Shown here: positions 1 through 54,509 of the stretch, one piece after another | Numbering within the stretch: position 1 is the stretch's first letter | Layout: each line of letters begins with the position of its first letter | IMG/VR virus record: IMGVR_UViG_3300025070_000043 | Coordinates: 1-54,509 of that record | Direction: 5' to 3' (one strand) | DNA length: 54,509 nucleotides | DNA from: a virus | The notes under the pieces: generated by a model | Told to the model about the DNA's origin: nothing | Seen by the model: only the letters and a program-made list of their open reading frames with translations | Database searches by the model: none | Position numbers and translations under genes: made by a program

Positions 1-362
1 AGCTTGGCAAGGTAAAGCTTGTTGATTGTCTTGTTGAATTATCCCGAATGGATGGGATAGGACTGGCAAAGGCTGGCTTCATAATGCAATTATGTATCGG
101 TGAAGTAGGCTGTATGGATACCCATAATCTGCAACGGTTCGGGCTGGATGCAAAAACTTTCAAATTTGGAAAGACTGCATCTGACAAGCTTAGAAGAATG
201 AAAGCAGAGTTATATATCCAAGCTTGCAATCAGCAGGGTGGTTGTGAGTACCTATGGGATAGCTGGTGCGAATTGATAGGCACTGAAAAATTCCCTGAGA
301 TTTACGGAACAGGCGAAGCGGTATCTAAGCTTCATTGTGAATGGTTAGGCATCAGAGCATAG
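1..362 (+). CDS. Helix-hairpin-helix (HhH-GPD-like) protein, 5' end cut by window edge
   Basis: The reading frame (codons from base 3) is open to the left edge, so the first ATG at 48 need not be the start; no ATG, GTG or TTG lies in frame before it. The visible part contains MDGIGLAKA followed by a hydrophobic helix and then MDTHNLQRFGLD. This resembles the hairpin (LPGVGRKTA) and catalytic-Asp segment (VDTHxxR) of the endonuclease III/HhH-GPD DNA glycosylase family. The Lys used by bifunctional glycosylase-lyases is one place out of register (A at the site, K next), and no Fe-S cysteine cluster follows. The role could be base excision or simply DNA binding. The assignment rests on motif resemblance only. 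Confidence 0.5.
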   Translation, partial: LGKVKLVDCLVELSRMDGIGLAKAGFIMQLCIGEVGCMDTHNLQRFGLDAKTFKFGKTASDKLRRMKAELYIQACNQQGGCEYLWDSWCELIGTEKFPEIYGTGEAVSKLHCEWLGIRA

Positions 363-375
363 GAAAGGTAAGCAG

Positions 376-621
376 ATGCAAAATAAAATGGAAACAGAAA
401 CAGGCTGGCTGTTACGGTCTAAGGTAAAAGAAATAAATGATAAGTATCATACCGATTTTGAGGTAGTTATGACCGAAGGCGAAGGAAATCCTGAAGATTG
501 GTTGTATTGTCTAAAGGTAGGAAACCAATTCCTTGAAGAGGAATGGGACGGGCAGGAAATGTTCGCCTACCTTTGCGGAATGTATCATGGCGCAATGATA
601 GGAAAAAATCATGGCAGATAA
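376..621 (+). CDS. Small acidic protein of unknown function
   Basis: 81 residues, acidic, starting about 13 bases after the previous stop with an AGGAAAGG-type ribosome site. The C-terminal part is aromatic-rich (EEEWDGQEMFAYLCGMYHG) with no membrane segment. I do not recognise a family. It is the second gene of a dense early array of small genes in the same direction, and its end overlaps the next tiny gene by 11 bases. Confidence 0.7.
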   Translation: MQNKMETETGWLLRSKVKEINDKYHTDFEVVMTEGEGNPEDWLYCLKVGNQFLEEEWDGQEMFAYLCGMYHGAMIGKNHGR

Positions 622-733
622 TAAAATCAAATTTAAAAAGATTTATCGTTCCAAAAACCATAAGGTGGAACGTAGAAGACAGGCTAGACAAAAACAAAAA
701 CTAGTCTGGACAACACTAACTGCAAAATCATAG
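611..733 (+). CDS. Tiny basic protein (40 aa)
   Basis: ATG at 611 opens a 40-residue frame ending TAG at 731-733. It overlaps the preceding gene by 11 bases, has AGGAA upstream, and the next gene starts 10 bases after it. The product is strongly basic (FKKIYRSKNHK, then an RRRQARQKQK stretch), suggesting nucleic-acid contact. No family was recognised. The support is position, ribosome site and the absence of another gene here. Confidence 0.5.
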   Translation: MADNKIKFKKIYRSKNHKVERRRQARQKQKLVWTTLTAKS

Positions 734-742
734 GAGAGAAAA

Positions 743-952
743 ATGCAGGTAGAAACTAAAATTTTGGTAGCTGACCCAAAACAAAATGTTAGCATCTTTG
801 CGAATGTATCTGTAGCAGATATGCAGGTACGCAGAATGGATAAGAAAAACCGCCATGGTAAGAATGGCACGTTCCATAATAACAAGGGCTATATCGTAGT
901 AGGACGTAGCCCTTACAATGGGCAGTTTGTCTCTATGAAAGAGACAGACTAA
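743..952 (+). CDS. Small early protein of unknown function
   Basis: 69 residues with a good AGGAGA ribosome site seven bases before ATG. It begins MQVETKILVADPKQNVSIFANVSVA and has a basic middle (RRMDKKNRHGKNG). It has no membrane segment and no family was recognised. It is followed by a 71-base gap that holds a stable hairpin. Confidence 0.65.
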   Translation: MQVETKILVADPKQNVSIFANVSVADMQVRRMDKKNRHGKNGTFHNNKGYIVVGRSPYNGQFVSMKETD

Positions 953-965
953 TAGCCTTGCAATA

Positions 966-995
966 GGTGGGCGTATCTGATATGGTACGCCTACC
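966..995 (+). promoter_or_regulatory. Hairpin in an early intergenic gap
   Basis: Arms GGTGGGCGTA (966-975) and TACGCCTACC (986-995) form a 10-bp stem with one G-U pair and a 10-base loop. No T-run follows, so it is not a classical terminator. It sits between two genes, 28 bases before the next ATG, and may act as an RNA-processing, stability or translation element. Confidence 0.45.
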
Positions 996-1023
996 AACCT
1001 AATCAAATCTGGGAGATTTACAG

Positions 1024-1203
1024 ATGGACGAACAACACACATATTTATTTTCAGTAGGTGGCGTGGCCTTTTATGAGCATGGAAAATATGGCGATGAGCA
1101 TAGCCTAGTGGCTAAGGTAAATGGTAAATTTATAGACACCTATTTCTGGGATAAGCCAGATAGTTTTGAGGTGGCAGATTGGTTAGAAAGTGAGGTGGAA
1201 TAA
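1024..1203 (+). CDS. Small acidic protein (59 aa)
   Basis: ATG at 1024 follows a GGGAG ribosome site by 8 bases. The 59-residue frame stops TAA at 1201-1203, sharing the last A with the next ATG (TAATG coupling). The product (MDEQHTYLFSVGGVAFYEHG...) is acidic with many aromatics. No family was recognised; spacing and coupling support it as real. Confidence 0.6.
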   Translation: MDEQHTYLFSVGGVAFYEHGKYGDEHSLVAKVNGKFIDTYFWDKPDSFEVADWLESEVE

Positions 1204-1430
1204 TGGCTAAACCATATGAAGGATATCCAAGCTGGAACAGCTGGAATGTAAGTTTGTGGATCAACAACGAATATAACCTATATATAACAGCCTATAATCT
1301 GGTACAGCGTGAAGGTATGCGAAGGGCTGTTGAGATACTGACCAACTGGTGGGGCGATAAGGTAACGCCAGATGGTGGAAGATTTAATAAACGGTCTATT
1401 GCATTGGCATTGGAAGGAATGGACGAATGA
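1203..1430 (+). CDS. Small protein of unknown function, Trp/Tyr-rich
   Basis: 75 residues translated by TAATG coupling from the gene before. It is rich in Trp and Tyr at the N-terminus (GYPSWNSWNVSLWINNEYNL) and then has an amphipathic helix (NLVQREGMRRAVEILTNWW). It shows no signal or membrane segment. Its last codons overlap the next small gene (ATGA-type junction). No family was recognised. Confidence 0.65.
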   Translation: MAKPYEGYPSWNSWNVSLWINNEYNLYITAYNLVQREGMRRAVEILTNWWGDKVTPDGGRFNKRSIALALEGMDE

Positions 1431-1564
1431 ATGAAGATTGCTATGAAGATTTAACATTTGAATTATCTACCTATACCGTAGATGGGGAGCACGTTTATCA
1501 TGTATCCACAATGGATGGCGAGGTAGTCGCAGTAATTGACAAACCAGAAGATTGGGAGATTTAG
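1427..1564 (+). CDS. Tiny acidic protein (45 aa)
   Basis: ATG at 1427 overlaps the previous stop, and the frame ends TAG at 1562-1564, two bases before the next ATG. The product begins MNEDCYEDLTFELSTYTVDG and is acidic. Coupling at both ends suggests it is translated. No family was recognised. Confidence 0.5.
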   Translation: MNEDCYEDLTFELSTYTVDGEHVYHVSTMDGEVVAVIDKPEDWEI

Positions 1565-1566
1565 TA

Positions 1567-1887
1567 ATGATAAAAGTACATCAACTTCTTATTCGTAATA
1601 GCAAAGGTGAATTGCTGTCTATCGTACAGGCGGATGGTGGTGAGGGTGGCATCATGGGCAATACCAATTCAGGTATGGTGGAAGCGGCTGGATTTAGCCC
1701 CTTGGCAGATGCCCCGGATGGATATCTAAATGCCAAGGATTTGGCTCATGTATTGTTACACTTTGAGGAGCATGGCACAAACCCTGCCCAGACTGAGTAC
1801 GAACAGGACATGAAGGAATTATATTATGATGGTGATGGCTGGACAGATGAAGATATTGACATCATGGAAAGGGAGATGTACAAATGA
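1567..1887 (+). CDS. Conserved-looking early protein of unknown function
   Basis: 106 residues from the ATG at 1567. A TTG 15 bases upstream is also open, but the GGGAG site 8 bases before the ATG favours the ATG. The N-terminus (MIKVHQLLIRNSKGELLSIV) looks like a beta hairpin, the middle is Gly/Asn-rich and the C-terminus is a highly acidic helix (YYDGDGWTDEDIDIMEREM). No function can be assigned. Confidence 0.65.
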   Translation: MIKVHQLLIRNSKGELLSIVQADGGEGGIMGNTNSGMVEAAGFSPLADAPDGYLNAKDLAHVLLHFEEHGTNPAQTEYEQDMKELYYDGDGWTDEDIDIMEREMYK

Positions 1888-2060
1888 GCAATCTGGTAAA
1901 TGAAATGGCATTGGAAAGATGCTATGAAGAGGTCATGGTAATGACTGTTGATGACCTGTTATATAAGGTAAGAGATAAAGGCAATGACCATGATTATGAG
2001 GTGTTGCTAAAAATAGTTTCAGATATGTCAGAAGAACTGTTTGTAGAAAGGGCAGAATAA
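1884..2060 (+). CDS. Small acidic helical protein (58 aa)
   Basis: ATG at 1884 overlaps the previous stop by four bases (ATGA), with GGGAG nine bases upstream. The 58-residue product is mostly helical and acidic (MSNLVNEMALERCYEEVMVM...). It ends TAA at 2058-2060, immediately before the next ATG. No family was recognised. Confidence 0.55.
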   Translation: MSNLVNEMALERCYEEVMVMTVDDLLYKVRDKGNDHDYEVLLKIVSDMSEELFVERAE

Positions 2061-2061
2061 A

Positions 2062-2328
2062 ATGGAACCACCAAAGATAAGAACCAATGAGATAAATGGC
2101 TGGAACTATTCCTGCTTTCCACATAGTGGAATACTTGGAGAGAAATATACTTTCCAAGAGTTATTCGATAGGATAAAGATACTCTTCCTAGATATCAAAG
2201 AAGGTATCGAAGTGGCAGATATACTGACCTATTACAATGACGGCATGGACTTCATGTCTAACACAAGAGCCAAGCCAGAGGAGCATGGCATAGAGGTAAA
2301 GTGGAGATATAAGAATGAGATACATTAA
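2062..2328 (+). CDS. Early protein of unknown function
   Basis: 88 residues beginning MEPPKIRTNEINGWNYSCFP. A predicted helix (FQELFDRIKILFLDIKEG) is followed by a mixed charged tail. The gene overlaps the next by 14 bases. It has no membrane segment or known motif. Confidence 0.6.
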   Translation: MEPPKIRTNEINGWNYSCFPHSGILGEKYTFQELFDRIKILFLDIKEGIEVADILTYYNDGMDFMSNTRAKPEEHGIEVKWRYKNEIH

Positions 2329-2614
2329 TTCTGAGACAGGTGAACTACACATACCAGAGTTTGCACATGGTTACTTGCTATGCTATTCACTGTATCATTT
2401 GAATGACATTCGTGAAGCAGGTGAGGATGATACATGGGAGCAAGTAATGGACGTGCCACTGATGGCAGGTGAACACTGTGATTATCAGACGTATGATTTG
2501 AACTTCTGGATTGACGATGAAGATGGCAAAATGTACTGCACCGCCTATGAGGTGTGGCATGATGAGGCAGGGTATGCTTATACAAAGACAGACGAACACA
2601 GGAGATTGTGGTAA
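2315..2614 (+). CDS. Early acidic protein of unknown function
   Basis: 99 residues, acidic, with several His and aromatic residues (ELHIPEFAHGYLLCYSLYHL) and a WIDDEDGKMYCTAYEVWHDEAG segment. It overlaps its upstream neighbour by 14 bases and shares the A of TAATG with the cell wall hydrolase gene that follows, so the two are probably co-translated. No family was recognised. Confidence 0.6.
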   Translation: MRYINSETGELHIPEFAHGYLLCYSLYHLNDIREAGEDDTWEQVMDVPLMAGEHCDYQTYDLNFWIDDEDGKMYCTAYEVWHDEAGYAYTKTDEHRRLW

Positions 2615-3045
2615 TGCTGGCTGAAGCATTAGTATGTCTAGCACTTAACGTGTATCATGAAGCACGAGACCAGCCCTTCATTGGGCAGGTTGCAGTGGCA
2701 CAGGTAGTGATGAATAGGGTGCGTGATAACAGATATCCGAATGATGTATGCGAGGTAGTCAAACAAGGTGAGACATATTCATGGAAGCCTGACTTTCCTG
2801 TGCGTCATCGGTGTCAGTTTAGCTGGTACTGTGATGGTAAATCAGATAAAACGCCTGACAGTACAGCATGGGAGAAAGCCTTACTGATTTCACATGGTGT
2901 ATATCATGACAACTTAGATGATTTCGTTGAGGGTGCTACACATTATCACGCATCCTATGTTCTGCCTGAGTGGGCAGATACAAAAACAAAGGTTGTTCAA
3001 ATAGGTGAACACATATTTTATAGATGGGAGAATAACGATGCCTAA
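2614..3045 (+). CDS. Cell wall hydrolase, SleB family (Hydrolase_2)
   Basis: 143 residues from the TAATG-coupled ATG, with AGGAG nine bases upstream; a GTG six bases earlier is less likely. The order of motifs matches the SleB/Hydrolase_2 fold: LALNVYHEARDQ with the expected catalytic Glu (E16), GQVAVAQVVMNRVRD, a CQFSWYCDG segment, then EGATHYHASYVLPEWA. The family cleaves peptidoglycan glycan strands, probably as a lytic transglycosylase. No signal peptide is visible, so export would need the late holin or another route. Its place among early genes, away from the late lysozyme and holin, is unusual; it may serve a wall-remodelling role rather than final lysis. Confidence 0.85.
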   Translation: MLAEALVCLALNVYHEARDQPFIGQVAVAQVVMNRVRDNRYPNDVCEVVKQGETYSWKPDFPVRHRCQFSWYCDGKSDKTPDSTAWEKALLISHGVYHDNLDDFVEGATHYHASYVLPEWADTKTKVVQIGEHIFYRWENNDA

Positions 3046-3214
3046 GTATAAAGTAATAGCAACAGAATACATATTTAAGGATGCTCTTATAGAAGCAGAT
3101 AGTGAAGAAGAAGCAATTGCCAAAGCCGAAGAAGATGGTGTGGATTGGATAACAGTCGGTAGTGACTGGGAAATACATGAAGATATGACATTTGAGGAGA
3201 ATGAATATGCCTAA
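3038..3214 (+). CDS. DpnD/PcfM-like small protein, copy 1
   Basis: 58 residues from ATG 3038 (GGGAG site seven bases upstream), overlapping the hydrolase gene by 8 bases; a GTG at 3005 is open but lacks support. The pattern KYKVIATEY...ALIEADSEEEAIAKAEEDG matches the small DpnD/PcfM-like fold and is shared by the gene at 3491-3667. The family is known from restriction-system and mobile-element neighbourhoods but has no defined activity. Confidence 0.55.
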   Translation: MPKYKVIATEYIFKDALIEADSEEEAIAKAEEDGVDWITVGSDWEIHEDMTFEENEYA

Positions 3215-3491
3215 TAATTTTGCAAAGACGAGAGATATTGAAAACCCATACGCAACATACCGGGTTGAAAATCCTAGCAATGGTATGTATTTTGAGTGGA
3301 GAGTATTAAAGGCATGGCAGACCAGAGCATCAGAAAAGAAGAAGCCCTATGGCAGATGGTTCTGTGCAGTAAAATCACCTATGACCTATGGCTCATGGGA
3401 AAGAGGTGATGTATATGCAAATGAAATACTTAAACTAAACCCTGAACTTATCCAATCAGAGCCTGAATGGAAAGAAAGAATGGAAAGCTAA
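3207..3491 (+). CDS. Basic early protein of unknown function
   Basis: 94 residues from ATG 3207, chosen because GAGGAG lies seven bases upstream; ATG 3201 sits directly on the ribosome site and TTG 3192 is unlikely. It begins MPNNFAKTRDIENPYATYRV and has a beta-rich middle with Trp (EWRVLKAWQTRASEKKK, GRWFCAVKSPMTYG). It lies between the two DpnD-like copies and shares TAATG with the second. No family was recognised. Confidence 0.6.
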   Translation: MPNNFAKTRDIENPYATYRVENPSNGMYFEWRVLKAWQTRASEKKKPYGRWFCAVKSPMTYGSWERGDVYANEILKLNPELIQSEPEWKERMES

Positions 3492-3667
3492 TGACAAATA
3501 AAAAGTTTGAAGTTATTGCACATGAGGTAGTAGAACACCTATATATAATAGAAGCAGAGGATATGGACGAGGCTATTGACTTAATACAAGAAGAGGATTA
3601 TGAACCTGTCCATAAAGAAAGTATTATGAAAATGATAGACGAAGTAAAGGAGATTAGTTATGTCTAA
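3491..3667 (+). CDS. DpnD/PcfM-like small protein, copy 2
   Basis: 58 residues from the TAATG-coupled ATG 3491. KKFEVIAHEVVEHLYIIEAEDMDEAIDLI aligns with the product of 3038-3214 over its whole N-terminal half (KxVIAxE, IEA, EAI), so the two are likely duplicates that have diverged. It overlaps the next gene by 8 bases. Function is unknown. Confidence 0.55.
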   Translation: MTNKKFEVIAHEVVEHLYIIEAEDMDEAIDLIQEEDYEPVHKESIMKMIDEVKEISYV

Positions 3668-3857
3668 CAAAAAAGCAGCTTATGAAAAAAGAAATGTAAT
3701 GGTATCTGCATCAGACCTTTCAACCATTGTTGCCCACCACTGGGATTTAGCAGACAAGCTAGAGAATGATGGCTTTGAGTTTATTGCTGAGTCCATTCGT
3801 GATGTAGGCAAAAGATTTGAGGAGAAGCTGTACAAGTCTGGCTTCTGGGCGCAATGA
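3660..3857 (+). CDS. Small helical protein of unknown function
   Basis: 65 residues, charged and helical (DLSTIVAHHWDLADKLEND, IRDVGKRFEEKL). A GGAG site precedes the ATG. Its stop overlaps the first of three tiny membrane ORFs. No family was recognised. Confidence 0.6.
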   Translation: MSNKKAAYEKRNVMVSASDLSTIVAHHWDLADKLENDGFEFIAESIRDVGKRFEEKLYKSGFWAQ

Positions 3858-3937
3858 TTATTAATATGGAGCTACTAATATACATAGTAGCTTTCATGTG
3901 TATCATAAAGTTTTGGCTGGACGGAGACAAGAGCTAA
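3854..3937 (+). CDS. Tiny single-pass membrane peptide (27 aa)
   Basis: ATG 3854 overlaps the previous stop (ATGA) and the frame ends TAA sharing its A with the next ATG. The 27-residue product is almost wholly one hydrophobic helix (MELLIYIVAFMCIIKFW) with a short DGDKS tail. Coupling on both sides is the main support. Confidence 0.4.
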   Translation: MIINMELLIYIVAFMCIIKFWLDGDKS

Positions 3938-4029
3938 TGACAGCAGAAATTTTTAATGTGTTCCTATTGATGTCTTACATAATAGGATGTATAATAATCT
4001 TATTAATATTATTATTAAAAGAGGATTAA
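3937..4029 (+). CDS. Tiny single-pass membrane peptide (30 aa)
   Basis: TAATG-coupled ATG at 3937; 30 residues with one hydrophobic helix (MSYIIGCIIILLILLLK) and a KED tail. It is the second of three successive tiny membrane ORFs. No homology can be claimed. Confidence 0.4.
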   Translation: MTAEIFNVFLLMSYIIGCIIILLILLLKED

Positions 4030-4030
4030 T

Positions 4031-4093
4031 ATGTTAGAAACTATAATAACTATAGAACTAGTGATGTTAGTATTAGTTTTATTAAGTCACTAA
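4031..4093 (+). CDS. Tiny hydrophobic peptide (20 aa)
   Basis: ATG 4031 follows a GAGG site by six bases; 20 residues, nearly all hydrophobic (LETIITIELVMLVLVLLSH). It is the third of the tiny membrane ORFs. It could be a leader peptide for the gene at 4110 rather than a functional product. Confidence 0.3.
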   Translation: MLETIITIELVMLVLVLLSH

Positions 4094-4109
4094 GAAAAGG
4101 AGTATTAAA

Positions 4110-4295
4110 ATGAGTGACAATCTTTGGAATAAAGACAGGAAGAAATTGTTTAGAGAATTATATCACCAGTATTTAGAAGAGGGATATGAAAACAAAGAAG
4201 CTAAAAAGCTTGCTAAAGAAGAGGCAGAAGAAATGATTGCTGAATCTGAGGAGTTTGCTATGAATGTAGCTTATGAGGAGTTTGGGGATGAATAA
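4110..4295 (+). CDS. Charged helical small protein
   Basis: 61 residues with a strong AAGGAG site before ATG. It is almost entirely a charged helix (ELYHQYLEEGYENKEAKKLA, then KEEAEEMIAESEEFA), probably a short coiled coil. It overlaps the next gene by 8 bases. No family was recognised. Confidence 0.6.
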   Translation: MSDNLWNKDRKKLFRELYHQYLEEGYENKEAKKLAKEEAEEMIAESEEFAMNVAYEEFGDE

Positions 4296-4464
4296 GATTG
4301 ATGTAATTGGTTGGTTGTTTGCACTTTGTGCAAGCATGATAGGTGTCTTGGTTTCGATGTACGAAATGTTAGGCTATGTTCCTGACTTGGTTATGGCTTT
4401 GTATACTATTAGTCTACCCATATTTTTATATAGTATTTCAATAGTTTACAACAGGATGAAATAA
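4288..4464 (+). CDS. Two-pass small membrane protein
   Basis: 58 residues from ATG 4288, which has GAGGAG about ten bases upstream; ATG 4273 lacks that spacing. Two hydrophobic segments (VIGWLFALCASMIGVLVSMY and LVMALYTISLPIFLYSISIV) are separated by a short loop. Small early membrane proteins often alter the host envelope or exclude other phages, but no function is shown here. Confidence 0.6.
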   Translation: MNKIDVIGWLFALCASMIGVLVSMYEMLGYVPDLVMALYTISLPIFLYSISIVYNRMK

Positions 4465-4465
4465 A

Positions 4466-4681
4466 ATGAGTAGTTTTTTGATAGAAGAATTGGTTGGAGA
4501 CAACGGCAGAGAAGCCACCATCCATGAGTTTAAAGAAAGCTATGAGGTAATACTAGCAAAGGATGGTAAGATAGAACATAAAACATTTTTTCCACTGAAT
4601 GAATTTGGTTTAGAACTTTCAAGAGATTGGGCTAATCGTTGGATAAAAGGAGTAAACTATAATGACAATAACACTGAATGA
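4466..4681 (+). CDS. Small protein of unknown function
   Basis: 71 residues beginning MSSFLIEELVGDNGREATIHE. It is acidic with beta-like segments (YEVILAKDGKIEHKTFFPL). Its tail overlaps the start of the MazG gene by 20 bases, where GGAG inside this gene serves as the MazG ribosome site. No family was recognised. Confidence 0.6.
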   Translation: MSSFLIEELVGDNGREATIHEFKESYEVILAKDGKIEHKTFFPLNEFGLELSRDWANRWIKGVNYNDNNTE

Positions 4682-4997
4682 GTACCAAGAACTAGCAATG
4701 AAGACTGCAATCTTTCCAGAGAGTGCTAAGTATTCTTACCCTGCTTTGGGTCTGGCTGGTGAAGCTGGAGAGGTAGCTAACAAAGCAAAGAAACTGATTC
4801 GGGATGGCGCAACGCCAGAAGAATTAGAAGAGAAATTGCTAGACATTGCAGATGAATTGGGTGATGTCTTATGGTACATTGCAGCAATGGCAGATGCTTG
4901 TGGTGTCTCACTTGAACATATTGCAAAAGCTAATCTACACAAGCTGGCTGACAGGGCGGTGCGTGGTAAACTTGGTGGAGATGGAGATAAGAGATGA
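4662..4997 (+). CDS. mazG: MazG-like nucleotide pyrophosphohydrolase
   Basis: 111 residues, the size of a single-domain phage MazG. The metal-binding motifs are present: GEAGEV gives E34xxE37 and DELGDVLWY gives E65xxD68, in four helices. The family hydrolyses NTPs or dNTPs to the monophosphate plus pyrophosphate. In phages it is thought to clean the nucleotide pool or alter alarmone signalling, though substrates vary. AAGGAG precedes the ATG. It is encoded before the replication module, fitting an early metabolic role alongside the ribonucleotide reductase downstream. Confidence 0.88.
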   Translation: MTITLNEYQELAMKTAIFPESAKYSYPALGLAGEAGEVANKAKKLIRDGATPEELEEKLLDIADELGDVLWYIAAMADACGVSLEHIAKANLHKLADRAVRGKLGGDGDKR

Positions 4998-5275
4998 AAA
5001 ATTTATATAATTTAATTATGAATTGTGAACTTAACCCTCTGTCTAATATCCCGGACACTAATACAAGACACATGATTATGCAGATACTTGCTTGGATGTG
5101 GTGTATTATATTCAGTATGTCTATAGGTAGTGTTATCGTATTTGGTATCAGTCTTTTTATTCATGCAGTAATTTTAGCAGGGATATTTATTACAGTTGGT
5201 ACATTTGAAACAGCAAAGCGTAATCCACAATACTTTGGTGGGCTTGGCAGAGGTAATGGAGGTGAGCATGAGTGA
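4994..5275 (+). CDS. Small membrane protein
   Basis: 93 residues overlapping the MazG stop by 4 bases (ATGA). A polar N-terminus (about 1-27) is followed by two hydrophobic helices (MIMQILAWMWCIIFSMSIG; VIVFGISLFIHAVILAGIFI) and a Gly-rich tail ending GRGNGGEHE. No function is evident. Confidence 0.6.
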   Translation: MKNLYNLIMNCELNPLSNIPDTNTRHMIMQILAWMWCIIFSMSIGSVIVFGISLFIHAVILAGIFITVGTFETAKRNPQYFGGLGRGNGGEHE

Positions 5276-5549
5276 AGACATTATGAAAATGACACATGAA
5301 GAACGTGTAAAGTATTGGGAAAAGGAAGCAGAAAAACAAAGAAAAGAAAGACAGAAATCTATAGATGGCTTGTCTTCTGAACAGTTGGAAGCAGTAAAGA
5401 TGGTACGAAAGTATGCATCCTCAATATGTGAAGAAGCTTTGCATGGTGCAGGTGTACGATATATTTATTGTGACCAGTTTAGTGAACTTGAAGAAGCTTT
5501 AGGTAAATTAAATAATCAATTCAATCTGATAGGAGAATCTTATGATTGA
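5268..5549 (+). CDS. Charged helical protein of unknown function
   Basis: 93 residues from ATG 5268, selected because GGAGGTGAGC immediately precedes it; the frame is open 24 codons further up but without a ribosome site. A strongly charged coiled-coil-like N-terminal half (EERVKYWEKEAEKQRKERQK) is followed by a mixed C-terminal half with Cys (CEEALHGAGVRYIYCDQF). It overlaps the next gene by 8 bases. Confidence 0.6.
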   Translation: MSEDIMKMTHEERVKYWEKEAEKQRKERQKSIDGLSSEQLEAVKMVRKYASSICEEALHGAGVRYIYCDQFSELEEALGKLNNQFNLIGESYD

Positions 5550-5736
5550 TGTCTATATCACAACGGGTTTTGATGACAAGGTGGTGACCAGCATACCTTA
5601 CCATGATTTAGAAGAGTGGTTGATAAACAGAGAAACATTGTGTAAGGCTATGGGGTATACAACCAAACGAACAAATCGTTTGCTTCATGTGCTTGACAAT
5701 GGCAGATTAGATACAGTATACTTCACCAGAAACTAA
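5542..5736 (+). CDS. Small protein of unknown function
   Basis: 64 residues, AGGAGA site before ATG. It begins MIDVYITTGFDDKVVTSIPY and has a basic middle (MGYTTKRTNRLLHVL). It is the last small gene before the replication module, and its 3' end contains the promoter proposed for the primase-helicase gene. Confidence 0.6.
   Translation: MIDVYITTGFDDKVVTSIPYHDLEEWLINRETLCKAMGYTTKRTNRLLHVLDNGRLDTVYFTRN
5693..5722 (+). promoter_or_regulatory. Candidate sigma70 promoter for the replication module
   Basis: TTGACA (5693-5698), an 18-base spacer, and TATACT (5717-5722). It lies in the 3' end of the preceding gene and 27 bases before the primase-helicase ATG. The match is strong (11 of 12 consensus bases), but it is inside coding sequence. 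Confidence 0.5.
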
Positions 5737-5748
5737 ACAGGAGAAGAG

Positions 5749-7407
5749 ATGGAACACACAGATTCAAAAGAAGTTTCCAGAGGAAGTTGCGAAGCTTGTG
5801 GCTCGTCAGACGCAAATATATCCTACTCAGATGGACACACTTATTGTTTCTCATGCACAGCATATACGAAAGGGGATACAGACGATATGCAGTACACAAA
5901 GCCAGCACCTATTCAAGGTGTATATCACAATCAGTTTACAGATGGTCAGGTAACAGGACTTTCAGACAGAAAGATTAGCCAACAGACTTGTCAATTCTTT
6001 GGCGTAAAGACTGTCTCTTCTGGTGACCAGATTGTAAAACATATCTATCCATACTTTGACGAATCAGGTGCTCATGTAGCCAACAAGGTTCGTCAGGTAC
6101 AGAACAAGGGCTTCATGTCAGAAGGTCAGTTACCAAAGGCAAAGCTATTTGGTCAGCAGAAGTTTGGACAAAGAGGTAAGTTTATTACCATCTGTGAGGG
6201 TGAGCTGGATGCCATGTCTGCTTACGAACTAATGGGTTCTAAGTGGCCTGTTGTGTCCATCAAGAATGGTGCTCAGTCTGCACTAAAAGATGTGAAACAA
6301 AGTTACGATTACCTCAATCAATTTGAAACAATTGTTGTCTGCTTTGACAATGACGAACAAGGTAAGCTGGCTGCAGGTAAAGTTGCTCAATTGTTTGAGC
6401 CTAACAAGTGTAAGATTATGGATATGCAGTACAAGGATGCTAACGAGTATCTCAAACTAAACAAACGTGAAGAGTTTACTCGTGCATGGTGGGATGCAAA
6501 ACAATACACACCTGCTGGCATCCATAACCTTGCAGACATATCAGACAGGCTCTATCAAGAGGAAGATGTAGAGACTTGTCTTTATCCTTATCAGGGTCTA
6601 AATGAGAAGCTGTTTGGTATTCGTACTGGTGAACTGGTAACAGTTACTGCAGGTACAGGCGCAGGGAAATCCAGCATGATGCGTGAGTTGATGCATCACC
6701 TGCTTATGAATACAAAACATAATGTAGGTGTATTCTCTCTGGAAGAGAACATCAAACAGACTGCTTTCCATCTGATGTCTGTTGAAGCAAGTGACCGTAT
6801 CTATATCAAAGAGGTTCGGGAAAAGTACAGTCTAGAACAGCTAAAGGAACTAGAACGTAAGACCATTGGCACACGTAGGTTCTATGCCTTTGACCACTTT
6901 GGTTCTATTACTACAGATGAAATACTCAGCCGGGTACGTTATATGGTCAAGGCTCTTGACTGTAAGTTTATTATCATTGACCACCTGTCCATCCTTGTAT
7001 CAGGCTTGGAAGGTGAAGATGAACGCAGAAACATTGACCAGCTTATGACTAAGCTTAGGTCACTGGTAGAAGAAACCAGATGTGCAATGCTTCTTGTTTC
7101 TCACTTGCGTAGGGCAACAGGCGATAAGGGTCAGGAACAGGGCAAGGAAATATCTCTGTCCATGTTACGTGGCTCACATTCTATTGCTCAGATTAGTGAC
7201 GCAGTGATTGCGTTGGAACGTGACCAGCAAGCACAAGACCCTGTACAGGCAAACACAACCGCAGTCAGGGTATTGAAGAATCGTTATGCAGGTGAGACAG
7301 GTGTAGCCACCTACCTTCTGTATGATAAGGACACTGGCAGAATGTCAGAGATTGAGAACCCGTTTGAGGCAGACTCTAACGCAGATGATATAGGAGATTT
7401 TCTATGA
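5749..7407 (+). CDS. Bifunctional DNA primase-helicase, T7 gp4-like
   Basis: 552 residues, close to T7 gp4 (566). An N-terminal zinc finger has C14, C17, C33 and C36. A TOPRIM primase domain follows with E150 in ICEGELDAM and D200/D202 in VCFDNDEQGK. The C-terminal RecA-type DnaB helicase domain has Walker A GTGAGKS at 302-308 and Walker B FIIIDH ending at D411. It primes and unwinds DNA at the phage fork. GGAG lies before the ATG. The stop overlaps the next gene by 4 bases, so primase, nuclease and polymerase are translated as a linked set. Confidence 0.95.
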   Translation: MEHTDSKEVSRGSCEACGSSDANISYSDGHTYCFSCTAYTKGDTDDMQYTKPAPIQGVYHNQFTDGQVTGLSDRKISQQTCQFFGVKTVSSGDQIVKHIYPYFDESGAHVANKVRQVQNKGFMSEGQLPKAKLFGQQKFGQRGKFITICEGELDAMSAYELMGSKWPVVSIKNGAQSALKDVKQSYDYLNQFETIVVCFDNDEQGKLAAGKVAQLFEPNKCKIMDMQYKDANEYLKLNKREEFTRAWWDAKQYTPAGIHNLADISDRLYQEEDVETCLYPYQGLNEKLFGIRTGELVTVTAGTGAGKSSMMRELMHHLLMNTKHNVGVFSLEENIKQTAFHLMSVEASDRIYIKEVREKYSLEQLKELERKTIGTRRFYAFDHFGSITTDEILSRVRYMVKALDCKFIIIDHLSILVSGLEGEDERRNIDQLMTKLRSLVEETRCAMLLVSHLRRATGDKGQEQGKEISLSMLRGSHSIAQISDAVIALERDQQAQDPVQANTTAVRVLKNRYAGETGVATYLLYDKDTGRMSEIENPFEADSNADDIGDFL

Positions 7408-7874
7408 AGGTAGCAAAGATTGATGGGGCATATAACAGACGCTTCAGCCGACAGAGTTACGAGGAGAATGATGCAAAGGCTAGAGAAGCAATCATGTCCT
7501 ACTTACAAAACAATGGACATGAAATACTTGATAGCACAGAGAACTTTTCATTTGACATCAAGAGCAAAAAAGGAGATAATACGTACTTCTCAGAGGCAGA
7601 GATGAAGAACCAATGGAAAGGTGATTGGCCTGATACATGGAAAGAAATCAGGATACCCTACCGAAAACATAAGCTTATCAATAGGATGGCAGAATTAGGA
7701 GCAGACAATCATTTCTTTAACTTCTATGTCATTCGTAATGATTGCAAAGCAGCATGGCGAATCAAAGACTTTGTTGTTGCCGAATCAGAAGTTAAGAAGT
7801 TATTTAGTTATCGTGTAAAAGGTGAAAGCTTTTTCCACATACCCTATCAGAAAGCGGAGCTAGTAGAACTATGA
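7404..7874 (+). CDS. Putative PD-(D/E)XK-type nuclease between primase and polymerase
   Basis: 156 residues overlapping both neighbours by 4 bases. A candidate active site is D51 (in FSFDIKSK) and E66-x-K68 (in FSEAEMKNQ), the PD-(D/E)XK order. A conserved-looking WKGDWPDTWKEIRIPYRKHK stretch follows. Proteins of this kind are often labelled endonuclease in marine podoviruses. It may process replication or recombination intermediates or degrade host DNA. It is distinct from the T7 endonuclease I homologue at 11431. The fold is inferred from spacing only. Confidence 0.55.
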   Translation: MKVAKIDGAYNRRFSRQSYEENDAKAREAIMSYLQNNGHEILDSTENFSFDIKSKKGDNTYFSEAEMKNQWKGDWPDTWKEIRIPYRKHKLINRMAELGADNHFFNFYVIRNDCKAAWRIKDFVVAESEVKKLFSYRVKGESFFHIPYQKAELVEL

Positions 7875-9520
7875 AAAGAGTAGTGCTTGATATCGAGACA
7901 GATGACCTAAATGCAACTGTAGTACACTGCATTGTGGCACAGGACTTAGATACAGGCGCAGTGGACACATGGTATGGGGAGTCCATCAAGGACTTCCCTG
8001 CATGGTCAGAGAGTGTAGATGTCTTTGTCATGCATAACGGTGTGTCCTTTGATGCGCCTGTTGTAAATCGTTTGACAGGCAGTAAAATACCTTTGAAGAA
8101 GGTAAGGGATACACTGATTATGTCTCAGCTTTATGACCCTTCCCTTGAGGGTGGTCATTCATTAGGGGCATGGGGTGAAAGGCTTGGCTACCCAAAGATA
8201 GAATTTAATGACTTCTCTGTATTTACACAAGAGATGTTAAAATATTGTAAACAGGACGTGGTTGTTACTGTAAAGCTATACGAACATCTACTTCCTCATA
8301 TGAAAAAGTATTCTGGTAAATCTATTCAGCTTGAGCATGAGGTGAGAGCAATTGTTGACAAGCAAGAAGAGAATGGATTTACTCTTAATATCCCGGAAGC
8401 TTCATGCCTTGTTGCAAGGCTCTCAGAAGAGGCTACAGAGATTGAACAGGAGATGCAAGGTATATTTCCCCCTATCGTAACAGAACGCCACTCAGAGAAG
8501 ACAGGAAAGCGTTTAAAAGATAAGGTAGAAATATTCAATCCTGCATCAAGACAGCAGATAGGTAAACGACTTATGGATAAGGGATGGAAACCTAATAAGT
8601 TTACCCCTACAGGCCAGCCAATTGTGGATGAAGGTACATTAAAAGATGTGGACATCCCAGAGGCACAGAAGATTGCACAATATCTGTTGTTGCAAAAGAG
8701 AGTTTCACAGGTCAAGTCTTGGCTTGATGTTGTGGAAGACGATGGTAAGGTTCATGGTAGAGTTATTACCTTGAAAGCCATCAGTGGACGCATGGCACAC
8801 AACTCCCCAAACATGGCACAAGTACCTGCCGTTTACTCTCCCTACGGCAAAGAGTGCAGACAAGTTTGGAAAACAAGCAGTGACAAATACAAACTGCTGG
8901 GATGTGATGCTAGTTCACTTGAACTTAGATGCTTGGCACACTATATGGGTGACAAGAAATTTACTGATGAGGTAGTGGGTGGTGACATCCACACTGCAAA
9001 TCAGAAAGCCGCAGGACTTCCTACCAGAGATTCAGCAAAGACATTTATCTATGCTCTAATTTATGGTGCAGGTCCAGCTAAGATTGGTAGTATCGTTGGT
9101 GGTGGTGCTAGAGAAGGACAAATCATTATGAAAAAGTTTATGTCCAATATGCCAGCCTTAAAAACCTTGCGTGATAAGGTAGATAAGGCAGCAAATACAG
9201 GATATATTCGTGGTCTTGATGGTAGGCTTTTAAAGGTACGTCAGCAACACGCTGCCATGAACCTCTTACTACAGGGGGCAGGTGCTATCATTTGTAAAGA
9301 ATGGTTGCGGCAAATAACTATCATGGCGCAACGAGATTATGAATACAATCTTGTTGCGTCTATACATGACGAGTATCAGTTTGAGATTCGTGCTGACCAA
9401 GCAGAACGCTTTGGTGAACTCACACAAAAGGCAATGAAGCAAGTACAGGAAACCCTGTCTGTTGTTTGTCCTTTAGATAGTGAGTATAAAATTGGAAACA
9501 ATTGGGCAGAAACTCATTAA
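7871..9520 (+). CDS. Family A DNA polymerase with 3'-5' exonuclease, T7-like
   Basis: 549 residues. Exonuclease motifs: DIET (D7, E9), HNGVSFD (D61) and YCKQDVVVT (D129). Polymerase motifs: A, CDASSLELR (D346); B, RDSAKTFIYALIYGAG (R386, K390); C, IHDEYQF (D500). The end, PLDSEYKIGNNWAETH, matches the T7 gp5 C-terminus pattern. It is about 155 residues shorter than T7 gp5. The piece before FNPASRQQIGKRL that carries the thioredoxin-binding insertion in T7 is only about 25 residues here, so thioredoxin-dependent processivity is unlikely. It starts by ATGA overlap with the nuclease gene. Confidence 0.95.
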   Translation: MKRVVLDIETDDLNATVVHCIVAQDLDTGAVDTWYGESIKDFPAWSESVDVFVMHNGVSFDAPVVNRLTGSKIPLKKVRDTLIMSQLYDPSLEGGHSLGAWGERLGYPKIEFNDFSVFTQEMLKYCKQDVVVTVKLYEHLLPHMKKYSGKSIQLEHEVRAIVDKQEENGFTLNIPEASCLVARLSEEATEIEQEMQGIFPPIVTERHSEKTGKRLKDKVEIFNPASRQQIGKRLMDKGWKPNKFTPTGQPIVDEGTLKDVDIPEAQKIAQYLLLQKRVSQVKSWLDVVEDDGKVHGRVITLKAISGRMAHNSPNMAQVPAVYSPYGKECRQVWKTSSDKYKLLGCDASSLELRCLAHYMGDKKFTDEVVGGDIHTANQKAAGLPTRDSAKTFIYALIYGAGPAKIGSIVGGGAREGQIIMKKFMSNMPALKTLRDKVDKAANTGYIRGLDGRLLKVRQQHAAMNLLLQGAGAIICKEWLRQITIMAQRDYEYNLVASIHDEYQFEIRADQAERFGELTQKAMKQVQETLSVVCPLDSEYKIGNNWAETH

Positions 9521-9526
9521 TAGGTG

Positions 9527-9555
9527 TTGACATACTATTATGTATGTTATATACT
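9527..9555 (+). promoter_or_regulatory. Sigma70-type promoter upstream of SSB gene
   Basis: TTGACA (9527-9532), 17-base spacer, TATACT (9550-9555), in the 92-base gap after the polymerase gene. It is eleven of twelve consensus bases with ideal spacing, 57 bases before the SSB start. It would allow separate, stronger expression of SSB and the following genes by host RNA polymerase. Confidence 0.75.
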
Positions 9556-9612
9556 TTCAAAATCAGAAGTGGCTAAGACCACACAGTAAACTAATATAGG
9601 AGATACAAAACT

Positions 9613-10086
9613 ATGCCAGTATTATCAGGAAAGTCCCATTGGGCATCTATCACTTCACCAAACAAAACATTTGAACCACATAAATGGATGATTGATTTGT
9701 CTTTGGAAGGTGAAGAACTTGAGAAAGCTAAGAAGATTGGTCTATCTATTAAGAACAAAGGTGATGAAAGAGGAGACTTTGTTTCCATTTCTCGTAAGGT
9801 CTATCGTAAAGATGGTGGTGAGAACAGCTCACCGGGCTTGGTAGATAGTCAAAAACGTCCTATGGAAAATACTCTTATTGGTAACGGCTCAGATGTAAAT
9901 GTTTTGTTTAAAACATATGAGTGGGAGTATGCAGGAAAAGCAGGTGTAGGCTCTGACCTTCAAAAGGTTCAGGTTGTAAACCTAATTTCATACGGAGATG
10001 ATGATGATTTTGATGTTGTGTCTGGTGGACATAGTGCAGTAGATACCTTAGACGATGATATCCCCTTTGGAAACACTGGTAGCTAA
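9613..10086 (+). CDS. Putative single-stranded DNA-binding protein
   Basis: 157 residues beginning MPVLSGKSHWASITSPNKTF, with an OB-like mixed beta core and an acidic tail (DTLDDDIPFGNTGS). Acidic C-terminal tips of the DDIPF kind are typical of SSB and gp2.5-type proteins, which use them to bind replication partners. The position right after the polymerase and behind its own promoter fits a protein needed in high amounts. No sequence motif proves the fold. Confidence 0.7.
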   Translation: MPVLSGKSHWASITSPNKTFEPHKWMIDLSLEGEELEKAKKIGLSIKNKGDERGDFVSISRKVYRKDGGENSSPGLVDSQKRPMENTLIGNGSDVNVLFKTYEWEYAGKAGVGSDLQKVQVVNLISYGDDDDFDVVSGGHSAVDTLDDDIPFGNTGS

Positions 10087-10178
10087 AACATAACATCAAC
10101 AAGGGTGCTACACATATCTGGAATATGGTAGTGAGTTGGCTAGTGTAGGGTGGGTACGCCAATTATTAAGGAGTTATT

Positions 10179-10373
10179 ATGTTAGACAAAGAATATAAGA
10201 TTACTATGTCTGCTGAATATTTAGACTTTGGAAATAAAACCACAGTGGAAGGATATGTAACTGACCTAAATGATATATCAGATATTGTATTAGATTTCCT
10301 ACGTGCAATGGGATATACATATATAGAAGATGTAACTTTCCATAAAGAGTTTGAGGATTTATTAAATGACTGA
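10179..10373 (+). CDS. Small acidic protein of unknown function
   Basis: 64 residues with an ideal AAGGAG site seven bases before ATG. It begins MLDKEYKITMSAEYLDFGNK and is acidic with beta-strand pattern. The 92-base gap before it holds no recognised signal. It overlaps the DUF3310 gene by 8 bases. No family was recognised. Confidence 0.6.
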   Translation: MLDKEYKITMSAEYLDFGNKTTVEGYVTDLNDISDIVLDFLRAMGYTYIEDVTFHKEFEDLLND

Positions 10374-10581
10374 CTATGTAAATAAACCACCTCATTATCA
10401 GACAGGTGAGGTAGAATGTATTCAAGCAATTGAATCTGCCCTATCTCCAGAAGAGTTTAGAGGATACTGCAAAGGTAATGTAATAAAGTATACTTGGCGA
10501 GAACAATACAAAGGTCAAGACCAAGACTTAGCTAAAGCAGTGTGGTATCTAAATAGATACTTAGAAAAGGAAACAGAATGA
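10366..10581 (+). CDS. DUF3310 family protein
   Basis: 71 residues covering the whole DUF3310 (SaV-like) domain: NKPPHYQTGEVECIQAIESA, then FRGYCKGNVIKYTWREQYKG, then DLAKAVWYLNRYL. These proteins are common in phage replication modules and are sometimes called nucleotide kinase, without proof. The gene overlaps both neighbours by a few bases. Confidence 0.85.
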   Translation: MTDYVNKPPHYQTGEVECIQAIESALSPEEFRGYCKGNVIKYTWREQYKGQDQDLAKAVWYLNRYLEKETE

Positions 10582-11438
10582 AAAGTATAGATACTCTAAT
10601 AGAAGATATATACAAGACATTAGAAGAAGGTATTAATACTGCATCTGTACAGAACAGAGATGCTATTCATACTTGTTCTACTGAAATTGCCAGAGCACTA
10701 TCACGTCAGCTTGGAGAAGGTAAACGTAGTAAGCAAACTACCTTACGTATGTCTCAAATAGGTAAGCCAGACAGACAGCTTTGGTATGACTTAAAAAGTA
10801 CAGCAGAGCCAGAACCGATTAACGGTCAAACTAAAATGAAGTTTATTATGGGAGACATCCTAGAGGCTGTGTTGATACTGCTTACAGAAGTATCTGGACA
10901 CGAGGTGACAGAGCAGCAGAAGGAAGTAGAAGTAGAAGGTGTTAAGGGACACAAGGACTGTCGCATTGATGGTACTCTTGTAGATATTAAGACTGCTTCT
11001 TCTTATGCCTTTAAGAAGTTCAAAGAAGGTACACTACATAGTGATGACCCCTTTGGTTACATTGCTCAATTGTCTGGCTATGCAGAGGCAGGTAATGACC
11101 AAGAAGCAGCCTTCTTTGCTATTGATAAATCATCCAGTGAAATGGCTCTAATGAAGATAGAACCTATCCATATGATAAATGCAAAGCAAAGAATTGGGAA
11201 GGTTAAAACATTCTTGTCTTCTGACTTACCGCCTGATAGATGTTATCCAGATGAAGAGGATGGTAAGTCTGGTAATCGTAAGCTTGCCATTGGTTGTGTA
11301 TATTGTCCTTACAAAGATGATTGTTGGAAAGATGCCAATGGTGGTCAAGGGCTACGTAAATTTAAATACTCTAATGGTATTAGATATCTTACTCAGGTAG
11401 GAAAAGTACCTGATGTACAAGAGGTAACTAATGGCTAA
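10578..11438 (+). CDS. RecB/Cas4-like PD-(D/E)XK exonuclease
   Basis: 286 residues. The nuclease core is visible as FIMGDILE (D93, E96), HKDCRIDG (D127, D131) and LVDIKTAS (D136-x-K138), followed by GYIAQLSGYAEA typical of the RecB family. A C-terminal cysteine group (C222, C240, C243, C249) resembles the metal or iron-sulfur site of Cas4/AddB nucleases; a matching N-terminal cysteine is not obvious (C33 is the only candidate). The likely role is DNA end processing in recombination or host DNA degradation. It is joined by short overlaps to the DUF3310 gene and endonuclease I. Confidence 0.8.
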   Translation: MKSIDTLIEDIYKTLEEGINTASVQNRDAIHTCSTEIARALSRQLGEGKRSKQTTLRMSQIGKPDRQLWYDLKSTAEPEPINGQTKMKFIMGDILEAVLILLTEVSGHEVTEQQKEVEVEGVKGHKDCRIDGTLVDIKTASSYAFKKFKEGTLHSDDPFGYIAQLSGYAEAGNDQEAAFFAIDKSSSEMALMKIEPIHMINAKQRIGKVKTFLSSDLPPDRCYPDEEDGKSGNRKLAIGCVYCPYKDDCWKDANGGQGLRKFKYSNGIRYLTQVGKVPDVQEVTNG

Positions 11439-11862
11439 GAAAAAAACAAGAGATAAGAACGAGCACAATTACCGTTCTAATTCAGAATTTAATTGTGCTT
11501 GTTTCTTGAATAAGAATAAGGTTGAGTTTGAATATGAAACATTTAACATACCCTATTTATGGCAAGAAGATAAAAAATACATACCTGATTTTATTCTTCC
11601 TAACGGCATCATATTAGAAGTCAAAGGAAGGTTTATGTTAGAAGACAGAAAGAAGCACTTGTTTATTCGTGACCAGCATCCTGAATATGATATTAGATTT
11701 GTCTTTGATAACTTTAATAGGAAGCTATACAAGGGTGGTAAGATGACCTATGGTGATTGGTGTGACAAGCATGGCTTTCTTTACTGCAAAGGTGGAGAAG
11801 GGATACCAAAAGCATGGTTAAGAACAGATGCAAATAAAAGACATAATACTAGCAGAGGATGA
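11431..11862 (+). CDS. Endonuclease I, Holliday junction resolvase, T7 gp3-like
   Basis: 143 residues, near T7 gp3 (149). Catalytic residues fall in order: E19 (RSNSEF), D53 (YIPDFILPNG), E63 and K65 (LEVKGRF), then DRKKHLFIRDQHPEYDIRF and LYKG...YGDWCDKHG as in T7. The enzyme cuts branched DNA, resolving junctions before packaging and breaking down host DNA. It overlaps the RecB-like gene by 8 bases and the next gene by 35 bases. Confidence 0.93.
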   Translation: MAKKKTRDKNEHNYRSNSEFNCACFLNKNKVEFEYETFNIPYLWQEDKKYIPDFILPNGIILEVKGRFMLEDRKKHLFIRDQHPEYDIRFVFDNFNRKLYKGGKMTYGDWCDKHGFLYCKGGEGIPKAWLRTDANKRHNTSRG

Positions 11863-12160
11863 ACAAGTAGAACTTAGGACATCAGAAAAGACTTTGTTTC
11901 TTACTGTAATCCTACAAGCTCTTCTTGACGCAACCAAGCCCCGATATGATGGTGAGCCTACTAACTCTATTATCGAAAGAGAAAGAGCAATAGCATGGTT
12001 CTTTGCATCAGTCGGGGTAACTGCTGAAGACTTTCATTCTGTCTGTGACTATGCAGGAGTTAATCCTGTATACATGAGAGAGTTTGCTTTCAAGGTACTC
12101 AAATCAGGTGAAGTTGAGTATGTTAGAAAAAGAATTAATGCTGTTTTGGGACATGAATAG
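11828..12160 (+). CDS. Conserved phage protein of unknown function
   Basis: 110 residues, helical, starting 35 bases inside the endonuclease I gene. It contains LFLTVILQALLDATKP, ERERAIAWFFASVGV, and a segment HSVCDYAGVNPVYMREFAFK that reads like a helix-turn-helix-sized element. The AWFFASVGVTAEDFHSVCDYAG stretch suggests a small DNA-associated protein, but I cannot name a family. The start is uncertain because no good ribosome site precedes it. Confidence 0.6.
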   Translation: MQIKDIILAEDEQVELRTSEKTLFLTVILQALLDATKPRYDGEPTNSIIERERAIAWFFASVGVTAEDFHSVCDYAGVNPVYMREFAFKVLKSGEVEYVRKRINAVLGHE

Positions 12161-12162
12161 TA

Positions 12163-12191
12163 TTGTACTTTTAACCTAGTTGTGATACAAT
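12163..12191 (+). promoter_or_regulatory. Weak sigma70-like promoter candidate before RNR gene
   Basis: TACAAT (12186-12191) is a good -10; the -35 at 17-base spacing is TTGTAC (12163-12168), a poor match. It sits in the 66-base gap before the ribonucleotide reductase gene, where a promoter would be expected. It is placed by pattern only. Confidence 0.35.
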
Positions 12192-12226
12192 TTTAAGTTC
12201 CAACCCAGTTCAGGAAAGGGATATCA

Positions 12227-14188
12227 ATGAACAATTTTTTACCAACAGACTATCAAAATTTTATTGCCTTGTCACGTTATGCACGTTGGAAAGACGATGA
12301 GCAAAGACGTGAGACATGGCCTGAAACAGTTAGCAGATACTTTGATTATATGTCAGACCATCTTAGTAAGAACCATAGTTATAATCTAAAGGATGGTTTA
12401 CGCAAACAGTTAGAAGAAGCAGTACTTACACAACAAATTATGCCATCAATGAGAGCACTTATGACATCGGGTCCTGCCTTGGATAGATGTCATGTAGGTG
12501 GATATAACTGTTCCTACATTCCAGTAGACAGTCCTCGTTCTTTTGACGAGTGTATGTATATTCTTATGTGTGGTACAGGTGTAGGCTTCTCAGTGGAACG
12601 TAATAATATTGACAAACTTCCAATTGTAAATGAAACATTCCATGAAACAGATACAGTTATCAAGGTAGGTGACAGCCGCCCCGGTTGGGCTAAGTCTCTA
12701 CGTGAACTAATTGCCATGCTATATGCTGGACAGATTCCTAAGTGGGATGTATCAGAGGTACGTCCTGCAGGTGCAAGGCTAAAGACATTTGGTGGACGTG
12801 CATCAGGACCTGCTCCTCTCATTGACCTTTTCAACTTCTGTATTGATAAGTTCAAAGGTGCAGCAGGGCGTAGGCTCTATCCTATTGAGTGTCACGATTT
12901 GATGTGCAAGATTGGGGAAGTTGTGGTTGTAGGTGGTGTACGAAGGTCAGCACTTATTAGCCTGTCTAATCTGAATGATGATCAGATGCGTCATGCGAAA
13001 ACAGGTGAATGGTGGGATGAGCCAGACAAGAACATTAAGCGTGAAGGACAACGTGCTCTAGCCAATAACTCTGTAGCCTACAAAGAGAAGCCTCAGATGG
13101 GTACATTCATGCGTGAGTGGTTGTCTCTGTACGAATCACATTCAGGAGAACGTGGTATCTTCAATCGTGAATCTGCAAAGAAACAAGCAGCAAGTAATGG
13201 CAGACGTGACCCTGACCATAACTTTGGTTGTAATCCATGCTCAGAAATTATTCTACGTCCTTATCAGTTCTGTAATTTATCAGAGGTGGTTGTACGTGCT
13301 TCAGATAATGTAGAAACACTAAAAGAAAAGGTGCGTTTGGCTACCATTCTTGGTACATTCCAAGCCACACTGACAGACTTTAAATACATTCGTAAAGTCT
13401 GGAAGGACAACACAGAAGAGGAAAGGTTACTTGGCGTATCTCTTACAGGGATTATGGATAACCAGTTGATGTCAGGTAGAGGACCTATGCATGGTATGAA
13501 TATTAAAACTATTCTTACTGAGTTAAAAGACCAAGCAGTTGAAACAAACGAACACCTTTCAAAAAGTTTGGGTATTCCACAGGCTGCAGCTATTACTTGT
13601 GTTAAACCTTCTGGTACAGTATCTCAGTTGGTAGATAGTGCATCAGGTATCCATTCACGTCACAATCCTTACTACATTCGTACTGTACGTGGTGATAACA
13701 AAGACCCTATAACACAGTTTATGATTGCACAGGGTGTTCCTAGTGAGCCTGATATTGGTAAGCCTGATAGCACTACAGTCTTCAGCTTTCCCATGTCTTC
13801 ACCATTAGGGGCAGTATGTCGCACAGAAATGACAGCCATTGAACAGCTTGAGTTGTGGTTATTATATCAAAGGCATTGGTGTGAACATAAACCTTCTGTT
13901 ACTATCTCAGTCAAAGAACATGAATGGCTTGAGGTTGGTCAGTGGGTATACAAAAACTTTGACGAAGTCTCTGGTATTAGTTTCCTTCCTTTCAGTGAGC
14001 ATACTTATCAACAAGCACCTTATCAGGATATTACTAGCGAAGAATATGATAAGGCAATGGAAAATATGCCAGCTAAGATTGATTGGTCTTTACTCTCAGA
14101 GTTTGAGAAAGAAGACACAACATCAGGTGGGCGTGAGTTAGCTTGTACAGCAGGTGTATGTGAAGTAGTGGATTTGACTGCAGCATGA
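12227..14188 (+). CDS. nrdJ: Class II (adenosylcobalamin-dependent) ribonucleotide reductase
   Basis: 653 residues, monomeric RTPR type. The active site matches Lactobacillus RTPR: C95 in GYNCSYIP, then NPCSEI with N336, radical C338 and E340, and C349 eleven residues later, exactly the 408/419 spacing. TCVKPSGTVSQL is the phosphate-binding region. The C-terminal ACTAGVCEV gives the C640/C645 redox pair. It reduces ribonucleotides to deoxyribonucleotides for phage DNA synthesis and needs B12 coenzyme from the host or environment. It is about 85 residues shorter than Lactobacillus RTPR. AGGAAAGGG precedes the ATG. Confidence 0.95.
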   Translation: MNNFLPTDYQNFIALSRYARWKDDEQRRETWPETVSRYFDYMSDHLSKNHSYNLKDGLRKQLEEAVLTQQIMPSMRALMTSGPALDRCHVGGYNCSYIPVDSPRSFDECMYILMCGTGVGFSVERNNIDKLPIVNETFHETDTVIKVGDSRPGWAKSLRELIAMLYAGQIPKWDVSEVRPAGARLKTFGGRASGPAPLIDLFNFCIDKFKGAAGRRLYPIECHDLMCKIGEVVVVGGVRRSALISLSNLNDDQMRHAKTGEWWDEPDKNIKREGQRALANNSVAYKEKPQMGTFMREWLSLYESHSGERGIFNRESAKKQAASNGRRDPDHNFGCNPCSEIILRPYQFCNLSEVVVRASDNVETLKEKVRLATILGTFQATLTDFKYIRKVWKDNTEEERLLGVSLTGIMDNQLMSGRGPMHGMNIKTILTELKDQAVETNEHLSKSLGIPQAAAITCVKPSGTVSQLVDSASGIHSRHNPYYIRTVRGDNKDPITQFMIAQGVPSEPDIGKPDSTTVFSFPMSSPLGAVCRTEMTAIEQLELWLLYQRHWCEHKPSVTISVKEHEWLEVGQWVYKNFDEVSGISFLPFSEHTYQQAPYQDITSEEYDKAMENMPAKIDWSLLSEFEKEDTTSGGRELACTAGVCEVVDLTAA

Positions 14189-14346
14189 TGTGGGAATACT
14201 GGTGTAAAGCAATGGGCAGCAAGGCATATGACGATAATGCCAAAGCAAACAAAGTAGCAATACTTAGAACTGCTTGGGTTGTTCTTCATGTCCTTGCCTG
14301 TCTAGCAATTATATTTCATAACACACAAAAGATGGGATGGTGGTAA
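14185..14346 (+). CDS. Small single-pass membrane protein after RNR
   Basis: 53 residues from ATG 14185 (a second ATG follows at 14188), overlapping the RNR stop. A polar, Trp-containing N-terminus is followed by one hydrophobic helix (TAWVVLHVLACLAIIF) and a short tail ending MGWW. The stop is TAATG-coupled to the next gene. No function is known. Confidence 0.55.
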   Translation: MMWEYWCKAMGSKAYDDNAKANKVAILRTAWVVLHVLACLAIIFHNTQKMGWW

Positions 14347-14993
14347 TGAGTAACATAGTAAACATACCCCCTACTAAAGTATGGGTAAGAAAAGAATATC
14401 TAACAGACCATCAGTCTGGACATGGTGAATTTGTAGAGGGATACTGGGTAACGGCAAAGTCGTTGCCCGGTAGAACCTTTTACTTTGAAACATATCTTCC
14501 TAGCTATGCAGCTATGTATGATAAACTTCCTATCTCTGCCTTTGTTTCAGAGCCTAAGTTACCAGACCCTGACCTTCCTCTGGACGAGCTACAGTTCTGG
14601 AACTGCATGGACTATGGTGTAACCGCCATTGAGAAACAGTTCATAGGCTCTATGGGCTTTCAAGCTCGAACAAAGAGGCATGGAATGATAGGTGGTAAGT
14701 ATCTTTTCACATTAGACAATCTGCATGAGAACATTCAGCAAGTAGATTGTAATGTTAGTGAAGTACCTCAAGAGCATAAGTCATTTAATTGTCTTGAGCT
14801 TGAGAATGGACAGTACTGTTTATATCCTAACAATAGAATGAGAATATATGATGTGTCCTTATCACCTAAAGAAGTGAAGACACCTGACTTCAAAGTATCT
14901 ACAGAATATTATGAAGTAGAAAATCCTTTCTCAGATTGGGGAACATTGGGAGACAGTGAAGATTACTTTTGGAAAACTGAGAGTGAGAAATAA
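14346..14993 (+). CDS. Conserved hypothetical protein downstream of RNR
   Basis: 215 residues from the TAATG-coupled ATG (an ATG three codons earlier is open but less likely). It begins MSNIVNIPPTKVWVRKEYL; the N-terminal half is beta-rich and the centre reads LDELQFWNCMDYGVTAIEKQ. It is soluble and acidic with no motif I can assign. Adjacent to RNR in the same unit, it may act with nucleotide metabolism, but that is only positional. Confidence 0.65.
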   Translation: MSNIVNIPPTKVWVRKEYLTDHQSGHGEFVEGYWVTAKSLPGRTFYFETYLPSYAAMYDKLPISAFVSEPKLPDPDLPLDELQFWNCMDYGVTAIEKQFIGSMGFQARTKRHGMIGGKYLFTLDNLHENIQQVDCNVSEVPQEHKSFNCLELENGQYCLYPNNRMRIYDVSLSPKEVKTPDFKVSTEYYEVENPFSDWGTLGDSEDYFWKTESEK

Positions 14994-14996
14994 TAA

Positions 14997-15122
14997 ATGA
15001 TTGATGACACAGGACAGTTTGCATTACTGTGGTGGCAATGGTGGCTGCTTGCAATGGTTACAATTAACACTGTTTTAAATACTGTTGTATTTTTTAGACA
15101 TAGGTTTAGAAAAAAAGATTGA
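14997..15122 (+). CDS. Tiny single-pass membrane protein (41 aa)
   Basis: ATG 14997 comes three bases after the previous stop; 41 residues. A Trp-rich membrane helix (ALLWWQWWLLAMVTINTVLN) is followed by a basic tail (FRHRFRKKD), so the C-terminus is probably cytoplasmic. Its stop codon overlaps the -35 of the next promoter. Confidence 0.5.
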   Translation: MIDDTGQFALLWWQWWLLAMVTINTVLNTVVFFRHRFRKKD

Positions 15123-15147
15123 CAACTATAAATTGTTTAAGTATAAT
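15119..15147 (+). promoter_or_regulatory. Perfect-consensus sigma70 promoter before the glycosylation genes
   Basis: TTGACA (15119-15124), 17-base spacer, TATAAT (15142-15147). All twelve bases match consensus, 34 bases before the glycosyltransferase ATG. It should drive the glycosyltransferase, the fusion protein and the terminase small subunit by host RNA polymerase. Confidence 0.85.
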
Positions 15148-15180
15148 TATAGTAGTTATAATTGAAAGGTGTGTATTATT

Positions 15181-15957
15181 ATGTTTACAGAGAAAAGACC
15201 AGTAATTTATATTGGATATGATGCAAGGGAGCATGAGGCTTATGAAGTACTACGTAAATCAATTCTTCAGTACAATGAAAAGTTTGACATTATCCCTCTC
15301 GTACAACCTGCATTACGTAGAGCAGGTCTGTATAGGCGTACTATTCGTTTCGATAGTAATGCTGAATCACCTGTTCGTATAGATGAATGTGATGGCAGAC
15401 CTTTCAGTTCTGACTTTACCTTTACACGTTTCTTAGTTCCTGCCCTTAATCAGTATGACGGTCTTGCATTGTTTATGGATGCAGATATGTTTGTACGTTG
15501 GGATATTGAAGAACTATTTAATACCTATGGTAAACGTGAAGAGTTTGCTGTTCAAGTAGTCAAACATAACTACAGACCTAACGAAGGTCTAAAGATGGAT
15601 GGACAAGTACAACAGAATTATAATCGTAAGAACTGGTCTAGCTTTGTTCTTTGGAATTGTTCTCACCCATCTAATCTTAACCTAACTGTAGATGACGTAA
15701 ACACAAAGACAGGTAGCTGGTTGCATGGCTTCTCTTGGTTGTCTGACAATGAAATAGGTTCTATTGAACCAGAGTGGAATTGGTTGGACGGATGGTCACC
15801 AGAAAATATCTTACCTAAGAACGTACACTTTACTACAGGTGGTCCTTGGTTTGATGATTGGAAAGGTAAACGCAAATCAGACACTGAATATGCTGGTGAA
15901 TGGCAAGCATTTAAAAGCAAAGTGTTTATGGATAAACTAGTAGGAGAAGTAATCTAA
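15181..15957 (+). CDS. Glycosyltransferase, GT-A fold (family 8-like)
   Basis: 258 residues from ATG 15181; a GTG at 15169 sits against the AAAGG and is less likely. The N-terminus PVIYIGYDAREHEAYEVLRK and LALFMDADMFVRWDIEELF (DxD motif D100/D102) are typical of GT-A, GT8-like nucleotide-sugar transferases. The Trp-rich centre (LHGFSWLSDNE, WNWLDGWSPENILP) and a C-terminal HFTTGGPWFDDWKG probably form the acceptor site. It overlaps the three-domain protein by one base (TAATG). Together they may glycosylate a phage structural protein, host surface sugar or DNA; the target is unknown. Confidence 0.8.
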   Translation: MFTEKRPVIYIGYDAREHEAYEVLRKSILQYNEKFDIIPLVQPALRRAGLYRRTIRFDSNAESPVRIDECDGRPFSSDFTFTRFLVPALNQYDGLALFMDADMFVRWDIEELFNTYGKREEFAVQVVKHNYRPNEGLKMDGQVQQNYNRKNWSSFVLWNCSHPSNLNLTVDDVNTKTGSWLHGFSWLSDNEIGSIEPEWNWLDGWSPENILPKNVHFTTGGPWFDDWKGKRKSDTEYAGEWQAFKSKVFMDKLVGEVI

Positions 15958-18254
15958 TGTATATATTTGTAACCTCATTTAGTGAAAGCGGATACCATGA
16001 ATATGCTAAGAAAATGTTGGAAAGTGTTACAGAAAAATGGAATCCAAAACACTTTCAATTATATGCCTATTACCATGACTTTGACATTAAAGATGTCGAT
16101 GCTCCTGTGGCTGATAATATTCATTATCGCAATCTTAACGACATAACAGAAATGGTTCAGTATCGTGAACGTATGAAGACATATGACGGTACGCATGGTG
16201 GAACACAGCCATATAATTGGAGGCTAGATGCAATTAAGTGGTGTCACAAAGTTTATGCTCTATCAGACCTTGCATTTGAAATGATGGAAGAAGAAGTACA
16301 TGACGAAAGTAACTGGATGATTTGGTTAGATGCAGATACAGTAACAACTAAAAGGTTAGATGTAAAACAATTTCCTAAGTGGCTTCCAGATAAAGCAGAC
16401 TTAGTACATCTTGGAAGAAAGGATGCAGACTATAGTGAAACAAGTTTTCTTGGGTTTAACCTATCTTCTCACAATACTTGCAGCATCATTGCTGATTTTA
16501 GAGGTGCTTACACTATTGGAGAAACCATTGCATATAGAGAGTGGCATGATGGATTCATTTTTGAACGACTCCTCAACATCTACAAAGCCCACGGAATGGT
16601 CACAAGAAATTTATCTGAACACGCCAAAGGACTAGCAGCCTTTGCTCAGTCACCTTTGTCTGAATACTTTGACCACTATAAAGGTAATCTAAAAAAGAAA
16701 CTTAGTAGTACAGAAGTTGCACCAGATGTTACTGGTCCTAAAAGATACAAGCAACTTGCAGATATAGTACGCTTTTATAAACCTAGTACTATTGTAGAAA
16801 CAGGTACATGGAATGGTGGACGTGCTATTGAAATGGCTCTGGCTGCTTTTGAAAACACAGACAAAGTGCATTATATTGGTTTTGATTTGTTTCAGGATGC
16901 GACAGAACAGTCAGATGAATATGAAATGAACAGCAAGGCGCACAACATGGTAGAAGCTGTTGAAAGACGGTTGGATGATTTCTCTTATAGAATGTCACGC
17001 ACAGAAAAAAAGTTTACCTATGAGTTACACAAAGGAGATAGTAAGAAAACTGTTCCTGCTTGTGCCAAACTTAAAGAAGCAGACTTTGCTTACATAGATG
17101 GTGGACATTCTTATGAAACGGTAAAAGCAGATTGGGAAAACATAAAGGAACACGTTCCTGTTGTTGTCTTTGATGATTACTTTTCAGAAGATAAGAATGG
17201 TAACCTTCCTAAAGAGGAACATCTAGGTGTTAACAAGTTAATGAAAGAGGTAGAAGCTTATGGAAAAGTGGTATTGCCTAGTTCTGACGGGGTTCTTGGT
17301 GGTGGCATTACACATCTTTGTTTTGTAGCTAACAAGAAGGGACTTCCTAAACTACCAGACGAACTAACTCGTGTACCTATTTTGGTTACACCTAAAGATT
17401 CAAGACCTAAAGAAGAAATTATTAATAATGTAAAAGAAAATAGAAAGTTAATAAAAGATTTTGATTGGATTAAAACAAGTAAAGTAAATAATGAAACAGC
17501 AATTATTGTATCTGGTGGTAACATTAATTTTGATAAACTAAAAGAACGTATTGCTACAACAAACAATAAGGTATTCTGTGTCAAGCATAGCTATCCACGT
17601 TTGATTGAGAATGGTATTCAACCATTTGCTTGTGTGATACTTGACCCTAGACCTATTGATGGTGTTAGTACACATGGTGTAAAACGTAAAGATTTATTTA
17701 AGAAGGTAGACCAAGAAACTATTTTCCTTGTTGCTTCTATGACTGACCCTTCTGTTACTAAGCATCTTATAAAAAAGAAAGCTAATGTAAAAGGATGGCA
17801 AGCATACTCAGATGCTTTACGTGATATGGAAGTAAAAGATAAGATTGTAGTAGACAAGGCTACAGGTATTGACGAGGGTTCTACTCTCATTACAGGTGGG
17901 ACTTGTGCAGCCATGAGAACACTTGCCATTGGACATACTCTTGGCTTCCGTAACTTTGAACTGTTTGGTTTTGATTGTTCTATAGATGAAGTAACAGAAG
18001 AAATGAAAAAAGAAACTACAGATACAGAACAGAGTAAACCTAAATACATGAAGGTAGAACTAAACAACAATCACTTCTGGACTACTGGTGAGCTACTTGC
18101 TATGGCACAAGACTGTGAAAAACTTTTTGACCAAATGGAAATTGACATGGGTGTAGTCTTTCATGGTGAAGGAACATTGTGCTCAGAAGTTTGGAAATCT
18201 TCTAAGAGGGGTCAAGAAAAACATTACTCTGAGTTACTAAATGTCGCAGCTTAA
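15957..18254 (+). CDS. Three-domain glycosyltransferase - SAM methyltransferase - DUF115 fusion
   Basis: 765 residues, soluble. Domain 1 (about 1-240) is a GT-A glycosyltransferase with D125-x-D127 in WLDADTVTT. Domain 2 (about 265-460) is a class I SAM methyltransferase of Methyltransf_24 type, with motif I VETGTWNGG (E281, G283) and AYIDGGHSYETVKADW (D381). Domain 3 (about 512-755) resembles DUF115/MAF_flag10 (6-hydroxymethylpterin pyrophosphokinase MptE-like): TAIIVSGGNINF, CVKHSYPRLIENGIQP, CVILDPRP and LITGGTCAAMRTLAIGHTLG, a family tied to flagellin and surface glycosylation. It overlaps the GT gene upstream by one base and terS downstream by 14. Domain bounds are estimates; the substrate is unknown. 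Confidence 0.8.
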   Translation: MYIFVTSFSESGYHEYAKKMLESVTEKWNPKHFQLYAYYHDFDIKDVDAPVADNIHYRNLNDITEMVQYRERMKTYDGTHGGTQPYNWRLDAIKWCHKVYALSDLAFEMMEEEVHDESNWMIWLDADTVTTKRLDVKQFPKWLPDKADLVHLGRKDADYSETSFLGFNLSSHNTCSIIADFRGAYTIGETIAYREWHDGFIFERLLNIYKAHGMVTRNLSEHAKGLAAFAQSPLSEYFDHYKGNLKKKLSSTEVAPDVTGPKRYKQLADIVRFYKPSTIVETGTWNGGRAIEMALAAFENTDKVHYIGFDLFQDATEQSDEYEMNSKAHNMVEAVERRLDDFSYRMSRTEKKFTYELHKGDSKKTVPACAKLKEADFAYIDGGHSYETVKADWENIKEHVPVVVFDDYFSEDKNGNLPKEEHLGVNKLMKEVEAYGKVVLPSSDGVLGGGITHLCFVANKKGLPKLPDELTRVPILVTPKDSRPKEEIINNVKENRKLIKDFDWIKTSKVNNETAIIVSGGNINFDKLKERIATTNNKVFCVKHSYPRLIENGIQPFACVILDPRPIDGVSTHGVKRKDLFKKVDQETIFLVASMTDPSVTKHLIKKKANVKGWQAYSDALRDMEVKDKIVVDKATGIDEGSTLITGGTCAAMRTLAIGHTLGFRNFELFGFDCSIDEVTEEMKKETTDTEQSKPKYMKVELNNNHFWTTGELLAMAQDCEKLFDQMEIDMGVVFHGEGTLCSEVWKSSKRGQEKHYSELLNVAA

Positions 18255-18753
18255 TGATAAACAAGAGCAGTTTTGCCAGAACTATGTCCTCAGTCGAAAT
18301 GCTACAAAGGCGGCAAAGGCTGCAGGATATAGTGAATCATCTGCTTATAATCAAGGGCATAGACTTTTACAAGAAGAACGTATCCAAGAAAGATTAAAAG
18401 AACTTACAAATGAAATGGTGACCAATGTAGATGTGGTCAGTGAGATTGAGAAGCAATATGAAGTAGCTCGTAATGGTGGGCATGGAACAACAGCTTTAAA
18501 AGCCTTAGAACTATTGTCTCGTGTTCGTGGTAATAATACAGATGTAGATGATCAGACAACAGAAAGTTTGGAAGAAGACATCAAAGGTATTATGCAAGCA
18601 CTAGGCTTTGACCAATGCTTTCTTCTTTTTGCAGAGGCTTTTCCAGATGAGTTTAATGATGGAGAAGAAGAACAAGAAGAAGAGTTACTTCTTACCGAAG
18701 AACTTAGTAGCACTACGGACACCGAAGCTGGCAGCGACAATGATGCCGAGTGA
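18241..18753 (+). CDS. terS: Terminase small subunit
   Basis: 170 residues. The N-terminus LNDKQEQFCQNYVLSRNATK followed by AAKAAGYSESSAYNQGHRLL is the HTH DNA-binding region of the Terminase_2 family; the middle EIEKQYEVARNGGHGTTALK is the oligomerisation part. The C-terminus is extremely acidic (EEEQEEELLLTEE). It recognises phage DNA and starts packaging with TerL. It ends the rightward unit, 35 kb from terL, which is on the other strand. Its last 69 bases overlap the holin gene in opposite sense. Confidence 0.88.
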   Translation: MSQLNDKQEQFCQNYVLSRNATKAAKAAGYSESSAYNQGHRLLQEERIQERLKELTNEMVTNVDVVSEIEKQYEVARNGGHGTTALKALELLSRVRGNNTDVDDQTTESLEEDIKGIMQALGFDQCFLLFAEAFPDEFNDGEEEQEEELLLTEELSSTTDTEAGSDNDAE

Positions 18754-19068
18754 GTATTGATACCACTCAGGCATTGCTTCTAGTTGAGCAAATCCATTAG
18801 CTACTAAGTCTTCCATACCCGGAATGAAAGCAAGAATCAATGGGATTGAAAACAGAATAGTAAGCCATTCGTCTTTCCATGACGTGTGGCTTCCCTTTGC
18901 CATTTCCAAATCCCAGTCGATTTCTCCAGTGGCTTTTTTTTCCATGATGGTAGCTTCAGCTTTTGCTTTGGCTACCTTTGCTTCTGCATTTGCTTTTGTC
19001 TTTTCTACCGAACCTTGCAGCCAAGTACCTGCTAATTCTGCAATTGGTCCTACGAGAAGGTTTAACAT
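18685..19068 (-). CDS. Holin, GTA-type three-transmembrane family
   Basis: 127 residues with an AGGAG site. LLVGPIAELAGTWLQGSVEK, a charged helix of Ala/Lys/Glu, EIDWDLEMAKGSHTSWKDEW, then two clear hydrophobic helices (LTILFSIPLILAFIPG and YSLGIIVAASFGV) and a KFFGKK tail match the holin family first noted in gene transfer agents. It would open the inner membrane to let lysozyme reach the wall. It is the last gene of the leftward late block and overlaps terS convergently. Confidence 0.83.
   Translation of the reverse strand: MLNLLVGPIAELAGTWLQGSVEKTKANAEAKVAKAKAEATIMEKKATGEIDWDLEMAKGSHTSWKDEWLTILFSIPLILAFIPGMEDLVANGFAQLEAMPEWYQYSLGIIVAASFGVRSATKFFGKK
18744..18773. other. Long hairpin at the convergent junction of the two transcription blocks
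   Basis: TGCC-GAGTG-(A)-GTAT, loop TG, ATAC-CACTC-(A)-GGCA: 13 base pairs with one bulged A on each side. It spans the terS stop codon and lies inside the holin reading frame. No T-run follows on either strand, so it is not a standard intrinsic terminator, but being at the exact meeting point of opposed units it may slow or stop polymerase or shape both mRNA ends. Confidence 0.5.
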
Positions 19069-19104
19069 AATAGTCTCCTGATATTTCTAAAACTTTACCT
19101 AACA

Positions 19105-19896
19105 TTACTGAGGTGGTATTATATTCTTAATATAAAGTATGTCCAAACCTGCACTAATAGCAATATTTGCACCTGCACTATCACCTATTGCTCTAAATTC
19201 TAAATCTGTTTTTTCTTCAAACTTTAAAGGAAAAGCATACACTTGAGTATGCCCACCTTCCGACTTTACAAATTTATCCTTTACTTGAAAAACCTCTTCA
19301 AAGGGACGTGCCACAAAATGAATTTCTGCATACTTATTATTTTGTGTGGTAGCTACAGTTATATCTGTTTGGTATACATATGCAGTATATCCTGCAGGTA
19401 CAGTCCATAAAGCCATTAGTGTTTGACCATCTCCTGCTCCGACAGTTGCATATTTATTTACCGGAACACCAGCAGTTACTGCTCCTGTACCTGCATAAAT
19501 AACACCTGCATTAGTACCGCCACTTCCTGCACTACGTACAACCATACGATTAATACGTAAGTATTCTTTTGTTGTATCAACAGCAGTTTGTCCATCAAGA
19601 ATTATTACTTCATTAATCTGATTATAATCAGCATCTAAACCGTAAATCTGTACCGTCTCTGCACCAGTACTTCCTTCGTCATCAGCAGCACTAGAGCTAG
19701 AAACTTTTAGTATTGAAGCAGCAGACAAGTAAGAGTATAGTCCACCTTCTGCCCATACAGTTTCAAGACTGTCATCTATATCAGGATTAAATCCAAATTT
19801 AAAAATATTTTTATGAAAAGCAATTTGACCTCTTGCAACCTGAAGTTTAAAAGGCTCATGTTTACCTGTTCTTGATATTGAGCTTGGAGTACCCAT
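19105..19896 (-). CDS. Beta-rich putative virion protein
   Basis: 263 residues, Ser/Thr/Gly/Ala-rich and beta-predicted (TVQIYGLDADYNQINEVIIL; AGTGAVTAGVPVNKY; LDILYIKNIIPPQ). It has no signal peptide and no enzymatic motif. Such proteins sit next to lysis genes in several marine podoviruses, possibly as a capsid fibre or head decoration; this is inference. TAATG coupling joins it to the basic protein upstream. Confidence 0.6.
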   Translation of the reverse strand: MGTPSSISRTGKHEPFKLQVARGQIAFHKNIFKFGFNPDIDDSLETVWAEGGLYSYLSAASILKVSSSSAADDEGSTGAETVQIYGLDADYNQINEVIILDGQTAVDTTKEYLRINRMVVRSAGSGGTNAGVIYAGTGAVTAGVPVNKYATVGAGDGQTLMALWTVPAGYTAYVYQTDITVATTQNNKYAEIHFVARPFEEVFQVKDKFVKSEGGHTQVYAFPLKFEEKTDLEFRAIGDSAGANIAISAGLDILYIKNIIPPQ

Positions 19897-20216
19897 TAGT
19901 ATAATCTATTATGTCCTGATTGTTTCTTACCTTTTTTACTACCTATGCTACCACCAGATTTAAAACTAAAACCAAACAAAGTAGACTTAGGTTTTTTAGT
20001 AACATACTGTCTTTTAGGTTTTACAAAAGGTTTTGATACTTTTTTATACACCTTCAAAGGTCTTTTAAGAACTTTTTTAGGCTTTGGGCTAGGGTCAACA
20101 ATTACCCTTCCTTTAGAATCTTTTTTTACTTTAGGTTTTATTTCCATACCTAAAGGCTTTAGTATTCTATTAAGTTGTGTTAAATTACTTTCTCTTTGTA
20201 CTAAAGGCTTAGTCAT
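19896..20216 (-). CDS. Lysine-rich protein with C-terminal HNRLY tag
   Basis: 106 residues, very basic, with Lys-Pro-rich repeats (PKPKKVLKRPLKVYKKVSK) and a GGSIGSKKGKKQ stretch, ending SGHNRLY. The same ending occurs on two otherwise different proteins at 39990-40295 and 43349-43561. The basic, low-complexity sequence suggests DNA or RNA binding or packaging inside the head. TAATG overlaps on both sides place it between lysozyme and the beta-rich protein. Confidence 0.65.
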   Translation of the reverse strand: MTKPLVQRESNLTQLNRILKPLGMEIKPKVKKDSKGRVIVDPSPKPKKVLKRPLKVYKKVSKPFVKPKRQYVTKKPKSTLFGFSFKSGGSIGSKKGKKQSGHNRLY

Positions 20217-20701
20217 TAAAATTCTCCTGCTTTCATAGCTTCGCTTAGTTTTTTAGCACGTTGTCCTACCTGTCTCGCCCATCTGGAATCTAACATTTCC
20301 CTTGATGAGGCTTCCCAGTTTTTTTCATGTATAGCATTCCACATTTTTTTAAATTTACATAACCTTGGAACACCCATATTAAAAGCCATGTCCATTAGTA
20401 TTAATTGTCTTACACCATCTAGGTCTTCTACACATTTATGTACTGCACATAGTTCACGTTCTACAATTTTAATATCATTCATTGCTAGGTAACGTGCATC
20501 TGCTTCTGTAATACCATGTTCATAAACAGCATCTATACTAGGATAGTCCATGTAGTCAAGCTCTTCTTTACTTATTCCACGGTCTTTTAAATTTCTTCCT
20601 ATTCCTACTGTGTCTATGCCAAGGGTATCCTTGTAGACAGTAAGAACCATTCCCTCATGTTCAATAAGCTTATCTAAAAAATGTGATTCACTATACTTCA
20701 T
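20216..20701 (-). CDS. Lysozyme, T4-like (glycoside hydrolase family 24)
   Basis: 161 residues against 164 in T4. The catalytic triad is in place: E16 in IEHEG, D25 in VYKDT and T31 in DTVGIG. LILMDMAFNMGVPRLCKFKK and SRWARQVGQRAKKL match the C-terminal lobe. It cleaves N-acetylmuramic acid-N-acetylglucosamine bonds for final lysis. No signal peptide or signal-anchor is seen, so it needs the holin. It lies between a small membrane protein gene and a basic tagged protein. Confidence 0.93.
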   Translation of the reverse strand: MKYSESHFLDKLIEHEGMVLTVYKDTLGIDTVGIGRNLKDRGISKEELDYMDYPSIDAVYEHGITEADARYLAMNDIKIVERELCAVHKCVEDLDGVRQLILMDMAFNMGVPRLCKFKKMWNAIHEKNWEASSREMLDSRWARQVGQRAKKLSEAMKAGEF

Positions 20702-20907
20702 TTTTTACTAAACCCAAAATAAGATGCGACTAGTGCCGATAGGCTTCCATACATCATCATCAGTATTGCTTCGGCACTTGCAAACCTTTCCGGGCTTACA
20801 AGTACAGCTATCGTTGCTACAAGCATCATTGCAAGAGCAGACCAAGCCATGTACCGTCTGTTTTTTTGATAAGTTTTCTTGTCTGTTATTAATGACTGAC
20901 TCTCCAT
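20698..20907 (-). CDS. Small two-helix membrane protein, possible lysis accessory
   Basis: 69 residues. A charged N-terminus (SLITDKKTYQKNRRYMAW) is followed by two hydrophobic helices (SALAMMLVATIAVLVS and AILMMMYGSLSALVASYF) and a KK tail. Its four-base overlap with lysozyme suggests a second holin or antiholin. No family signature was seen. Confidence 0.6.
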   Translation of the reverse strand: MESQSLITDKKTYQKNRRYMAWSALAMMLVATIAVLVSPERFASAEAILMMMYGSLSALVASYFGFSKK

Positions 20908-22145
20908 TATTTTCTCTTGAATATATCTAATCCTGATACTTTTCTTTGACCACCATCTGGCATAGAATATGTAGCTGTTAAAGGATTAAATGAACCACCT
21001 ATTGGACTAGACGTACCACCAATAAGATTTTGTAAATATAATCTACGTTGTACAGGGTCAGACAAGTCAATGGTCTGTGTACCTACACCTTTCTGATAAT
21101 AAGCATTGGGTGTAACCGCAGGGGGAGCTTTGGGTATTGGCGCACCAGATGTGCTAGGTTTTGGACTACTATTATCTTTACTATCAGAAGTATCAAAAGT
21201 TGGTTTTTCACCTACCTTACTACCATCAGGCATTTCCACATGAGAAATATTACCTGCACTATCATATTTAACAATACCCCCAGCTTGTACACCTGTTTGC
21301 ATTTGACCAATTCTACCTGCAGCAAGCCCTGATTTAGTTCTTGTAATACTAGGAACATCTCCAATAGTTCTAGCTAACATAGCTAAAGGAGAAAACTTTT
21401 CTGCTTTTTGAATTGCTTTTGTAACAGGACCTTGAAAGTATTCAGCAGCTTTTTCACCAAGAACATTTAAATCTTGTCTTCCTTGTTCACTTAAAAAATC
21501 ACCACCCTTACCTGTATTTGGGTCATAGCTACGAATAGTTATAGCAGAAGTTTGCTCTTCATCATCTCTACTTGGGTCATATCCACCAAACTTTGCACGA
21601 GAAGGTCTACCTGTATCTACACTTCTACCTCTAGTAGCAACATCTTGATTAAACATTTCTGCAAGTTCTGCATCTGCATCATCATCGTCATATGCCCCAC
21701 CATCATCTGAGCTAGAACTAGAAGAAGAACTACTGCTGCTTCCTCCACCACCACCTGAACTACCAGATGAAGAAGCTTGACTAGTATTACTAGCACCTGC
21801 GTCTTTAGCTTCTTGTTCACCACCACCTTGTAATGACATCAAACCACCCGGACCACTATTAGGTTTACCTTTAAGAGAACCATACAAGTTAGCTTCAAGA
21901 AGTATCTTTTGTTCAGCAGGTGTAATATAAGCAAGCTCTGCAACTACATGGTCAGGAGAAGACAACCACTGTTTAGGCACAGTAACTGTTTCTGTATCAC
22001 CTAAATAGTTAACAATACCACTTACTTTTTTAGGTTTAACCTTTTTATTAAGACGAATATCTTCACCTGAATTAGAGTTAGAACCATAAACAGGAATACC
22101 TGCTAAACCTTTTGTGCTTGTCTTTTTCTTTTTCTTGTTTGCCAT
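20907..22145 (-). CDS. Putative internal virion protein with Ser/Gly linker
   Basis: 412 residues. A lysine-rich start (MANKKKKKTSTKG) is followed by a disordered middle of Ser and Gly around residues 120-150, an acidic DDDDADAELAEMF patch, and a C-terminal part ending YSMPDGGQRKVSGLDIFKRK. It is TAATG-linked to the 1252-residue ejection-type protein upstream. No enzyme motif; probably carried in or on the virion. Confidence 0.6.
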   Translation of the reverse strand: MANKKKKKTSTKGLAGIPVYGSNSNSGEDIRLNKKVKPKKVSGIVNYLGDTETVTVPKQWLSSPDHVVAELAYITPAEQKILLEANLYGSLKGKPNSGPGGLMSLQGGGEQEAKDAGASNTSQASSSGSSGGGGGSSSSSSSSSSSDDGGAYDDDDADAELAEMFNQDVATRGRSVDTGRPSRAKFGGYDPSRDDEEQTSAITIRSYDPNTGKGGDFLSEQGRQDLNVLGEKAAEYFQGPVTKAIQKAEKFSPLAMLARTIGDVPSITRTKSGLAAGRIGQMQTGVQAGGIVKYDSAGNISHVEMPDGSKVGEKPTFDTSDSKDNSSPKPSTSGAPIPKAPPAVTPNAYYQKGVGTQTIDLSDPVQRRLYLQNLIGGTSSPIGGSFNPLTATYSMPDGGQRKVSGLDIFKRK

Positions 22146-25100
22146 TATTCTGCTACCTTTCTTAGTGGCTGTCCTGTTAGAGCACCCTCTAATCTTTTAA
22201 GTCCTTGAATTAACTCTGGTGGAAACTTTCTTTCTACCAACATATTTTTAATTTGACCTGAGTTTATACTATCAGGTATAAATACTCCTTGACCTTTATC
22301 ACCTTGAGCTAGTCCATATATTAAGTTAGGGTTAATTTTATATTTACCTTTACCTGTAGAAGCTTTAACTATACCATCAATACCATACTTTGTTTTATAT
22401 ATTTTACCATCTTTTCCCTTTTCATAAAACTCTACATTTCTAAAAACATTAACTTTATCTGACATACGAGCCATAGCTTCTTTTTTAGCCATTTGTGTTT
22501 CTACATATTTTTCAAGTATATCATCAACATCTTGTTGTGTAAGTTGTTTATCAGCAACAGTTTTTAAATAAGCAGAAAATTCTTTTGAGGCATTATTTAT
22601 TTCTTGAGAGTCTTGATAAAGACTATAGCTAACAGACTTATCTAAGTTCATAGTATTATTTCTTATACCTGTTGAAAAGAAAGTTGCTGCATCTTCTTTA
22701 CGCATAGGAAACCCTGCAGCAGTTTGACCACGACCTTCTCCACGTAACATTTCAGACTGTTTAGCATTAAGATATTTTTGACCTGCTTTAATACTTCCCG
22801 GAATACCTACAGACAAAAGACCCTTTACTCTTTCTTCAGTACTAAGCTCATTACCTTCTGCATCTACACCACGATAAGCATTAATAACTGCTTCAGTTAA
22901 AAACTTTTCTGATACAAAAGGTGAGTACAATTCAGCTATTGCATCAGGCAAAGCATCATCTAATTCTCTTTGTGTAATGTCTTCTCCTGCAAGTATACGA
23001 GCAATAATTGCACGAGTAGGTCCTTTAATATATTGCATAGAATCTAATGTACCAGAATCAATAAACCTTGTCATAATTTCACCTGTAACAGGGTCTTTGT
23101 AAAAAGGTTGAGTAAATACTTTTTCTGTATTTTTTTGATAGTCAGGCACAGTTAAATTAACGGCACGGATTTCATTTTCAGATATGCCATTTTGACTGTT
23201 GTTGTTTCTAATTGCATACTCAATACCTGCAGTTGTTGCTCCTAAACCTGCAAGCCTACGCATACCAATTTTTATTAACTCAGGATTATTTGTTCGTTTA
23301 CCTTCTGCAATATCTCTTGCTCCCTGCATAAGAATATTCTTAGTTGTTCGTACCATTTCTGCAGGAAATGTTGCATATGTACCAAAGGGTAAACGAGCTA
23401 ATGCACGTACTACAGGAGCAGCAGTAGTATAAGAAGGCATAGTATTACGAACTGTTTCAGTTGCTTTATTAAATATCTCTTCGTCTGCTAAATTTGGAAA
23501 TGCTTTTTTATATGCATTATATTCTGCTTGAAAAGCAACAATCTTTCCGTAGTCATCTACTCCGCCATACACTGCAGACATTCCTCTGAAGGGAGCTTTA
23601 ATTGCTTTAGTAATAGCACCTTCTACACCTTCTGCACCATCACCAAATCTATCAATATTCTTTTTAATATTTTCTGCAACAACACTAGAATCAATAATAC
23701 CTCTATTTTTTAATGCTTGTAAAAATTTAAGAGTTTCTTCATCTCCTTTTGCAGCTTTTTCATACATAGCTTTAGCAGAATTAATAGCTTCTTTAACAAC
23801 TCTTGGGCGATATAATACACCATTCATAGCTAACTGTTGTACCATACCATATGTATTAACTAAGTGAGCAGTATGGTCAAACACTGTTTCCATAGCCTGA
23901 CCAACAGCAGCAGGTTTAGCAAAGATATTTAACCATCCCTTACCTACTGGGTTGTCTACACCAAAAGTATCAATACCTTTTTCAAGCATATCACTAAATT
24001 GTTTTGTTGTGACAAACTTGTTTAGCCCTACGGCTTCTCCACCTGCACCAAAAGCACCCAATTCTTTTTGAGCAAGAGATTCTAAAGACTCTCTTACATC
24101 TAAACCAGAAGGAGTTATTTCTGCTTTACGTAAAAATGTTGCAGTTTCTTCAGGTAAAAAAGGTAATAGACCTTTTATTTTAACATCTTTGCCTACATTC
24201 TGTTCAGCAAAGTTTTTAATATCTTTAATATAATTTGCTTTAGCAATTAGTTTGTTTTGGTTAGTCATGGTTTCTGTAAAGTTTCTTACAGGGTCTTTAA
24301 CCTCACCAAGTAATTCTAGTATAGGTCTATCAAGGTCTTTTCTACCACGAAGAATTTTAGCTGCAGGACCGCCAGTACCATTAGAAATTAACTCAGACAA
24401 TACATTAAAAGACGTGTCCTTTTTACCTCGGTCTACCAAGTTCATAATTAATCCATTAATTTGTTCAGAAGACAAACTAGGATTGTTTTTTGCTAAATGT
24501 ATTTGTGCATTACGAACAGCAGACAACACATCAGCATTGTGCGGTGTATCTGATAGTTCATTTTTAATTGCTTTAGCTATATTTTTAGACCATTTAGGAT
24601 TTGTAGAAAATTCAAATGTTCTGGTAAGATATGCACCACCTGTGTCAGGGTCTATTACTGCACGAAGTTTATTATCATCTGGTAAATTTAATGCATCTAA
24701 AATTCTTCTTGAATTATTATCAATCTTAGTACGCATACGCATTACTTGCTTTATTATATTTTCAGGTATCTGTGCCATTTCCTGTGCAGATAATGTTTCT
24801 CCTGTAAGAAGACGATTAACAAGCTGCTTATCTACATCAGAATTTTTTAATGCTTTTTCTAAAGCTCTAGCTTCTTTTTGTATAAGAGCAGAAGAAGCTT
24901 GAACAAACTGATTTTTTCTTATTACAGAATCAAATATAGGTTTAGGCAAACCTGCAGTAGAAGTTAAGGCTCTACCTAACTTAGTATTAATCTTAGCTAC
25001 TGCTTGACTAATTTGACCACGTTGATTAAATATACCGGGAGATGTCTCTTCTACAGTTGCTCTTGTGGCAGTAGCTGTAGGTGTACGTGTAATAGGAGTA

Positions 25101-25903
25101 GTAATGCCTTCATTACGTACAGCATTAAACTTACCTAATAATCTTCTACTTCCACCTTTTAATAACTTAAAAGCAATTGCAGCAGGTATAGCAATAATAC
25201 CACCAGCAATTGCAGAGTCTACTATTTGTTTTAGTCTACGTTCTGCTACACCGTCATCAGGGTCAATAGCTAATTGCTGTAAAACTTCTTCGCTTTCTGG
25301 AACAAGTGCAGCAAACTCTGTTACAAATGTTTCGTCTTCTCCACGAGACAATACATCTGCACCTATACCAATACCTGTACCTTTTGCTAACCTACCTGCT
25401 CTTGTTTTAGGTTTAATAAACTTTGTAGCCTTTGTTAGACCAGCAGCAGGAACAGCATAAGAACCTATCTCAGCAGCTACATCTTCACCTAAATTTACAC
25501 GAGGGTCAAATGTTTCTTTAGCTGCATAAGTTATTTCTGTAGGTAGTGTTTCGTCAAGAAAGTTTGCTGCATCTTGGAAAGCTCCTTCTACAGTTTTTCT
25601 TGTTTCCTTACCACCAATAAATTCTATTACATCACCACCTACTTGACCTACATCTTCTGCTGCTTTACCAACCGCAGAGCCTACAATTTTACCAAGGTCA
25701 AATGTGGTATCTTCTGTAAGAGTACCTTCTTTCTTTCTACGTTCATACTCTTTGTCTACAGACATAAACTGATTAAAGTTAATACCCTGTGCTTCCAAAA
25801 GCTCTTTCAATTGAGCTTTGGTTTTAATATTACCAGCAGTTATTTCTGATTCTACACTTTGTTTTAAGTTATAAAACTCTTGTGTATTAGGAGCAATAGC
25901 CAT
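22145..25903 (-). CDS. Large internal virion (ejection-type) protein
   Basis: 1252 residues, Ala/Lys/Glu-rich and mostly helical. Near residues 150-250 it has moderately hydrophobic segments (GTGIGIGADVLSRGEDE; SAIAGGIIAIPAAIAFKLLK), and the rest is long amphipathic helix. Size, composition and position after tail genes resemble the long internal core proteins of podoviruses (T7 gp15/gp16, P22 gp16/gp20), which are injected to form a channel. No lysozyme or transglycosylase motif was found. The function is inferred from context. Confidence 0.65.
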   Translation of the reverse strand: MAIAPNTQEFYNLKQSVESEITAGNIKTKAQLKELLEAQGINFNQFMSVDKEYERRKKEGTLTEDTTFDLGKIVGSAVGKAAEDVGQVGGDVIEFIGGKETRKTVEGAFQDAANFLDETLPTEITYAAKETFDPRVNLGEDVAAEIGSYAVPAAGLTKATKFIKPKTRAGRLAKGTGIGIGADVLSRGEDETFVTEFAALVPESEEVLQQLAIDPDDGVAERRLKQIVDSAIAGGIIAIPAAIAFKLLKGGSRRLLGKFNAVRNEGITTPITRTPTATATRATVEETSPGIFNQRGQISQAVAKINTKLGRALTSTAGLPKPIFDSVIRKNQFVQASSALIQKEARALEKALKNSDVDKQLVNRLLTGETLSAQEMAQIPENIIKQVMRMRTKIDNNSRRILDALNLPDDNKLRAVIDPDTGGAYLTRTFEFSTNPKWSKNIAKAIKNELSDTPHNADVLSAVRNAQIHLAKNNPSLSSEQINGLIMNLVDRGKKDTSFNVLSELISNGTGGPAAKILRGRKDLDRPILELLGEVKDPVRNFTETMTNQNKLIAKANYIKDIKNFAEQNVGKDVKIKGLLPFLPEETATFLRKAEITPSGLDVRESLESLAQKELGAFGAGGEAVGLNKFVTTKQFSDMLEKGIDTFGVDNPVGKGWLNIFAKPAAVGQAMETVFDHTAHLVNTYGMVQQLAMNGVLYRPRVVKEAINSAKAMYEKAAKGDEETLKFLQALKNRGIIDSSVVAENIKKNIDRFGDGAEGVEGAITKAIKAPFRGMSAVYGGVDDYGKIVAFQAEYNAYKKAFPNLADEEIFNKATETVRNTMPSYTTAAPVVRALARLPFGTYATFPAEMVRTTKNILMQGARDIAEGKRTNNPELIKIGMRRLAGLGATTAGIEYAIRNNNSQNGISENEIRAVNLTVPDYQKNTEKVFTQPFYKDPVTGEIMTRFIDSGTLDSMQYIKGPTRAIIARILAGEDITQRELDDALPDAIAELYSPFVSEKFLTEAVINAYRGVDAEGNELSTEERVKGLLSVGIPGSIKAGQKYLNAKQSEMLRGEGRGQTAAGFPMRKEDAATFFSTGIRNNTMNLDKSVSYSLYQDSQEINNASKEFSAYLKTVADKQLTQQDVDDILEKYVETQMAKKEAMARMSDKVNVFRNVEFYEKGKDGKIYKTKYGIDGIVKASTGKGKYKINPNLIYGLAQGDKGQGVFIPDSINSGQIKNMLVERKFPPELIQGLKRLEGALTGQPLRKVAE

Positions 25904-25906
25904 TTA

Positions 25907-27547
25907 TTATTCTAATCCTTGAATTAACTCGTCAGCTTTTTTACCTGTTTCAGTTTCTGTTACATCATTGCTTTCAGATGCACCAGCACCACCACCTATA
26001 TCAGAAACTTTAGGTCCAATTGTAATTGTTCTTTGAGCACCTTTAAAGCCGCCTGTTTCAAATGCAGACAAAGCATCTTCTAAAAGTTGTGCAGCTTCTT
26101 GTGCTTGAGCAGCACTACCTTCATAAGATTGTGTTTGTTCATTCCATGTTACACCTGCTCTTGCAGCAGACTGACGTGCTAAAGCATTATATGTTGTAGC
26201 ATCTATCGTGTTTGCACCCGTAGCTTCAATAATATCTCCAAGAGAAGATGCTTGAAGTTGTTGTAACTTAATAGCTGCTTCTGCTTGAGTTAGTTTTCCA
26301 GAAGCTAAATCTGCTTCAATCTGATCTAATGCACCTTGTACTGCTTGCTTTTGCTCACCTGCATACATTGCAGCTTCAGCAATCTGACCAGCCATTCCTT
26401 TTTCAGGGTCTGCTGAAGCATACCCCAATAGTAAATCAGATATATATTTAGCAGGTCCTGCTTGTTTTTCTAACCTAGCTTTTTTTTCTTCTGCTAAACG
26501 CTGCTGTTCTTGTGAAGTTTCTTCTAATTGTTTTTGATAATCAGACAAACCTGTTTGCATTTTTAATAAAGATTCTAATAAAGCAGCTTTAGGACTTGCT
26601 ACCTGTTGAGTTGTATCTTCTTCAGAACCTACAGTTGCACCTTCAGATAGTCTATTTACCATTCCTGATAAACCGCCTTGTGAACGGAAAGCCACATGAC
26701 CACCTTCTTTAAATACACCAAAGCCACTTGGACCTAAAATGCTACCTGCTGCACCCAAAACACCTGCAAGGTTTTGTGCAGAAGAAGGTTTAGCTACAGG
26801 TTGATATCTTGAAAAGCCTTGTAGAGGCATTTGATATACAGTAGATTGATATTGACCAAGAGCTTCATATGGGAAGTTTAACTGTCTTTCATATTCTTGT
26901 CTTGCAATATCAAGTCCTGCTTGTGACATACCACGCTGTGCTTCACCTACACCTGCAAGAGCAGATAGTTCAGTCATAGCTTGTTGCGGTACTGCCTGAC
27001 CTAATTGCATTAATCCGCTTGCTGCCCCTCTTTCTCTACCTATCTGTTCACCAAAAGCTTTTTGAGCTTGTTCAAATGCACGTTGTGAACCACGAGTTTG
27101 AATATCACCTAACTGTTGTGATTGATTACGTAATGTTTCAGCTTCAAGGATTGCTTGGCGTGAACCACCATAACCACCTGCACCTGCAGCTTGAGCACCA
27201 ATTTGTTGCATTTGTTGTGGGAAGTAACGAGAAGCTTCACGTTTTTCAACGTCTACTACTGCTTGCTGATAAGGAGACATATAAGTAGCAGCTTCAGTAG
27301 GAGTAAATTGTCGTGCTGCACCCATTGTTAAAGCAGTAGCAGGATTAAAGTATTGCTGACCTGTACCTACAAGTCCTGCAATGCCACGCATGGCTGCTTG
27401 TTCTTCGGGAGCAAACCCTGCAATCTGAGGACCTTGATAAGTCTGATACCCTGCAGCTTTCTGCTGCTGGTATATTTTACCTGCTTCTCCTAGAATTTCT
27501 TTTAGGCCAGATTTATAATCCTCTGGTGGTGTGTATTGTGCAACCAT
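25907..27547 (-). CDS. Putative internal virion or ejection protein, Gln/Ala-rich
   Basis: 546 residues. N-terminus VAQYTPPEDYKSGLKEILGE, then GPQIAGFAPEEQAAMRGIAG and a Gln/Ala-rich helical region with AGGYGGSRQAILEAETLRN. A Gly-rich kink in the middle (FGVFKEGGHVAFRSQGGLSG) precedes another coiled coil. It belongs with the neighbouring proteins as one ejection or core set; TAATG joins it to the 244-residue protein. No enzyme motif was seen. Confidence 0.6.
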   Translation of the reverse strand: MVAQYTPPEDYKSGLKEILGEAGKIYQQQKAAGYQTYQGPQIAGFAPEEQAAMRGIAGLVGTGQQYFNPATALTMGAARQFTPTEAATYMSPYQQAVVDVEKREASRYFPQQMQQIGAQAAGAGGYGGSRQAILEAETLRNQSQQLGDIQTRGSQRAFEQAQKAFGEQIGRERGAASGLMQLGQAVPQQAMTELSALAGVGEAQRGMSQAGLDIARQEYERQLNFPYEALGQYQSTVYQMPLQGFSRYQPVAKPSSAQNLAGVLGAAGSILGPSGFGVFKEGGHVAFRSQGGLSGMVNRLSEGATVGSEEDTTQQVASPKAALLESLLKMQTGLSDYQKQLEETSQEQQRLAEEKKARLEKQAGPAKYISDLLLGYASADPEKGMAGQIAEAAMYAGEQKQAVQGALDQIEADLASGKLTQAEAAIKLQQLQASSLGDIIEATGANTIDATTYNALARQSAARAGVTWNEQTQSYEGSAAQAQEAAQLLEDALSAFETGGFKGAQRTITIGPKVSDIGGGAGASESNDVTETETGKKADELIQGLE

Positions 27548-28281
27548 TAGGCTAACTCCCTTAACATTTTGTCTCCGTCAATTTCTTTAATTTGTTTGCG
27601 TGTTCCTGTTGACTCTTCACGAACATCACCTAAAAACTTATCTAACTTTTCTGCACCTGAATCAGATGAACCATTACCAAGATTAGATACTACATCAGCA
27701 GGTATTACATATTCATCTCTGCTAAGAAGTGCTTTATCAATAACTGGGTCACCCTTAACTTTAAATAAAATATCATCAGACATGCCGTCCATAGAACCAC
27801 CACCACGTTTTACGTCTAACATTCCTTCAAATGGACGTTTACCCCCTGCAAGTGCTGCAATTCCACTAGGTTGTTGAAAATTTCCTTCGTTTAAAGGTTG
27901 CTGAGTAGGCATCTGCATAGGCTCATTAGGAATCATACCCGGCATAGGCACTTGTGGCTGTACGGGCATTGTAGGCTCAGGAATAGGTGGTTCGTTATAT
28001 TCGGATATTTTATTACGTCCAAAGTTTATTAATTCCTGCATTGCCTCTTTACCAGATATATCTTGATTAATAAGTCCTGCTAAACCACTCATTGCTTCTT
28101 CTAAATTAAAAGCTTCAGGCAATCCTGTCATAGGGTTAGATGTAAGTTTACCCATTGACCGCAACATATTTATTTCTGGCTTAGACATATGTATTAGTTC
28201 TGTATCACCCATACGTCCTTTCATGGCAAGTAAGTTTGCTATGCCACTTTGAGGTGCTTGTCTATTTGTAAAATATGCCAT
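27547..28281 (-). CDS. Putative internal virion protein
   Basis: 244 residues. The N-terminal helical half has SGIANLLAMKGRMGDTELIH; a Pro/Met/Gln-rich linker (about 95-135) follows. The C-terminal half reads GGGSMDGMSDDILFKV, then ALLSRDEYVIPADVVSNLGN, a pattern I associate with virion core proteins of marine podoviruses. It is linked by TAATG overlaps to both neighbours. Confidence 0.6.
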   Translation of the reverse strand: MAYFTNRQAPQSGIANLLAMKGRMGDTELIHMSKPEINMLRSMGKLTSNPMTGLPEAFNLEEAMSGLAGLINQDISGKEAMQELINFGRNKISEYNEPPIPEPTMPVQPQVPMPGMIPNEPMQMPTQQPLNEGNFQQPSGIAALAGGKRPFEGMLDVKRGGGSMDGMSDDILFKVKGDPVIDKALLSRDEYVIPADVVSNLGNGSSDSGAEKLDKFLGDVREESTGTRKQIKEIDGDKMLRELA

Positions 28282-28496
28282 TATGTGTTTACCTTATTTG
28301 GTGTCATATAGTTTGATTGTGCTTTTGTCATATCTGCTTGGAAGTTACTGCTTTTATTATACAACGAACCAAGGTTATATGCCATACCTTGTACAGTTTT
28401 TGTACCAAAATAGTCAGTTGTTATAGTAGTTCCACTATTAACATTACTAATATATGTACTATTATTAATTAAATTAAAATATTCTTGTTTATTCAT
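28281..28496 (-). CDS. Small tail-region protein of unknown function
   Basis: 71 residues from ATG 28496, which overlaps the upstream stop (TGATG); a GTG further up is open but less likely. It is Asn/Ser/Thr-rich (FNLINNSTYISNVNSGTTIT). It sits between a tail protein and an ejection-type protein. No family was recognised. Confidence 0.55.
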   Translation of the reverse strand: MNKQEYFNLINNSTYISNVNSGTTITTDYFGTKTVQGMAYNLGSLYNKSSNFQADMTKAQSNYMTPNKVNT

Positions 28497-28768
28497 CAGT
28501 TTAAATTTACCCACCCTGTGCTACTTACATATCCTTTAAATTTTTCTTCACCTAAAGAAAAAGCAATATCTCCCGGAGAAGGTCTACCTATTTCAGTAAC
28601 AGTAACTACACTGTATATTTTATTTGTAGGTCTACTATTTATTTCTTCATCTCTAACATCAAGTTCAAAAGTTAATGTATCTGTGTATTGTTGTAACTCA
28701 GTATAAATTTGCACAGCATCCATAGTTTTTGCCGTAGAATAATTAGGAAGTTTAGGATAATTAGGCAT
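28496..28768 (-). CDS. Small tail-associated protein
   Basis: 90 residues. After an N-terminal MPNYPKLPNYSTAKTMDAVQ it is beta-rich, and the end, GRPSPGDIAFSLGEEKFKGY followed by VSSTGWVNLN, resembles short carbohydrate- or fibre-attachment modules. TAATG-linked to the 611-residue tail protein upstream. The role is inferred from position. Confidence 0.5.
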   Translation of the reverse strand: MPNYPKLPNYSTAKTMDAVQIYTELQQYTDTLTFELDVRDEEINSRPTNKIYSVVTVTEIGRPSPGDIAFSLGEEKFKGYVSSTGWVNLN

Positions 28769-30603
28769 TACCGTTCACCATCTGGTTGTACATTAGCTCT
28801 TACCTTACCCCAACGCCACGAACTATCTGAACTGGCAGACACAATAATCTCTGCTTGTCTTCCTCTACCCCTTAAATCAATTTTCTTTGTAGAACTATTA
28901 ATCGTAAAAGGACCTTTTGTAGTTACTGTTCCATTAGGATATTCTTGGAAGTTAATAGAAAATTGAATATTACCATTATTAGTAAATTTATAATCAGGTA
29001 TAATTCGGTCTACAAATAATATTTTATCTCCATCTTCAATATCAAAAGATGCAGATTCAATAAAAGAAGAAAGTATTTTACCGTCACCTGTATATACATT
29101 ATCAGGTTCATTGTTCCAAACATAATTATCTGCTGTAGCAGAAACTTTACCAGTTGCTATGGTATTATCAAAAATACTACGGTCAGCAAATGTACTATAG
29201 AAAGATGTACCAAACACCCATGTATTTTCTGCAACATTATATATTACATATGAATCTGGTTCTTGAGAAGTTGCAGAAGGATATAACCAAATAATTTCTC
29301 TAAACTCAGAGTTCACTCCTGCAAATACTTTATCTTTATTTACCATATTAAAACTATCAAAAAGATACCTACGTACAGTACAATCTAGTTCTCTTACTCT
29401 ACCATCAAAAGCATAGAAGTTATTATCACCCATCCAGAAAGACACACCATCTACATCTATAGCTGCATGAGGGCCAATTAAACCACAGTTAGTACCTACA
29501 TTTTGAAAATTAAAGATAAAAGGTGGACCTGAAAAAGACTGAACAAACATTGCATTGTCTGTCCAAATATGAATACCATTACGAGAACGAACTGCTCCCA
29601 TAATTTTAGTACCACCAGTAAGTACAACTTCACCTGATGTGCTAGAAATAGAAGGTGTCCAGTTATTATAATTTTCTTGGTCTGACCAACGAACAAGCAT
29701 AGGATTGTATTCACCAGTTCCAAATTCATTGCAACCAAAAGAAATAAGATGTCTATCATTAGGCGAAACTTTAATATAATTATTAACAGAAGGAGAAGCA
29801 GACACAACTACTGCACGTTCTGGTGTTACAGAAGCATCTACATCAAGATGATATATTCTACCACCACGTCTACAAGCTACTAAGTCTTCACCCCAATTAT
29901 CTAAAGTCCATTGAGAATTGAGAAAAGTAATAGCACCTGCAGAAGCAGGTCTATTCCATGCTCTACCCCCAGTGGTAGATGTTCCAGCATTATATACACC
30001 TGCTCCATAACCAGTTCCCTGTACAGGAACAGTTCCTTCTACATTAAGAATAAATTCTAAATCTGCAGTTCCACCGTCTGTATAGGTAGCTGCTGCAGAA
30101 GTTGTAGCAGAAATAGTAAAAGCATTAAGTCCTGCTACTGCTACTACAGAATACTCACCAGATAAAATAATACCACTGTTACCAATAGAAGTAGCAGAGG
30201 TAATAAATATTCTATCATTAACAGATACACCATGATTAGTAATACTAATACTAACAAGTGGTGAATTTATTTGTGTACTCATTACACTTGTTAAAGCCAT
30301 TGCAGAAACAAAAGGAGTTACATCAAATAATTCTGAAGATTGTACAGCATAAAGAAATTTTTCTGTACCAAAAGACATAAGTTTTTTAGTGTCATTATCT
30401 GACCAAGTTAGCAAATCACGAGCAATACCAGTATAACTATCTGATATTGCCTTTGTGTAACCTCTTAAATTTTCTGGCTTACCTTCTCTAAAACGTACTC
30501 TATTTCCATCAAACCACTTACCTCTTTCAGAGTATTGAGTAGATTCTCTATGGAAACCGGGTTCAAAATTAAGAGTAGTAAGTCTTCCTGCTGTAGAAGC
30601 CAT
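28768..30603 (-). CDS. Putative tail nozzle/stabilisation protein (beta-propeller-like)
   Basis: 611 residues, beta-rich and without membrane segments. Start MASTAGRLTTLNFEPGFHRE, then GNRVRFREGKPENLRGYTKA, with repeated blocks such as LTWSDNDTKKLMSFGTEKFL and GCNEFGTGEYNPMLVRWSDQ, which suggest propeller blades. Size and fold type fit the tail nozzle of podoviruses (T7 gp12, P22 gp10). An immunoglobulin-like insertion is possible around residues 110-180 (VSISITNHGVSVNDRIFITS). Confidence 0.6.
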   Translation of the reverse strand: MASTAGRLTTLNFEPGFHRESTQYSERGKWFDGNRVRFREGKPENLRGYTKAISDSYTGIARDLLTWSDNDTKKLMSFGTEKFLYAVQSSELFDVTPFVSAMALTSVMSTQINSPLVSISITNHGVSVNDRIFITSATSIGNSGIILSGEYSVVAVAGLNAFTISATTSAAATYTDGGTADLEFILNVEGTVPVQGTGYGAGVYNAGTSTTGGRAWNRPASAGAITFLNSQWTLDNWGEDLVACRRGGRIYHLDVDASVTPERAVVVSASPSVNNYIKVSPNDRHLISFGCNEFGTGEYNPMLVRWSDQENYNNWTPSISSTSGEVVLTGGTKIMGAVRSRNGIHIWTDNAMFVQSFSGPPFIFNFQNVGTNCGLIGPHAAIDVDGVSFWMGDNNFYAFDGRVRELDCTVRRYLFDSFNMVNKDKVFAGVNSEFREIIWLYPSATSQEPDSYVIYNVAENTWVFGTSFYSTFADRSIFDNTIATGKVSATADNYVWNNEPDNVYTGDGKILSSFIESASFDIEDGDKILFVDRIIPDYKFTNNGNIQFSINFQEYPNGTVTTKGPFTINSSTKKIDLRGRGRQAEIIVSASSDSSWRWGKVRANVQPDGER

Positions 30604-30606
30604 AAC

Positions 30607-31668
30607 CTACCTTTTCATGTCTTGAATTGCTACCATGTCAATAAATGCAGATGTAACACTGGCAGATACTTCTACACTACGTACAGAGTATGCAAGTAAG
30701 TCTACTGCACTAATAGATGTTGTAATTGTTGGAACTGTACCATTATTAAATTTAAAATCATTAGCAAATGAAAGTGTTTTGCTACCAGCAGTTCCATCTT
30801 GAATTACATAAATAATACCTTGTTGCCCTACGTTAATATTGTCTGGTTGTCTTAATGTACTATCTGCACTTACTTGGAATACAAAGTTATTACCTGCTTG
30901 CATATTAATTGCAAAAATACTTGTATCCGAAACCGCAATAGTTACAAGAGGTGAAAAGGCATAACCTGCACTTACTTTAATTTGACTATTAAATTCGTTA
31001 TCTGCACCAATAGTATTTAAATAACCAATACTTGTATTTACATAACGAATATCAGTAGTTGATAAAGCTATTAATTTAGGGTCAACCGTAGTTGTATTTG
31101 CAATAAAGGTTAAATTACCTGTTGCAGTTACAGAAGTAATAGGGTCAACAGTAGTTGTTTGTATTTCACCTATACTTGTAAGTACATCTCTATCTACTGA
31201 ATCTCCAAAACCTAAACCCTTTGCATCAAGACCACGTACATTAACACCATCAGACATAATAACAAAAGTAGATGTACCTGATATTGAAGTAGGTACAGTA
31301 AATCCTGTGGCGGTTGCTCCTGAATTAATAATACGTAAAGTGCCTGTTGCAGAAGAGTTAACTACTTCATTTTGAATAATATAAAATTTAGATTGAGCAG
31401 GAATAACAATGTTTGCAGCAGAAGCACTAACAACATATCCTTGAAGTTCCAATACTGCAGAACGAGCTTCATCTGCATTACCATTATTTGTTGTAAGAGG
31501 ATTGTCATTAACAAGCTGAACACCTGCTGTACCAATAGTGGTATATGCGCCAATTGCGTCATCAAGCAAGTCAATGACGTTTTGGTTAAGGATATCACCC
31601 CAAGAGTTAGGGTTTTCACCGTCTGCTTGTTTTTCTAAACGTATTCTACTGGTATATGAAGATGCCAT
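30607..31668 (-). CDS. Putative short tail fibre or spike base protein
   Basis: 353 residues with AAGGAAATAAG before ATG. N-terminus ASSYTSRIRLEKQADGENPN and SWGDILNQNVIDLLDDAIGA is the common N-terminal fibre-attachment pattern of marine phages. The rest is Ser/Thr/Ala-rich beta sequence ending FIDMVAIQDMKR. It probably forms a thin fibre or the connector for larger fibres. Confidence 0.65.
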   Translation of the reverse strand: MASSYTSRIRLEKQADGENPNSWGDILNQNVIDLLDDAIGAYTTIGTAGVQLVNDNPLTTNNGNADEARSAVLELQGYVVSASAANIVIPAQSKFYIIQNEVVNSSATGTLRIINSGATATGFTVPTSISGTSTFVIMSDGVNVRGLDAKGLGFGDSVDRDVLTSIGEIQTTTVDPITSVTATGNLTFIANTTTVDPKLIALSTTDIRYVNTSIGYLNTIGADNEFNSQIKVSAGYAFSPLVTIAVSDTSIFAINMQAGNNFVFQVSADSTLRQPDNINVGQQGIIYVIQDGTAGSKTLSFANDFKFNNGTVPTITTSISAVDLLAYSVRSVEVSASVTSAFIDMVAIQDMKR

Positions 31669-31712
31669 CTTATTTCCTTATAAATTTATATTATGTTAAT
31701 TATATAATAAAA

Positions 31713-31937
31713 TTACCTATTAGACAAGATTTTGTCTAACTTATCCTCTACTCTATGTAAGGCTTCCATAACCCTGTCCATATCGTATTTTAATTCATTA
31801 CGAGTTGCATAGTCTTCTCTTGTTCTGTTTAGTAATATTTCTAATCTTTTAGTTTCTGTTGAAATATTATTAGCCCACCATGCACCACCTGCAACAATAA
31901 TGCCTAAAAGAATATCTATAAGGTTTGCCATTTCCAT
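31713..31937 (-). CDS. Small protein with N-terminal membrane anchor and coiled coil
   Basis: 74 residues from ATG 31937, preceded by GAAGAGA; a second ATG lies two codons later, and the longer open frame lacks a ribosome site. An N-terminal helix (IDILLGIIVAGGAWWANNI) is followed by a charged coiled coil (ETKRLEILLNRTREDY, MEALHRVEDKLDKIL). The layout is like an inner-membrane spanin or a small holin accessory, but no lipoprotein partner was found. Confidence 0.55.
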   Translation of the reverse strand: MEMANLIDILLGIIVAGGAWWANNISTETKRLEILLNRTREDYATRNELKYDMDRVMEALHRVEDKLDKILSNR

Positions 31938-31938
31938 T

Positions 31939-32484
31939 TTATATCTCTTCAGGCCAATCATTAATAGGTGCAACTATTTGATTACCTTCTGCATCTTCTG
32001 TATATTGATGCAATGCTAAAAAGGCATTATGGTCTGTAACAGAATCTATAGCTGCTTCAATATCATTAGATGCAGTACGTACAGCAGCACGATATGTTAG
32101 GATATTAGAAGGTACACTATAGCTAGAAACCTCTGCCGCCTTCACTACCATCCAATCAGTCGGGGCTAGTAAGTTGCCAGCACGTTCTTTAGTTATTGCT
32201 TTCCACTGGCTTTTAAGCCCCAGAGTTACTAGCTGGTTACCATTAATGCCTAGGATAGGATTACCATCCTCGTCCACTTCATTAACATCGTTAATGTTTT
32301 TAGGCGTGTTAGCATCCCACCAAAACCTATTATCGTAAGGTGCTGGGTCTGCTTCCCATACTAATCCTTTAGATGCTTTTTCTTCATCTGACCAAATACC
32401 CCAGTTAGTAGGATGTTGAATACCATTATTATCAACCCATGCTCTACCAAGTTTAATAGTTTTATGTCCGTATTTCCATGTCAT
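31939..32484 (-). CDS. Tail fibre-associated (assembly chaperone-like) protein
   Basis: 181 residues, acidic. The N-terminal half is Trp-rich (NNGIQHPTNWGIWSDEEKAS). The C-terminal half carries LLAPTDWMVVKAAEV and NILTYRAAVRTASNDIEAAI, a pattern common in small proteins encoded beside fibres that help fibre folding. It directly follows the 1457-residue fibre gene, and its base composition is less AT-rich like that gene. Confidence 0.55.
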   Translation of the reverse strand: MTWKYGHKTIKLGRAWVDNNGIQHPTNWGIWSDEEKASKGLVWEADPAPYDNRFWWDANTPKNINDVNEVDEDGNPILGINGNQLVTLGLKSQWKAITKERAGNLLAPTDWMVVKAAEVSSYSVPSNILTYRAAVRTASNDIEAAIDSVTDHNAFLALHQYTEDAEGNQIVAPINDWPEEI

Positions 32485-32497
32485 GTTTTATTATCTC

Positions 32498-35400
32498 CTA
32501 TCGGGCGTTGGCTGATTTGAATGGTGACTCTGCAAAGGCGAGGAATATAAAGGTTTGCCCAGAGCCATTTGCAACAGCGGATGAGGTCCTTAACTTAAAG
32601 CCGTTAGATGTAAAGTCTAAAATGTTGGACGTTCCCTCTGCACTACTAAGGTTTGCATATAGTTGGTCATTGTCCACATTGTAGCCCTCACGTTTATTGT
32701 CAAACATCCACCAGTGTTGAACCGCACCAGTAGCCGCTTTCAGCATAACCCATGCTGGCCTAAACCCACAGTGTACAAACGTGCCGTCTGACGAGCCATT
32801 GCCCGTGTATGAGCCTACCTTGCTGTAGCCCTCAACCTCTGAGAAAAGATACGCTACATAATCAGACCCAGACCCGTTTACAGTTGAGTTAGCCCCTACG
32901 TCAAAAGTAGTCGTGCTGGACTGAGTTGTTGTATTTGTACTGTCCCAAGCTGGAACAACAGAAGGACCACTCAAGGCATTAGTCAAATCAAGAAACATAT
33001 ATTTGCCGTTGCCGCTTGTAACAGACCTGTGCCAGACAAGCCAGTTTCCAGTTGTAGACCTTTTCTTTACGATAATCATGTCAGGAGCAGCACCAAGCCC
33101 ATGCCCTATTGTTTGGTCAGTAGTTCCATTGCCAGTGTAAGTCACCACACTAAACCCTGCATCCTGCTTTGCGCTGACTTGGCTATTGATATCCCCGTCT
33201 GTATTACTAACCGCAGTACCGCCAGCCAGCCAGTTCCATGCAACATAGTTAAACCCGCCATTAACTGTAGCTGAGTTTCCTAATGTAAATCCATCACTAT
33301 CAAAGCTAGTAACCCTGTCAGTGTTAGTTGTCTCTGCGGATGTTCCAGTGCTGTCTAAGTATTTTGTAACACCCCGAACAGAATCAACAAGCCTGTGACC
33401 AGAAGCACCGTTGCGAAGTTTAATCCATGTCCAATCGCTTTGAAAATTTACACCAGTTATTGCGTGGCCTGTTGTATTGTTGCCAGCATACAGCACAGTA
33501 TTGAAATATTCGTCTGGCAAAGTAATGGTAGCGGCTGGCAGATTGCTAGTTGACAACGCAAGGAAACCTGAAGGTGGTGCATAGTAGAAGTCACCTACAC
33601 CATTATCGTCTGTATTGCCTTGCGGTGCTTCATTGCCAGCAAAGGAACTGTCCTGACCGAAGTTGGCTATAGAACCACTTGTCCACAAACTTTCTGCAGG
33701 AGCGTATGTCCCAGAAATTCCTGTAAACGCTACACCCTGACTTACATTGTTTTTATAAAACTCTATAGTTCCAGCATCTAAATCCAATGCTACCCCTATA
33801 ATATCTCCAGCCGCCCACTGGTCACCATAACTGGTAGCTACATTATTATTGTATTTAAACCCAGCAGACCCACTTGATGCCCAATTATAATAACTGTAAC
33901 TATCTGCTGTACTACCTACAAAGTTTGTATAAGTCCCGAAACTATCAGCAACAATGCCTACCATGTGATAGTCATTATCTGTATTTCTAGTTTCCCAATA
34001 CCACTTTCCACTTGAAACATAGAAAGTTGCTGATGTAGTACGCCAAGCGGCTGAACTATAAACCGCTTTTAAGTTCCCCTCACTTAGCACTAATGCTGTA
34101 TTTAAAACGCTGTTATATGTAGCAAAGTTACCGCCACTCACAGGGGCATCCAGCACTACATCAGTATTGGTCAAGGCATAGGGTGTCCAATCGTTGTTGT
34201 TGCCAGAAGTATCACCAAAAAAAGTGGCGTTACGAGTTTCGGCAAAGGCCATGTAAATCCATGTTGATCCGCTATTGTTATAGCTACCATCTGCAAAAGA
34301 AAACCCTGTACTGCTAAACCTCAACCCATCAACAGTGCTTTCAACGGCACTAGAGTTAGGACGCAACCGACTATCTTTAGCGGTGTCAACGTCACGGGTA
34401 TTATCAAGTATAGCCCAATCAGAAGTATCGTCAATACGTTTCACCATTACAAATGCTGGCTCGAAACCTGTCGTTACAGCATTGCCAGCAGAGCCTGTAC
34501 CGCTATAAGTGCCGAATGACGAGTAGCCTGAGACTGAGTGGAAACAGTACATAATCATGTCATCGTTAGAGCCGTTGGTATAACCAGACGTTCCTAGTGT
34601 GAGCAAGCTGGATGTCGGGGCGGTATCATTCCAAGGTGTATTTGAATCAGATACTGCGCTAGTCAGGTTAAGAAATATTCGCTTTTGCTCTGGATTAGAT
34701 GCGTCTAAATCTTTGTGATAAACAAGCCAGTTATTAGCATCATCCCTATTTTTTGAGATTATCATTTCTGGTGTGCTGGTGAGGCCATGCCCTACTGTAG
34801 CCCCAGCAGTCGCATTTCCAACAAAGGATGTTATGCTGAAGCCCTTTGCGGTATTCGCTTTAACACGGCTGGTAATAGTGCCATCAGTGTTTACTGGTGA
34901 TATCAAGTCCTGACCGCCAGCAAAGGCCATATAGATATATGTACCGCCAGAGGCGTTAAAACCATTATCTGATGTTTTAAGCTGAAAATCTGAAGCATTA
35001 AAGTCAATATCATTTCCTGTTAGTTCTTGACCAGAATCATTTGGAAATAAACCTTTATCCGCAGGGTTAAAAGGACTACGGGTAGTGTCATAAATAATCC
35101 AATTATCTGCAGTATCAGTACGTTTAATCATGACGAAAGCAGGTCTAAATCCTGTTGATACTACAGGGCCAGTTGTAGAACCATTACCTGTATAAGACCC
35201 GAAGGACGAGTAGCCTGAGACTGAATGGAACGAGTAAGCGACATGATCACGAGCAGAGCCATTGACACCACCACCACCTGTCACTGTAAAGGTAGTGCTA
35301 CTAACAGCCTTAACTCTGTCATCTGCTGTTTCTGCGAAATTGGCATCAAGATACAAGGTGTTTGAGGCGTAACTAATATCCTTGTGCATCACTCGCCAAG

Positions 35401-36871
35401 ACGCAGAGTTTGTTCTGTCTTTGACAATGACCATATCTGGAGATTGTGACAGCCCATGCCCAATAGTTGCGCCATCCGTAGCATTGCCTGTATAGGTGGC
35501 TATAGAAAAACCCTGTGTGGTATTCGCCTTGACCGAGCTAGTAATACTGCCATTAGTATTGCTTGCGGCAGAACTAGAGCCAGCATCCCAGCACCATGCG
35601 ACATAGTCGTTACCATTTGTGAAATTTACATCCGGCCCTGCATCATTGTTAGCTCCTAAAGTAAATCCATTAGAATCAAAAGAAGTAAGACTATCTGTTT
35701 GTGTTTGTTCAACGGCAGAATCATCGGATTTTAAAGATTTTCCAGCACCTCTTACAGAATCAAAAAGACCATGATTTGAGGTGGCATCTCTTTCCTTTAT
35801 CCACACGAAATCCGGCTCAAAGCCCAAACCATTAATGGACTGTGTAGCGCCATTGCCAAGATAGTTTACAGCAGCAAATCCTGTAGAAGCTAAGTTATCA
35901 CCAGCATCCCAGCACCATCCAACCATAGTGTCATTATTGCCACCAACCCTGTCATTTGTGCCTTTAGTAAATCCACTGGAATTGAACGATACTAAATCAT
36001 CAGCAGAATTTGTCTCAGCGTCAGTAGAATCTGACTTTAGGGTTTTTCCAGTTCCACGAACAGAATCAGTTAACACATGACTATCTGCTTCATTTCTACC
36101 TTTTAGCCATACAAAATCTGGTTCAAAGCCTACGCCATCAATAGCCTGTATAGCGCCATTGCCAGTATAGGTTACAGCCGAAAACCCTTCAGCCTCAGTG
36201 GTCTGTTTAAACGGAAGGTAGAACCCGTTTGTCCCGAATGTTAATGACTGTATAACTGTGTCAGCTTTAGGTTTCCACAGTGTATCAGAATACTCACCAA
36301 AGCTAGTTGGGTCTAGGGCTTGCCCATCAATAAAAGTTACGTTGGCAAAGTAACCATCAAAGTAATCTCTGCTATCACCAAACCATGCGCCATAGTTTTT
36401 GCCAAAGTAGCCAGTTACTCCAGACGTATTCCATGCAATAGTGTCGTTCAGAGTCACAGCATTTGTGGAGGTTGTCTGACGCACTCCATTTACATAAGTA
36501 ATAAACCTATCATCTGCAGTTGCGTTTGCAGAGTCAAATACTTGCACGATGTGATACCAAGCTGACGGGTCACGGAACACAGCGTTTGTGACGTGGTTTC
36601 TGCCACTTGATATGTATGCTTCAATATCATCAGGATAAAATGCTACAAAGAATGTCTCACCACCACCGTTTGCCGCCCCATAGATAGCATGTTCTCTGCC
36701 TATCTCACCACGCTTGCACCAGAAACTCATAGTCCACTTTATTTGATTAGTGGGTGTACCAAATTCAAATGAAAAATATGGACTATCATCATCCTCAAAA
36801 CGAATGGATTGGCCTGTAACATCTCCTATTACACCTTGTGCAAGAAAAAATGGACTACTAACTAATGACAT
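32498..36871 (-). CDS. Giant tail fibre/adhesin with LamG-like, SPRY-like and tandem repeat domains
   Basis: 1457 residues. After a short N-terminus (MSLVSSPFFLAQGVIGDVTG) there is a LamG/concanavalin-like domain at about 35-190 (WTMSFWCKRGEIG; AWYHIVQVFD; VNGVRQTTSTNAV). About ten repeats of two alternating blocks follow: GFS(I/V)xTYxGNxTxGATIGHGL...P(D/E)M(I/V)I and TGFxPAFVMIKR...NWIIYD...YIYMAFA. Between repeats, at about 935-1090, lies a SPRY-like domain (FYVSSGKWYWETRN; DIIGVALDLDAGTIEFYKNN). It should bind host surface sugars or proteins. Its DNA is visibly richer in G+C than its neighbours, suggesting exchange. Confidence 0.8.
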   Translation of the reverse strand: MSLVSSPFFLAQGVIGDVTGQSIRFEDDDSPYFSFEFGTPTNQIKWTMSFWCKRGEIGREHAIYGAANGGGETFFVAFYPDDIEAYISSGRNHVTNAVFRDPSAWYHIVQVFDSANATADDRFITYVNGVRQTTSTNAVTLNDTIAWNTSGVTGYFGKNYGAWFGDSRDYFDGYFANVTFIDGQALDPTSFGEYSDTLWKPKADTVIQSLTFGTNGFYLPFKQTTEAEGFSAVTYTGNGAIQAIDGVGFEPDFVWLKGRNEADSHVLTDSVRGTGKTLKSDSTDAETNSADDLVSFNSSGFTKGTNDRVGGNNDTMVGWCWDAGDNLASTGFAAVNYLGNGATQSINGLGFEPDFVWIKERDATSNHGLFDSVRGAGKSLKSDDSAVEQTQTDSLTSFDSNGFTLGANNDAGPDVNFTNGNDYVAWCWDAGSSSAASNTNGSITSSVKANTTQGFSIATYTGNATDGATIGHGLSQSPDMVIVKDRTNSASWRVMHKDISYASNTLYLDANFAETADDRVKAVSSTTFTVTGGGGVNGSARDHVAYSFHSVSGYSSFGSYTGNGSTTGPVVSTGFRPAFVMIKRTDTADNWIIYDTTRSPFNPADKGLFPNDSGQELTGNDIDFNASDFQLKTSDNGFNASGGTYIYMAFAGGQDLISPVNTDGTITSRVKANTAKGFSITSFVGNATAGATVGHGLTSTPEMIISKNRDDANNWLVYHKDLDASNPEQKRIFLNLTSAVSDSNTPWNDTAPTSSLLTLGTSGYTNGSNDDMIMYCFHSVSGYSSFGTYSGTGSAGNAVTTGFEPAFVMVKRIDDTSDWAILDNTRDVDTAKDSRLRPNSSAVESTVDGLRFSSTGFSFADGSYNNSGSTWIYMAFAETRNATFFGDTSGNNNDWTPYALTNTDVVLDAPVSGGNFATYNSVLNTALVLSEGNLKAVYSSAAWRTTSATFYVSSGKWYWETRNTDNDYHMVGIVADSFGTYTNFVGSTADSYSYYNWASSGSAGFKYNNNVATSYGDQWAAGDIIGVALDLDAGTIEFYKNNVSQGVAFTGISGTYAPAESLWTSGSIANFGQDSSFAGNEAPQGNTDDNGVGDFYYAPPSGFLALSTSNLPAATITLPDEYFNTVLYAGNNTTGHAITGVNFQSDWTWIKLRNGASGHRLVDSVRGVTKYLDSTGTSAETTNTDRVTSFDSDGFTLGNSATVNGGFNYVAWNWLAGGTAVSNTDGDINSQVSAKQDAGFSVVTYTGNGTTDQTIGHGLGAAPDMIIVKKRSTTGNWLVWHRSVTSGNGKYMFLDLTNALSGPSVVPAWDSTNTTTQSSTTTFDVGANSTVNGSGSDYVAYLFSEVEGYSKVGSYTGNGSSDGTFVHCGFRPAWVMLKAATGAVQHWWMFDNKREGYNVDNDQLYANLSSAEGTSNILDFTSNGFKLRTSSAVANGSGQTFIFLAFAESPFKSANAR

Positions 36872-36891
36872 ATTTTATAACTCCAAATTAA

Positions 36892-38787
36892 TTAAGATAA
36901 GGCTAGAGAAGGTGAGCCAAGAAGAACTGTACCTGTTACTTGTACAAAATAAGGTACAACATCTACTGAACCTGCTGCTGTTGAAAGTGTAATACTTCCG
37001 CCTACTGTTTTATATTCACTACCTACTGATAATGTTCTAGTACCTGTGCTGTCTTGTATAAATACAAATGTACCCCCCATACCTCCTGCTTCTGTTGTAG
37101 GATTACCTAATGTTAAATTGCCATCTAACGTCCAAACAAAATTAGTATATGAACCAAAGTCAGGAGTAGTTGTTGCATTTGCAGATACAGTTTGTGTAGC
37201 TGCAATTACTCCACCAGTTAAAGTTCCACCTGCTAAAGGAAGATGATTACCAATACTTGTTGCCATAGTAGCTGATAAGTTTGTTATAACTGTATTAATA
37301 GATGTAATAGCTAAAGTTCTATTATTAATACTTGTTGCTACTGTTGCAGATAAATTATCTACTACAGTATTAATAGATGTTATTGCATTTATATTGGTTG
37401 TAATATTAGTATTACTATTATTTATACTTGTTGCTAATGTAGAAGATAAATTTGCAATAACAGTATTAATAGATGTAATAGCAGAAGAATTATCTGCATT
37501 AGCAATTGATGTAGCTAATGTTGCAGATAAATTTGTAATATAAGTATTAATAGAAGTTATAGCTGTTGTTCTATTATTAATAGATGTAGCCATAGTTGCA
37601 GATAAATTACCTACTACAGTATTAATAGATGTAATAGCATTAGTATTTGTTGTAATATTAGTATTACTATTGTTAATGCTAGTTGCCATAGTTGCAGATA
37701 AATTACCTACTACAGTATTAATAGATGTTATTGCGGCTGCATTGACTGATGTAAGAGCACTTACTCCTGCAACAACACTATTAATAGAAGTAATAGCATT
37801 AGTGTTTGTTGTAATATTTGTATTAGAATTATTAATAGAAGTTGCCATAGTTGCAGAAAGACTTGCAACTGTAGCAGACATTGCAACATTATCACCGCCT
37901 ATAACAAATGATGTCGCACTAACAACACCAAATGTTTGATTTGTATTAAGAGCAACTGTACCTGAACCAGTAATATTAGTTGTTGTTACATTATTTTCTG
38001 TTAAATGTATTCCAGTTCCTGCCTTAACTGCAGTCATAGTACCTGCACCTGCAAGACCAGTAATGTTAGAGCCATCTCCATATAAGAATGTTGCACTAAC
38101 AATACTTGTTGTAATGTTGTCTACAGTAAGGTTACCTGAAATACTTGTTGAACCCGATACACCAAAGTTACCACCTACTTGTAAATTACCACCTATGGAT
38201 GTATTTCCTGCAATAGAAACTGTACCAGAAATATTAGTATTACCAGCAATTGCCATAGTACCTGAAACAGATACATTATTTTCTACATAAAGAGAAGAAC
38301 CAGAAAGAGTGCCACCAATAAAAGCATTAGCAGAAATAGTTGTAGTAGCTGTAACATCTGTAATACGACCTTGTGCATCCACAGTGATTGTATTCATAGG
38401 TCCATATGAACCTGCAGAAACAGAAGTATCTGCTATAGCAAATGTAGGATTACCTGCAGTACCGTCTGCATTAGTAATTGTTACACCTGTAGAAGCAGTT
38501 AATGTTCTACCAAATTTTGTACTACCATCTTCTGCAACAATACCATTTACTAAAGAAGAACCTGCGGCTGCTGCATTAAGACCAGAAACATTAGTAGTAA
38601 GTGTTACACCATTATATTGAAAGCTACCATTAATATTAACAGTATTTTGAGAAAGCTGTAAAGGTGTAGAATTGCCATTACCATCACGTACAGTAATAGG
38701 TGTACCTGTTGGAACACCTGCATTATTGTTATTCATTTGAAGCAAATCAAGATATGAATTTGCTATTTGTTTTCCTGTTAAACTCAT
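36892..38787 (-). CDS. Repeat-rich trimeric tail fibre
   Basis: 631 residues from the TAATG-coupled ATG 38787; the frame also extends to a TTG at 38802. N-terminus SLTGKQIANSYLDLLQMNNN is the probable virion anchor. Beta-helical stretches follow (SVSGTMAIAGNTNISGTVSI). At about 307-515 there are tandem units of ITSINTVV.NLSATMATSIN, which would form an alpha-helical or beta-alpha trimer stalk. The C-terminus (VDVVPYFVQVTGTVLLGSPS) may be the trimer cap. It is encoded upstream of the giant fibre in the same operon. Confidence 0.75.
   Translation of the reverse strand: MSLTGKQIANSYLDLLQMNNNNAGVPTGTPITVRDGNGNSTPLQLSQNTVNINGSFQYNGVTLTTNVSGLNAAAAGSSLVNGIVAEDGSTKFGRTLTASTGVTITNADGTAGNPTFAIADTSVSAGSYGPMNTITVDAQGRITDVTATTTISANAFIGGTLSGSSLYVENNVSVSGTMAIAGNTNISGTVSIAGNTSIGGNLQVGGNFGVSGSTSISGNLTVDNITTSIVSATFLYGDGSNITGLAGAGTMTAVKAGTGIHLTENNVTTTNITGSGTVALNTNQTFGVVSATSFVIGGDNVAMSATVASLSATMATSINNSNTNITTNTNAITSINSVVAGVSALTSVNAAAITSINTVVGNLSATMATSINNSNTNITTNTNAITSINTVVGNLSATMATSINNRTTAITSINTYITNLSATLATSIANADNSSAITSINTVIANLSSTLATSINNSNTNITTNINAITSINTVVDNLSATVATSINNRTLAITSINTVITNLSATMATSIGNHLPLAGGTLTGGVIAATQTVSANATTTPDFGSYTNFVWTLDGNLTLGNPTTEAGGMGGTFVFIQDSTGTRTLSVGSEYKTVGGSITLSTAAGSVDVVPYFVQVTGTVLLGSPSLALS
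37246..37866 (-). repeat. Tandem coding repeats in the fibre stalk
   Basis: About eight degenerate units of roughly 50-110 bases, each encoding ITSINTVV.NLSATMATSINN or a variant. Neighbouring copies at 37600-37740 are nearly identical at DNA level. Such arrays can gain or lose units by recombination or slippage, changing fibre length. Confidence 0.7.
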
Positions 38788-39071
38788 TATATCAAATTCC
38801 AATACTTTAAGTTAGCGTTCCATTGCGAAGTAGCTTGTTGCCACTGTAAGTTTATTCCACCATCACCTTCAGGTCTTGCATCACGAATAAAGTATCTTTC
38901 CTCAATTCTTGGTGATTTATTTTGAGGATGGCTTTTTAAATCATACGAACCATCATAATCTTTAGGGCATTGCATCATACCCATACTATTCTTTTTCAAT
39001 TGGTTTAGTTTATATCTAAAACCACAAGTATCGCAGATAGCTAATACATTTTTTCTTCCTGATGTAGACAT
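38787..39071 (-). CDS. Small protein with zinc-ribbon-like cysteines
   Basis: 94 residues. ICDTCGFRYKLNQLKKN with C13 and C16, and QCPKDYD with C35, give three cysteines of a possible zinc knuckle; the fourth ligand may be a His. The C-terminal half is Trp/Gln-rich (LQWQQATSQWNANLKYW). TAATG overlaps join it to the adaptor-like and fibre genes, suggesting a virion or fibre-attachment part. Unknown function. Confidence 0.55.
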   Translation of the reverse strand: MSTSGRKNVLAICDTCGFRYKLNQLKKNSMGMMQCPKDYDGSYDLKSHPQNKSPRIEERYFIRDARPEGDGGINLQWQQATSQWNANLKYWNLI

Positions 39072-39742
39072 TATACCATAACCCTTGGCTTTAAGAAAAT
39101 ACTAACTCGTTCTCTATCTTCATCCATAGCACGTTGTAGTCTTTCTTCATACTCTTGTTTAATCATAGTAATACGTCCTGCTTCTACATTAGGACGTTTC
39201 ATTGACATATAGTAAGCTAAACCTGCAGTTAAGCACGGAAGAAATCTACGAGATATATCTGCATTTTGAATAGCAGATTTATCTACATCTTCCATATAAG
39301 ATACTAGTTCTAATTTAATTTCGTCAGTAGAGTTTTCGGGAATGGGCCACAGATGTACAACAGGATTACCACGTTGATGTCTAACTGCATATTGTGTAGT
39401 ACGTCCTGTTTGGCTTTTATTAGGTATTTTAAGATATTCTTGCATAGATATACGTTCAAGCTGTATGTCTCTATCGTCACGATTATGTACAGCTTCTAAT
39501 ACATCAATCGTTGCAGAAGATAAACTAAAAGTAGTTACACTTGTAGCAAGTGTTACAGTAGAAGTATCAGCAGTCCAAAGCATTACACCACGGTTCTGCC
39601 AATCTTGCAGCAATAAATTAATAGACCTACGAGCAGACTTAGGCTCATGCCCAAGAGTTTGTTCACCGCCAATCATTTCTGTTGCTTCTTGGATAACTTC
39701 GTCTATATCCATATTGAAGTTATATGTACCTGAAGTAGCCAT
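39071..39742 (-). CDS. Head-tail adaptor/connector-like protein A
   Basis: 223 residues. Helical start (DIDEVIQEATEMIGGEQTLG), SARRSINLLLQDWQNRGVML, beta-rich middle (STVTLATSVTTFSLSSATID), and a helical end (GRITMIKQEYEERLQRAMDE). This layout matches the gp4-like tail accessory family (P22 gp4; T7 gp11 tail tubular A), which seals the portal. A protein of the same layout is encoded at 44667-45323. Confidence 0.65.
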   Translation of the reverse strand: MATSGTYNFNMDIDEVIQEATEMIGGEQTLGHEPKSARRSINLLLQDWQNRGVMLWTADTSTVTLATSVTTFSLSSATIDVLEAVHNRDDRDIQLERISMQEYLKIPNKSQTGRTTQYAVRHQRGNPVVHLWPIPENSTDEIKLELVSYMEDVDKSAIQNADISRRFLPCLTAGLAYYMSMKRPNVEAGRITMIKQEYEERLQRAMDEDRERVSIFLKPRVMV

Positions 39743-39990
39743 TATGATTTACCTCTTCTTCCTAAATCTTTTTTCTTGCCTTTATATTTTCCAGAAGTTC
39801 TTGCTACTAGGCCTCTCGCTTTTAATCGGGCTAAATTCGTTGCACCAATTCTCATGCCAGAACGATGTCTTTGTAACAGCTCTGTTATTTTTATTTTTGG
39901 CTTGGCGTTTGCGTTTTTCTTTTTCTTGGCCTGTTTCTTTTTTCCGGGCTTCATTATTTGTTGCCCAACGGATGAACGACTTATAGCCAT
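39742..39990 (-). CDS. Very basic small protein
   Basis: 82 residues, strongly Lys/Arg-rich (PGKKKQAKKKKNANAKPKIK; SGKYKGKKKDLGRRGKS). It is TAATG-coupled to the tagged SAP-like protein and to adaptor A. The sequence is low complexity and likely binds nucleic acid; it may be packaged in the head. No family was recognised. Confidence 0.6.
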   Translation of the reverse strand: MAISRSSVGQQIMKPGKKKQAKKKKNANAKPKIKITELLQRHRSGMRIGATNLARLKARGLVARTSGKYKGKKKDLGRRGKS

Positions 39991-40295
39991 TAATAAAGCC
40001 TATTATGTGTACCAACTGAACCACCACTTTTTTTCTTGACAATTTTTTTCTTTTTCTTTACTGTAGTTTTACGTGGGTCATACATAGGACCTTCTTGTGG
40101 TTTTTTCTTACCCGGATAGTTAGCTCTACCTACAGACATACCTGCTGATTTTTTTACCATTCCTTGAGTATTAAATTGATGTACTGCATCAGCTAATGTA
40201 TCTTTATCTATTCCTTTAGTTGGAAAACTAATACCATTCTTTTTTAAAATAGCCTTTAATTGTGCAGCTGTCATTTTATCATACTTAGTAGCCAT
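39990..40295 (-). CDS. SAP-like basic protein with C-terminal HNRLY tag
   Basis: 101 residues. The N-terminal KMTAAQLKAILKKNGISFPT plus KGIDKDTLADAVHQF looks like a SAP/HeH helix-extension-helix DNA-binding domain. A lysine-rich tail (KTTVKKKKKIVKKK) is followed by SGGSVGTHNRLY, the tag shared with 19896-20216 and 43349-43561. Likely DNA-binding and possibly virion-associated. Confidence 0.65.
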   Translation of the reverse strand: MATKYDKMTAAQLKAILKKNGISFPTKGIDKDTLADAVHQFNTQGMVKKSAGMSVGRANYPGKKKPQEGPMYDPRKTTVKKKKKIVKKKSGGSVGTHNRLY

Positions 40296-40657
40296 TATGC
40301 TTTCCTTCCTAGTTTCTTATGCTTTTGAGTTTTTGGTGGGCTTTTCTTGCTCCCACTCTTACCAGCCCAAAGAACTTTATCAGCCCAGTAAGCAGCAGAT
40401 AGTTTACCTTTTTTAATATTCTGAGCATGGCGAGACTTAAATGACTTACGTGCCGTAGAAGAATAGTTATGACCATATCCTTTTTGTCCGAAGTGAATAA
40501 CTCTAACTGTATCTCCCTCTTTAGCAAGAACCATACCTTTCTTTTCTGGACGTGTTGACTTACGAGGTTTATTAAATCCTGCAAATGTTGTACCACGGTA
40601 TTCAATCCTTCCTGATGGTAATCTTTTAACTCCGGGATATTTACTTTTGGTAGTCAT
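40295..40657 (-). CDS. Basic marine-phage protein (DUF6321-like)
   Basis: 120 residues, basic. The centre GDTVRVIHFGQKGYGHNYSS, then RKSFKSRHAQNIKKGKLSAA and YWADKVLWAGKSGSKK, resembles a small family (DUF6321-like) that I know from marine myoviruses and podoviruses. Function is unknown; basic charge suggests nucleic-acid contact. TAATG overlaps on both sides. Confidence 0.6.
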   Translation of the reverse strand: MTTKSKYPGVKRLPSGRIEYRGTTFAGFNKPRKSTRPEKKGMVLAKEGDTVRVIHFGQKGYGHNYSSTARKSFKSRHAQNIKKGKLSAAYWADKVLWAGKSGSKKSPPKTQKHKKLGRKA

Positions 40658-40917
40658 TACTTTACCTTCCTATACTGTTTGACTTTCTTTGCGACAGTCT
40701 TAGGTTGTTTAACGAACTGCTTTCCCTTTGCTGTTCCTTTTCTTTTAGCTGCCGTAGTCTTAGCATATTCTTTTGCGGATAACGCCTTAATTGCCTTGCT
40801 GGGGAGATAGCGTTCACCTGTAGCCTTTGAACCTTGTGTAGAGGGTTTACCACTCTTGGTTCTCCACTTTTGTTTTGTCCAAGCCTTTAAGCTCCTTTGT
40901 GATTTTTTTAGTGCCAT
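40657..40917 (-). CDS. Basic marine-phage protein (DUF5872-like)
   Basis: 86 residues. SQRSLKAWTKQKWRTKSGKP, then ATGERYLPSKAIKALSAKEY and a Lys-rich tail, matches a short family (DUF5872-like) often next to the DUF6321-like gene in marine phages. Function is unknown. It has an AGGAAC site and starts a block of six basic or connector genes. Confidence 0.6.
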   Translation of the reverse strand: MALKKSQRSLKAWTKQKWRTKSGKPSTQGSKATGERYLPSKAIKALSAKEYAKTTAAKRKGTAKGKQFVKQPKTVAKKVKQYRKVK

Positions 40918-40950
40918 GATAGTTCCTATTATATCATTAAATGTTTATAT

Positions 40951-41388
40951 TTACAATGACTTTAAATAAAAAGCCCACCAAACTAGTACAGCTAAACCAA
41001 ACAAACCTAAGATAATAAAAGTAGATATTAATATTGTTTGTATTAAATCTTCCATTCTTTTTTTTCTTTCTTGTTCTGCAAGCAGTCTTTGCTTTCTTGC
41101 TTGTGCTTGAAACCTAATCCAATCATGCCATAGTCCGGGTCTACCAGTATATATCATTAATTGTTTTAATTCTTCTTCTTGTTGTTTTAACTTTTCAAGA
41201 TGCATAAACTCTTCTAAATCTGCAGAGCCTGTACGTCTTTTCTTTTTATCTGCTTTCTTACGTAAGCTTTCGGTAGCATTAACATACTCACCTACTTTTC
41301 CTGCAACATCTGCAATCTCACGACCATTACTAATAGCCGTTTTAATTACTGCAAATGCAGCATTGGCTGCGGCTATCTCTGCTAACAT
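40951..41388 (-). CDS. Charged coiled-coil protein with C-terminal membrane helix
   Basis: 145 residues. N-terminal Ala-rich helix (EIAAANAAFAVIKTAISNGR), charged middle (SLRKKADKKKRRTGSADLEE), then a C-terminal hydrophobic helix (TILISTFIILGLFGLAVLVW). It would be a tail-anchored membrane or virion-pore protein. It resembles small proteins in other marine phages, with no known role. Confidence 0.6.
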   Translation of the reverse strand: MLAEIAAANAAFAVIKTAISNGREIADVAGKVGEYVNATESLRKKADKKKRRTGSADLEEFMHLEKLKQQEEELKQLMIYTGRPGLWHDWIRFQAQARKQRLLAEQERKKRMEDLIQTILISTFIILGLFGLAVLVWWAFYLKSL

Positions 41389-41391
41389 TTG

Positions 41392-41610
41392 CTACTCCAC
41401 AATCTTTACGATGTAATTTTTTCCATCTGGACCTTTATTTATTTCAACTGTTTTATTTTCACAAGAGTATCTTACTGTTCCTGTATCTTTATATAAATTT
41501 CTTTCAATAGTACGTTTAGCTTTTAAACATTTAGATAGCTTTTCAAAAGCAGTATGCTCTGCTATACTACCAGAAAGATATAGTATTAATGTAATTGTCT
41601 CAGTCACCAT
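41392..41610 (-). CDS. Small secreted-like or anchored protein with cysteines
   Basis: 72 residues. A hydrophobic start (TITLILYLSGSIA) could be a weak signal. Two cysteines (SKCLKAKRTIER; RYSCENKTVEI) could make a disulfide in the periplasm. It overlaps the preceding coiled-coil gene by 11 bases. No family was recognised. Confidence 0.5.
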   Translation of the reverse strand: MVTETITLILYLSGSIAEHTAFEKLSKCLKAKRTIERNLYKDTGTVRYSCENKTVEINKGPDGKNYIVKIVE

Positions 41611-42001
41611 CTTTTCCGTTTCTCATTATCTCTAGTCTAGCTTCTATTGCACTAATACGTTTCTCATAAAATTCCAATGTTAGTTTCTGTTGCTGGTCAT
41701 GTGGTGCTCTACCTTCATCTATCTGTGTTGTTAGTTCGTCTAGCTGGTCAGAAAGATGTTCAATCAACATAAACTGTTCGCTGTCAGCAGGTAAACTGCC
41801 CATCTCGCCACGAGGCCATTTAATACGAAACTCTGTGTTTTGCTCTAAGTCAGACTCCATCATAGTAATGTTAGTTTCTATCTGGTTAAGTCGTTCTATT
41901 ATACCAAAGTATGCCCATGTTGCCAAGGAAGCTGCAGCAACCATACTTATAATATTACGTAAAGGTAATGCTACCTCAGTGTTTTCACTTATACGTGCCA
42001 T
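41600..42001 (-). CDS. Membrane-anchored coiled-coil protein
   Basis: 133 residues with one N-terminal membrane helix (NIISMVAAASLATWAYFGII) followed by long coiled-coil stretches (RLNQIETNITMMESDLEQN; FYEKRISAIEARLEIM). The topology is spanin-like, and the overlapping small gene at 41392-41610 with a hydrophobic start could be a partner, though it lacks a clear lipobox. Alternatively a virion membrane-interaction protein. Confidence 0.55.
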   Translation of the reverse strand: MARISENTEVALPLRNIISMVAAASLATWAYFGIIERLNQIETNITMMESDLEQNTEFRIKWPRGEMGSLPADSEQFMLIEHLSDQLDELTTQIDEGRAPHDQQQKLTLEFYEKRISAIEARLEIMRNGKDGD

Positions 42002-42315
42002 TAATTTTTATAGCCGCCACCTGCTTTTTTGTAAGCAGAAGCTAGCATTTGAGCTTTTCGAGCACTCCACTGACCCGGAGCACCGCCCTTTCCACCTGCT
42101 TTAATACGTTCAAATAATCTCTTACGCATAGTAGGTTTAGTATAATTACCTGCTTTGTTTACTGTAGACTTAGGTTTACCACCAGAGGCTAAAGCCCTTA
42201 CACTTTTTCTAGTGTAAGAGCCTTTTCCTTTTTTAGGTTTTACTACCTTTGGTTGATATAATCTATTAGCTAAAGACTTAGCTACAGGATTACGAGACTT
42301 AATAGGTTTTTTCAT
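42001..42315 (-). CDS. Lysine-rich protein with Gly-rich end
   Basis: 104 residues, very basic (KPIKSRNPVAKSLANRLYQP; KVVKPKKGKGSYTRKS), with AGGKGGAPGQWSARKAQMLA and end KKAGGGYKN. Note the internal NRLY similar to the HNRLY tag. Likely DNA-associated. It precedes the coiled-coil protein with a TAATG overlap. Confidence 0.6.
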   Translation of the reverse strand: MKKPIKSRNPVAKSLANRLYQPKVVKPKKGKGSYTRKSVRALASGGKPKSTVNKAGNYTKPTMRKRLFERIKAGGKGGAPGQWSARKAQMLASAYKKAGGGYKN

Positions 42316-42329
42316 TTACCTGCCCCTTT

Positions 42330-43337
42330 TTATTTTTTAGGTCTACGTGCTGCTCCAAAACCTTTTACTTGACGTGCAGCCCCAGATTTAATTGAACCAC
42401 CACCTTTATATTTAGAAGCAAGATTAGGACTTATTCTTTTTTGTACACTTTCTGGTAACTTAGAAAATCCTTTATACTTAGAAGGTGGAGTTTTCTTTGA
42501 CTTTGGTTTTGTTTTAGGCATAGGCATTTTTTCAAGTGTAGGGTTACCACCCTTTTTCTTTTTAACAGTACCAGTCAAAAGACTTTTAGCTTGCTTGGTT
42601 GTCATACCCTTTGGAATTTCATAGGTAGATTTTTTACCATCGACAGTAATACTCACAAGCTTTTGTGTCTTTGAGTTATAACCACCATCAAACTTTTTAG
42701 GCATAATCATTTTACCCGGAGTAGCTTTAATTTGATTACCCCGTGGGTCTACACCCTCAGAAGGTTTAGCAAACTTACGACCCGGACCACCCTCTTTAGT
42801 TTTAGGACGTGGTTTAGGTCCAGTAACTGCACCAGATTTCTTTTGTCCTTTATTACCAAATAATGCTCCTAATGTTATAGCAGTAGTTGCGCCACCTATT
42901 CTAGCTGCTCTTCCCCGAGTCATAGGCTTTGTACTCTTCTTAGGAGGCTGTGTAGTAATTTTAGTACGTGGTTTAGCCGCAGATGCACTTGGCTTAGATG
43001 CAGCTACACTAGGTTTTACAACTCTAGGTTTAGGCTTCATTGAAGGACTAGGCTTAGATAGTTTAACAGTTTGTCCACCCATGTCAGACAAAGCACTTCT
43101 TTGTTGAGAAGTTACACCAGACTTAGGTTTAACAACTTTAGTTGAAGGTCTTAAAGTAGACCTACCCTTAGATTTAATTTGATTTACATTAGTAATTGTT
43201 GAAGGATTTTTATTAATCCTATCTGCTGTAACTTTATTTACAGGTTTAGCTCCTTTTTGGGTAAGAAACTTTTTAATATACGGAGATGTTGCTTTATAAA
43301 TTTCACCCCCTAATTTAAATAGTGTTGATGCTGCCAT
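42330..43337 (-). CDS. Large lysine/proline-rich basic protein
   Basis: 335 residues, Lys/Pro/Thr/Ser-rich and mostly disordered, with AGGAG before ATG. It contains KPSPSMKPKPRVVKPSVAAS and an ordered island (LVSITVDGKKSTYEIPKGMT). The ending ARQVKGFGAARRPKK is a short Gly/Arg motif of the kind seen on other marine phage basic proteins. It may condense DNA or be part of the internal head structure. Confidence 0.6.
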   Translation of the reverse strand: MAASTLFKLGGEIYKATSPYIKKFLTQKGAKPVNKVTADRINKNPSTITNVNQIKSKGRSTLRPSTKVVKPKSGVTSQQRSALSDMGGQTVKLSKPSPSMKPKPRVVKPSVAASKPSASAAKPRTKITTQPPKKSTKPMTRGRAARIGGATTAITLGALFGNKGQKKSGAVTGPKPRPKTKEGGPGRKFAKPSEGVDPRGNQIKATPGKMIMPKKFDGGYNSKTQKLVSITVDGKKSTYEIPKGMTTKQAKSLLTGTVKKKKGGNPTLEKMPMPKTKPKSKKTPPSKYKGFSKLPESVQKRISPNLASKYKGGGSIKSGAARQVKGFGAARRPKK

Positions 43338-43348
43338 TGTTTTACTCC

Positions 43349-43561
43349 TTAATATAATCTATTGTGGCCTGACTGTATAGTTTTCTTTTTAGCTTTAGAA
43401 ACCTTACCGCCTTTTTTCATACCACCTAATTTAACACCCATTTCAACAAGGTCTGCTATATCCATAATACCTGCAGGACTTGCTCCGTATAAGGCCATTC
43501 CTTTTTCAACTATGCCACGAACCTTACCTTTTTTCTTTGTTTTATTCTTGTTACCAAACAT
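43349..43561 (-). CDS. Small basic protein with C-terminal HNRLY tag
   Basis: 70 residues. Lys-rich start (GNKNKTKKKGKVRG), central Ala/Gly/Met helix (EKGMALYGASPAGIMDIADL), and end KKTIQSGHNRLY. The codons of the tag differ from those in the other two tagged genes, so it is kept at protein level. TAATG joins it to the 368-residue basic protein. Confidence 0.65.
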   Translation of the reverse strand: MFGNKNKTKKKGKVRGIVEKGMALYGASPAGIMDIADLVEMGVKLGGMKKGGKVSKAKKKTIQSGHNRLY

Positions 43562-44667
43562 TATTTCATAGCCTTTCCATAACCACGTAATGCTTTACCA
43601 CAACCACGAGGTCCTTTAGATTTAATTTGTTTACCTGATTTATACATACCTACTTTACCACCTGCTTTTCTACCTACAGATGTATTAGCTACACTATACG
43701 TATCTGGTTTGCCAGTACCAAAAGACTTCATAATGTCATCAAAAGATTTTTTATCAAACCCTCTTTCTCTTTGAGTCTTAAAAGGATAACCTTGATTCTT
43801 AGCAGTCTTCATTCGTTGAATGATGGATGCTCTAGCTTTCTTTTGTTTAGCTGTTTTAGGCTTATACATAATATCGGCTAGTTGAGAATTTGTATAACCT
43901 CGTGCAAACTGTTTACGAATAAACTCTAGCTTTTCACCTTTAGACATAGATTGGTAAGCTTTACGTTTTATTTCACTAGCTTCTTTACCTGTTTTACCTT
44001 TAGTGTCTATACCGCCACCTTTTGCTGGTAAAGTTTCATTTGCACCTTCATATAGGTATTTATTTTTCTTTGTGCCAGTAGGACCAGACTCAGCAATAAT
44101 TGTATCAATACCGCCTTTTTGTTTAATAACACGTTCTCCTTCAGGAGTAAGTGAAAGAGTACGTGAAGAAACAACAGTTTTAGTTTTACCTTCATTTTTC
44201 ATTTCTTTTAGTTTTTGAGAAATAAGGTTTTTACGTTCTTTCATTTGCTCTTCAGACAAGCCAGAAAGAAGTCCTTTACGTTTCATTCTTGCAGTATCTT
44301 TTCTTGCCATAGACATAACTTTTTGTATTTTAGTTTTACCACTAGCTTGAGCTTTAGTAACTGCTTCTGCAGCAGTAAGTTTACCTTTACTATCTTCTAG
44401 TATCTTAATAGCTAATGTTTTTGTAGAACCATCAATATCTTTACTACGAATAGTCTGTGACTTACGTTCAATTGCACGTTCTTGAACAAGGGAAGCTTTA
44501 GAAGTTCCTGCTTTTTCTGCAGCTTCTGTTTGCTTTGCTTGGTATGTCTTTTGACGTGCAGCAGATTGTGCTTTACGTTTACCTTTTGTTTTTCGCTTAT
44601 CTACCTTTGGCCTTCCTTTTTTCTTTGCCAAAGACTTTGCTGCAACTTTAAGTGCTTTACTAATCAT
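43561..44667 (-). CDS. Large basic protein with RGYGKAMK end
   Basis: 368 residues, Lys-rich. KVAAKSLAKKKGRPKVDKRK, a helical charged middle (EEQMKERKNLISQKLKEMKN), AFARGY-like KQFARGYTNSQLADIMYKPK which may be a short HTH, and an end KSKGPRGCGKALRGYGKAMK. The Gly/Arg/Lys ending is another terminal signature. Likely nucleic-acid binding; TAATG overlaps on both sides. Confidence 0.6.
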   Translation of the reverse strand: MISKALKVAAKSLAKKKGRPKVDKRKTKGKRKAQSAARQKTYQAKQTEAAEKAGTSKASLVQERAIERKSQTIRSKDIDGSTKTLAIKILEDSKGKLTAAEAVTKAQASGKTKIQKVMSMARKDTARMKRKGLLSGLSEEQMKERKNLISQKLKEMKNEGKTKTVVSSRTLSLTPEGERVIKQKGGIDTIIAESGPTGTKKNKYLYEGANETLPAKGGGIDTKGKTGKEASEIKRKAYQSMSKGEKLEFIRKQFARGYTNSQLADIMYKPKTAKQKKARASIIQRMKTAKNQGYPFKTQRERGFDKKSFDDIMKSFGTGKPDTYSVANTSVGRKAGGKVGMYKSGKQIKSKGPRGCGKALRGYGKAMK

Positions 44668-45323
44668 TAGTTACTCCCTGCTATAACTGGATTATCTGCA
44701 CCTGCTTTGCTTGCAGGAGTTTGCATATCATCCCGTCTTGTTCTACGTGCTTGATTTTGTAAGGTTGCTACGGCTTGCATATATCTTTGCTCAAAAAGAT
44801 TAGATGCATTATAATCTTTTTGGAATATCATTGCCTCTACCATACTAGCATTAAATAAAGCATCATAACAAAAATCTGAAAAATAGTTGTTAGGTGCTGC
44901 TGCTGCTAAAGTAGTAGGTCTAGATATATGTACTATCTCTCCATTGAATGTAGAAACAGGAGTAGGTGCAATGAGGACCGTTGTATTGTTTCTACGTGCA
45001 TAATATTCAGGAGTGCCTGTACTTGCTGATACAGGCCAGTAATCACGTATATATTCATCGGTTCTAGGCAACAAATTAATTCGTGTTGAGTTAGCAATTA
45101 TATTAAAGTTTTTTAATATTCTTGTTCCTGATGGAAGGGTAACTTGATTAATACCTAAAGGAATTGCAACAGAAGTATAGGATACTAGCCCGTAATCATC
45201 AAGGTCACGAGTTAGTCTTTCTTCTGCACGATTAATCATTTTAGGAATATAGTTAGCAAACTCTGTTCCATCATTCTCTGCAGCTTGAGTAATATCGTCT
45301 ACAAGATAAGAATAATTAGCCAT
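44667..45323 (-). CDS. Head-tail adaptor/connector-like protein B
   Basis: 218 residues. Helical start (YLVDDITQAAENDGTEFANY; MINRAEERLTRDLDDYGLVS), beta middle, then helical end (FEQRYMQAVATLQNQARRTR). It has the layout of the gp4/tail tubular A family, like 39071-39742, but with low direct similarity. One may close the portal and the other act as tail ring. Position just after the capsid module favours this one as head completion protein. Confidence 0.6.
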   Translation of the reverse strand: MANYSYLVDDITQAAENDGTEFANYIPKMINRAEERLTRDLDDYGLVSYTSVAIPLGINQVTLPSGTRILKNFNIIANSTRINLLPRTDEYIRDYWPVSASTGTPEYYARRNNTTVLIAPTPVSTFNGEIVHISRPTTLAAAAPNNYFSDFCYDALFNASMVEAMIFQKDYNASNLFEQRYMQAVATLQNQARRTRRDDMQTPASKAGADNPVIAGSN

Positions 45324-45621
45324 AATAAATTGCTACTGTTGCTGCTGATGTAGGAGCAGAAACTTTAACTGGACCTACCATTCTTACACCAAAATCAGGA
45401 ATATATATGTCACCTGCATCTACATTAGTTGTACCTACAAATTTAATATTACCACCCCTTAGATTACCATAATCATCTGTTTGAGAACCAGTAATAGTAA
45501 AAGTACCCACGCCAGAATAAGTAACACTTTTAATTCGAGTGTCTGAAATAGTAGTGCTAGTTAAGCTATCAAGCAAAGCACCAGAGCCTGTAACGAATGC
45601 GTTACGTATATTTGAAGCCAT
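45316..45621 (-). CDS. Small beta-rich capsid-module protein
   Basis: 101 residues, Gly/Ser/Thr-rich and beta-predicted (YSGVGTFTITGSQTDDYGNL; GVRMVGPVKVSAPTSAATVA). A GGAGA site lies before ATG. It overlaps the adaptor gene by 8 bases. It is the first gene after the capsid terminator and may be a head decoration or fibre protein. Confidence 0.55.
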   Translation of the reverse strand: MASNIRNAFVTGSGALLDSLTSTTISDTRIKSVTYSGVGTFTITGSQTDDYGNLRGGNIKFVGTTNVDAGDIYIPDFGVRMVGPVKVSAPTSAATVAIYYG

Positions 45622-45680
45622 AGAATTTCTCCGATTATTGTTAATTAGTTAATTGTTATTCTATTTATTATATTATACAC

Positions 45681-45708
45681 AAAAAAAGAGGGATATGAAA
45701 TACCCCTC
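45681..45708 (-). terminator. Intrinsic terminator after the major capsid gene
   Basis: On the minus strand GAGGGGTAT, loop TTC, ATATCCCTC forms a 9-bp stem (one G-U pair) followed by seven T. On the plus strand the same site has one A-C mismatch but also a T-rich flank, so it may work weakly both ways. It lies 33 bases after the capsid stop codon, so it can make a short transcript set ending with the capsid gene. Confidence 0.85.
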
Positions 45709-45740
45709 TTCTCTTTTTTATTTTTTTAAGTTTTTCAGTA

Positions 45741-46679
45741 CTAGCCTGAAGAACCGTAATAACTACGCCAGTCTGAGAAACCAAAGCTATAACGCTCACG
45801 AGCTTTAAAGCGAAGGTTACCAGTGTCGAAATCCGGTTCCATCTTTGTCTGCAGAGGAGCACGTACAAACATCTTTGCACCATTAGGACAATCTGTCTTA
45901 ATGAACCAAGCATCTGTATCTGTGAAACGTCTGTTGACATAGAAGCCACCCGGAATCAAACCTTGATTACGGATTGAGTTAATGTCATTAACATTTGTTG
46001 CACCGTTAGCTGCAGTTGTTGGGTTTACGCCAATAGTGGTTGACATCTGACTGTTCAAAATTTGGTCAGCAGTGAATGCCAAATCTGATGGGACGTGCAA
46101 AGACTTAGCTTGCAGACCAATCAAGATACCACGATCATCTTTTGCTTTTGAAATCTGAATAAGAGCAGACTCAAGAGCAGCTTCTGACAAGTCAGTAGCA
46201 CCAAAAGTGTTTGACTGATTACCAGCAGACATCGTTGGATGTGATGCTGAGAAAAATGGTTGACCATCACCACCTGCAAAGGCAGTGTTGAAACCGTTGT
46301 TAAATACATCAGCAGCTTTAACCTGCTTAGTATTAGCCATTGCACGGGCTAGACCACGAGCACGAAGCTTGGAGAAGGTATCATAAAGATTATCTTCCAT
46401 TGCTTCTTCTGTTACGGCAAATGCCAATGCAACAGTTTCGTGTGTATAACGTGCTGTGTAGCTTTCTTGTGCATCATCATAAGTAACCGCAGCACCTTCA
46501 CCTTTAGTAGGTGCAGTACCGAAGCCTGTGAATAGCACTTCTTCTTCGAATGCACGGTCTGAGTTTTCAGTCTCAAACAATGGTGCGTGTTCGTCTGCTA
46601 CTTCCCCATACTCCATACCGAATACGGCATTAAGACCGGGGAGAAGCTCTTTTGCAATACTTGCTCTATTAATAGCCAT
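45741..46679 (-). CDS. Major capsid protein
   Basis: 312 residues, soluble. INRASIAKELLPGLNAVFGM at the start, YEAMEDNLYDTF-type alpha segment (TEEAMEDNLYDTFSKLRARG), QPFFSASHPTMSAG loop and the end WFIKTDCPNGAKMFVR then ARERYSFGFSDWRSYYG fit an HK97-fold head protein of the Mu-like/marine podovirus type. It lies after scaffold and cement genes and before a strong terminator, as expected for the most abundant late product. Confidence 0.85.
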   Translation of the reverse strand: MAINRASIAKELLPGLNAVFGMEYGEVADEHAPLFETENSDRAFEEEVLFTGFGTAPTKGEGAAVTYDDAQESYTARYTHETVALAFAVTEEAMEDNLYDTFSKLRARGLARAMANTKQVKAADVFNNGFNTAFAGGDGQPFFSASHPTMSAGNQSNTFGATDLSEAALESALIQISKAKDDRGILIGLQAKSLHVPSDLAFTADQILNSQMSTTIGVNPTTAANGATNVNDINSIRNQGLIPGGFYVNRRFTDTDAWFIKTDCPNGAKMFVRAPLQTKMEPDFDTGNLRFKARERYSFGFSDWRSYYGSSG

Positions 46680-46692
46680 AATTTAATCTCCC

Positions 46693-47307
46693 TTAACCTA
46701 ATAGGTACGCAGTAATGGTTGCAGGTGCAGTTACAGCAGCAGTCAAGAAGTTATCTGTGTGTTGAATGAGTTGTACATTCAATTTCAAATAAGCATTCTC
46801 AGCGGCTACATCTACATCGTTCCCCGGCTCATCAACTGAATCCAGAGCACGGCACATAGCAATACCAGATGTACGAGTTGCTGCTTCAACACCATGACCA
46901 GACATACCTGTAAAGGTTGAGCCTGAACCTAATGTTACAGCAAAGTTTTGTGAACCGTAAAGATCACCAGCAGTTACAGATGCATCTGCTTGTACTTCAA
47001 ATACGGTACGTGAATCATCAGCTACAAGTGCCACTGCATCAGTTGCAGATGTACCTGAAGGCCAATATTTACTAAATTTTTGTTCGCCATCTGCAACATA
47101 GTGACAGCCCATGAAAACACCTTGGACTACTTCAGTTACAGTGGTGATAACTTCCAAATTCCCTGCATTAATACGGACTAAATCGCCAGTAAAAATGTTA
47201 GAAGCATAACCTGAAGCAATAGGGTACTCACTTTGACCCTGATTGTTTGGGTTATTACCACGTTTACGGGAAGGACGGAAGCCAGACAACGCTAATGTTG
47301 AAGTCAT
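46693..47307 (-). CDS. Putative head decoration/cement protein
   Basis: 204 residues, beta-rich. STLALSGFRPSRKRGNNPNN, SNIFTGDLVRINAGNLEVIT, VVQGVFMGCHYVADGEQKFS, then Ala/Thr-rich strands ending PATITAYLLG. Its place directly upstream of the capsid gene and its beta composition fit a head decoration protein. The promoter for the unit is not obvious. Confidence 0.65.
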   Translation of the reverse strand: MTSTLALSGFRPSRKRGNNPNNQGQSEYPIASGYASNIFTGDLVRINAGNLEVITTVTEVVQGVFMGCHYVADGEQKFSKYWPSGTSATDAVALVADDSRTVFEVQADASVTAGDLYGSQNFAVTLGSGSTFTGMSGHGVEAATRTSGIAMCRALDSVDEPGNDVDVAAENAYLKLNVQLIQHTDNFLTAAVTAPATITAYLLG

Positions 47308-47349
47308 TTTTAGTCTCCCTTTTAAAAAGCACTACTAAATTCAGTATAC

Positions 47350-47844
47350 TTAATCTTGAAAATTAGGTGTACGTCCCTTAGTAACATTTGATTTACTACT
47401 ATTTTTAATTGGCATACGAGAATTATTCTGTCCCATAAGCTGTTGATTAACTGCATCAACCATCTCACGGCTTTGATTTTCAAAATATGCCTGACGATTT
47501 TGTGCTTTTTGCAGAGGCATTTTTGCCAAAGCTAAGTCCCCACGACAGACTGCACCCTTATATCGTCCTTCATCCCTCACGAAGGAATTATGTTGTAACT
47601 CAGGAACTTCATCTACAGTTACAAACTGCCAACCCTCTTGAACCTTTTTGCCTACATTTTTGTAATCATCTTGGTTTCGGGTCATTACTCGTATCCAACG
47701 AAGTGTAAGGCCTTGATTTAAAAACCGTTCAGATACTGAGTCAGGAATATCTAATAAGCTAGGCTCACGATATTCCATATCTTGTTCCCTTGTATTGAGT
47801 TCACGAGCCTCAACATTACGTGTTGTATTTGTATTACGTGCCAT
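47350..47844 (-). CDS. Virion-module protein of unknown function
   Basis: 164 residues, charged. YREPSLLDIPDSVSERFLNQ, LRWIRVMTRNQDDYKNVGKK, VQEGWQFVTVDEVPELQHNS, then RGDLALAKMPLQKAQNRQAY. This pattern recurs between scaffold and capsid genes of marine phages. It may help head assembly; the activity is unknown. Confidence 0.6.
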   Translation of the reverse strand: MARNTNTTRNVEARELNTREQDMEYREPSLLDIPDSVSERFLNQGLTLRWIRVMTRNQDDYKNVGKKVQEGWQFVTVDEVPELQHNSFVRDEGRYKGAVCRGDLALAKMPLQKAQNRQAYFENQSREMVDAVNQQLMGQNNSRMPIKNSSKSNVTKGRTPNFQD

Positions 47845-47863
47845 TTAATTTTCCTCCACGCTA

Positions 47864-48865
47864 TTAGTAAACTGAAGTGTACTCACCGTCTGCTGAATCT
47901 ACTTTCAACTTTTCGGCTGCGTACTGTTCCAAAGGTATACCCCATTTTTCTGCAAGTCGTACATCTTCTTTAGTAAGACGTACTTTCTTACCAGATGAGG
48001 CTGATGAAGTGCGTGATGCTCCACCGACCACTTGGGCAGGAGTTGACGTTTCCTGCTGACGTTCTTCTTGAACTTCTCCACCAAAACGCTGCGGATATCT
48101 GCTGCGTAGGCGAGAATCAATTTCTTGGTAGAAATCTACATCTGTAGAATCATAACCCTCTGTTTTTAATTCATGGTCAATCTCAAGTGCTAATGTTGTC
48201 ATTACATTGTCTTGACCAAACCAAGGATTACGTCCTGCCCATTCAACTGCTAATCTATCATATTCTGCTGATTGTTGTTGCTGCTGTTGTTGTGGAGCAG
48301 GTTGTGCTACCTGTTGTTCTTCAATTTCTGGTCTATATTGATTACGTGTTAGATTAAGAGTTGTAGCATCACTTTGAGCCTTATTAAGGTTTTTCTGTGC
48401 TTGTACAATTCTATCTGTATCACCTGACTCAAGAGCCTGTTTATAAGAATCTTCAGCTAATTCAATACGACTATTAATTTGTGCTTCTGCGGATTCAAAA
48501 TTCTTTTCCAAAGAAGTTTTGATTTCCTGCTGTTGAGCTTTTAATTTTTCTTCTAACTCTTGTTGACGAGTTATCAGAGTTTCAATTTGTTCTTCACGTT
48601 CTTTCTTTTGACGAACTAATTGTCTTATCCGCTTTTGTGCTCCTGATTGAGGCTCTTCAGATGCATCTCCTTTACTCTCTGAGCTAACGTCTTGTTTTTC
48701 ATCATGTTGCCCAGTATGCTGTGTATCTGCATCTTGTTGTTGTTTCGTTTGTACGGCTTCCTCTTGGGAAGTATCTTCGGATATTTCACTCTCAATTTCA
48801 AACTCAACTTTCTCTTCCTTATTTTCGGCATTGGAAGTATCAACCGTAGTCCATTCTTCAGACAT
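47864..48865 (-). CDS. Capsid scaffolding-like protein
   Basis: 333 residues, acidic, Gln/Glu-rich and largely coiled coil (TLITRQQELEEKLKAQQQEI-like centre; EEQVAQPAPQQQQQQQSAEY), with a more basic C-terminal helix region (GKKVRLTKEDVRLAEKWGIP). Acidic coiled-coil protein upstream of the capsid gene is the typical scaffold. GGAGAA site before ATG. A 10-bp perfect inverted repeat lies in the gap before it. Confidence 0.7.
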   Translation of the reverse strand: MSEEWTTVDTSNAENKEEKVEFEIESEISEDTSQEEAVQTKQQQDADTQHTGQHDEKQDVSSESKGDASEEPQSGAQKRIRQLVRQKKEREEQIETLITRQQELEEKLKAQQQEIKTSLEKNFESAEAQINSRIELAEDSYKQALESGDTDRIVQAQKNLNKAQSDATTLNLTRNQYRPEIEEQQVAQPAPQQQQQQQSAEYDRLAVEWAGRNPWFGQDNVMTTLALEIDHELKTEGYDSTDVDFYQEIDSRLRSRYPQRFGGEVQEERQQETSTPAQVVGGASRTSSASSGKKVRLTKEDVRLAEKWGIPLEQYAAEKLKVDSADGEYTSVY

Positions 48866-48917
48866 ATATTTCTCCTTTTACGTCAGTTGCGACACTATGA
48901 CGAGTTACGCATTTGAT

Positions 48918-48942
48918 ATTATATTACAACAAGTAATATAAT
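48918..48942 (-). promoter_or_regulatory. Perfect inverted repeat before the scaffold gene
   Basis: ATTATATTAC (48918-48927), loop AACAA, GTAATATAAT (48933-48942): 10-bp arms, 100-base gap between the GroES-like and scaffold genes. The minus strand also carries TATAAT here, but no matching -35 at normal spacing. It could be an operator, an RNA hairpin that protects the scaffold-capsid transcript, or part of a promoter. Confidence 0.5.
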
Positions 48943-48964
48943 TATACAATACCCTTATATTAAA

Positions 48965-49381
48965 TTAATTAGATAAATTAAAGGTAGGGTCTAATTCTTT
49001 AGGGTCTTCTACAATCATTGAAATCTGGTCATCAAGAAGTAATAGTAACTTGATACCTTTGTAGAAAAACTTTTGACCAGAATGTTTACCATAACATACA
49101 TAGTCACCTTCTTTACACCAAGCACCATTAGGATATCTTGTTGTATCTTTATAAGCATCTTTACCTATTGCGAGAACTTTACCCACAGTTGTAAGATATG
49201 CAATATCTTCTTTTGTAGAATCTGGAAGTATAATACCACCTTTTGTTTCTTGTTTAACAGAAACAGGCCGTATAAGAAGATGATAGCCCGGAACTACTGG
49301 TAGTACTTCTGGGTCTGGCATTTCTTCATTAGTATTCCATGCATCATTAAGAATAGATTTTTCCATTGCCACTGCTCTCAT
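48965..49381 (-). CDS. GroES-like co-chaperonin
   Basis: 138 residues from ATG 49381 (AGGAG five bases upstream; a GTG two codons earlier is open). The cpn10 core is at about 30-127: GYHLLIRPV, mobile-loop segment TKGGIILPDS (IIL in place of the GroEL-binding IVL), VGKVLAIG, KEGDYVCYG, and KLLLLLDDQISMIVEDP. There is an extra N-terminal arm of about 30 residues. It probably works with host GroEL to fold capsid or portal proteins, as T4 gp31 does. It lies between the portal and scaffold genes, fitting that role. Confidence 0.88.
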   Translation of the reverse strand: MRAVAMEKSILNDAWNTNEEMPDPEVLPVVPGYHLLIRPVSVKQETKGGIILPDSTKEDIAYLTTVGKVLAIGKDAYKDTTRYPNGAWCKEGDYVCYGKHSGQKFFYKGIKLLLLLDDQISMIVEDPKELDPTFNLSN

Positions 49382-49383
49382 AA

Positions 49384-49575
49384 TCACTCCTCATCGTCTT
49401 CATACATTACTTTGTTTACCATATTTTTAACTTCTGCTCTGGCCCACTCCAATCCTGAAATGCGACCTACAGAGTTCATATACGTATGATAATCCGAAGC
49501 TGCTCCTGATGCAAGCGAATTTTTTACTAATTCAATTTCTCTATGTAATAATTTATCTATTTCTTCTATAAGCAT
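49384..49575 (-). CDS. Small helical protein next to portal
   Basis: 63 residues, helical (IEEIDKLLHREIELVKNSLA; SGLEWARAEVKNMVNKVMY), with an acidic end. TAATG with the portal stop, and its stop sits just before the GroES-like start. Similar small genes follow the portal in other marine podoviruses. No known role. Confidence 0.6.
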   Translation of the reverse strand: MLIEEIDKLLHREIELVKNSLASGAASDYHTYMNSVGRISGLEWARAEVKNMVNKVMYEDDEE

Positions 49576-52073
49576 TATTTATTCTTTGTGCCTGAAATCA
49601 TTTTACTAATAACATCAATTGCTTTAGCAGCTTCTGAGCTTTCAAGATTGTCTTCATGCTTTACCATATCTGCAAGAAGTTCTACTGCCTTAATAGCTGC
49701 TTTGGCATTTCTGTCTTTTTCTTTCTCGTCAGCCTTGAGTGTACCCTCTGCACCAATCTTATATGCGTCAAGTGCCAGCTTCTGTTCTTTCAAGTCAAGG
49801 TCACGGTTCTTCAAAGCACCTTCACTTGCTTCTTTAGCAAGTTGTGCCTGTACCTTTTCTTGTTCAATACTAAGTCTTTGTGCTTCCATCTGAACCATTG
49901 CTTGTTCAGGTGATGGACCTCTTTGTGCTGCAGCTTGATTAGCTTGCATTACCTGCTGTGCAGCTGCCATCATTACCTGTTCAATAACTTGTGGGTTCTG
50001 AGCATTAGGGTCACCTTGTGGTGCTTGTGCCATCATTTGACGTGTTAAACCATTAATCTGCTCTTCATACTTCATTACTACGTGTTCTTGTATGTTAGCT
50101 TGTAGAATAGGAACTACACGTTGCATAATTGGGTTGGCACCATTAGCAGGGTCTTGCATAAACATAGTTTTAATTTGAATATGTGCATCATGATTTTGTC
50201 CTGCAAATGCTTTAATAGGAAGACCTTTAGTTGCTGCTTCAATGTCTGTTACAGGGTCAAGAGCTTGTGCCTCTGGCTTTTGTGGAAGTATCCTGTCTAA
50301 GTTAGGAATGTTTGCCGCATTAAGAAGTGTGCGGTTTAGTTCTTCCATATTAAACATACCGGGTGGTGATTGCTGTGCTTGCTGCATAACCATCTGTGCC
50401 ATCATCAACCTGTGGGCAGACGAAGGAATATTAGGGTCAGATACAGGAAGTACATCAACACGACCATCAAAGTCACGTTTAAAAATTGTTTCACTTACAC
50501 CGGGAACATCATAAGGATATTTAGCAGGTAAACTTTCATAGTTAATACGTGCAAGAATTTTAAACTCATCCCGTTGTGATTTATGTAATCGTTTATGAAT
50601 TGCACTAAAGAACTTACTAGAAGCCTCAAGCAATGCCATAGTTGTACCTACAGGACCATAGTTAGAACCTTCTGTAATAACTTGCTCTGTAGTATCAGCA
50701 AACTTTTGACCTGCTCCTGAGACAAACTGAAGCATTTGGAATAATGTGCCTGATGGTTCTTTATAAGGCAAAGGTACAATTGAACGAGACAAGTCCATAC
50801 CTGTTGCTTCTACTTCTTTAAACTCACCCGGAGCAATAGGGTCATTGTCTCCTACAATGCGAACACCTTTTGCTTTAAAGCCACCGGGCAAGTTAGCAAA
50901 CTGTCCTGCATCAATAAGGTTACGCATAGCTGCAGTGGCAGACATTGTAAGGTTACCAAGGAAGTGAATAAGACCAAGACCATAGAAACCAAATCCCGGA
51001 ACAAAACGATAATGAGTAAAGAACATTTTCTTTTCTTTATTTTTATCTTCTTCATTCCAGTTTCTACGAATAGACAGTACTTTACGTGTTGTTTCTTCAA
51101 TAGTTACAATGTAAGGACATTCATAACCATGACCTTCAATATCAAGATAACAGTGCTGTTCAAGAAGAACATACTGCATATCTGTATCGGAAGAAGGAGA
51201 CAAACCAAGTACTGTGTCCATTTTTTGTGTTAGGTCTGATTGTTCTGGGATATATGCATCAGGTAGTTCTACTTCTGCATACATACCTGAGTACATTGCG
51301 TTTGCAATCTCACGAGGGCTGCGATATAGAACATGAGTATACCTATCAGCCCGTCTTAGGTCTGTGGCATAGTAAGATACATAGAACTGGTCAATAGGAA
51401 CAAACTCACTAACAGGACGCTCTACTGAACCATCATAATAAATCTTTTTAAATGAACTACCAATTAATGGTAAATGAAACAACATACGCTCAAACTCATC
51501 GAAGTATTCTGGCATCTTATCAGTCAACTGATAGTTCATAAAGTTTTGAACACGATTTGCTTGTTGTTGTTTTTCAACCGATACATCACCAAGAACTTGA
51601 GCTTTAACTGGGCCACTGGAAGGAAATAGTTCTTGGGATGCACGGCTCTGGAATTTAACCGCAGACTCTATGAGTAGTGGATGTACAGCAGTTGCTGCAC
51701 CTTCAAAAGGTTCTGTAGTTTCTTCCAGTTTCAAACCAAGCAGGTCAAAGCCTCGTTCAAACATGGATTCCCATTCTGCCCGTGACTCTTTATCTGCTTC
51801 GTATTTTTCGTAAACTTCTTCACCGATACTAATAAGTTCGTCTTCTTCTATTTGCTCGGCAAGGTTAGAATAAAATTCGTCTTCAATATTAAAATCTACA
51901 ATATTGTCTATATCTTGTAAATCCATTTCTGGCATAAACTCTACTTCTAGTTCGCCTGTTTCTGAATCTACTTCAAAATTTACATTTGGAAAATCTTCTT
52001 CGTTTTGTTCAATATTTAATTGAATAACATTTTCTTTACCAATAGGGTCATTAGGATTTTTTTCAATAGCCAT
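49575..52073 (-). CDS. Portal protein
   Basis: 832 residues. Acidic N-terminal arm (ENVIQLNIEQNEEDFPNVNF), then a portal core with FEGAATAVHPLLIESAVKFQ, RVQNFMNYQLTDKMPEYFDE, LPLIGSSFKKIYYDGSVERP, and YRFVPGFGFYGLGLIHFLGN, typical of P22 gp1-like portals. The C-terminal third is a long Gln/Ala-rich coiled coil or barrel (QQVMQANQAAAQRGPSPEQA). It forms the dodecameric DNA entry ring and binds TerL. It follows terL by 45 bases. Confidence 0.88.
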   Translation of the reverse strand: MAIEKNPNDPIGKENVIQLNIEQNEEDFPNVNFEVDSETGELEVEFMPEMDLQDIDNIVDFNIEDEFYSNLAEQIEEDELISIGEEVYEKYEADKESRAEWESMFERGFDLLGLKLEETTEPFEGAATAVHPLLIESAVKFQSRASQELFPSSGPVKAQVLGDVSVEKQQQANRVQNFMNYQLTDKMPEYFDEFERMLFHLPLIGSSFKKIYYDGSVERPVSEFVPIDQFYVSYYATDLRRADRYTHVLYRSPREIANAMYSGMYAEVELPDAYIPEQSDLTQKMDTVLGLSPSSDTDMQYVLLEQHCYLDIEGHGYECPYIVTIEETTRKVLSIRRNWNEEDKNKEKKMFFTHYRFVPGFGFYGLGLIHFLGNLTMSATAAMRNLIDAGQFANLPGGFKAKGVRIVGDNDPIAPGEFKEVEATGMDLSRSIVPLPYKEPSGTLFQMLQFVSGAGQKFADTTEQVITEGSNYGPVGTTMALLEASSKFFSAIHKRLHKSQRDEFKILARINYESLPAKYPYDVPGVSETIFKRDFDGRVDVLPVSDPNIPSSAHRLMMAQMVMQQAQQSPPGMFNMEELNRTLLNAANIPNLDRILPQKPEAQALDPVTDIEAATKGLPIKAFAGQNHDAHIQIKTMFMQDPANGANPIMQRVVPILQANIQEHVVMKYEEQINGLTRQMMAQAPQGDPNAQNPQVIEQVMMAAAQQVMQANQAAAQRGPSPEQAMVQMEAQRLSIEQEKVQAQLAKEASEGALKNRDLDLKEQKLALDAYKIGAEGTLKADEKEKDRNAKAAIKAVELLADMVKHEDNLESSEAAKAIDVISKMISGTKNK

Positions 52074-52117
52074 TTTACTTCCTTCTTAATTGAGTCCAGT
52101 TAATTGTTATTATATAC

Positions 52118-53683
52118 TTATGTTCTCCAATATGCAACCCTTCTTTTTGTTCTTGGGCTATCTTCCCATTCCGGGTCTTCTGGATGTATTAAGTTCCAAC
52201 TGTCCTTCATATAATGAATTGCCATTGTCATACAATCTACCTGATCATCGTGTGAACCTGCAGGAAAAGACATACATTCAGCAAACAAATCGTCTGACCA
52301 TGTTTTGTCTTTTGGTATCCATACACGACCTGCTTCCATCAAAGGAGTAGAAGCATAGACACGAGCAACCTTATCTCTATCTGGAAGATAGTCTAATACA
52401 GGAAGACCTGCTCTTCTCATGTCCTGAATAAGAGACTGACCAGAAGCTTTCTTTTCTATTATACATACATCTGGTTTATATTGTGCATATACTTCTTGTG
52501 CTTTACGTCTTAGTTCTGGATATTCAAATCTACCTCTTATATTACCTAATAGTATTAAGTTAGAAGTTATTTGTTCTGTTCCATATTCATCTTCTTCATA
52601 TGACCTAAATATTCCCCATGTTTGTATTACACTATAGTCAGCAGTACGTGCAGTACTAAAAGCAGTATCATATGTCTGTATTATAAAGTCACATGGTGGA
52701 GGCTCATCATCATCCCACCAACTTATCCATTTCTTTTTAATAATACCACCATCATCAGGTGATGGGTCTTGCATATATAAAGAGTTCCAGTATCTACTAC
52801 CATTAGAACTTCTAATCTCCATCTCATCTATCTTTAATAGCTCGTCTGGTTTCCATTCAGGAAAGTAAGAAGAACCTTCTGGTAAGTCAAGAAGCTCTGC
52901 TGCTTCTTCATTAAGCCACGCAGGTATACTAATTACTTCCCAAGGGTTTGGCGTTTCTTCTGCGTTCTGTTCTTGCTTTAACAGCCAACCACACAAATCG
53001 TCATAGTGATATCTTGTATTAATAATAATGATTGCACCATTAGGCATAATACGAGTACGTAGACCTGCAGGATACCATTCCTTAATATAACGTCTACCTG
53101 CTTCACTGAAGCTGTCTTCTTCAGACATAACATCATCTAGTAATGCTACGTGAGCACCTCGACCCGCAACCTGACTTCTTACACCTGCTGCATAATAAGA
53201 CCCGTTTTTATTTGTCTTCCATTTACCTGCTGCCTTCACATCACTTCTAAGAGACACACCACGGAATATCTTTTGAAACCTGTCTGTGTTTACAATGTCT
53301 CGTACAGTTCTACCAAAGTCACTTGCAAGCTGGTCACTGTGTGAGACAGACATAATCTCATGGTGACCAAAGTTACCAATGTACCACGCAGGAAATAGTT
53401 TACTACATATTACTGACTTAGAAGAACGGGGTGGTAAGAATACCATAAGTCTTTTTGTACTACCATCTAACACACCCTGTAGCTTTTCACATAGTAGTTC
53501 TATGTGTCTTCCCATCTTAAAGTCAGAAACAATGGTAGGAGCAAATATCTTTACAAAGGTAAGGAAGTCATCCTTTGCCTTTATGTTTGCATAGTGATGC
53601 ATCTTTTCTCTTAGGTCCAGAAATAGAGTTACATTGTGTATTTCTTCTGGTGTTCTATTTTCATCTACTTCTAAATCTAACAT
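52118..53683 (-). CDS. terL: Terminase large subunit
   Basis: 521 residues. Walker A LPPRSSKS (83-90, K89), Walker B VALLDD (D183, D184) followed by catalytic EE (VMSEED), coupling motif in IIIINTRYHYDD. RNase H-like nuclease: D339 (QTYDTAFS), E410 (CIIEKKASG) and D479/D480/D483 (SHDDQVD). It packages DNA using ATP and cuts the concatemer. Start is just after the stop of the small first gene. The small subunit is at the far end of the other transcription block. Confidence 0.95.
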   Translation of the reverse strand: MLDLEVDENRTPEEIHNVTLFLDLREKMHHYANIKAKDDFLTFVKIFAPTIVSDFKMGRHIELLCEKLQGVLDGSTKRLMVFLPPRSSKSVICSKLFPAWYIGNFGHHEIMSVSHSDQLASDFGRTVRDIVNTDRFQKIFRGVSLRSDVKAAGKWKTNKNGSYYAAGVRSQVAGRGAHVALLDDVMSEEDSFSEAGRRYIKEWYPAGLRTRIMPNGAIIIINTRYHYDDLCGWLLKQEQNAEETPNPWEVISIPAWLNEEAAELLDLPEGSSYFPEWKPDELLKIDEMEIRSSNGSRYWNSLYMQDPSPDDGGIIKKKWISWWDDDEPPPCDFIIQTYDTAFSTARTADYSVIQTWGIFRSYEEDEYGTEQITSNLILLGNIRGRFEYPELRRKAQEVYAQYKPDVCIIEKKASGQSLIQDMRRAGLPVLDYLPDRDKVARVYASTPLMEAGRVWIPKDKTWSDDLFAECMSFPAGSHDDQVDCMTMAIHYMKDSWNLIHPEDPEWEDSPRTKRRVAYWRT

Positions 53684-53896
53684 TTAAGTAAGCTCTCCAT
53701 CTACAGAGAGACAACCAATTTGCTTTATTTCAAAAGGCATATTATATTCTTTCCATATTCCTTTTAAATCATGCTGCATTTTCCCTACTCTAGCTAGACA
53801 CTCTTCTTGTCTTCTATACGGACCGTATGTATCCGATACTTCCATACAGTTATCTGGACTGCCTATTACACAGGCAACAATCATTGCTTTAAACAT
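53684..53896 (-). CDS. Small Cys-containing protein, first gene of late block
   Basis: 70 residues from ATG 53896, with GGAAGG nine bases upstream. The frame is open up to ATG 53935, but that start falls inside a repeated control motif and has no ribosome site. N-terminal MFKAMIVACVIGSPDNCMEV looks like a short signal peptide; further cysteines (EECLARVGKM; IGCLSVDG) could form disulfides. Similar short proteins sit beside terL in other marine podoviruses. Role unknown. Confidence 0.65.
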   Translation of the reverse strand: MFKAMIVACVIGSPDNCMEVSDTYGPYRRQEECLARVGKMQHDLKGIWKEYNMPFEIKQIGCLSVDGELT

Positions 53897-53917
53897 TTTA
53901 ATTTTCCTTCCATATAA

Positions 53918-53937
53918 GTGTTGCAAAAATGCCACAC
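53918..53937. repeat. Control motif type 1, copy 1
   Basis: GTGTTGCA-AAAA-TGCCACAC, an imperfect inverted repeat (one mismatch in 8-bp arms). It lies between the leftward promoter and the first gene of the late block, 21 bases before its ATG. It could be an operator or an RNA hairpin. Confidence 0.65.
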
Positions 53938-54007
53938 CTTATTAAAAAAATAAAATACCCCTATTGCGAAATCTGTAAAGATATGTTATTTTCTATTTAG
54001 ACCCACC

Positions 54008-54025
54008 GGGGTAAATATATACCCC
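54008..54025. other. Short G/C hairpin in AT-rich region
   Basis: GGGGTA (54008-54013) and TACCCC (54020-54025) are perfect arms around AATATA. It sits about 70 bases downstream of the leftward promoter -10, so it would lie in the 5' leader of the late transcript. Confidence 0.4.
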
Positions 54026-54093
54026 CGAAGACATCCCGACACACCTACCAATACTATTCATTTACTATTATATTCATAATCTAATTTAACTAT

Positions 54094-54122
54094 ATTATAT
54101 ATTATTATACTTCTTTTGTCAA
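54094..54122 (-). promoter_or_regulatory. Perfect-consensus leftward sigma70 promoter
   Basis: On the minus strand TTGACA (54122-54117), 17-base spacer and TATAAT (54099-54094): all twelve bases match. It is about 200 bases upstream of the first leftward gene and is the best candidate for transcription of the packaging and structural block by host RNA polymerase. Control motif 1 (53918) would lie in its leader. Confidence 0.8.
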
Positions 54123-54259
54123 ATATTTTATATATACTAATTAGCCCCCGGCCTACTATGAAAGACCCTTTAATTTTTGAAAATATATGGCAGGGGTATA
54201 TTATATATATAAATAGACAGACAGTTTTTGGGTGGGGGTTCTATGTATACTTGCTAGGA

Positions 54260-54277
54260 TTGCACAAAAATTAGGCA
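54260..54277. repeat. Control motif type 2, copy 1
   Basis: TTGCACAA, three bases, TTAGGCA. The same pair of blocks recurs at 54364-54381 with identical spacing. Preceded by CTAGGA; the second copy's region has CTAGCAGGATTGC nearby. Confidence 0.55.
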
Positions 54278-54317
54278 TAACATCCTTTTTCTACCAAAGA
54301 TTGTACAACCATAAGTA

Positions 54318-54337
54318 GTGTTGCAAAAATGTCACAC
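54318..54337. repeat. Control motif type 1, copy 2
   Basis: GTGTTGCA-AAAA-TGTCACAC, exactly 400 bases after copy 1 and differing from it at one position. About 200 bases upstream of the leftward promoter. Confidence 0.65.
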
Positions 54338-54363
54338 CAAAATCTAGCAGGATTGCTGAGTTT

Positions 54364-54381
54364 TTGCACAATTCTTAGGCA
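54364..54381. repeat. Control motif type 2, copy 2
   Basis: TTGCACAA, TTC, TTAGGCA, the same blocks and spacing as at 54260. It lies between copies 2 and 3 of motif type 1. Confidence 0.55.
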
Positions 54382-54394
54382 GAAAGTGTGTATA

Positions 54395-54414
54395 GTGTTG
54401 CATTAATACCACAC
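54395..54414. repeat. Control motif type 1, copy 3
   Basis: GTGTTGCA-TTAA-TACCACAC, with the left arm identical to the other copies and the right arm differing from copy 1 by one base. It is followed by a C-run (ACACCCCCC). Confidence 0.55.
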
Positions 54415-54509
54415 CCCCCTTCCCATGTCTTTACATCAATAGGTTGTATTCATTAGATATTATCAAGCTTTCCCCTAATTTTATTACAATTTCCCCCTGT
54501 CTTTTGTTT

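Follow-up and report, generated by a model that had tools for sequence, protein, structure and literature searches.

Bacteriophage T7 is the textbook example of a minimal replisome. According to the excerpts of PMC8472574 used here, thioredoxin raises the processivity of T7 gp5 80-fold, polymerase paired with helicase is processive for up to 17 kb, removal of the helicase tail costs only threefold, and a beta-loop carrying W579 sits at the fork. The thioredoxin-binding insertion occupies T7 residues 258-333 in the numbering of PMC3556154, a paper whose cited passage describes an extended loop retained at this T7 site in phiCbK-type polymerases. HMO-2011-type polymerases are described in part of PMC9038755 as carrying a partial DnaJ domain, with two CxxCxGxG motifs, between the exonuclease and polymerase domains. 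The thioredoxin dependence of T7 has been extended to other phages. In the passages cited, phage-encoded thioredoxins were proposed to help the T7-like polymerases of the roseophage DSS3-Phi8 (PMC4961962) and of Privateer (PMC7881722), a thioredoxin gene was reported in most clade A cyanophages (PMC9381782), and a 2014 review singled out the polymerases of Syn5 and P-SSP7, among others, as promising to characterize (PMC3997047). Compact T7-like phage polymerases without the thioredoxin insertion are already a known kind, to which the enzyme described below adds a member; within the portion of the open-access literature covered here, we found no statement that this polymerase group lacks the insertion.

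The DNA analyzed, referred to as the window, is a whole virus record of 54,509 bases. The polymerase gene and the features discussed with it are collected in Table 1.

Table 1. Coordinates of the polymerase gene, its neighbors, and two sites within it
Feature	Position	Strand	Remarks
T7 gp4-like primase-helicase, proposed source of processivity	5749..7407	+	552 aa; acidic C-terminal tail ending DDIGDFL
ORF for a predicted PD-(D/E)XK, Holliday-junction-resolvase-like nuclease	7404..7874	+	156 aa; shares an ATGA overlap with each flanking gene (helicase and polymerase)
T7-like family A DNA polymerase with 3'-5' exonuclease, without thioredoxin-binding insertion	7871..9520	+	549 aa
Thumb-tip beta-hairpin occupying the site of the T7 thioredoxin-binding domain	8465..8539 (codons 199-223)	+	F-P-P-I-x-x-E-R-x-S-x-K-T-G-x-R-L-x-D-x-V-x-x-F-N
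Short stretch corresponding to the fork beta-loop of T7 (15 residues, with W579) and the basic residues beside it	9167..9211 (codons 433-447)	+	both absent here
SSB-like protein	9613..10086	+	homology to HTVC103P/104P/115P proteins annotated as ssDNA-binding; C-terminal DDDIPFGNTGS

Identity of the polymerase

The polymerase ORF opens with the ATG at 7871, its stop codon ends at 9520, and the frame has no internal stops. The product matched the Pfam DNA_pol_A model (PF00476) with an E value of 2e-49 and 168.9 bits against a cut-off of 34.3, and PHROG_17 (DNA polymerase) with an E value of 5e-146. Its best solved match was T7 gp5 (E 4e-84), with 218 of 546 aligned positions identical (40%). The two exonuclease Pfam models scored just under their cut-offs (21.9 of 22 and 19.4 of 23.6), and the four exonuclease carboxylates aligned with those of T7. 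All catalytic positions examined were retained relative to T7 gp5, these being D7, E9, D61, and D129 of the exonuclease and D346, E351, R386, K390, Y394 (equivalent to T7 Y526), Y398, D500, and E501 of the polymerase, and they include the tyrosine at the 526/762 position. A sequence-only reading of this DNA had claimed T7-like exonuclease and polymerase motifs, and the retained residues together with the Pfam, PHROG, and T7 gp5 matches bear this out. In the broad sense, the enzyme is a T7-like (gp5-type) replicative polymerase, having T7 gp5 as its closest solved structure and a co-encoded gp4-like primase-helicase.

Matches to the polymerase were found in 4,509 of 50,697 phage records, every one below 60% identity. 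The top named matches were Pelagibacter phages HTVC104P, HTVC103P, and HTVC115P, at 45.9-46.7% identity and 100% coverage, and judged from such relatives the window phage is probably marine. A megablast search of window positions 1-25000 against the phage records returned no matches.

Differences in length from T7 gp5

The protein had been put at about 155 residues shorter than T7 gp5, and the alignment gave exactly that figure (158 T7-only residues minus three found only in the window protein). The thioredoxin-binding region, previously estimated at about 25 residues, measured 22 as compared to 72 in T7 when counted between two anchor phenylalanines, one in the thumb (F261 in T7, F199 in the window protein) and the other in FNPxSR (F334 and F222, respectively). 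The insertion thus accounts for only 50 of the 155 residues, and the deficit is distributed over the whole protein, with approximately 47 residues in the compact exonuclease domain, 17 in the linker between exonuclease and thumb, and approximately 43 elsewhere in the polymerase domain. The last of these includes the 15-residue fork beta-loop with W579, whose region spans 19 residues in the window protein versus 34 in T7, so that a fork-engaging element of the T7 type is absent. Beside this loop, T7 residues K587, K589, R590, and R591 are replaced by a gap, N, T, and G, respectively. In T7 this basic patch, and likewise the basic loops of the insertion, are docking sites for the helicase tail. 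Having no insertion, the window polymerase does not show the structural hallmark of the thioredoxin-dependent gp5/Trx holoenzyme. The idea that the short thumb segment is homologous with the beginning of the T7 insertion ('HPxTGxxL') found no support in the alignment and is kept as a lead only.

Predicted structure

An AlphaFold2 model was computed from the window protein and 54 of 76 computed viral-contig locus references, with no templates, and had a mean pLDDT of 95.4 and a pTM of 0.91. At the site of the thioredoxin domain the model shows a two-stranded hairpin, with strands at residues 202-207 and 214-220 in a block with pLDDT of 91-92. The sequence-only reading had named a structural model as the test of its claim that no equivalent thioredoxin-binding loop exists, and the short hairpin is all that the model places there. 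The structural alignment to T7 gp5 that it had suggested covered 535 residues at 2.2 A. In the VIA-align search the best match was T7 gp5 (2ajq) with a Z score of 40.4, and the top ten rows were all T7 entries. The Z scores of the T7 entries (33.5 to 40.4) overlapped those of bacterial Pol I (6vdd at 35.6, others from 33.1 to 34.5), so the two are poorly distinguished by fold alone. T7-like sequences in the alignment may have pulled the model towards T7, but they could not create the missing insertion. The window polymerase resembles T7 gp5 in fold, catalytic residues, the pairing of exonuclease and polymerase domains, and a gp4-type helicase partner, and differs from it in the compactness of its exonuclease domain and in lacking the insertion, the W579 loop, and the adjacent basic patch.

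Distribution of the thioredoxin-binding insertion

The thumb span was counted with the G of 'NGF' as its start and the N of 'FNP' as its end. By this count the span is 36 in E. coli Pol I, 55 in both the window protein and HTVC019P, 63 in Syn5, 66 in HTVC103P, and 67 in LUZ100, with longer spans in CRP-804 (72), SIO1 (75), Titus (94), and T7 (105). A span of 55 was found in 79 of the 80 closest viral loci listed, and the remaining locus (L072) reads 47 with an anchor residue unaligned; the short loop is therefore not a matter of chance. Spans were measured in 488 sequences, of which 470 were viral-contig loci among the matches listed, and the counts are accordingly not frequencies. Six loci without a usable polymerase ORF were dropped, the panel omits ProddE (L091), which has an intron, and P-SSP7 (L096), whose gene is split, and neither tree includes CRP-1 (L497). 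Among 460 sequences, which are not independent of one another, 352 combined a short span (<90) with no beta-loop, 84 were long at both sites, 23 had a long span without the beta-loop, and one (RHEph21) had the beta-loop with a short span.

The first tree was computed without the loop columns and comprised 93 representatives, obtained by clustering 456 usable sequences at 80%; the second comprised 90 representatives with both loops masked and the long branches phiKMV, Vibrio 1.253, and SP6 omitted. Both were quick searches rooted with E. coli Pol I, a very distant outgroup. Thirteen rows of the first tree, including T7 and having spans of 94 to 115, formed one clade with 100% SH-aLRT support. 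The T7-type insertion was present in 13 of the 90 representatives of the second tree, all in one clade; a pattern identified 12, and L372, with a 115-residue span, was added. Parsimony on the second tree gave absence of a T7-type insertion as the state of the root and of the nodes leading to the T7 clade, of which only one, a weak node just below that clade, was ambiguous. Given the rooted parsimony and the one-clade distribution, we favor a gain of the insertion within the T7 clade over a loss here. On these alignments and trees, the window lineage most likely never had a thioredoxin-binding domain. The earlier wording, in which the region was reduced from a T7-like state, is not supported by a Pol I-rooted tree on which the insertion is gained in the T7 clade and the relatives sampled usually have short loops. 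The thioredoxin mode of T7 looks like a local innovation, making T7 appear exceptional and the window enzyme fairly ordinary.

Comparison with named phage polymerases

The polymerases of pelagiphages HTVC103P, HTVC104P, and HTVC115P are compact like that of the window and likewise have an SSB-like protein and a gp4-like helicase encoded nearby, but their 66-residue span holds an element ending YVKGVPFTKVKYxEFN, similar to the C-terminal end of the T7 insertion, where the 55-residue span of the window enzyme has the hairpin. The polymerase of pelagiphage HTVC019P matches the window enzyme in span (55 residues) and almost entirely in hairpin sequence (IVTERWSTKTGKKLKDQV), yet it is 38.6% identical overall and lies on another branch of the tree. 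Roseophage SIO1 resembles the window in having genes for an SSB-like protein, a Cas4-like exonuclease, an endonuclease, and ribonucleotide reductase after the polymerase, as well as a MazG gene and no T7-type insertion; its polymerase differs in a span of 75, another thumb element, and 38.5% identity. The HMO-2011-type phage CRP-1, like the window, encodes a family A polymerase and is a marine phage of about 54 kb. Its polymerase (L497:10474-12525), however, has two CxxCxGxG motifs between the exonuclease and polymerase domains and is 23% identical over the polymerase domain only. This hallmark of a partial DnaJ domain with two such motifs is absent from the window polymerase, which contains no CxxC at all. 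The zinc-finger motifs of CRP-1 are another appendage near the site of the T7 thioredoxin domain. The Klenow fragment of E. coli Pol I shares the short thumb tip and the absence of a fork beta-loop, but has the shorter span of 36 and is not a phage replicase.

Because the marine relatives sampled have no T7-type binding domain, thioredoxin in such phages more likely serves ribonucleotide reductase. The polymerase of the clade A cyanophage Syn5 (L097:5017-6768) has a thumb span of only 63, so the thioredoxin of clade A may not be a polymerase factor.

Conservation of the thumb hairpin

Twelve hairpin residues (F199, P200, P201, I202, R206, S208, T211, G212, L215, D217, F222, and N223) were identical in 79 of 79 loci listed with the 55-residue span, which represent 43 distinct segments. 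As judged from this conservation, the hairpin is a retained element rather than a scar. Near-identical hairpins were also found in 15 loci (L208-L218, L230-L232, and L237) and in HTVC019P, all set apart on the tree. The lineage of those 15 loci is placed near the T7 clade and yet has almost the thumb hairpin of the window. Shared ancestry with repeated replacement, or module exchange, would each explain so scattered an occurrence.

We tentatively entertain the possibility that the 25-residue hairpin works as an independent module, built into the enzyme in place of a thioredoxin-binding domain, and would grip the duplex or dock the conserved acidic DFL tail of the helicase. Thumb tips may be swappable modules, since the hairpin occurs little changed, with a consensus of about F-[PE]-P-[IL]-x-x-E-R-x-S-x-K-T-G-x-[RK]-L-x-D-x-[VI]-x-x-F-N, in three separately placed lineages (the window clade, the 15 loci above, and HTVC019P). 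If this were true, the hairpin, the YVKG element, the T7 insertion, and the DnaJ zinc finger would be interchangeable thumb tips of such phage replicases.

Candidate sources of processivity

The sequence-only reading had argued that processivity must come from elsewhere, naming the primase-helicase, the SSB, or an unknown small protein. With the insertion a T7-clade gain and short loops usual, this is no special puzzle of this phage. Among the candidates the helicase is best supported, the SSB-like protein is possible, and the ORF at 7404-7874 was rejected as an obligatory factor. The helicase ORF was matched at 73 of the 80 closest loci listed, many of them short contigs, and the acidic aromatic tail of the helicase is retained, 71 of the 73 helicase ORFs ending in [DE][FY][LI] and the remaining two in MGDW. 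A homologue of the SSB-like protein was present at 75 of the 80 closest loci listed. Searches of the record for thioredoxin, glutaredoxin, and beta-clamp returned no match at E <= 1, with positive controls in 14, 14, and 10 of 14 genomes, respectively, and a Pfam search of 30 window ORFs, which covered a minority of those on the minus strand, revealed no recognizable replication factor. The phage RNA polymerase model PF00940 had no matches in the record and likewise none in the control genomes.

Proposed mechanism and alternatives

We consider it likely that the enzyme, homologous to T7 gp5 but from a lineage that most probably had no thioredoxin domain at any stage, replicates the DNA of a probably marine phage, and that it operates independently of thioredoxin and coupled to a helicase. 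Given the conserved ring helicase and no recognized clamp, such synthesis is the most likely mode. The polymerase would work without thioredoxin, the conserved and slightly basic thumb hairpin together with a Pol I-like thumb would hold the duplex behind the active site, chromosomal processivity would be supplied by the ring helicase of the adjacent upstream gene, to which the polymerase would be coupled, and the SSB-like protein would coat the displaced strand. In light of the 80-fold effect of thioredoxin in T7, an enzyme of this kind could be poorly processive alone. Also weighing against this reading, the window enzyme has neither of the T7 docking sites for the helicase tail. A virioplankton study, in the part cited here, found gp4 helicases predominantly with Tyr762 polymerases, and its synthesized Tyr762 enzymes showed no strand displacement (PMC9069017); these results fit a helicase-dependent enzyme. 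As a compact exonuclease-plus-polymerase replicase of 549 residues, compared to 605 for the Klenow fragment, the window enzyme offers a natural test of helicase coupling alone.

An ancestor with a T7-type thioredoxin domain, deleted in the window lineage with recruitment of a new factor, could be imagined from the standing of T7 gp5 as the closest solved relative and from the thumb spans of at least 91 in seven representatives outside the T7 clade (CHOED, CcrColossus, SP6, Vibrio 1.253, L220, L259, and L330). No long span outside the T7 clade that was included in the second tree fits the T7 core pattern, however (SP6 and Vibrio 1.253 having been left out of it), and with absence ancestral under rooted parsimony and the T7-type insertion in a single fully supported clade, we regard secondary loss as quite improbable. 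The continued action of host thioredoxin or another host clamp, through the short hairpin or another surface, is somewhat easier to envisage, as thioredoxin is a common bacterial protein and a hairpin so strongly conserved probably does something; nevertheless, the window enzyme lacks the 50 residues that form the body of the T7 insertion, and we consider this unlikely.

That the 156-residue ORF next door encodes a dedicated processivity factor substituting for thioredoxin is suggested by its ATGA overlaps with both the helicase and polymerase genes and by a homologue at 35 of the 80 closest loci listed, but the idea is very hard to sustain. The ORF is absent from 41 of the 73 close loci that have the helicase ORF; 39 of these 41 have a helicase ORF that runs into the polymerase ORF or stops within 48 nt of it. 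The product, which had no Pfam or PHROG match, has a family alignment (the window and 23 of 25 references, L001 and the truncated L006 being left out) in which D51, E66, and K68 are invariant. Its model, with a pLDDT of 84, weakly resembles Holliday-junction resolvases (1ob9, Foldseek E 6.7e-4, TM 0.44-0.53, rmsd 6.0); only two PDB matches reached an E value of 0.001, the resolvase and a SPARDA complex (9.1e-4). The absences and this Hjc-like, nuclease-like predicted fold led us to reject an obligatory role. In SIO1, P12053L, ICBM1, ICBM3, and CRP-1, moreover, the homologue lies away from the polymerase gene. Homologues occurred in 19 phage records, all roseophage or SIO1-type, and in 11 of the 19 a gene for PhoH, glutaredoxin, or thioredoxin lies beside the homologue or overlaps with it.

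Other genes of the window

The portal gene (49575-52073, minus strand) had matches in only 18 phage records, the best being HTVC023P, DSL-LC04, HTVC027P, CRP-901/902, and Caulobacter phages such as RW. Set against the matches of the polymerase, this indicates that the nearest relatives differ between structural and replication genes. Near the ribonucleotide reductase gene, positions 14337-14993 (plus strand) encode a 218-residue protein matching PHROG 3704 (ferredoxin annotation, E 3e-103). Positions 15169-18254 (plus strand) encode a GT8-like glycosyltransferase followed by a 765-residue protein whose middle part matches phrog_2675 (DNA methyltransferase annotation, E 1e-8); from these matches, a surface- or sugar-modifying function of the pair is possible.
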